From positions 1 through 28,249 of the IMG/VR virus record IMGVR_UViG_3300038558_000005: a DNA stretch of 28,249 nt; one strand, given 5' to 3'. Each line of letters opens with the position of its first letter. Position 1 is the first letter of the stretch. The position numbers and the translations under genes were made by a program. The DNA is from a virus. Below are positions 1-28,249 of the stretch, piece by piece. The notes below the pieces were generated by a model. That model worked only from the letters and a program-made list of their open reading frames with translations, was not told the origin of the DNA and made no database searches.

Positions 1-184
1 GATTCAGTTTCGCCGCCCACCACATCGCCAGCGTCGACTTCATGGCGCCGGGGCGACCGGCGACCATCATCAGTTGCCCCTTCCGGGGCCGAACCCCGTA
101 GCCATGCAAGGCTGCGAGGTCCGGCAATTCCGGGAGGGCTTCAGCCGAGACCGCCAAGTTGAATGCGCGGCCCGGATGCAGCAT
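1..184 (-). CDS. RecA-fold ATPase, DnaB-like replicative helicase, N-terminal fragment (cut by window edge)
   Basis: Only about 61 residues are visible; the gene runs off the left edge. The start is the ATG at 184-182, which overlaps the stop of the upstream gene (TGATG), so translation is probably coupled. Residues 41-51 read VAGRPGAMKST, a clean Walker A loop (GxPGxxKST) of the kind found in DnaB/RepA-type RecA-fold ATPases. The preceding 40 residues are a short lead-in, shorter than the full N-terminal domain of bacterial DnaB, which suits phage-type stand-alone helicases. Position at the end of an operon with a nuclease and a possible ssDNA-binding protein fits replication. A RadA/Sak4-like recombination ATPase is an alternative that the missing part would settle. 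Confidence 0.75.
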   Translation of the reverse strand, partial: MLHPGRAFNLAVSAEALPELPDLAALHGYGVRPRKGQLMMVAGRPGAMKSTLAMWWAAKLN

Positions 185-429
185 CAGTCTGCGGCGGCTT
201 CTTCGGACATCGGCAGTTCACTGGCGGTCGCCACAATGGCGACGCCAGGCGCGGTGCCCTTCGGGCTCGCGGACGAGAACCGCGAGCAGACGGTGCGACC
301 GGCCTCCACCTCGCGGCGGAGACGGGAAATGTACGCCTCCAGCAGTTCGGCGTTGTCACTGCTCTTGGCACTGTAAGAGACGGCCTCGGCGTCGCCGAAG
401 CTCAGGGCAAGTTCACGCTTCAGCTCCAC
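184..429 (-). CDS. Hypothetical 81-aa early protein
   Basis: The start is a GTG at 429-427 preceded by a strong GGAGG with a 5-nt spacer. The spacer and site overlap the stop of the upstream gene, and the 3' end overlaps the helicase start (TGATG). The product is a small soluble protein: a helical, charged middle part (residues about 25-45) and an Ala/Ser-rich tail ending in acidic residues. I recognise no family. Its place directly in front of the ATPase, with coupling at both ends, suggests a replication accessory factor, but nothing in the sequence proves it. Confidence 0.7.
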   Translation of the reverse strand: MELKRELALSFGDAEAVSYSAKSSDNAELLEAYISRLRREVEAGRTVCSRFSSASPKGTAPGVAIVATASELPMSEEAAAD

Positions 430-431
430 TA

Positions 432-887
432 TTACCTCCAGGGCTTTCCGGTCTTCGCGTCCACGGGCTTACACTTCGTCGGATCGCCCTGCGGCGCAGG
501 GCACATCCACGCGGACCAGGCGCCACGCGCCCCGTTGCCGCTCTTGAGGGTCCTGTAACCGTGAGGGCAGGTTTCCATGCCGCCGCCCTGCGGCGGGCCG
601 CCCCAGGCCCCACCAGAGGCCGCAGGCGGGGCGCTGTACTGCGCAGCCTGCGGGGCTGCGCCGGTCCCCTCGTGCGCATGCACGAGAGCCAGGGTCACAG
701 CCTCCTCGGCAAGGAAGCTCTGCTGGCAAGCCAGCACCATCGACGGGAGATCCTTCATCATCTCCACACCGGGGAAAGCACCGGCAAGCTGGTCCATCAG
801 CTCGGTTGCGTTGCTACCCTTCAGGACAATCCATGCCCCGCCGGGGCCACGCCCCTTGATCGTGACGGTGCAGTCTTCAGTCGGCAT
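432..887 (-). CDS. Putative ssDNA-binding or zinc-binding early protein, 151 aa
   Basis: I choose the ATG at 887-885 (MPTEDCTVTIKG) because GGAG lies 7 nt upstream and the longer reading upstream overlaps the previous gene in another frame. The N-terminal 35 residues look like a small beta unit (TVTIKGRGPGGAWIVLKG). Then comes a helical segment (45-72), a Gly/Pro/Ala/Gln-rich linker (about 75-105) and a C-terminal Cys/His cluster (C107, H109, C129, C139) with aromatic and basic residues. Several actinophage replication modules carry similar proteins with a C-terminal CPHG-type motif, sometimes annotated as ssDNA-binding; that is recalled, not searched. It overlaps the upstream gene by 11 bp. 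Confidence 0.7.
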   Translation of the reverse strand: MPTEDCTVTIKGRGPGGAWIVLKGSNATELMDQLAGAFPGVEMMKDLPSMVLACQQSFLAEEAVTLALVHAHEGTGAAPQAAQYSAPPAASGGAWGGPPQGGGMETCPHGYRTLKSGNGARGAWSAWMCPAPQGDPTKCKPVDAKTGKPWR

Positions 888-1092
888 TGACCAACTCCAT
901 TTCATAGGTTCGGCACGGAAGGAAATCCAAGATGTCGAACGGAGGGCAATCAGGGTGGTCATCCAGCTTGACGCGGAAATCACCGGCAGGACCCGTGTGA
1001 TATTCGGTGATCGTCCCCAGCCTGCCGTTCACGGCAGACTGTGCATGCCCATTCCATCCAACGATGCGGACCCTGTCACCAGGGCAGAACAT
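877..1092 (-). CDS. Small KOW/SH3-like beta-barrel protein, 71 aa
   Basis: The start at 1092 (MFCPGDRVRIVGW) gives a compact single domain. The longer reading adds an unlikely Arg-rich N-terminus that merely overlaps the nuclease gene. The pattern GDRVRIVGW...GRLGTITEY...FRVKLDD is typical of small SH3-like or KOW barrels (motif GxxVxV, then G-x-I/V, then a strand ending in Asp). A GGGGAG lies about 10 nt upstream, within the end of the nuclease gene; the overlap is 17 bp. The larger 314-aa protein of the same operon has several segments of the same GD-V pattern, so the two may be related. Function unknown; nucleic-acid or protein binding is a guess from the fold. Confidence 0.72.
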   Translation of the reverse strand: MFCPGDRVRIVGWNGHAQSAVNGRLGTITEYHTGPAGDFRVKLDDHPDCPPFDILDFLPCRTYEMELVNAD

Positions 1093-1894
1093 CCGGGGAC
1101 TGCTCCCCGCCCCACTGATAGCAGTAATTGCGCACCTCACAATAAGAACAGAGAGGCGAAGTGTTCGGCAGAAAAATGTCGTTCTCGACCATCTTCGCAG
1201 CGGTGGTAATGCGATAAGTGATGCGATCAGCGACACTTCTCTTCACTTCACACGACGGCGACATCGCCGTGCGATTCATGAAATACGATGCGCGGTACGG
1301 CATGATGCCGTACATCTCCTCGATCGCCAGGGCATACAGATACAGTTGATCGAAGTCCTTCGGTGCCGAAGCACCGGACTTCAGGTCCACCGGATAGATA
1401 CCCCTGTTGTCCGTGAGGATACGGTCGATATACCCGACGACCGGGACGCCGAACATTTCCGTCTCGAACTTCAGTTCAATGGCCGGTTGACAGTCAGGGG
1501 TGATCCAGATATGGAAGTTGTTGGCCGTCAGCCAACTCCTCCAGTTCTGCACCATTCCCTGCCCGTGATGCAGCCACCACTTCTGGTTCTCTTTCCCCGG
1601 CCATTCCCTTGACACTCGGCCGGAGGCACGCCAAGTCTCCGGATCAGTATCGGATTCCTGTTGGCGACGCTCGATCTCCTCGGCGAAAGCCTCGGCGAAA
1701 GTCGTTGGCCCCTCAAGGGGCAGGCCGAAATCCTGCCGGTCAAGGTTCTCCGTCGCCGTGTGAACGGCAGACCCGCCGACCAGCGCCCACGATGGAATCG
1801 TGGGAACCTTCACGATCCTGCGGAGCCGGAACTTCTCGCCGCATGAGGCGGCATCAGAAACCGCCGAATGGGAGAGATGCTTGACCTTGCTCAT
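1076..1894 (-). CDS. Cas4/RecB-like PD-(D/E)XK exonuclease with Fe-S-type Cys cluster, 272 aa
   Basis: The ATG at 1894 overlaps the upstream stop (ATGA) and gives an N-terminus MSKVKHLSHS typical of RecB/Cas4-like phage nucleases. Visible motifs in order: C18; H45 in GSAVHTATE; E140 in AIELKFE; D157 in GYIDRI; D170-x-K172 in VDLKSG; QLYLYALA (183-190); and C249, C252, C258 near the end. H, D and DxK form the PD-(D/E)XK metal site; one N-terminal plus three C-terminal cysteines is the 4Fe-4S arrangement known in Cas4 and AddB nucleases. Expected role: DNA end resection in phage replication or recombination, in the cytoplasm. No Cas1/Cas2 or CRISPR array is present, so an adaptation role is not supported. 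Confidence 0.88.
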   Translation of the reverse strand: MSKVKHLSHSAVSDAASCGEKFRLRRIVKVPTIPSWALVGGSAVHTATENLDRQDFGLPLEGPTTFAEAFAEEIERRQQESDTDPETWRASGRVSREWPGKENQKWWLHHGQGMVQNWRSWLTANNFHIWITPDCQPAIELKFETEMFGVPVVGYIDRILTDNRGIYPVDLKSGASAPKDFDQLYLYALAIEEMYGIMPYRASYFMNRTAMSPSCEVKRSVADRITYRITTAAKMVENDIFLPNTSPLCSYCEVRNYCYQWGGEQSPDVLPW

Positions 1895-2835
1895 GCCATG
1901 TTCCGTGGCCAGAACGTAGTCCAGTCGACGCCATCGGAGATGGCATGCCATTGACCGGACGGCAGCTTGATCCAGAACCTGCCGGTCCGCAAGGACCGCA
2001 GAACAGACCATGTCCTGTGAGTGTCGCCGGGAACCTCGTTCCCGCCGATCACCTCAAGGTTCTCGACCTTCTCATACAGTGACCGATCCTTGCCCGGGGC
2101 ATACACGACGGTGTTGCCGTCGCCCATGTCCTCGCGGGTCACATACCCGCGAACCTCGGCGTCCTCGCCGGACCTCACGGAAACGAAATCCCCGGTCCTC
2201 GGACGAGCCGTCAGCGGCTCGTCCTCCTCGACGTCAATGAGGCGGCTGTGCGCGACGACATACAGCTTGCCCCTATGGTCGTCGCCATCCACGGCGACGA
2301 GGATGTTGCGGTGCCTGTCGGTGGCGACACACGCCACCCGGATCAGCGAATCGGTCTCACCGTCATCGACACAGATAGCCTTACCCACCGGCAGCTCAGG
2401 GTCCTCCCCGACGGGAACAGCGAGGTGGACCCTTTCGATCTCCTCGCGGAACAGGTATTCCGTCACTGAGTCGAAGTCTTTCTTGACTTCGATCATTCGC
2501 CCGTAAATCTTGAGTACCTCGCCGAGGTCCCACTTGAACTTGTACTTCTCGGCGAGATCCTTGATCGGGGCGACCCGGTCACCATGGATGAACATCGGCT
2601 GAAGCATCTCAATGTATTCAGCCTTCGGGCAATACCGCCTGATGGCACCGTCCGCCTCGCGGACAATGCAGCCGACATTCTCGCCGATCACGTAATCGAC
2701 CTGGCCGATCCACCCGGCTGACGTGGATTTCACTACGTCGCCGCAGCGGAAGTTTGCTGCCGTCCCATGGGGGACTCCCACGGGGAACAGTTCCGACCTG
2801 GTTCTGCGGATTTCCCGATGGTCGAGATTCCTCAC
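1891..2835 (-). CDS. Large hypothetical early protein with repeated GD-V beta-barrel segments, 314 aa
   Basis: I choose the GTG at 2835-2833 (VRNLDHREIRRTR): GGAAAGGAG stands 5 nt before it, and the longer ATG reading would run through the promoter and leader. The protein has an Arg-rich N-terminus and then several segments resembling SH3/KOW-type barrels: FRCGDVVKSTSAGWIGQVDYV, FIHGDRVAPI...GEVLKIYGRMIEV, and RTGDFVSV...EVRGYV. A similar pattern forms the whole of the 71-aa product two genes on. It is the first gene of the early operon, so it should be among the first made after infection or induction. No catalytic motif was seen. A tandem-barrel binding protein is the best description; no function is assigned. 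Confidence 0.72.
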   Translation of the reverse strand: MRNLDHREIRRTRSELFPVGVPHGTAANFRCGDVVKSTSAGWIGQVDYVIGENVGCIVREADGAIRRYCPKAEYIEMLQPMFIHGDRVAPIKDLAEKYKFKWDLGEVLKIYGRMIEVKKDFDSVTEYLFREEIERVHLAVPVGEDPELPVGKAICVDDGETDSLIRVACVATDRHRNILVAVDGDDHRGKLYVVAHSRLIDVEEDEPLTARPRTGDFVSVRSGEDAEVRGYVTREDMGDGNTVVYAPGKDRSLYEKVENLEVIGGNEVPGDTHRTWSVLRSLRTGRFWIKLPSGQWHAISDGVDWTTFWPRNMA

Positions 2836-2857
2836 GTCTACTCCTTTCCATGCACAG

Positions 2858-2878
2858 GCAGCACCCATTGGGTGCTGC
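2858..2878 (-). promoter_or_regulatory. Perfect 21-bp palindrome in the early-operon leader
   Basis: GCAGCACCC-ATT-GGGTGCTGC is a perfect 9-bp inverted repeat around a 3-nt centre. It lies in the predicted 5' leader of the leftward early transcript, 8 nt upstream of the GGAAAGGAG ribosome site and about 35-55 nt after the predicted transcription start. No U-run follows, so it is not a terminator. It could be a repressor operator on DNA, or a hairpin that stabilises the mRNA or controls access to the ribosome site. Confidence 0.65.
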
Positions 2879-2920
2879 AATGTTCGGGGAGCTGCGAGCC
2901 ATCTCCTTCTCGCTGAAAGA

Positions 2921-2949
2921 AATGTATCACCGTGTCGACAAGAATGCAA
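2921..2949 (-). promoter_or_regulatory. Predicted sigma-A promoter of the early operon
   Basis: On the minus strand, TTGCAT and TACATT are separated by exactly 17 bp, a good match to a vegetative promoter. The start would be near 2914, giving a leader of about 80 nt before the GTG at 2835. The spacer contains GTGTCGACA, which shares its core with the repeated CGACAC motifs just upstream, so a regulator may bind across the promoter. Confidence 0.6.
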
Positions 2950-2959
2950 TAGAAGAATG

Positions 2960-3107
2960 CGACACGCGCATTCATTAGGGGAAATGCGCGCGACACGCCG
3001 AGAACGGGCTAGGGTCTACGGCAGGACTTGACCGGCGTGGTGGGCGCGGGGACACTGGACACGCGGCCCTGCAAGGCCGTGCGTGTCGCCCCGCACGCAA
3101 GACACGC
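2960..3107. repeat. Repeated CGACACGC/GACACGC motifs with a central dyad
   Basis: CGACACGC occurs at 2960-2967 and 2991-2998 and inverted at 3081-3088; the shorter GACACGC occurs at 3058-3064 and 3101-3107. Between the first two lies a dyad, GCGCATT at 2966-2972 and AATGCGC at 2983-2989, with a 10-bp centre. GTGTCG, the inverse of the motif core, is also present in the early promoter spacer (2932-2937). The dyad lies about 50-75 bp upstream of the predicted start. Binding sites for a phage regulator, origin iterons or integrase arm sites are all possible. Confidence 0.45.
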
Positions 3108-3139
3108 CCCCCGCCTTCTGGTGGACGCGGGGGGCGTGT
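3102..3139. terminator. GC-rich perfect hairpin, likely transcription terminator
   Basis: ACACGCCCCCCGC at 3102-3114 pairs perfectly with GCGGGGGGCGTGT at 3127-3139 around a 12-nt loop. Neither side has a long T-run (TTCTATG to the right, CTTGCG on the opposite strand), so orientation is uncertain. It insulates the early promoter from transcription coming from the right. A structured small-RNA element is an alternative. Confidence 0.5.
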
Positions 3140-3183
3140 TCTATGATCAGCGCGCCCTCATGGTCGCGCGTGAGGGCAAAAGC

Positions 3184-3219
3184 AGAGACCCCCCTCGGGC
3201 CATGACGAGGGGGGTCTCT
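3184..3219 (-). terminator. Terminator of the leftward HTH gene
   Basis: AGAGACCCCCCTCG at 3184-3197 pairs perfectly with CGAGGGGGGTCTCT at 3206-3219, a 14-bp stem with an 8-nt loop. Read leftward it lies 63 nt after the HTH gene stop and is followed by CTGCTTTTG, a short U-run. This fits factor-independent termination of the HTH transcript before the early promoter region. Confidence 0.65.
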
Positions 3220-3273
3220 GTGCCCTACCGTTGCAACGTGTAGCGGATGGGCGGCTGGGTCGCTCTGTCTGTA

Positions 3274-3286
3274 GTGACCCGGTCAC
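3274..3286. promoter_or_regulatory. Short palindrome GTGACC-C-GGTCAC over the HTH gene stop
   Basis: A perfect 6-bp inverted repeat around one base overlaps the TGA of the HTH gene. It has the size of an operator half-site pair, but a site of this length may occur by chance and no second copy was seen. Confidence 0.25.
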
Positions 3287-3759
3287 ACTGTAGCTGTCTT
3301 CTCCCACGGACGCCAGGGATTCTCAGGATCGATCTCCCACCACAGATGCTCGTCGATGCCCTCACGAGCCTTGACGAACTCAAGCTTCCCTGGCTTATTG
3401 GCATTGAACCTGATGACCACCTTGTCTACGCCGTAGTTCCCTGCCATCTCGGTCAGGTTGCGCACTGTGCGCTGATACTGGTCAAGGGTGCTGGCATCCA
3501 TCGGCAGACCCCTCTTCTGTCGGACGAGTCCGCGCACGGCGCGAGCCTCCTGCGGGATGTTCGTCGATCCGAACTTCCAGTCAGGCGGCAGCACACGGGT
3601 GTTGCGGCGGATCTTCCATCGGCTGGCGAGGCTCCGCACGGCGTTGTACGTGCTGTCGCAGCGATCAGCGATGACACGGTAGGTGTCATCGCTGGTGGTC
3701 AGCTCATCCCAGATGCGTGACTGTAGCTCCGTCAGCCCCTCAGGCTTGATGTGTGTCAT
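3283..3759 (-). CDS. HTH-containing regulator, 158 aa
   Basis: The ATG at 3759 follows a TAGGAT box by exactly 6 nt, which points to a leaderless mRNA and fixes the start. Residues 10-50 (ELQSRIWDELTTSDDTYRVI then ADRCDSTYNAVRSLASRW) look like a helix-turn-helix of the sigma-region-4 or winged type. A basic segment follows (RRNTRVLPPDWKFG), and the C-terminal half (about 70-158) is a mixed helical/strand domain rich in Trp at the end. I recognise no named family. It is the only minus-strand gene in the lysogeny module, faces the integrase, and has its own terminator. A role as transcription regulator (repressor, Cro-like or immunity factor) is inferred from fold and location. Confidence 0.75.
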   Translation of the reverse strand: MTHIKPEGLTELQSRIWDELTTSDDTYRVIADRCDSTYNAVRSLASRWKIRRNTRVLPPDWKFGSTNIPQEARAVRGLVRQKRGLPMDASTLDQYQRTVRNLTEMAGNYGVDKVVIRFNANKPGKLEFVKAREGIDEHLWWEIDPENPWRPWEKTATV

Positions 3760-3765
3760 GCGTCG

Positions 3766-3771
3766 ATCCTA
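3766..3771 (-). promoter_or_regulatory. Leaderless -10 box of the HTH regulator
   Basis: TAGGAT on the minus strand is followed by CGACGC and then the ATG, placing the transcription start on the A of the start codon. A weak -35 candidate TAGACC lies 18 bp upstream. There is no good Shine-Dalgarno sequence independent of the box. The arrangement is almost identical to that of the XRE gene at 5256-5270. Confidence 0.65.
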
Positions 3772-3927
3772 GCGCGGCGTTCGCGCTTGGGTCTACTCGC
3801 CATTTTTATCGGGGCAGAACGCCCATCGGACACACAAAACCGCAGGCCAGAGGCCGAATCCATCATGGGCAAGCAGTGGAAGCCTTAGGTGTACGCCGCA
3901 GGTGGCAGCCTGGTTGGACACTTACGC

Positions 3928-3933
3928 TAGGAT
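3928..3933 (+). promoter_or_regulatory. Possible -10 box of the integrase promoter
   Basis: TAGGAT, the same hexamer as at the HTH gene, precedes the integrase ATG by 30 nt, leaving a short leader that carries a GAGGAG ribosome site at 3953-3958, 5 nt from the ATG. No good -35 is seen at 16-18 bp, so an activator may be needed or this promoter may be weak. The phage attachment site probably lies near here, but no core can be recognised without the host sequence. Confidence 0.4.
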
Positions 3934-3963
3934 GTACGGCAGCGTCCAGACAGAGGAGTAATC

Positions 3964-4998
3964 ATGGCGAGGAGAGCGGCCACAGGGCCAACGTTCGGCG
4001 AGGTCGCGGAGGCGTTCCTCCGCTCCCAGACAGCACTTGGCAAAGCCAAGTCCACGGTGTACCAGCGCCAGTGGGCGCTGGGTTACGTGTCCAAGTGCAT
4101 CGGTGACGACTTCCCGTTGGCCAAGATCACGCAGCAGGTCATGGATGCCGTCATGCTCCAAGCTGGCGACCTCGCGGTTGCCACGCGCAACGGCATGTTC
4201 TGCACACTGCGGCAGTTCATCAGGTACGCGAAAGCCAATGGCCATGAGTGCAATGACTTCATTTTCGGGTACCGTGCGACTACCGCGCCACGCAAGCAGT
4301 ATGAGTACATCCCTGCTGAACGGTTCATGGACATCGTCGAAGCGGCAGTAAATCCGCATGCGCGGGCCATCGTCGCAACAATGCTGTTCACTATGTTGCG
4401 CGGATGCGACATCCGTAATCTGCGGATGGAGAACATTCGTTGGAATGAAGGACCGCATGGTTCGATGCGCATCACCATGCAGAAGACTAAGAAGGAACTC
4501 GTCATCCCTTTCTCGGCATTGTATGCCGAGGAGTTGAGGAATTGGGTCACAATCCTCACTGATGAACTGGCCGCAAATGGGCGGAAGATCGGGCGAGGCA
4601 CAATCCTTTTCCCTCGGCGTAGCTGTGACCATACCGGGGCCAAGGGAAAACTTCTGGATTTCGACAAGGCCGTCTCAAGGTTCGACAAGATTTTCGTCCG
4701 CGCCGCAGCGCGGGCAGGCATCGAACTGCCGGAGGGGGAGGGTGCGCACACAGCGCGCCGCAGCGCCGCAAGGGCGCTATACATGCACCTCGTTGAAACC
4801 TCCAGCCATTCGAGGGCTCTACAGTTCGTCCAGTACATTCTTGGGCATGCGTCGTCCAAGACGACAGAGATGTATATCGGGGTGCATGAGCTGATGGTAG
4901 AGGCAACCAGGGTTCTCGCTGACGACCCGTTCGGCATTGAGGCTGACCGCCTCAAGGCGGTCGGCGGCGACAATGTGACGGCGGTGAACTTCAGATGA
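3964..4998 (+). CDS. int: Tyrosine recombinase, phage integrase, 344 aa
   Basis: The product catalyses site-specific integration and, with a directionality factor, excision of the phage. The N-terminal part (about 10-95) is the SAM-like/core-binding domain; the catalytic domain starts near residue 115. Active residues visible: R146 in LRGCDIRNL, K174 in MQKTKKE, H262 and R265 in HTARRSAAR, H295 in LGHASSKTTE, and the nucleophile Y304 in EMYIG. The set is complete, so the enzyme should be active. The start follows GAGGAG by 5 nt. The stop overlaps the ATG of the next small gene (ATGA). Presence of this gene and two regulators marks the phage as temperate. Confidence 0.95.
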   Translation: MARRAATGPTFGEVAEAFLRSQTALGKAKSTVYQRQWALGYVSKCIGDDFPLAKITQQVMDAVMLQAGDLAVATRNGMFCTLRQFIRYAKANGHECNDFIFGYRATTAPRKQYEYIPAERFMDIVEAAVNPHARAIVATMLFTMLRGCDIRNLRMENIRWNEGPHGSMRITMQKTKKELVIPFSALYAEELRNWVTILTDELAANGRKIGRGTILFPRRSCDHTGAKGKLLDFDKAVSRFDKIFVRAAARAGIELPEGEGAHTARRSAARALYMHLVETSSHSRALQFVQYILGHASSKTTEMYIGVHELMVEATRVLADDPFGIEADRLKAVGGDNVTAVNFR

Positions 4999-5198
4999 TC
5001 ATTCAAGTTCCCGCGTGCGACATCTGTGAGAAGCCCCGCAACAACCTCATACCCATGACTCTGGAGGTCGGCGGGAAGTCGCACAGGGCGGTCCTCTGCG
5101 AGGAATGCGCAGAGCCGTTCACCGCCCTGGCAGCGAAGCTGATCCTGCGGCGCCGGAAGCGCCCGGCGCGCCCGAAGATGGTCGTCCTGATGGATTGA
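4995..5198 (+). CDS. Small Cys-pair (zinc-finger-like) protein, 67 aa
   Basis: The gene overlaps the integrase stop by 4 bp (ATGA) and must be cotranscribed and coupled with it. The protein has two CxxC knuckles, C8/C11 and C35/C38, about 24 residues apart, enclosing a small beta segment (MTLEVGGKSHRAVLC); the C-terminal third is very basic (ILRRRKRPARPK). Small proteins of this CxxC-Vx-CxxC type are common in actinobacteria and their phages. A DNA- or RNA-binding role is likely from the basic tail. Coupling to int makes it a candidate directionality or integration cofactor, though it lacks an obvious excisionase winged helix. Confidence 0.78.
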   Translation: MIIQVPACDICEKPRNNLIPMTLEVGGKSHRAVLCEECAEPFTALAAKLILRRRKRPARPKMVVLMD

Positions 5199-5212
5199 CC
5201 GGAGACGCGAAA

Positions 5213-5244
5213 AAGAGGGGCACCGCCGAAGCGGTGCCCCTCTT
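5213..5244. terminator. Bidirectional terminator between integrase operon and XRE gene
   Basis: AAGAGGGGCACCGC pairs with GCGGTGCCCCTCTT, a perfect 14-bp stem with a CGAA loop. It lies 15 nt after the finger gene stop. Read leftward, the stem runs into a U-run (CTCTTTTTCG), so it is the stronger terminator for transcripts coming from the right. Read rightward it still ends in CTCTTG and can close the integrase operon. Confidence 0.8.
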
Positions 5245-5255
5245 GCGTTGGGCGG

Positions 5256-5261
5256 TATGAT
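5256..5261 (+). promoter_or_regulatory. Leaderless -10 box of the XRE regulator
   Basis: TATGAT is followed by CGTCGC and then ATG, so the transcript is expected to begin on the A of the start codon. It lies 12 nt after the terminator hairpin, so the gene has its own promoter. The -35 region falls within the hairpin and shows no consensus, typical of leaderless actinobacterial promoters that rely on the -10. Confidence 0.7.
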
Positions 5262-5267
5262 CGTCGC

Positions 5268-5648
5268 ATGGGTGCGACGATGAAACAACATGACCCTGTA
5301 GAGATGAGGAGAGTGGGAGCGTGGATAAAATACTACCGTGAATTGAACGGAATGACGAAAAAGGAATTAGCTGAATCCGTCGGGTATAAATGCAGAGTGG
5401 TCGACTTCTGGGAAAGAGGCGATCGGCTGCCTCATCTCATTACTACCCGGGATATCGCTAAGACTCTGAGGATTCCCGTGGCCGCCCTTCTCGTCGAACG
5501 CTTCCCGGATAAAACGTTGATCGTCGGCAACAGGCTCAGAGATCCCCAAGATGCCTGGCTACTGGCAGATCAATACCGCCTCCGGGTGGAAGCCCTAGAG
5601 CGCTCCTCAGCCGCCTCACGGCTGAGTCAACGGCCTCGTCGTACATAG
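5268..5648 (+). CDS. XRE-family (Cro/CI-type) HTH regulator, 126 aa
   Basis: Residues 14-75 form a classic HTH_3 domain: VGAWIKYYRELNGMTKKELA, then ESVGYKCRVVDFWERG, then DRLPHLITTRDIAKTLRIPV. The C-terminal 45 residues are helical and basic with no peptidase or oligomerisation domain recognised. The start at 5268 is set by the leaderless TATGAT box 6 nt upstream; an internal Met at residue 5 is the alternative. A lysogeny repressor or Cro-like switch is the likely role, given the neighbouring integrase. The last 113 bp overlap the convergent gene for the peptidoglycan-binding protein, so the two transcripts are complementary there. Confidence 0.87.
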   Translation: MGATMKQHDPVEMRRVGAWIKYYRELNGMTKKELAESVGYKCRVVDFWERGDRLPHLITTRDIAKTLRIPVAALLVERFPDKTLIVGNRLRDPQDAWLLADQYRLRVEALERSSAASRLSQRPRRT

Positions 5649-5955
5649 TGCCTCTAGGAAGCCCTAGAAGGCCCCTCACAGCCTCTACCGCCGCTCCCTG
5701 GTCCCCCAGGGCCAGGGAGCCTGTAAACCACGCTGGAGGCAGCTCAGAGGCTGCCGACTCGCCAAGCCTACCCGCAGTCAATGCGTCGACCTCGCCGGTC
5801 ACGGCGAGACCCTCACGGGCCTGGAAGCCGCGGATCGTCCTTTCGACGATCCGGTCATATTCGCCGGACGGGAAAAGAAACAGCTTACGCTGAATGACTT
5901 TTACGTCCGGCCCTTTCATGCCGACACGCAATTCACGCTTGAACCATCTTGGCAT
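5536..5955 (-). CDS. Protein of two peptidoglycan-binding (PG_binding_1-like) repeats, 139 aa
   Basis: The gene is the last of the late operon; its ATG directly follows the upstream TAA. The protein consists of two tandem repeats of the PG_binding_1 type: residues about 8-66 (LRVGMKGPDVKVIQRKL ... GEVDALTAGRLGE) and about 79-138 (LALGDQGAAVEAVRGLLGLP ... GGIDLPVARHLG). Both have the G-x-x-V-x-x-(I/V)Q/R-x-x-L signature. There is no catalytic domain and no signal peptide. It could be a wall-binding subunit for the amidase encoded two genes upstream, or a virion part contacting the wall. A 12-bp direct repeat (GGAAGCCCTAGA, at about 5588 and 5657) encodes the similar LGLP stretches. Confidence 0.83.
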   Translation of the reverse strand: MPRWFKRELRVGMKGPDVKVIQRKLFLFPSGEYDRIVERTIRGFQAREGLAVTGEVDALTAGRLGESAASELPPAWFTGSLALGDQGAAVEAVRGLLGLPRGTMYDEAVDSAVRRLRSALGLPPGGGIDLPVARHLGDL

Positions 5956-7872
5956 TTAGATCACCAGGAATGTGGCGAGGATGATTCCGCCATAGTTCTT
6001 CGACTCCCTCTCGGGTGGCTTCACCCGAGAGAAAGAAATAGACTTGATTGTCGCAGTGAACTCCTCACCGCTCGTCCAGTCATGCACGCTGACCATTGCC
6101 CGCGCGGATTCAAGCTCCTCAAGCGCCTCAAGGCGCGCCCAGGCGGAACCGTTATACCCGACCATGATCCCGCGACGGTCACGCTCATGGTCGAAACACA
6201 TGAGCGGGATCTGAATCAACCTCTGTACCCGCGTACGCGGGAGAGCCTTCAGGCTCGTCGCGTCCAGCACCGGAGTGCTGGTGTGCGCCGAAGTATCAGA
6301 CAGCAGGCGGAAACCGAGCGACAAGTATTGCAGCGAGTAATCTGAGCTGCGGATCGAGATATCGACGTTATCGTCGATGCCCGGCCCCAGCGAGAAGTTG
6401 TAAACCGGGTCCGAATCAGGGAACACCGTATACAGTTCGATCGACGTGCCCGTCGGCGTCGTCCCGCGCATGCGCGCGAGAGCGAACTCCTTCGGTTCGC
6501 TCGTTGCGAACCGCACCCGGCCAGACTGAATGTAACCCTCGTCGACATACACAGTGGCCGACTGCATGAAGATCCCAGTGTGGTTCTGGCCGATCACCAC
6601 GCGGCTTGAACCGCCGAGGAATGAAAGGTCATCGACGTCATAGGCGGCAGCGCCGACGTCGGCGTCATACGCCCAGGCGAACCTGCCATTGTCCGTCTCG
6701 ACCGAAAGGTCGATACGGGCACACCCGCTGTTCCCGTCAATGTCCCCTCGGATCGAGGCGTAAATGAAACGGTCCCGCGCGGCGATAGCCTTCACAGGGT
6801 AAGTCGTTTCGATCGTCAATGGCCCGAGGGTGACGGTACCGCCGTCACCGAGGATGCCGACCCTGACGCCCTTGCTGGTGCCGACACCGATGTAGGCGCC
6901 GATGTATGCCTGAAGGCTGCGGATCTCCTCGCCAGGTGGCATCTCAGCCACCTGGACCATTGCACCCAGGGTCGGCGTCGACCCTGCCGTGCCCGAGTCA
7001 ATCAGGGCCATAGAGAAGATCGACGACAGTCCATTATCCCTACCGGTGATCAGGATCGAGTCGGGCGCCTCTGTCGCCGACTCCCACGTCCAAGTAGCAG
7101 AAGGATGCGTATACAGGGCGGAGCCCATGGAGCCGCCTGCAAGAGTCAACTCCCAGATGCTCGCGTCGCGCGACGCGATGATCCTGTTCTTCGCCCACCA
7201 TAAGCTGATCGTCGTGCCGCTGGCGATCGTCCACAGAGAAGTCAGCGCGGTGCCCGACAGGGCACCCAGGCTGATCCCGGTAGTCGTGCCTACCAGCACA
7301 TTCTGTCCAGCGATGACAACAGATCCGGTCGGCGTCCCGCCGGATGAGACCGTGTAAGCGGTCTCAGTCGTCCCATTGTGCTTATACAACACGCCGTCGA
7401 CCGTGTAAAACACGCAGTCGACTCCGCCCACCAGGGCGCTCACGACATACATCCGGTTCGTCGTGGTCGACGCCCTACCGGCGACCATCTTCTTCAGAAG
7501 CTTCACTTCGCCCTGGTCCCACGGGTCAATCCCGTAGGACTCGAAGTAACGATACTTAGTTTCCTCGACACTGCCAGGCTCATACCAGGTGACACCCGCC
7601 CCGCCATGCCAGGAATCTTGCGAACGAGTCCACCACTGGGAAAGAGTCTGTTCCCCAGGCTCAGCGGAAGTGTCGATCTGCTGCTTGCTCGACTCCGCGG
7701 TCTCGCGCACATAGGCGTTCTGCTCGCTGCACGCGAGCAGGAAAGGCATGTCGTTGATCGAGATGTCAGGGAAATAGCCAGTTCGCACGAACGAACTGGC
7801 TACCTCACGGGAGGACAGAGCGAACGGAATGCCCTCAGTAATGTCAGGCGGTGCGGAGAGAAGATAGGGCAT
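5956..7872 (-). CDS. Large tail protein, nozzle/propeller-like, 638 aa
   Basis: The protein is almost entirely beta-rich, with no transmembrane part. After a 140-residue N-terminal region (containing SQDSWHGGAG and a ...YRYFESYGIDPW segment) it shows a series of beta stretches such as VDCVFYTVDGVLYKHNG, GQNVLVGTTTGI and NRIIASRDASIWELT, the look of a beta-propeller or multi-sandwich structure. Actinophage minor tail proteins often carry the same 'SWHxGAG ... GxDPW' region. In podoviruses the counterpart position is the tail tube/nozzle (T7 gp12-like), which is an inference from size and context. AGGAG precedes the start by 9 nt. It lies between the amidase and the peptidoglycan-binding protein. 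Confidence 0.72.
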   Translation of the reverse strand: MPYLLSAPPDITEGIPFALSSREVASSFVRTGYFPDISINDMPFLLACSEQNAYVRETAESSKQQIDTSAEPGEQTLSQWWTRSQDSWHGGAGVTWYEPGSVEETKYRYFESYGIDPWDQGEVKLLKKMVAGRASTTTNRMYVVSALVGGVDCVFYTVDGVLYKHNGTTETAYTVSSGGTPTGSVVIAGQNVLVGTTTGISLGALSGTALTSLWTIASGTTISLWWAKNRIIASRDASIWELTLAGGSMGSALYTHPSATWTWESATEAPDSILITGRDNGLSSIFSMALIDSGTAGSTPTLGAMVQVAEMPPGEEIRSLQAYIGAYIGVGTSKGVRVGILGDGGTVTLGPLTIETTYPVKAIAARDRFIYASIRGDIDGNSGCARIDLSVETDNGRFAWAYDADVGAAAYDVDDLSFLGGSSRVVIGQNHTGIFMQSATVYVDEGYIQSGRVRFATSEPKEFALARMRGTTPTGTSIELYTVFPDSDPVYNFSLGPGIDDNVDISIRSSDYSLQYLSLGFRLLSDTSAHTSTPVLDATSLKALPRTRVQRLIQIPLMCFDHERDRRGIMVGYNGSAWARLEALEELESARAMVSVHDWTSGEEFTATIKSISFSRVKPPERESKNYGGIILATFLVI

Positions 7873-7884
7873 CCCGTGTCACTC

Positions 7885-8694
7885 CTATTTCACAAGGCGA
7901 AGATCAAGCATGCGTTCGATCAGGGCATCCCCGATCGCAGTGACCTGCTCCGGCGTGATACCGGTCGTCTGAAGCGCAGCGATCTGCGCCTTCAGCGCCG
8001 CCATGTCCGCCTTCAGGGCGGCAACCTCAGTGACCAGCGCAGCGGTATCACGCTTCGTCGAATATGTTTTCGTCACCAGACGGGCAAGCGCCGTCGACGG
8101 CGCCACCTCAGTGTTGTTCGGGTCCTCGGAATAATCGACCAGCCCATCCGTCTTCCAGATCGACCGAATCTCTGCCTCTGTGAATGCCACAAGAATCTCC
8201 TTGGCCCGTGCTCTGAGGCCGGGCACTTGTTCGATGCGGTCCGTGCCCGGGCACGTCTTGCCCTTCACGGGCGTCCAGATCCCCGGGTACTTCGAGTGAT
8301 AATCGACGCCCGGCGAATCCCACTCAGCGCAAGGCTGAATTGGAATGCCGTGTGTAACATGCGCCCATGCGACGATCCTGGAGATCGCCTCAAGCTGCGC
8401 ATCAGTCCAAGGGAAGTCATCCGGATCGCCGTTGTCGGCGGACTCGATCGAAATCGCCCGGCAATTCGCCTTATAGTTCGCGTCAGCCTGCCGGGCAGTA
8501 TCCATGTACTGTTCTACACGACCATCGAGACTCACCCAGAAATGAGACTCGACGACGACATTCGACCTGCCGAAATAGTTATACAGGCTGTTCGACCCGA
8601 CAGCCGAATGCAGAATGACCTGCGTCGCAGTGATCTTCGGGGCGGTCTCGTTCTCCGGAAGCGGCATCCAAGATGCCGCAGGGTACCTTGCCAT
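7885..8694 (-). CDS. N-acetylmuramoyl-L-alanine amidase (Amidase_2/PGRP-type endolysin), 269 aa
   Basis: The enzyme cuts the amide bond between muramic acid and the stem peptide of peptidoglycan, for host lysis. Zinc ligands are visible as H29 (VILHSAVG), H133 (DYHSKYPGIW) and C148 (KTCPG), with K146 in the position of the T7-lysozyme catalytic lysine and E84 in ISIESADNG. The catalytic domain covers about 10-160. The C-terminal 70 residues are a helical coiled-coil-like stretch (TAALVTEVAALKADMAALKA), not a known wall-binding domain. The ATG overlaps the fibre gene stop (TGATG), with no clear ribosome site, so translation is probably coupled. No signal peptide; release would need a holin. 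A virion-attached role through the coiled coil is an alternative. Confidence 0.93.
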   Translation of the reverse strand: MARYPAASWMPLPENETAPKITATQVILHSAVGSNSLYNYFGRSNVVVESHFWVSLDGRVEQYMDTARQADANYKANCRAISIESADNGDPDDFPWTDAQLEAISRIVAWAHVTHGIPIQPCAEWDSPGVDYHSKYPGIWTPVKGKTCPGTDRIEQVPGLRARAKEILVAFTEAEIRSIWKTDGLVDYSEDPNNTEVAPSTALARLVTKTYSTKRDTAALVTEVAALKADMAALKAQIAALQTTGITPEQVTAIGDALIERMLDLRLVK

Positions 8695-9803
8695 CAGTTG
8701 ACCACGAACAGCAGGACACCGGAAAGAACATCATCCGTCGCCGGGGTAATCGCGGAAGATGTCCCAAGGCGCGTTTTCGCTATATACGTAGTCGGCGCCG
8801 GTGCGCCGCTGAAGGAAACGCTGTTGGCGCTGGAAGACCACATGCCGCAGGTTCCGGACCAGTGATCTGGTCCGGTGTCATCACGGTAATTCCAGAAACC
8901 CATGCAACTCTGGATCTCAGTGCCCCCACCGGTGTAACCGGTGTAAGTAGGGATGGCGAGCTGAATCGTCGCCGAAAACGAGGGGCTGGTACCGCACTGC
9001 GTGCGCCACCAGACGAAAACGAAATCGCCGATCGCGTACACACGGCCGACATTCACCGCGCCCGAACCGGGCGCGAACCCCGTGTAAGACGGGGTGAACG
9101 TAGAGTGCTGGAACAGGTTCGCGTCAGCCGTCTGAAGATTCGTGATGTTCGTGCCGTGCGTCGACAGCGTGCTGTTGATCGTAGACAGATCGGAGACAAG
9201 GTTAGTGATCACGCTCTGTGCGATATTCGACAGGGTGTTACTCGCACCGTCGATCGTCTTGTTCGTCAGCGCCTGGGTCAGCGTGGTACCAACCACGCTG
9301 CCAGCACCGACACCGTGAATGCCGGTCGTCGCCGTCGGATGCGCGTTGAGCGCGGTCACATCCGACTGAATCGTCGGCAGGCCGGTGACACTGGCCTGCG
9401 CAATCGCAGACAGCGTGTTGGTCGCACCGGAAATTGACTTATTCGTGAGGGTTTGCGTGTCGGATGTCCCGACAACCGACCCTGTAACGCCGTGCACGCC
9501 CGTTGTGGCGGCGATATGGTCCTGGGTGTCCTGGAGATCCCGGCCGGTCGCCATATGCCTCACAACGGCGCCAGCCGTGTGAGCGACCGCAGTCGTGCCA
9601 TCCTGCCCGCGCGTCACCGTGAGAGTCAGGCCCGCGACATTCGTCACGGTCACAATCTCCTCAGCCGCAAGACCGGGATCAATGACCAGAGTGAAGTCAG
9701 CGGACGGGAAACCAGAGGTGCTGCCCACCGCCACGGAAGTGGCGGAGTTGGTGATATCAGCGGAAAGCGTCGTCGAAGATGCGACGCTAGAGAAATTACG
9801 CAT
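8694..9803 (-). CDS. Tail fibre / receptor-binding protein with internal repeats, 369 aa
   Basis: The N-terminal domain (about 16-83) is a small beta unit ending in TRGQDGTTAVAHTAGAVVRH, seen at the start of many phage fibres. Two copies of a unit of about 60 residues follow: residues 98-149 (TGVHGVTGSVVGT ... LTNKSISGATNTLS) and 157-209 (TGIHGVGAGSVVGT ... LTNKTIDGASNTLS), typical of a trimeric shaft. A short helical part leads to a C-terminal Gly/Ser/aromatic domain (about 235-369), the probable receptor-binding tip. GAGGAG lies 6 nt before the start. The last base overlaps the amidase ATG. Confidence 0.83.
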   Translation of the reverse strand: MRNFSSVASSTTLSADITNSATSVAVGSTSGFPSADFTLVIDPGLAAEEIVTVTNVAGLTLTVTRGQDGTTAVAHTAGAVVRHMATGRDLQDTQDHIAATTGVHGVTGSVVGTSDTQTLTNKSISGATNTLSAIAQASVTGLPTIQSDVTALNAHPTATTGIHGVGAGSVVGTTLTQALTNKTIDGASNTLSNIAQSVITNLVSDLSTINSTLSTHGTNITNLQTADANLFQHSTFTPSYTGFAPGSGAVNVGRVYAIGDFVFVWWRTQCGTSPSFSATIQLAIPTYTGYTGGGTEIQSCMGFWNYRDDTGPDHWSGTCGMWSSSANSVSFSGAPAPTTYIAKTRLGTSSAITPATDDVLSGVLLFVVN

Positions 9804-9805
9804 CG

Positions 9806-10705
9806 CTATCTCCTCGCGTTATGTACTCTCGGGCGGTACGTAATGCTTAGTGCTCGCTTTTCCTCAGCGAGCCTGGCCTCATACCGTTTCTGCATCGCGG
9901 ATGCGATCTGCACGGAAACACCGGTCGCCCGGTTTCCGGCCATGGCCATGGCCTCGGCGGCCTCTACGGAAGCCCTTGCCGTGTCGACCCACGGCAGAAG
10001 CCGTGCGCAGGTCCCGAGGACAACGACGTCCTTACAGGACGCCGGGAGACCGGTCACGGTCGAAAACACTCCGGCCCCTGTCGACATCACAGTCGGCCGG
10101 GCCGCATATGTGACGCGGACCGTCGCGCCCGACGGGATAGGTTCACCCAGGGCAATAGCCTTGCCCGTCGTGAAATCCGTGGTGTTGGTCGAAGACAGCA
10201 GCTCGAACGACCGGGCGGAAATCCACTGCGTGGTTGTCCACTTCCAGTCGACGGCGAGAATCCGCTCAGAATCGGCAGGCATCTCATACTGCCATTCGAT
10301 CGAGTCCATGGTGATCTCTGTAGTCTTCGGCGCGTACAGCGTCGGATACAGGGAGCGGACCGTGTTGTTCACTTCCCTGGCAATCACGGATCTCGGCCAT
10401 TGAGGATTCACGCGAACAGCGGCGCCGCTCGTGTGAGCGGCTGCCGTGGACTGCCGGTATCCCCGCCCCCAGGCGGGAACAGTCGCAGTAGCCCCGTCGA
10501 CGGAACTGACATAGATAAGTTCATCGTCGATCTCGATGATCCCACGGGAAAGGATGCTGTCGTCATCGACGACAATCGTCGTCGACCCTGACGTGATATT
10601 ACCGACGAGGGAAACAACGATATCATTGTTGGCGCCCTGCCCGGTGAGGGAAAGGGCACACTCGTCAATGATTGAGTCGAATGTGTCGGCGGCAGGGAAG
10701 CCCAT
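9806..10705 (-). CDS. Virion structural protein, probable head-tail adaptor with a fibre-type beta domain, 299 aa
   Basis: Residues about 30-100 form a beta domain (GNITSGSTTIVVDDDSILS ... GRGYRQSTAAAHTSGAAVRV) that matches the N-terminal domain of the fibre encoded next door. The C-terminal part (about 200-290: GATVRVTYAARPTVMSTG ... LPASCKDVVVLGTCARLLPW, then a long helix) has the pattern of phage adaptor proteins, including tail-tube-A-like proteins of podoviruses. The combination suggests a head-tail adaptor or a base to which the fibre docks. Its ATG overlaps the stop of the 82-aa gene (TAATG). The family was judged by eye only. Confidence 0.65.
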   Translation of the reverse strand: MGFPAADTFDSIIDECALSLTGQGANNDIVVSLVGNITSGSTTIVVDDDSILSRGIIEIDDELIYVSSVDGATATVPAWGRGYRQSTAAAHTSGAAVRVNPQWPRSVIAREVNNTVRSLYPTLYAPKTTEITMDSIEWQYEMPADSERILAVDWKWTTTQWISARSFELLSSTNTTDFTTGKAIALGEPIPSGATVRVTYAARPTVMSTGAGVFSTVTGLPASCKDVVVLGTCARLLPWVDTARASVEAAEAMAMAGNRATGVSVQIASAMQKRYEARLAEEKRALSITYRPRVHNARR

Positions 10706-10953
10706 TAGTTCCCACCTGCCGCGCCATCAGCTTTCGCATAGGCCGCGTCAATCGCGGCCTGAGTGCACGTCGCAGGATTCATACCGTCTTTCACCGCCTG
10801 CCTGTAGTTCGCCAGCTCACGGTCCCAGTTCTTCTGTTTAGTCGCGTCCCACCCATTCACCGTGTTGCAATAAGCGACTCGGGTGCTCTTGCTACGCAGG
10901 CATTCACCGTAAGAGGAATGGTCCCGCGTCTGGCATCCTGTGCTGCACGCCAT
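10705..10953 (-). CDS. Small cysteine-containing protein, 82 aa
   Basis: The gene is overlapped at both ends by TAATG junctions and has GGGAGG just before its ATG. The protein begins MACSTGCQTRDHSSYGECLR, with five cysteines in all, and continues as a helical segment rich in Trp, Asn and Ala (VNGWDATKQKNWDRELANYR ... MNPATCTQAAIDAAYAKAD). Short proteins of this look occur in the head-tail region of actinophages. Function unknown; a minor virion or assembly protein is likely from position. Confidence 0.75.
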   Translation of the reverse strand: MACSTGCQTRDHSSYGECLRSKSTRVAYCNTVNGWDATKQKNWDRELANYRQAVKDGMNPATCTQAAIDAAYAKADGAAGGN

Positions 10954-11159
10954 TACCTCCCCCTTTCCAGCCTGAATACCGAAGTGGCGTGATCCCTGAC
11001 GTGCTCGTCGACCTTAGTTTCGATCCGATCGAGTCGGGCGAGAACCTGTGAAAGCAGCGTCGGGTCAAGCGCCTGTAACTTGTTACGCGCTGAAAGCGCG
11101 GCTGCCGCGATTGCGCCGAGAGTCGGAACAATGCCCAGCCCGACAACCCACTCGATCAT
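10953..11159 (-). CDS. Small membrane protein, holin-like, 68 aa
   Basis: Residues 4-24 (WVVGLGIVPTLGAIAAAALSA) form one hydrophobic segment right at the N-terminus. A helical, coiled-coil-like stretch follows (LLSQVLARLDRIETKVDEHV) and then a short basic C-terminus. Size and topology fit a one-segment holin or a membrane-anchored lysis accessory. The gene overlaps its neighbours at ATGA and TAATG junctions. It lies five genes from the amidase in the same operon. A structural or superinfection role cannot be excluded, since holins are not recognisable by motif. Confidence 0.6.
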   Translation of the reverse strand: MIEWVVGLGIVPTLGAIAAAALSARNKLQALDPTLLSQVLARLDRIETKVDEHVRDHATSVFRLERGR

Positions 11160-11401
11160 GTGATGTAACTCCCGTATCCGGCTGCGGTCAGTGCAGCCGC
11201 TTCAGCAGCGTCAACCGTGTGCACGCAGCCGCCGAGGTAGACAATGTCTGCGGCGGTCAGATCCGCCGCTTCCGGGTAAGAAACCTGCGTGTAAGACGAA
11301 CCGCTCTTGAGAACAGTGACTCCACGGTCCAGCGAGCAACGACCGAGCAGACCGCCGAGGCCCTCATATTCTTTTTCTGTTGGCGTTCGGAATGTCGGCA
11401 T
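11156..11401 (-). CDS. Small head/tail-region protein, 81 aa
   Basis: The gene begins with CAGGGGG and a 6-nt spacer directly after the terminator that closes the capsid gene. The product has a short N-terminal part (EGLGGLLGRCSLDRGVTVLK), a beta segment (SSYTQVSYP) and a helical C-terminus ending GYGSYIT. Proteins with the 'LLGRxSLDRGxTVLK' pattern recur next to capsid genes of actinophages. Probably a minor head or head-completion protein. The stop overlaps the next start (ATGA). Confidence 0.75.
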   Translation of the reverse strand: MPTFRTPTEKEYEGLGGLLGRCSLDRGVTVLKSGSSYTQVSYPEAADLTAADIVYLGGCVHTVDAAEAAALTAAGYGSYIT

Positions 11402-11420
11402 GATTGCCCCCTGGAAACAA

Positions 11421-11451
11421 GACAGGGGCAGTCGTATAGGCTGCCCCCGTC
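11421..11451 (-). terminator. Terminator/attenuator directly after the major capsid gene
   Basis: Read leftward, GACGGGGGCAG pairs with CTGCCCCTGTC (11 bp, one G-U) around a 9-nt loop and is followed by TTGTTTCC. It begins 8 nt after the capsid stop and ends just before the ribosome site of the next gene. Partial stopping here would make capsid mRNA more abundant than that of the tail and lysis genes. Confidence 0.78.
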
Positions 11452-11459
11452 AGGTGGAA

Positions 11460-12419
11460 TTACGCCCAGAGCGAGCTGGACGAGAGGATGCGGATCATGC
11501 TCTCGTCGCGGTACTTCGCCCATCCGAGAACGCCGTACCAACCGATGGTGCGGAAACGGTTGAGCTTGTCAACAACCGGCGAGATGACACTGCCCGGCTC
11601 CTGGTAAACCAGTTCGGTCATTGCCTCGGGACCGGCAATGTACGTGCGGGCAACATTCTCCGAGGATGCGCCGGTGGCCGTGTATCGGGTGTTGTTGTTC
11701 ACGACGAACCGAACACCCTCGAACTCACCGAACTCACCGCGCCAGATGGCGCTCTGGTCAGTGCCGTATTCGGTCGGGACACGCCACGAACCGGAGCCGG
11801 TTTCCTCACGGAGGTCGTGAAGGACATACGGGTGGATTCCGCCACGGTAGAAGACACCGTCAACGGTCGGGACGTTCGACCCACGCAGCGTGGTAACAGC
11901 CTTACGGATGTTCGCTGCGGCGATCTCGTCAGTCGCGTCGATGTTGTTCTCAGCTGTCGCGTTACCCGCGTAAATCTGGTTCGTGGTGAACGTGTCCATC
12001 ACGTCCTGAACCATCGAGTCCTGCCAGTCGGCAAGGTGATTCGCAACGGCTTCGGCCGCATAGCGGTCGATGTCATCGAAGCTGAAAATGGTCAGCTTCT
12101 TCGTGCGGGTCACGGCGAAACCATACTCATTGGCCGTGACGGTGCCCGTGGTCGTGACGGGCAGCTTAGTGCTGTCAACGTCCTGTTCCTCGTTCAGCGG
12201 CGTCTTCGCTGCGGTAACCGCAGTCGAATCGAACCACTGGTGGAACTGGAAGGTGATCGTCTGGCCGGGGCCATTCGGCCTTTCGGGCCTCCGGTCAACC
12301 CACGTACGGTACTGCGGGCGTTCCCGCAGCTTCGCCGCGATGGCGAAGTCGTACATTGACTTTACAGTGTTATCCCCAATGCCACTGGTAGTGGCGATCG
12401 AGGTATATTCGTTGGCCAT
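11460..12419 (-). CDS. Major capsid protein, N4-gp56 family (HK97 fold), 319 aa
   Basis: This protein forms the icosahedral shell. The N-terminus (MANEYTSIATTSGIGDNTVK), the 'LRERPQYRTWVDRRPE...GQTITFQFHQW' segment and the 'PVTTTGTVTANEYGFAVTRTKK' region match the general pattern of N4-gp56-type capsid proteins, as does the position behind a scaffold gene and the length of about 320. No N-terminal delta domain to be cleaved is evident; scaffolding is supplied by the separate gene upstream. A GGGGG ribosome site lies 8 nt before the ATG. The gene is followed at once by a terminator, consistent with the highest expression of the operon. Confidence 0.88.
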   Translation of the reverse strand: MANEYTSIATTSGIGDNTVKSMYDFAIAAKLRERPQYRTWVDRRPERPNGPGQTITFQFHQWFDSTAVTAAKTPLNEEQDVDSTKLPVTTTGTVTANEYGFAVTRTKKLTIFSFDDIDRYAAEAVANHLADWQDSMVQDVMDTFTTNQIYAGNATAENNIDATDEIAAANIRKAVTTLRGSNVPTVDGVFYRGGIHPYVLHDLREETGSGSWRVPTEYGTDQSAIWRGEFGEFEGVRFVVNNNTRYTATGASSENVARTYIAGPEAMTELVYQEPGSVISPVVDKLNRFRTIGWYGVLGWAKYRDESMIRILSSSSLWA

Positions 12420-12439
12420 CCGGCCAACCCCCTATCGTT

Positions 12440-12967
12440 TTAGCTGGGTCGGCTGAGACTGTTCTCAGCCTTACTCCAGAAGTCGGCGAAAGATGTCGAC
12501 TGATCGAATGCTGCCTTGAGTCCAGTGAGAAGCTGATCCTCGCTTGAAGCGCCGGACGTCGAAGACGAAGGAGTGATATCCTGAATCTTCTTCAGTTCGG
12601 CAACCTGTTCTGCGGAATAGCCTTCCGTCGCAGGCTTCTGAGCCTGCTGCTGAAGGGGCTGTTCCTCTGCACCGGCATTGAGGTCAATGCCGAACAGCTC
12701 ACCGTTTTCAACAAGCCATTCCTTGATTGCTGCTTCGGTGGGCTCAACGTCGTCCGGAATGAACTTCGCAATGGCGGTCTTCTTGACTCCAAGAGACCGA
12801 AGGGCGTCCGTTACGCCCGAGGTCCGAGCGGTATTCCTGTACTTGTCCCGCTCGTCGGCCAGATCCTTGATCTGCTTCGCCTGATCGTTGATCTGCTTAC
12901 GCAGACGCTTCACCAGGTCGGTGTCGCCGATTCCGTCATCGTCGCCATCCCAGATACTTTCAGTCAT
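12440..12967 (-). CDS. Capsid scaffolding protein, 175 aa
   Basis: The protein is acidic and helical: an acidic N-terminus (ESIWDGDDDGIGDTD), a coiled coil (residues about 18-47, LVKRLRKQINDQAKQIKDLA), a middle region (SLGVKKTAIAKFIPDDVEPT) common in phage scaffolds, a Gln/Ala-rich linker and a short C-terminal helix (TSFADFWSKAENSLSRPS), where scaffolds usually bind the shell. It lies 20 bp upstream of the capsid gene. GGGAG is 10 nt before the ATG. It should guide prohead assembly and leave before packaging. Confidence 0.88.
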   Translation of the reverse strand: MTESIWDGDDDGIGDTDLVKRLRKQINDQAKQIKDLADERDKYRNTARTSGVTDALRSLGVKKTAIAKFIPDDVEPTEAAIKEWLVENGELFGIDLNAGAEEQPLQQQAQKPATEGYSAEQVAELKKIQDITPSSSTSGASSEDQLLTGLKAAFDQSTSFADFWSKAENSLSRPS

Positions 12968-13078
12968 TACTTGCGATCTCCCTATAATTGCGCCAGCCTC
13001 ACATCCGATAGGGGATTTCGGTGCGGCTCTGACTACCGGTCTTATTCGCGGTCAAGGGCCGGTGGGTCTTGATCGGAG

Positions 13079-13151
13079 CTGATGCGGAGGGAATCGAACC
13101 CCCATCACCGGTTTTGGAGACCGGCGCTCTATTCCGTTGAGCTACACACCA
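13079..13151 (-). tRNA. tRNA-Trp (anticodon CCA)
   Basis: A full cloverleaf can be drawn: acceptor TGGTGTG with CGCATCA (two G-U pairs), T8-A9, D stem GCTC/GAGC, anticodon stem CCGGT/ACCGG with loop CTCCAAA, variable TGAT, T stem GGGGG/CCCTC with loop TTCGATT, and discriminator G. The loop gives anticodon CCA, reading UGG. CCA is not encoded at the 3' end. It is the downstream one of a tRNA pair lying between the 258-aa virion gene and the scaffold gene. Confidence 0.9.
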
Positions 13152-13157
13152 TTGGGT

Positions 13158-13181
13158 AGGGGAGGCCGTTAAGCCTCCCCT
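13158..13181 (-). terminator. Hairpin between the two tRNA genes
   Basis: AGGGGAGGC at 13158-13166 pairs with GCCTCCCCT at 13173-13181 around a 6-nt loop, filling nearly all of the spacer between the tRNAs. It has no U-run, so it is more likely an RNA processing or spacer structure than an efficient terminator. Confidence 0.45.
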
Positions 13182-13184
13182 CCG

Positions 13185-13255
13185 TGGCGGGATCGGGACT
13201 CGAACCCGAAATGCGTGGGCATGAGCCACGCGTGATCCCTTTTCACTATCCCGCA
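13185..13255 (-). tRNA. tRNA with anticodon CAT (Met-type)
   Basis: Cloverleaf: acceptor TGCGGGA with TCCCGCC, T8-A9, D stem GTGA/TCAC, anticodon stem CGTGG/CCACG with loop CTCATGC, variable CATT, T stem TCGGG/CCCGA with loop TTCGAGT, discriminator A, no encoded CCA. The first pair (T1:C72) is a mismatch, a trait of initiators, but the three G-C pairs of bacterial initiator anticodon stems are not present (TGG/CCA instead of GGG/CCC). Elongator tRNA-Met is most likely; tRNA-Ile2 with modified CAT is the alternative. Confidence 0.88.
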
Positions 13256-13281
13256 TTGCGGGCGGCAAGCGCCGCCCCGAA

Positions 13282-14058
13282 TCAGGCCGGGTGAAGGAAA
13301 AGCTCCATCATCCCCGACGCTCTGAGGTTGTCCGCAGAAGCGGACAACACGCGCAGCACGACATCCGTCTTCGCTGCTAGCGGGAGCCCACCGGCGATCG
13401 TGAGGACCGATGTGCCTGCGGAGGTCTTAGCTGATACCAGCGCCTGCGTCCTCCAGATCCCTGATCCGAAATCGCGTGTCATGATCCCCATGCACACATC
13501 ATTGTTTACGGCTGGCGACTTGCTTGAGCAGGTCACCAACTGCACGAGCAACGCCGTGTATGCGGCAGGCACGGTGAACGCGCAGATGTGCGCCTGACCG
13601 AACCCTGGGGAGATGACTGCGAATACGTTTGCCGTCGTCGTTGTATGGCGAACGGTTACTGTCCCGACGTTCCCTGCGGATGAACCTGCGGTCAATCCAT
13701 ACACTGATCTGACACGCATCCATGTTGCTGTAGTGGCAACCGGAGTGACCCCGTTAAGGGTCACATCTTCAGTCTGAAGATTGTACGAGGAGTCCAGCCC
13801 AATGATGCGCATTGTGCGCATCCCGGTACCTGCTGCCGTATCGGACGCGGAGTCCGATACGACACTGATCGTCTCTGCCGCACCAGTAGGGAACCCTGTG
13901 TAGAGTCCTCCTGCGTTCCAGACGTCCTCCGGCCCACCGCCGGAGGCATCAACGTCATCGTTCAGACCGAACTTGATGATGTGCTGGACGTTCTTAAGGT
14001 GCGACGCGGCGATATCGCGGCCAGACTGGAAAAGCCCCATCGGGCGGTAGTCGACCAT
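13282..14058 (-). CDS. Virion structural protein, 258 aa
   Basis: The protein is beta-rich without enzyme motifs. Its middle part has a regular pattern (DASGGGPEDVWNAGGLYTGF, then VVSDSASDTAAGTGMRTMRI, then GLDSSYNLQTEDVTLNG), which is well known from structural proteins of podoviruses, including marine ones; this is recalled, not searched. The C-terminal part is a series of beta strands with small hydrophobic residues (VPAAYTALLVQLVTC). It starts at a TAATG junction with the GDPD-like gene and is the last protein gene before the tRNA pair. A tail or decoration protein is likely. Confidence 0.72.
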   Translation of the reverse strand: MVDYRPMGLFQSGRDIAASHLKNVQHIIKFGLNDDVDASGGGPEDVWNAGGLYTGFPTGAAETISVVSDSASDTAAGTGMRTMRIIGLDSSYNLQTEDVTLNGVTPVATTATWMRVRSVYGLTAGSSAGNVGTVTVRHTTTTANVFAVISPGFGQAHICAFTVPAAYTALLVQLVTCSSKSPAVNNDVCMGIMTRDFGSGIWRTQALVSAKTSAGTSVLTIAGGLPLAAKTDVVLRVLSASADNLRASGMMELFLHPA

Positions 14059-15467
14059 TACGACACCGTGACCCTACGGAACTGTACCGAGTTGTTGGAA
14101 CTGTTCGGGGTGATGTGGATGTATGGACCACGCGCGTGCGTGGTCGCTACGGTGATCGGAGTCAATGTAACGTTTCCAGCGTCGGTACGCTGAATGGTGA
14201 TGTCCGCGGCGGTGACGTCGATCTGGATTGTCGCCCACTGCCCGCCGACCATCGCATGCTGATCGGCGACTCCAAGTTCGCTGATCTTAGTTCCAGTGCT
14301 CGAACCGGAGACATGCGTATAAAGCTGCACATAGCCTTCATTCGGGCGGACCAGCAGGTGATACCCATTACTGTTCGTTGACGCCTGGAATGTGAACTGG
14401 CTGTCATCCGCTTTACCGAAGGCGATACCGGCGTGCAGCGTCGACGTCGGCAACGTCGGCCACATGACGTCGAATACGATCCGGTTGGTCGCCGCAGCCG
14501 TGGTCGCGGCGAGCTGCCCCAGCATCACGGTATTGCTGCTGCCCGTCGGCAGCGTGATCGACTCGTCTGCTGTTGTCATCGTCGGGAACGTGGACGCGTC
14601 AGCGGAACCTGTGATCTCACCGGAATCCCTGACTCTGTCCTGCCAATTTGTTGTCGCCCGCAGAGCAGTGATCCGCTTGTTATACGCGGGCTGAGGAGTC
14701 ATGAACATTGTCGCACCCAAGGCGCGGAATGCGTCGATCTCAGACCTGCGGAACACCCCGTGGATGCACACCGGTTTCCCGGTAGCGGAAGCGAGGCCAA
14801 TGACTTCTTCTGTCGCCATGGCGGCATCCAGTGCAAGGATGTCGACGTTCGGGTCGTTCGCCCCGTACGTTACCTGCGCATTGGTGTCACCATTGAAGTA
14901 ATAGATCCACGTCTTGTACCCGAGGGCATGCGCTGCCGCAGCAGTCGTGCCCGCCCCGCCTGCGGTGGAGCGGTAAGCCTTGATCAGGAACTTCTTAGTC
15001 GGACTGATGTATCCCTGCGCAATCCGGTAGAACGTCGCGTAGTCCGCAGACGAACCTGATTTCGGTTCGACGAGGAGCGGGATGCGTCCCGCGCAATGCC
15101 CGAGGACATCAGAGAACAGCGGGATAGACTGGTTGCTCCAGCCTGCCCCGACCACCGTCGTGTAGTCAATCACCCCGGACGCATTGAGCAGTTCAGGATA
15201 GGTGAAGTCGCTGATGTTTCCGGCGAGGTTCGTCGTCCTGTCGAAAGTCGTGTCGTGCATGATGACAGGCACGCGGTCAGCGGTGCACGAGAACGAGACC
15301 TCCGCGCCGTCACAGGCGGTCGCGGAGTGAATGAAACCGCCGAGACTGTTCTCAGGGAAGGACTGTCTGCTGGCTCGATGGGAAAGGATGATGGGATTGG
15401 ACGTGGTCGCCTCGAAAAGAGGCGACACCACATCCGTACCCGGAGAGGACGGGTAGTAAAGAGGCAT
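14058..15467 (-). CDS. Virion protein with glycerophosphodiesterase (GDPD)-like domain, 469 aa
   Basis: Residues about 25-270 form a GDPD-type TIM barrel: ILSHRASRQSFPENSLGGF (H30, R31, E39), GAEVSFSCTADRVPVIMHD (E56, H71, D72), TTFDRTTN, and LLVEPKSG (E134, K136). The GDPD family hydrolyses glycerophosphodiesters; in phages of Gram-positive hosts such domains sit in tail proteins and act on wall teichoic acid. Here the usual E-x-D metal ligand reads E56-V-S58, so the Asp is missing, and activity is uncertain. The C-terminal 200 residues are a beta-sandwich, lectin-like part ending in FRRVTVS. Junctions on both sides are TAATG. Probably a tail spike or receptor-processing protein. Confidence 0.82.
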   Translation of the reverse strand: MPLYYPSSPGTDVVSPLFEATTSNPIILSHRASRQSFPENSLGGFIHSATACDGAEVSFSCTADRVPVIMHDTTFDRTTNLAGNISDFTYPELLNASGVIDYTTVVGAGWSNQSIPLFSDVLGHCAGRIPLLVEPKSGSSADYATFYRIAQGYISPTKKFLIKAYRSTAGGAGTTAAAAHALGYKTWIYYFNGDTNAQVTYGANDPNVDILALDAAMATEEVIGLASATGKPVCIHGVFRRSEIDAFRALGATMFMTPQPAYNKRITALRATTNWQDRVRDSGEITGSADASTFPTMTTADESITLPTGSSNTVMLGQLAATTAAATNRIVFDVMWPTLPTSTLHAGIAFGKADDSQFTFQASTNSNGYHLLVRPNEGYVQLYTHVSGSSTGTKISELGVADQHAMVGGQWATIQIDVTAADITIQRTDAGNVTLTPITVATTHARGPYIHITPNSSNNSVQFRRVTVS

Positions 15468-15730
15468 TACACCACCTCAGTCACACGCGCGTATCCGCTC
15501 GCGGAAGACCAGAGGCCCGTATAGATCCCGGTGTAACCGGACATCTCATAGTAACCGGATGCCTCTACTTCGACCGTATAAGAGGTGGATGTCGCTCCGC
15601 TGCCCATCTTGAGGTAAAGCGTCGCGGTGCTGTCGTTATAGATCGTGATCATCTTCCGCGCCGTGTTAGCGGCGGCGAGGGTAACGACAGTCGCAGACGA
15701 CGCCACATTGCTCGTCTGCGCCTGGTTCAT
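15467..15730 (-). CDS. Small beta-rich virion protein, 87 aa
   Basis: The protein is one small beta-sandwich: ASSATVVTLAAANTARKMIT, then IYNDSTATLYLKMGSGATST, then EVEASGYYEMSGYTGIYTGL. The 'RKMITIYNDSTATLYLKMG' pattern is common in small capsid-decoration or tail-attachment proteins of phages. There are TAATG junctions on both sides. It is encoded between a fibre-like protein and the GDPD-like protein, so it may be an adapter of the surface apparatus. No enzyme motif. Confidence 0.75.
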   Translation of the reverse strand: MNQAQTSNVASSATVVTLAAANTARKMITIYNDSTATLYLKMGSGATSTSYTVEVEASGYYEMSGYTGIYTGLWSSASGYARVTEVV

Positions 15731-16356
15731 TATGCGTCAGCCTCCAGCGTGCCGTACTCCACGAATGCCTCAGTCGCGGAGACGAACGTGATCTTGGCGC
15801 AGCCGTACTGCGCGGAGATCCTCGGACCGGTGAAGGCGTTCCTGAGAGTGAGACCGGCCCCGGCCGTGAGAACGGCCTTACCTGCGCCATTCGAGTACAC
15901 GAGAATCGAGTCACCGGCCGCGAACACGTTCGCGGGAATGGTCAGGTTCGCCTTCGATCCGTAGGTGACCTCGACGACCTTACCGGCGTCGTCGAGAATC
16001 AGGGAATATGCGGAGGTGCCACGGTCGACGTAGGTACGCTTACCGGAAAGAGCCTGCCCGGTATTCGCAACCATCTGATCGGTCGTGGGAAGCGGCTTCG
16101 GCTTCACAGTGACGAGAGACTGCGGCTTCACCCGCTGGGCGACCAGCGTGGTGCCGTCGATTTCCTTGACGGTGAGGACAAGGTCGACGTCGTTCGCCGC
16201 ATAGATGGTGTAATCCGCGTCGAAGTACGCGGGCAGGGTAATCGGGCTGGAAAGCCCAGTGTCAGAGTAGACCGTCGCGGTCGCGCCGGTATCCTGAACG
16301 GTGGCCGAGTAAAGACAGAGTCTCTGTCCGGTGGCCTGAAGGGTAATTGCGCCCAT
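15730..16356 (-). CDS. Tail fibre-like structural protein, 208 aa
   Basis: The N-terminal half is a small beta domain (ATGQRLCLYSATVQDTGATA ... YTIYAANDVDLVLTVKEID). The C-terminal half has the pattern of the beta domain found at the end of many phage tail and baseplate proteins: NLTIPANVFAAGDSILVYS, NGAGKAVLTAGAGLTLRNA, and CAKITFVSATEAFVEYG. AAGGAG lies 5 nt before the ATG. It is first in a coupled block (208, 87, GDPD, 258) that probably builds one surface structure. Confidence 0.77.
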   Translation of the reverse strand: MGAITLQATGQRLCLYSATVQDTGATATVYSDTGLSSPITLPAYFDADYTIYAANDVDLVLTVKEIDGTTLVAQRVKPQSLVTVKPKPLPTTDQMVANTGQALSGKRTYVDRGTSAYSLILDDAGKVVEVTYGSKANLTIPANVFAAGDSILVYSNGAGKAVLTAGAGLTLRNAFTGPRISAQYGCAKITFVSATEAFVEYGTLEADA

Positions 16357-16367
16357 GATTCTCCTTA

Positions 16368-17276
16368 TCAGAGCTGCCCAGCGCGGGCCTTGCTCAGAGT
16401 GGATTTACCTGCGCCGGTCTTCCCGGAGAACGCGGCGCGTTCTTGACTCGCCAACTTGCTGCGCTTCTGCGCAGCAGCGGCATTCCCTGTAAATGCCTCG
16501 CTGACGAGGTCTTGCATCGTGACGTCTTCCCCGCCATAGATCGAGGACATTTTCTCGACCGTGGGAAGTTCAGACGCGACGAAACCGAAACCGGACCGAG
16601 CCGTCTCCTGCGTTACCCCCTGGGAGGCCAGAGATTCCGCTGTAGCTTGATCAATCCGGAGACCCTGACCGGAAGCAGCACCAGCCACTTGAGAAGCCCT
16701 GTAGCGCTTCTCAAGGACGCTGGAAGCCCTTTCTGGGTCCAGGGCATAGGCGACGATGTCGCCGGTGTTATAGAACTGCTTGAAGTAGTTCATCGTCGCA
16801 GCGTCTGCGTTGTTCAGGGCGTCCTGGACAACGGCTACCCGCGACTGAATCTCCGTGGGACTGATGTCCCTTTCGAGGAACTTCTCGAAGTCGGACTGGG
16901 AATCGTAGAAGCCGGTCGGAAGACCGGCGTCGATCATCACCTGACGGTAAGCGCGCTCCGTCGAAATGTACTCGGCGGGAGACAGGGCGTTGAGCCCTGC
17001 TGCTACGCGAGCCTTATTGGCAATGAACCGCCTCTGATATTCTTCCGTCTGCTGGAGTTGGATGGCGATCGTGTCAGCTGAATAGCCCGACTGCACCAGT
17101 TCGAGAATGCGAGGTGCGAGCGTGCCGAGACCATACGAATCAAACAGATTGACCAGGGAAACATATGCGTCCTCTTGATCGGTAGAAAGCGCAGACTCAT
17201 CTGCGGCGGAATTAAGTTCCCGCAGTCTTTCAAGTTGATCGAGGACATCCCTGTAATCCTCGAATGCGTCAGCCAT
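16368..17276 (-). CDS. Internal virion/ejection-type helical protein, 302 aa
   Basis: The protein is largely helical and has no transmembrane segment: FEDYRDVLDQLERLRELNSA, then SGYSADTIAIQLQQTEEYQR, then a Ser/Ala/Lys-rich basic C-terminus (SGKTGAGKSTLSKARAGQL). The last part resembles a Walker A loop (GKTGAGKST) but stands at the C-terminus without an ATPase domain. The ATG stands after GGAGG-CTGAC, the identical junction to that of the NlpC gene. A place in the block of large helical proteins between portal and scaffold suggests an internal core or ejection protein. Confidence 0.7.
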   Translation of the reverse strand: MADAFEDYRDVLDQLERLRELNSAADESALSTDQEDAYVSLVNLFDSYGLGTLAPRILELVQSGYSADTIAIQLQQTEEYQRRFIANKARVAAGLNALSPAEYISTERAYRQVMIDAGLPTGFYDSQSDFEKFLERDISPTEIQSRVAVVQDALNNADAATMNYFKQFYNTGDIVAYALDPERASSVLEKRYRASQVAGAASGQGLRIDQATAESLASQGVTQETARSGFGFVASELPTVEKMSSIYGGEDVTMQDLVSEAFTGNAAAAQKRSKLASQERAAFSGKTGAGKSTLSKARAGQL

Positions 17277-17277
17277 G

Positions 17278-18153
17278 TCAGCCTCCCATAAAGCCGAAGT
17301 CCTTCAGGACTGCGGAGGCCACGGAATCAAGGGATGCCCTGGCATTCTTAGTTTTCTTCCAGCGCTCGTCCTTGCGAAGATCCTGCTCGAACTGAAACAG
17401 GGTTTTCGACGTCGGTTTACCGTCCGCCGTGCGGACCTGCATTGCCTGCTTTATCGTCTTATCGAACATGTCGATATCAGCTGGATTGATCTCAAGGGTC
17501 TGAGCCATGGTTTCCCGGTACGCTGAGCTGATGTCGTACATGTCCATGCCGGAGTTGAGCTGATCGGCGAATGCCGGATACGCGGATGCTGCCTGCTGCC
17601 TCAGGAAGTTCGCAATGTAGTCGGCGTCATAATTTCCGCGTGCAATGTTCGTCGCATACTTATTTTTCGTCTGCTCCGTGAGGCGGATACCGTTCGACCA
17701 TGCGATCTTCTCGATCTGGTCTATCGCATCACCAGTATCACCGGTGTAGACACCGTTCTTCGCCTTCACGTAATCGCCGAGGATGTTGGCGATCTGCGCA
17801 CTGTTCCAATTGAACTTCAGCGCATTGTCACTCAACTTCTGAAGTTGAGCGGACGAGAGCCGCGCGCCCAGCGCGACTGCCGAATCCTTCATCTCGGCCA
17901 TCGTCTGAGCAAGGCGCTGTTTATATGTCGCCGGGTCCGTCGACTTGAGAAGCTGATACTGACGGATGCTCTCAGAGTTTTTCTTATACCACGCCGACTC
18001 TTTCAGTTTCGCTGCGAACTTCTCAGCGGACCATGTTCCCTTCACGGCGCTCTTGAAAAGAGACCACAGGGACTTGTCGGACTTCATGAACGCATAGGCG
18101 AAGCCATATTCCTCGGCGAGTTTCTTCGCCGTCTTCTCGTTGAACTTCGCCAC
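17278..18153 (-). CDS. Internal virion/ejection-type helical protein, 291 aa
   Basis: The start is a GTG at 18153 with GGAGA 5 nt before it. The protein is lysine-rich and helical, with internally similar pieces: SLWSLFKSAVKGTWSAEKFA with ESAWYKKNSESIRQYQLL, and later ANYLR-type stretches (YDADYIANFLRQQA) ending with TLFQFEQDLRKDERWKKTKN. Such 'YxKNS..R.Y..L...DP..Y' helical repeats are typical of internal virion proteins of tailed phages. It ends with Gly-Gly encoded by the ribosome site of the next gene. DNA ejection is the probable role, from context. Confidence 0.7.
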   Translation of the reverse strand: MAKFNEKTAKKLAEEYGFAYAFMKSDKSLWSLFKSAVKGTWSAEKFAAKLKESAWYKKNSESIRQYQLLKSTDPATYKQRLAQTMAEMKDSAVALGARLSSAQLQKLSDNALKFNWNSAQIANILGDYVKAKNGVYTGDTGDAIDQIEKIAWSNGIRLTEQTKNKYATNIARGNYDADYIANFLRQQAASAYPAFADQLNSGMDMYDISSAYRETMAQTLEINPADIDMFDKTIKQAMQVRTADGKPTSKTLFQFEQDLRKDERWKKTKNARASLDSVASAVLKDFGFMGG

Positions 18154-18154
18154 G

Positions 18155-18709
18155 CTATTCTCCAGGGTATGTCAGATGCACGCCCCATGCGCCTTCGCTG
18201 GAGCCGACCTTGCGGATTCTGATCTGCTTACCGGCGCCGGGCGCCTCAAGGACCATGCCGTTCCCGATGTACAGGGCGATATGGTCGGCACCCTGATTCC
18301 TTGACGAGTTATCCCAGGCGACTAGATCGCCTGGGGAGAGATCCTTCAGCGATGCACGCTGACCGTAGTTGGCCTGCTGATATGAAACCCTCGGGAGGCG
18401 GACACCGAAATGCTTCGCCACATACTGGGTGAGGCCGGAACAGTCGAAGCCTCTCGGGCTTGTCCCGCCCCACTTGTAATAGATGCCGAGGAACTGTTTC
18501 GCGTAGTCAACGACTTGAGCCCTTAGAGCACCCTTACCTGCGGAGACACTTGACGTCGTCTCAGTCCGACCGATCACGGTCGGGGCACTGAACTCCGGCG
18601 AACTGATGCCATTGACCATCATCGGGGCGTCAATGCCTTCGATGCCTGTCTTCTCGGCGCCCTGATCTATGCCGGTGTCGACAGAGACGGCGTCAGCCAT
18701 GCCAGGCAT
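18155..18709 (-). CDS. NlpC/P60-family peptidoglycan peptidase in the ejection block, 184 aa
   Basis: I choose the ATG at 18709 (MPGMADAV): GGAGG stands 5 nt upstream, while the TTG four codons earlier would lie inside this site. Residues 1-55 are a flexible lead. The NlpC/P60 domain spans about 65-184: the nucleophile C90 in FDCSGLTQYV, H143 in ADHIALYIGNG, and a polar third residue in the EAPGAGK region. Such enzymes cut D-Glu to meso-DAP type bonds in stem peptides. No signal peptide. Encoded among internal virion proteins, it is more likely carried in the particle to open the wall during entry than to act in lysis. Confidence 0.9.
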   Translation of the reverse strand: MPGMADAVSVDTGIDQGAEKTGIEGIDAPMMVNGISSPEFSAPTVIGRTETTSSVSAGKGALRAQVVDYAKQFLGIYYKWGGTSPRGFDCSGLTQYVAKHFGVRLPRVSYQQANYGQRASLKDLSPGDLVAWDNSSRNQGADHIALYIGNGMVLEAPGAGKQIRIRKVGSSEGAWGVHLTYPGE

Positions 18710-18710
18710 G

Positions 18711-19697
18711 TCAGCCTCCAATAATGGACTGGAGAACGTTCATGTATGTCGTGGCAGCCTGATACGCGCCATACTCGGGGTCATTCTCTGTTCTGCTGCG
18801 CAGATCTTCTTCGACATCCTCAGCGCCATAGCCGGGGCGGGTCGTCGTATCCGATGTGGTATTACCGGACGCCGACGTCGTTGACGTCGTCGTGGTCACC
18901 GTCGGCTTAGCCTTCGACTTCGAGATGATCATCGACGAGTAACGCGCCATCTCAGATTTCGAGGGGGCACGCCCCATCTGCTCCTGGAACATGGCGCGAA
19001 CCGCGTTCCTAGCGGATGCCTCTGTAATGACAGTCGTCGACCTTGAGGTCGACGTGGTTGTCTTCGGCTGACCGCCGAGGCCATTGCCCTTGCCGAACTG
19101 CCCACCAAGCAGGTCGATTGCCATATACGGCGTTACCTGCTTGCCGTGCTCCGCATAACCGGCGGCATGCTGACAGGCGAGAGACCAGACTTTAAAAGCC
19201 TGGTCGAAGTCGTTCGCTGATTCGATGAGACCGTATGACTGCATCTTGTTGGCAAGCTGGGCTTGCTTGTCGTCATCGAAGCGATACCACTCGTAAATGG
19301 CAGTGTTGATGTCGACCTTCGCTGAAAGGTCGACGCCGAGTCCTGCCGCCCGATACCGCTGGTAGGCAGTGTTAGTTTCGGTACCAGGCGTGGGCAGAAC
19401 ATTCAAGTAAACTGTATTTCCGCGTTCCGTCAACACCGGCCCGGCAGGGCCACCGGTGACCTGACCGCTCATGAGTGCCTGGAAATTGAGAGTGTCATCC
19501 GAGATCCCGCCCGACGGGGACGCGGAGCCTGAGACCACCGGCTGAGATGTGGTCGTGCGGATCTGCGACGCCGCCGTCGCGTTACCCTGTCCAGCACCCG
19601 GAAGACTCCGGAAGACGTACCTCATTGGTTTCGCTGGCTCAGGACCAGAAGTCAACGTCGGACTGATCGACGTGTTTACGGAAACTGGATTAGCCAA
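18711..19697 (-). CDS. Internal virion protein with Thr/Ser-rich linkers, 328 aa
   Basis: The start is probably TTG at 19697, overlapping the upstream gene by 8 bp, with GGGAG 10 nt before it. The N-terminal 90 residues are low in structure (Pro, Thr, Ser). The central part is helical (TAYQRYRAAGLGVDLSAKVD ... FDQAFKVWSLACQHAAGYAE). A second helical unit (EASARNAVRAMFQEQMGRAP) is flanked by runs such as TTTTSTTSASGNTTSDTTT. The form, folded helical units joined by disordered threads, suits proteins that must leave the capsid through the tail. No enzyme motif. Confidence 0.7.
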   Translation of the reverse strand: MANPVSVNTSISPTLTSGPEPAKPMRYVFRSLPGAGQGNATAASQIRTTTSQPVVSGSASPSGGISDDTLNFQALMSGQVTGGPAGPVLTERGNTVYLNVLPTPGTETNTAYQRYRAAGLGVDLSAKVDINTAIYEWYRFDDDKQAQLANKMQSYGLIESANDFDQAFKVWSLACQHAAGYAEHGKQVTPYMAIDLLGGQFGKGNGLGGQPKTTTSTSRSTTVITEASARNAVRAMFQEQMGRAPSKSEMARYSSMIISKSKAKPTVTTTTSTTSASGNTTSDTTTRPGYGAEDVEEDLRSRTENDPEYGAYQAATTYMNVLQSIIGG

Positions 19698-22600
19698 CGC
19701 CGATCAACTCCCTACTGAGATCATCTCTTTCAAGAACACGGTCGTACATCTGCCGGAACCCAAGATCCGAATCTGCCATCTGCTTCACCCAGGTAGCCCA
19801 GGCTGAAGCCAGATTCTGATTGACCTTGTTGTCGATGTTCATCGACCCGTTAGCGGCCATTGCCTGACGCATCTGCTCACGTGCAACCAGATAACTGTTG
19901 AGCTTCCGCATGTCACTGCGCTTACGCAGCTCAGGATGCGCATCCTGCGCCGACAGCGCGGCATTAACCATCCTGACAACACCCTCGCCGGAGTCGGCGT
20001 CATAGGCTTCAGCCCATCCGCCGTACTTCTGCCCGAGATATCGGATCTGCTGCTTCTTAGCCTCAAGGATGTCTTCCGCTCCACGAGAGCGGATGGACTT
20101 GAGGCCCCTCCGCGCAAGCTCCTCGTCAATGAGCAGATTCATCTTCTGATATGCCTGCCAACCCCGTTCAGCCTCGAATTGTTTCATGGCCTCAGCGGGA
20201 GACTTCTGAGAACGGAACTTCATGGCATTGCCATATCCGACCTCTTGGGTCGTCTGGAAGGCGTAAACGCCCTGACTGAACTCGCCGTAGTTTTCGGCAC
20301 CGGCGAGAACCCAGGCGTACTTGAGATCCTTAGCCATGTCCTGCCGGTACTTGCGTATCGCAGGCATGACCTTCTCGGATGCAACCAGGCCGCTCTCATT
20401 CTTCGAGAGCGAGATTGTCAGTTCCGCGTATTCCGGGAACTCCTCCCAGAACTGCTGTCTAGCGTCATTCTTGTTGTGAGCCTTGCGGTAGGCCTCAGGG
20501 TCCTTCTGGAACTCGTTGTTCATCCGGTGATACTGGTCAATGTAGAATTGGAACTTCGGCGACGGATCAATCGTGACCGGCGAAACCTGGCGACTTACAG
20601 CCTTCAGGATGAACCAGTTACGTGTAGCCTTGTTGATCTCGTCGTAGGATTTCGGCTTACGTCCCTGCTGACGGGCTTCGATAGCGTCCTGTGCTGCCAG
20701 CATAGAGAACGTATTGGCGAACTCCTGGGATGTCCCGAAGGCCGACGGGAATGCCTTGACAAAGTTCTTCGCCCAGGCGGGCGCGACTTGCATCGCGCCT
20801 TCATCTTTAGTGACACCGATTCCCAGGATCGACTTGAATGCAGGTTCTTCAGCCAGTTCAGGTAATGCCGATCTGACGAAATTGTTGACCGGGACCTGGA
20901 CCAGCGGTCCGGCAGATGGTGCCCACCACGGGTCACCCTGGAAAATGACGTTGAATGAGTCGGGCCGGATAGCCAGTTTCGCGCCGCCCAGGGGGCGGCC
21001 CAGACTGATCGGCAGGACAGTCATCCGAGTCTGGCCATCTTCACCGATGTATGTTCTCTCGGCCTCAAGGGACGAGAGGGTGTGGTACATGCGGACCGCA
21101 GTTGAGGGGTCCTCATAGAACAGGTTCGCCCACTTCTTCATGGAGTCTTCCCAGGCTCCGAAGAATGGTGAGACCAGCCGCATGTGATATCCGAGCTGAC
21201 TCATGTCAGCCGAGTCATACAGGATGTTTCCGAGTGTCTTGCGAGCCTGCTTGCTCGCAACCCGTCGGTAGTTGTCAATGTCGTCAACAGTGAGGTCACC
21301 CTGATGACGACTGACCATCCGCTTCAGATTGGCCCTGAACTCTGTCGCGTAAAGAGGGCTGCGGGCCAGGATATCCTCTGGTGCATCGGCTGCGAACTTA
21401 TACCAGCCGTTGCGGACTCCGGTCCACCATTCCCCGACACGGGACTGCGTGAACGGCGAATACACCTCGCCGTGGATCTCCATCCGGTTACGCACATCAG
21501 TGAAGTAGTCCTTCACCATCTGCCGTGTCCACGCCCCCTCAGGGGCAACCAGTTCGGCCTGTACCTCTTGCTGCCCACGGGCGCGCTTCTCGAATGTCTT
21601 CGCATCCTTGCGCGCCTGAATGACGACATTGGATCGCCGCAGCGATTCGTTGCGGTAGTCGGTCCAGTTCTTCCGCGCCCTGCGGCGGATCTTCTCCGCC
21701 TCGATCAGATCGGCCTTCTGCTTGGCGCTACGCGACCTGGCAGGCACAGCCTTGATAGCGTCGGCCTTAGCCTTCATCGACAGGTAAAGCTGTTTCGCCT
21801 TGTCGGCCTTCATGCGCGCCGCCTCGGCGCGCTGCTCCGCTTCCCTAAGAGAGGCCATTCGCTTGTCGGTGGCTTCGAGTGTCACGGTCTTGGCGACGTC
21901 GATGGCGTACAGCTTTTCCATTGCCATCGGCTCGACGTCGGCCCGCTCAATGCGGGAAACCCAGTCCTTCAGCTCGCGCTTCGGAAGATACTGCTTGTTG
22001 TGTGCGATGATCTGAGACAGCCAATGGTCGATACCTTCAGGGTGCGAAGGCGCCAGATTCGCCCATTCCGCGCGCCCAGCGCGCGACTCGGTAACGAACT
22101 TGCGCAGCTCAACCAGATCATCGTTGATCAACGCCCGCATTGCTGTAGGCGAATACCTGATCTGCCTGACGGCCCTTTCATAGTTGGCCCACCAGGACGG
22201 ATCGCCGGGACGGATCGGAGCCCAGTTCCCGGTTGACCTGAGATTCTTCAGCATACTGCTGGACACTGCGTCCCCAAGTTCAGAGAGCGCAGAACCACCA
22301 GGCTGCTGGGAAAGCACGTAAGAGAGGAACTCGACCTCATTGTCGTTACGCGCCGCGCGCATGTCGACCTCGACGTACTTGCCGTTCGGGAGGCGGATCT
22401 TCTCCGTGCGCGGGATGGAAAGAATCTTCTTGTACGCGCCTTGCATGTCCCCAGTGCGGAACATGTTCTTCCAACTCAGGCCCTCAGCGCCCTCACGGGA
22501 GAGCGTGTAATACTTCATGGCCTTCATGGAAGTCGGAATGTTCGCCATCCACTGAAGCATCCCGAGATGCGCCATGATTCGAAGCTGGGAATCCATCTGC

Positions 22601-24561
22601 ACGCGCCCGATGTAACCCGGGCGGAGCATGAGCGCGGAGTCTTTCCAGATTCTCGTCAGGCTCTGCATCCCTGAGATTACAGTCTTGTTGGCTTCACCGA
22701 TCTTATCGAGGGTATCGGGATTGAGGAATCTGTCCAGGACTCTTGACCGCGTCCCGACCTTATACATCCATTCGGTGAGATCGGGGTCCATGATTGCAAC
22801 ATGGTCGGCGATCTGAGACTGGAGGAGAGGCTTCGAGAAGCCGTGCAGAATCCCGGTCTCGCCGTCCAAGAACGGCACTGCGTTTTCGACTTCGGTCATC
22901 GAATAAAGGCGGGTCTTCAGACGGTCCATCACGCTCTTGCGGCGCGCGATGCACGCCTGGAGAATCTTACTTGCATCCTCCGAATCGGTGATGCCGAAGG
23001 CACGGGCAACATCGCTGTGCATCTGGCCTTCGATCCGCTGAATCACAGCGGCCCGCTGACCGTCATTGGTCGCGGCAGCATACTGGCTGAGCATGTCGCG
23101 CCGTGTTTTCGGAGCGGTGTATTTCATCCTGGAGACATAATTGCGGACGTCGGCCAGACCGGCGTCAGGCGACTTGATCTGGACGTGCCCTGGAAGCTTG
23201 TTCCCTGCAAGGCCGTGAACCACGCGCGTGGCGCGCGTCCCGAGGCCACCGAGGGTCCACTTCTCAACGGTCTTGGCGGTCAGCCAGTCATCGTAAAGAC
23301 CCTGGTTGCGCGCACGCGCTGCCGCCAGGTCAGCGGCAGTCGCGTCAATCTTCGACGTGAAACCACTGCTGGCGATCACGCTGTCAAGACGGGCGATCTC
23401 AGTCTCGATAGCCTTACGCTTCTCCAGCCATTCCTGCTCGAACTTCCGGTCATGATAGAAGTCGAACATTTTGGCGCCACCGTCCTCGACGGTGAAATAC
23501 TGGTATCCAACCGTCTGAGGGGGCATGTCGCCCATGAGCTGAAGCTGTTCATGAAGATCTGCATGCCTCTCCTGAAGGCGTTCTTTCGCCTTCAGGTCAC
23601 CCAGACCGGTGGCAATGATGTCGATCTTGGCGTTAAGTCGTTCTTCAGGGTCAACAATGCGGTTGGCGTCAGAGAGAAGGGCCGCATATGCGGAGGTGTC
23701 AGTCGCCACTTCCCCGGAAAGCTTCGAGTTGAACCATGGAAGCATGGCGATCTCGCCCGTGTTGCGGCCTTCGGTCGCGTCAGCAAGAGCCTTGATACGC
23801 CTACCGGCGGCGACCTGCGACTTACTCAGATCCTGCGGGGTCGGAGATTCCTTGGCGGCCAGGCCACGGGCACCGGCGACGGCGCCGGTGACATCCTCGG
23901 CGGCCACGTTCGTGACCGCCCCACGGCGCATCTTGGCGAGTTTACCGGCCCCTTCCATGGGGTCCGCGTAGAGGGCCACAGCAATGTCGATCGCGCCGGA
24001 TGAGAGGCGCCCACGCCACGTTTCCTTAAAGAACTTCCGGCGTTCATCGACGGACTTCTGATCCATCGCGTAAACGCGGTCCCTGTCGAAGTCGCCCCAA
24101 TGGGAGAACTTCGACACGACAGCTTGACCGGCGGAGATTCCCTCGGCAGGCTGACCGGTATCCGTGGTGGTCACCTCGGGACCGGTGCGCTTCCACGCTT
24201 CCTTGAAATCGTCAATCCCGAAGGGCAGCGAGAAGAACCCTTCTACAAGATTGTCCGGTCCTTCTGAGGTAACGCTTGCCTGCGTTGCGGCAGAGATTCC
24301 CCGGTTCGCTGCGGAAAGGACCCAGTCGACAGGCTTGTTGATTTTCTGCTCAAGTGCGCGCCGAGCCTCCCAGCGCGCACGAGCCTGCGGGGTGAGCTTG
24401 TTCGGGTCAACCATATCCGTAGACCGCGTGGTAATGAACCCAAGCGGACTAGCGGAGATCAATGCGGAGCCTACTTCATTGTTCCATGCCGACGTCCAGA
24501 CGTCGCCGATGGACCCCATGACAGAATCCTGGGCTTCACCGATCTTTTCCCAGAAGCCCAT
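19690..24561 (-). CDS. Giant internal virion/DNA-ejection protein, 1623 aa
   Basis: This is the largest gene of the window. GGGAGG lies 6 nt before the ATG. The protein is mostly helical, rich in Arg, Lys, Glu and Trp, with no clear transmembrane segment. A long charged coiled-coil part lies at about residues 885-995 (EATDKRMASLREAEQRAEAA ... RRRARKNWTDYRNESLRRSN). The size and helical nature are as in T7 gp16-type or N4 virion-RNA-polymerase-size ejected proteins, but I see neither a lytic transglycosylase motif nor polymerase motifs. The peptidoglycan-cutting function is apparently provided by the NlpC/P60 gene two positions on. Position directly behind portal is unusual for this class. Confidence 0.8.
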   Translation of the reverse strand: MGFWEKIGEAQDSVMGSIGDVWTSAWNNEVGSALISASPLGFITTRSTDMVDPNKLTPQARARWEARRALEQKINKPVDWVLSAANRGISAATQASVTSEGPDNLVEGFFSLPFGIDDFKEAWKRTGPEVTTTDTGQPAEGISAGQAVVSKFSHWGDFDRDRVYAMDQKSVDERRKFFKETWRGRLSSGAIDIAVALYADPMEGAGKLAKMRRGAVTNVAAEDVTGAVAGARGLAAKESPTPQDLSKSQVAAGRRIKALADATEGRNTGEIAMLPWFNSKLSGEVATDTSAYAALLSDANRIVDPEERLNAKIDIIATGLGDLKAKERLQERHADLHEQLQLMGDMPPQTVGYQYFTVEDGGAKMFDFYHDRKFEQEWLEKRKAIETEIARLDSVIASSGFTSKIDATAADLAAARARNQGLYDDWLTAKTVEKWTLGGLGTRATRVVHGLAGNKLPGHVQIKSPDAGLADVRNYVSRMKYTAPKTRRDMLSQYAAATNDGQRAAVIQRIEGQMHSDVARAFGITDSEDASKILQACIARRKSVMDRLKTRLYSMTEVENAVPFLDGETGILHGFSKPLLQSQIADHVAIMDPDLTEWMYKVGTRSRVLDRFLNPDTLDKIGEANKTVISGMQSLTRIWKDSALMLRPGYIGRVQMDSQLRIMAHLGMLQWMANIPTSMKAMKYYTLSREGAEGLSWKNMFRTGDMQGAYKKILSIPRTEKIRLPNGKYVEVDMRAARNDNEVEFLSYVLSQQPGGSALSELGDAVSSSMLKNLRSTGNWAPIRPGDPSWWANYERAVRQIRYSPTAMRALINDDLVELRKFVTESRAGRAEWANLAPSHPEGIDHWLSQIIAHNKQYLPKRELKDWVSRIERADVEPMAMEKLYAIDVAKTVTLEATDKRMASLREAEQRAEAARMKADKAKQLYLSMKAKADAIKAVPARSRSAKQKADLIEAEKIRRRARKNWTDYRNESLRRSNVVIQARKDAKTFEKRARGQQEVQAELVAPEGAWTRQMVKDYFTDVRNRMEIHGEVYSPFTQSRVGEWWTGVRNGWYKFAADAPEDILARSPLYATEFRANLKRMVSRHQGDLTVDDIDNYRRVASKQARKTLGNILYDSADMSQLGYHMRLVSPFFGAWEDSMKKWANLFYEDPSTAVRMYHTLSSLEAERTYIGEDGQTRMTVLPISLGRPLGGAKLAIRPDSFNVIFQGDPWWAPSAGPLVQVPVNNFVRSALPELAEEPAFKSILGIGVTKDEGAMQVAPAWAKNFVKAFPSAFGTSQEFANTFSMLAAQDAIEARQQGRKPKSYDEINKATRNWFILKAVSRQVSPVTIDPSPKFQFYIDQYHRMNNEFQKDPEAYRKAHNKNDARQQFWEEFPEYAELTISLSKNESGLVASEKVMPAIRKYRQDMAKDLKYAWVLAGAENYGEFSQGVYAFQTTQEVGYGNAMKFRSQKSPAEAMKQFEAERGWQAYQKMNLLIDEELARRGLKSIRSRGAEDILEAKKQQIRYLGQKYGGWAEAYDADSGEGVVRMVNAALSAQDAHPELRKRSDMRKLNSYLVAREQMRQAMAANGSMNIDNKVNQNLASAWATWVKQMADSDLGFRQMYDRVLERDDLSRELIGVG

Positions 24562-24575
24562 GTGTTACCTCCCTG

Positions 24576-25022
24576 TCAGGGCATGTTGGCAATGACACGT
24601 CTCACCCATCGTTTCGTGCTTGGTGGAGTGTCATCGCGGTCTGCAATAGAAACAAGCACCGGAAGGTACTTCCGAAGCCATTCAGCGTCGGCCCGGTTCG
24701 GGTCGACCTGTTGCCCAAGCGCTTCCATTCCCGCGCCTGGGCCGTACTGTGCGCCATCTGTTACTGGCACCGTCGGCCATTGACTGGATTCGCCGAGACC
24801 AGTGAAAGAGATGGCGTTGCCCCCGCCTCCACCGCGACCGGCGGTGGGTGTAGCGGAGGACATTGGAGCCCCCTGCTGAATCTCGCGGAACGTTTTCTGT
24901 TCGCCGTAGGCGGCGTCAGACAGAGGCATCTGCATCGGCCCACCGTCCGTCCTACGTGAATTACGACCAGGCCCCGATACTGGGGCCGGATTACTGGGCT
25001 GGCGATAGCCACCTCTGGGCAT
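24576..25022 (-). CDS. Small head-region protein, 148 aa
   Basis: The N-terminal half is disordered: Gly, Pro and Arg rich (MPRGGYRQPSNPAPVSGPGR, then SRRTDGGPMQMPLSDAAYGE). The C-terminal 35 residues are a compact helical part (AEWLRKYLPVLVSIADRDDT, then KRWVRRVIANMP). The 'MPRGGYR.PSNPAPVSGPG...SRRTDGGP' start is one I know from actinophage head modules, where function is unassigned. It lies just after portal. The disordered part and short helical end suggest a clamp or adaptor on portal or on the giant ejection protein. Confidence 0.8.
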   Translation of the reverse strand: MPRGGYRQPSNPAPVSGPGRNSRRTDGGPMQMPLSDAAYGEQKTFREIQQGAPMSSATPTAGRGGGGGNAISFTGLGESSQWPTVPVTDGAQYGPGAGMEALGQQVDPNRADAEWLRKYLPVLVSIADRDDTPPSTKRWVRRVIANMP

Positions 25023-25027
25023 TCAGA

Positions 25028-26851
25028 TCACGCCCCTGTCGGGGCGTAGCGACTGACCCCGGCCTGGAGATTCGGATTACCCGACCCTGTGAGACCGGCG
25101 AAAAGCATCTGGAGGTCAGGACGCCCCTGGGTGCCTTCGGTTGCGAGGCCGGGCTCAAGCCCGGCAGGCAGACCTTCGGATGTGAATCCCTCCGCCCCCG
25201 TGGGGCCGCCTGCGGCGGTTTCAGGTCCGCCCGGGGTCTGAGTACCGGGCGGGGGCTCTGGAGGCTTCAGGGCCGCGAGGGCGGCCTCCTCGACGCTCTT
25301 GCCCTTCTGAAGAAGTTCAATGAACTTGGCCTGCTGAATGATCGGCGTTGTCGCGTCGCCGCCCATGGCGGCAAGCTGCGGAATGGACTGCGAGAGGGCT
25401 GCGAACGCTTGAATGATCGCATCCCTCGACTGCTCGATATTGATCTTGCTGGTTTCCTCGGCCGGATTGATTCCGACCGGAAGATTCCTTGCAAGGTAAT
25501 CCTTCGAGATGACACCGGCAGCCTGAGCCTGAAGGAGGAATACCAGCGCGCGGTTGGCATCGAGGCCAGCCGCGAAACCGTAGGTCACATCGACGGTGTG
25601 ATCCCCGGCAATGTCCCTGGACGGGCGATACCGGACGGCGTATGGAACGCCGTTGTCCTGCCCGCGGATTTCCTTCTCGCGTTCCGGCCAGAACTTCTCA
25701 TCCATGTCGAAACAGATCTCGATCGCCGACTTGAAAGCGTATGTCAGCGCGGACTGCGCTGCGGCGATCTGGCTGGAGAACGAGGCCATGAGTTGCTGCA
25801 CGCCGCGTCCGGTGATCACGGACGCATCCACGGAACCGGATCGCGCTTCGGGGCTCATTGCCCCGAGTTGCTGCTCGGTTTTCAGTGATTCGACGGCCCC
25901 GAATGCCTGCGCTGGCATATCGAGACGAGCGCGGCCCACAGCGCCCGCACCCGCGTTCGTATGGATGACCCCGTCAGGCCCAAGAGCAACATCGTCGACG
26001 TCCATCGGGACGACGAACGGGGCACGGACGGCCTTGTCGACACCTTCGATGAGCAGTGACTGCAAGCGATGACGCGCGAACTGCACCCAGATGACATCGT
26101 CATAGGCGCCGCGATGCTCGTCGTCAATACTGGGGCGCTGGACGCAGACGTAAGGACATCTCCCCAGCCGGTTGGGAATGTCGGCGAGTACCGCGTTTCC
26201 CATGTCGGGGAGATAAACAACGGTTCGAGTGGCTGAGACATACTTGACTACCTCCACCCGACTCGCGGAGTCGGGGAGCTTGAATGCCATCGGGTATTCG
26301 CGCTTGAGGCGCGTGAGGCCAGGGTAATCAGCTTCAAGCTGGAACCAGTCCGCGTACCAGACGCGGGCGAACTCTCTGGTTCTCCCGCGCATGTCGATGA
26401 CCGGATAGGCGCCGATCGAATCCTCGATCTTAATCCATGGAAGATTGTTGTCGAAATCGGGTTCGATCGACATGACCATCAGGCCATACGTGTTGAACTG
26501 GTCTGCCCCACGCAGCATCTGCCAGGGCAGATCAGAAGTGGCGATGTAGTTGTTGGCAATTTTAGTTCGCTTATCAGCAAACTTCTTCGCAGTGTCGGAT
26601 AGCATCGACGACGCGGAGCAGTTGAACGACGGCAGCGGCGCCAGCACGCTGGCGACATCCCGCGCGGTGGTGTCAATGAGGTTGGCGACAATGGGCCGCT
26701 GGAAAACATCCGAGAAGGCATCGGGCCATACGGCCTCGAAGTTCCCTCGGCGAACCTGCTGAACCTCATAATGGCGGGCGTCGCGCGCCCGATGGCGTTG
26801 ACGGAGAGATTCGACTCTCTGGGGGATGGTGCCGAGATCAACGCTCTGCAT
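25028..26851 (-). CDS. Portal protein, 607 aa
   Basis: The portal ring is the DNA gate at the special vertex and docks the terminase. Evidence: the length, the position right after terminase, an N-terminal region VESLRQRHRARDARHYEVQQ, a core with 'YGLMVMSIEPDFDNNLPWIK' and 'GRCPYVCVQRPSIDDEHRG', a long helical wing (GVQQLMASFSSQIAAAQSAL), and a Pro/Gly-rich C-terminus (LKPPEPPPGTQTPGGPETAA). AGGAG lies 5 nt before the ATG. The C-terminal 80 residues are probably disordered or a crown. It is larger than T7 portal (about 535 aa) but similar to portals of gp56-type phages. Confidence 0.87.
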   Translation of the reverse strand: MQSVDLGTIPQRVESLRQRHRARDARHYEVQQVRRGNFEAVWPDAFSDVFQRPIVANLIDTTARDVASVLAPLPSFNCSASSMLSDTAKKFADKRTKIANNYIATSDLPWQMLRGADQFNTYGLMVMSIEPDFDNNLPWIKIEDSIGAYPVIDMRGRTREFARVWYADWFQLEADYPGLTRLKREYPMAFKLPDSASRVEVVKYVSATRTVVYLPDMGNAVLADIPNRLGRCPYVCVQRPSIDDEHRGAYDDVIWVQFARHRLQSLLIEGVDKAVRAPFVVPMDVDDVALGPDGVIHTNAGAGAVGRARLDMPAQAFGAVESLKTEQQLGAMSPEARSGSVDASVITGRGVQQLMASFSSQIAAAQSALTYAFKSAIEICFDMDEKFWPEREKEIRGQDNGVPYAVRYRPSRDIAGDHTVDVTYGFAAGLDANRALVFLLQAQAAGVISKDYLARNLPVGINPAEETSKINIEQSRDAIIQAFAALSQSIPQLAAMGGDATTPIIQQAKFIELLQKGKSVEEAALAALKPPEPPPGTQTPGGPETAAGGPTGAEGFTSEGLPAGLEPGLATEGTQGRPDLQMLFAGLTGSGNPNLQAGVSRYAPTGA

Positions 26852-26859
26852 CCGCGCTC

Positions 26860-28249
26860 CTATGACAATGAATGCACCAGCCCCCTGGGGACGACGATGC
26901 GCCGATCTCTGTCAACCCTGGACAGATAAGGATTGGAGACGTGATGCACACGTCTCCGTTGACCGAACCCGAGGATTTCCCTGGCACGCAGTTCAGCGAA
27001 CCACAGGGCCATCGGGCCGTCCTGCTTCAGATCCTTGCCTCGTCGGTTGGGAACCCAAGTGATTAGTTGCTCGATGAGGGACTTGACTCCTTCAGAGCAA
27101 TTGGGGTCCGGCAGTTCGATCAGGTTCTCGTGGTCGTGTTCGATGCGACCAGTTCCCTCGTGGATTCGCTTCAGCCCACCGAACAATGGGGCAATGGAAG
27201 CGACACCGAAGTCAGGATCTTGCTTATTCCTGCCGGTGTAGTGAGGGGTGATCTTTACTCCGTGCCTCCGGCAGTAGTCTTGGATTCGCTGGTCATAGAT
27301 CAGCCACGCCGCATAAGCGTTCTGTTCGATGACCCATTCGTTGACGTGATACAGCTCGGTCAATGATTCGATCTGCTCCGCGTACCACGCGGGAGTCGTG
27401 TTGTTCCGGGTCCAACAGTTAAGGACCCTCCGCATCTGCGTCTCACGGTCAACCGAGTAGAGCAGGATGAACGAGTCCCCGCTCGATGCGGGGTCGATGG
27501 AGCCGATGACCCATTGGCCTTCCGGGCCATTCCTCGGATGCCCCCAGGCGCCAGCCTTCAGCGGACCAGGCTTACGTCTTCCCTGGACACAGCCCTGTAC
27601 TGCCACGGGATGGAAAATCGCGTCGTCAGATACCGGGGTCTGCATGTAAACGAGAGCCCACGTGTTGGGCCTGACAGAGGCACGCACCTCAGAGAGGGAC
27701 TTTCCATCCCACGCTCGATAAAGTCCATTCTCGTCCGGTGGCTCCGCGTCCTCCTCGTCCAATGGGGAGTTGGACCTTGGCCAGAGCGTCTTCCACCCAT
27801 CCGGGTCTTCCGCGTATTCGAGGACTGCGGGCTGCCCAAGATAAGTCCACGGGCTCCTGCCCGTGAGATAATTATCGCCATTCCGCAGCTCGGAGTAAAG
27901 GTCAATGGGCGCGACGCGCGTACCCACGACCAGAATCTTCCCCTGCTTCGCACGGGAGGCGACCTCCTGGTTAAGCCAGTCCATTTGTTTCGAGAAGTCG
28001 TGCGCATTGTCCATCGTCACACAGTCATCCATGACGATGAGATCGGTGCGGCGGCCATAAATGTGGCCGCGAATACCCAACGCCTGAACCGTGGGGTCCG
28101 ACTCGGAACCGTCACGTCCAGCGATATAGATCTTACTGGCCGTCCACACGTCGCCCTTGAAACCGTCGGGCGACGGGGTATACGCCATCTGCAAGTCAAT
28201 GTACTGCGGGTCGGTCAGAAGCTTCTTAATCGAGTAGAGGAACTGTTTA
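26860..28249 (-). CDS. Terminase large subunit, N-terminus beyond the window
   Basis: The reading frame stays open to the right edge (...FLYSIKKLLTDPQYIDLQMAYT), so about 460 C-terminal residues are visible; the Walker A loop lies outside. DLIVMDDCVT is the Walker B of the ATPase; KILVVGTRVAP is the coupling motif region. The nuclease domain starts at GSIDPASSGDSFILLYSV (first acidic metal ligand, D), with VIEQNAYAAWLI as the second acidic strand and a further acidic site towards the end. The enzyme packages and cuts phage DNA with portal. The small subunit is presumably further right. Presence here marks the start of the late operon. Confidence 0.92.
   Translation of the reverse strand, partial: KQFLYSIKKLLTDPQYIDLQMAYTPSPDGFKGDVWTASKIYIAGRDGSESDPTVQALGIRGHIYGRRTDLIVMDDCVTMDNAHDFSKQMDWLNQEVASRAKQGKILVVGTRVAPIDLYSELRNGDNYLTGRSPWTYLGQPAVLEYAEDPDGWKTLWPRSNSPLDEEDAEPPDENGLYRAWDGKSLSEVRASVRPNTWALVYMQTPVSDDAIFHPVAVQGCVQGRRKPGPLKAGAWGHPRNGPEGQWVIGSIDPASSGDSFILLYSVDRETQMRRVLNCWTRNNTTPAWYAEQIESLTELYHVNEWVIEQNAYAAWLIYDQRIQDYCRRHGVKITPHYTGRNKQDPDFGVASIAPLFGGLKRIHEGTGRIEHDHENLIELPDPNCSEGVKSLIEQLITWVPNRRGKDLKQDGPMALWFAELRAREILGFGQRRRVHHVSNPYLSRVDRDRRIVVPRGLVHSLS

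Follow-up and report, generated by a model that had tools for sequence, protein, structure and literature searches.

The HTH and XRE regulators that flank the integrase gene of this phage are likely both translated from leaderless mRNAs. The explanation judged probable joins this reading with a private motif at the HTH and integrase (int) promoters, and ascribes the likeness of the HTH and XRE start sites to promoter constraints and chance.

The window is the whole of IMG/VR record IMGVR_UViG_3300038558_000005 (28,249 bases, GC 59%). Genes of siphophage type are found on its minus strand: terminase, portal, amidase and an ORF of 1623 aa, which has the size of a tape-measure gene. The record also has two tRNA genes, and its lysogeny region encodes a tyrosine integrase. 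The portal protein shares about 40% identity with that of Streptomyces phages, e.g. FlowerPower, and an actinobacterial host is therefore likely. The sole relative recovered, in searches of viral contigs with the XRE, HTH, int, 67-aa and tail proteins, is viral contig IMGVR_UViG_3300021440_000036 (L005; 47,244 bp), with the same gene order and an integrase 73% identical. Two genome scans for further relatives returned none, and every statement on conservation is one comparison, window against L005. The two ends of L005 share a split tail gene and a 13-bp overlap, so the contig could represent a full genome of 47.2 kb that is circularly permuted.

Regulator genes and their predicted leaderless starts

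The HTH gene is an ORF of 158 aa on the minus strand (3283–3759), with an ATG start at 3759. Its product has no family match in Pfam, PHROGs, NCBIfam or PADLOC, and no match in the phage collection. The AlphaFold model shows an N-terminal three-helix HTH (block pLDDT 76–93 for residues 1–50) and is poor elsewhere; fold searches with this model, of low confidence outside the N-terminal domain, gave no hit at E ≤ 0.001. The L005 ortholog is 47% identical (13/52 in the DNA-binding domain, 57/106 in the remainder). A -10 hexamer TAGGAT (3771–3766) and a 6-nt spacer CGACGC (together 3760–3771, minus strand) place the predicted transcription start on the A of ATG, at 3759. The L005 gene has TAGGTT, ATCGAGT and ATG, i.e., the -10 is kept, the spacer is 7 nt and the bases are otherwise different. 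An imperfect dyad, a putative operator, extends over the HTH promoter (3761–3796; arms 3762–3776 and 3782–3796, complementary at 12 of 15 positions). A better dyad of other sequence, ACTCGATAACCTACCCGG cat CCGGGTAGTTATCAAGT, occupies the same place in L005.

The XRE gene (5268–5648, plus strand) encodes an XRE-type HTH regulator of 126 aa, with hits to Pfam HTH_3 (5e-8; 33.3 bits, above the threshold of 23) and to several repressor or regulator families in PHROGs. By family and position it is a candidate lysogeny (immunity) repressor. The predicted promoter and start consist of TATGAT, the 6-nt spacer CGTCGC and ATG (5256–5270, plus strand), all 15 bases identical in L005. The region is identical to L005 at 56 of 60 positions through the ATG and at 15 of 48 directly after it. 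The products are 36% identical, with 16/58 in the DNA-binding domain and 27/52 in the C-terminal part; for residues 2–16 the count is 1/15. The 5' end of the XRE RNA folds more weakly than most shuffles, thus there is no start-codon hairpin. A perfect 9-bp inverted repeat, ATCGTCGCA TGGG TGCGACGAT, spans the start codon (5259–5280), falls within a listed 14-nt pair and is absent in L005.

A hairpin of 14 bp, likely a terminator, is located upstream of XRE (5213–5244, plus strand). It folds at -33.9 kcal/mol over a 51-nt stretch (z -6) and is conserved in L005; its tail TTGCG is weakly T-rich, and it is absent from the terminator scan list. Because it ends 23 nt before the ATG, little room is left for an XRE-only promoter, and the -10 at 5256 fits. 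XRE would be served by its own promoter, set apart from the int operon by this terminator-like hairpin.

The original prediction of two near-identical 15-mers at these genes is confirmed: TAGGATCGACGCATG (minus strand, 3771–3757, HTH) and TATGATCGTCGCATG (plus strand, 5256–5270, XRE) are identical at 13 of 15 bases and differ at two, and in both a TANNNT hexamer is separated from ATG by 6 nt. This anatomy, the relative and the actinobacterial statistics support its reading of both messages as leaderless; the common operator attached to that reading is not supported. The hexamer ends 6 nt before the start at both genes of the window, and 6 nt (XRE) and 7 nt (HTH) before it in L005. Both genes start with ATG, in the window phage as in L005. 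A properly spaced Shine-Dalgarno is absent at HTH (-4.3 kcal/mol) and at XRE (-6.7 kcal/mol, a value stemming from a poorly placed GGGCGG). Among 31 inspected genes, hand-picked from the ORF list and with predicted starts, only HTH and XRE have TANNNT 5–8 nt upstream of the likely start; most of the others have a clear Shine-Dalgarno (about -7 to -15 kcal/mol).

Over 629 crude gene calls in Rhodococcus plasmids (900 kb), TANNNT before ATG or GTG is enriched only at spacers of 6 nt (23 cases) and 7 nt (17 cases), other spacers having about 3.7 cases each. From these counts, the odds for a leaderless start with TANNNT at 6–7 nt are about 5 to 1, before the missing Shine-Dalgarno and the conservation are added. 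Published surveys agree that TANNNT about 6–7 nt before ATG or GTG marks actinobacterial leaderless genes (PMC3160421, PMC3898074). HTH and XRE would each be read from a -10-only (TANNNT) promoter of actinobacterial type with the start point on the A of ATG, and translation of their leaderless mRNAs would need no Shine-Dalgarno, an ordinary situation in actinobacteria. In mycobacteria a 5'-end ATG or GTG is necessary and sufficient for leaderless initiation, and leaderless translation is ordinary and robust (PMC4633059). For the proposal that a change of ribosomes in lysogeny keeps the regulators active, no evidence emerged.

Two other accounts concern the XRE start. Its residues 2–16 are not conserved, and an internal start could therefore be used in place of the ATG at 5268, which need not be the sole one. 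On that account transcription would begin near 5268, translation would begin at an internal codon behind a short leader, and the ATG at 5268 would be an upstream start or a part of the promoter. Conservation resumes at GAW, and in L005 the internal ATG of MLGAW has a plausible upstream Shine-Dalgarno, GGAGAG. The window equivalent of this ATG, however, is GTG, with GAGGAG about 1 nt away and too close to work, and in each phage the predicted +1 falls exactly on the ATG, a 5' ATG being sufficient in mycobacteria; a short leader is considered unlikely. Slightly better placed, but still improbable, is recombination at the start codon, by which immunity-gene cassettes would have been swapped behind a fixed leaderless promoter; this is compatible with leaderless reading. 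The drop in identity falls exactly past the ATG, and the XRE C-terminus, adjoining a convergent gene, is better conserved again. Rapid divergence under selection for new specificity, however, gives an identical picture, and two genomes cannot separate both.

Likeness of the two start sites

Matches to the XRE 15-mer are more frequent in the window than expected: with up to 3 mismatches there are 4, against 0.88 expected, and 4 is reached in 1 of 100 shuffles. One of the two copies with 2 mismatches, CAGGATCGTCGCATG (8366–8380), is located inside the amidase ORF. Two Rhodococcus plasmids contain 24 and 17 similar strings, against 4 and 4 matches to the reversed pattern; strings like the 15-mer are over-represented in high-GC actinobacterial DNA. 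TANNNT-N6-ATG occurs 8 times in the window against 4.5 expected, and 7 of 100 shuffles reach 8. This layout alone is not rare; its placement before likely starts is the unusual feature. Given two leaderless starts, a small Rhodococcus profile of 23 sites predicts agreement at 7 of the 9 free positions in about 0.3–0.4% of cases, the comparison being post hoc.

Scanning with the promoter string of XRE brought up one lineage besides L005. In it TATGATCGTCGCATG, preceded by GCGG, lies at the start codon of an ORF resembling nucleotide-sugar dehydrogenases, in unrelated large viral contigs (three near-identical stretches, L019, L020 and L021, in contigs of 27.6–141.9 kb); the string is thus not specific to regulators. 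A second string of similar type, TATGATCGACCCGTG, lies about 8 kb from TATGATCGTCGCATG in each of the three.

That the shared bases GATCGWCGCATG form a common operator of the HTH or the XRE protein, with both regulators under one site, had been proposed along with the 15-mers and is now held to be very improbable. The 13/15 identity speaks for it, as do the copies of GATCGWCGCATG in the window (3 exact, 4 with at most one mismatch, 0.72 expected) and the inverted repeat across the XRE ATG. The third copy, however, falls within the amidase ORF, other viral contigs have an identical string at an unrelated gene, and the inverted repeat is missing at the L005 XRE gene. The comparison of the 15 bp in the relative, suggested with the original prediction, is divided: the XRE site is kept in full, whereas the L005 HTH start has little in common with it beyond TA...T and ATG, so that the bases are not kept at both genes. 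The XRE site is also 100% conserved, against an identity of only about 28% between the XRE DNA-binding domains; co-evolving operators show the opposite, which argues against XRE binding there. The HTH copy is not conserved, and a different motif links HTH with int. The close resemblance of the two start sites appears to be coincidental, not the mark of a common control switch. On the preferred explanation, common promoter constraints and chance would account for it with no common operator.

Motif at the HTH and int promoters and candidate attP

The tyrosine integrase gene (3964–4998, plus strand; Pfam PF00589 1.6e-16, PHROG integrase 2.7e-30) has the Shine-Dalgarno GAGGAG (-8.8 kcal/mol). Its end is overlapped by the gene of a Cys-rich protein of 67 aa (4995–5198, plus strand; phrog_4061, function not known, 4e-5), which is 58% identical in L005 and has no match in the phage collection.

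An arm of the dyad at the HTH promoter, CGTCGATCCTAGCG (3761–3774), recurs inverted at the int promoter as CGCTAGGATGTACG (3925–3938, plus strand), identical at 12 of 14 positions. Within the window CGCTAGGAT is confined to these two sites, at 3766 and 3925. The L005 counterparts at the HTH and int promoters are CGGGTAGTTATCAAGT and CGGGTAGTCATCAAGT; their motif, CGGGTAGTYATCAAGT, occurs only there (search with GGGTAGYYATC on that strand of the genome). The HTH-side copy sits within the dyad over the HTH -10 in both phages. The motif sequence differs between the window phage and L005, as do the HTH DNA-binding domains. In the window phage and L005 alike, a motif connects the HTH promoter with that of int, its actual sequence partner, and this points to a private HTH-int motif rather than an HTH-XRE operator.

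The simplest reading of the motif is an operator by which the HTH protein would control itself and int. The HTH promoter would lie under the dyad, and HTH and int would probably be co-controlled via the private motif; the HTH protein is the simplest candidate for that control. Two other readings are conceivable. The copies could be integrase arm sites instead, because a candidate attP lies nearby. The window copies could also be just two similar -10 regions; counter to this, the L005 copy at int is without TANNNT.

The candidate attP region is a block between HTH and int (3826–3875), GCCCATCGGACAC...AACCGCAGGYCAGAGGCC...ATCATGGGCAA, conserved in L005 (about 4858–4908) within divergent surroundings. 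Searches for the attP core in other phages gave weak matches only (E about 2 or worse). If the block is attP, HTH and XRE would be located at opposite prophage ends.

A separate dyad, GAATGCGACACGCGCATT (GAATGCG-ACACG-CGCATTC), occurs once per genome, at 2955–2973 of the window and at about 4050–4068 of L005. Situated upstream of the leftward early genes, where conservation is strong and a putative minus-strand promoter TTGCAT-17-TACATT occurs, it is likely an operator.

Known systems and meaning for the phage

Both switch regulators of phage PY54, cI and cro, have leaderless mRNAs beginning at AUG, as mapped by RACE (PMC4488713). Phage switches in which both regulators are leaderless are thus known already, and the window phage is likely one more. 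PY54 resembles it in that both regulators are leaderless, although in the window phage such starts are predicted. PY54 is, in contrast, a lambda-related telomere phage and not an actinophage, and a single intergenic control region serves both its cI and its cro, whereas HTH and XRE flank int. The classic leaderless phage repressor mRNA is that of lambda cI (cited in PMC4488713, PMC3160421); it differs in a host with weak leaderless translation and in that lambda cI regulates its own promoter, a loop that is not implied for XRE. Actinobacterial leaderless genes share the -10 hexamer, the spacer and the missing Shine-Dalgarno (PMC3160421, PMC3898074), but are host genes there and phage genes here.

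The further statement that leaderless repressors are known in actinophages stands in part. Leaderless promoters are predicted in mycobacteriophages of the Corndog type (cluster O) and in Adephagia (cluster K), but these are predictions only, for genes not stated to be immunity repressors, and the mapped cases belong to the non-actinobacterial PY54. Among 8 annotated mycobacteriophage repressors, 2 have an in-frame ATG just past the annotated start with TANNNT 6 or 8 nt upstream of it. At divergent cro/neighbour starts opposite the repressor (L067–L074), TANNNT is found at 7–8 nt in 4 of 7, a small sample, which suggests that those transcripts may also be leaderless. The TANNNT-start pattern occurs near mycobacteriophage repressors and is not universal. 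Giles gp47, Adephagia gp43 and phiC31 c were considered as leaderless precedents and rejected: their annotated starts are without TANNNT at 6–7 nt.

A wider and rather doubtful proposal is that the HTH protein represents an uncharacterised family acting on its own leaderless promoter and on int by way of the private dyad and half-site, that its DNA-binding domain and the operator vary jointly from one related phage to the next, and that the fixed leaderless promoter-ATG would let XRE be exchanged. The focus moves from the supposed HTH-XRE operator to the HTH-int motif, i.e., to one protein and two short DNA sites. The window phage is a probable addition to the known switches, as a temperate phage with two leaderless regulators of the switch region in an actinobacterial setting.
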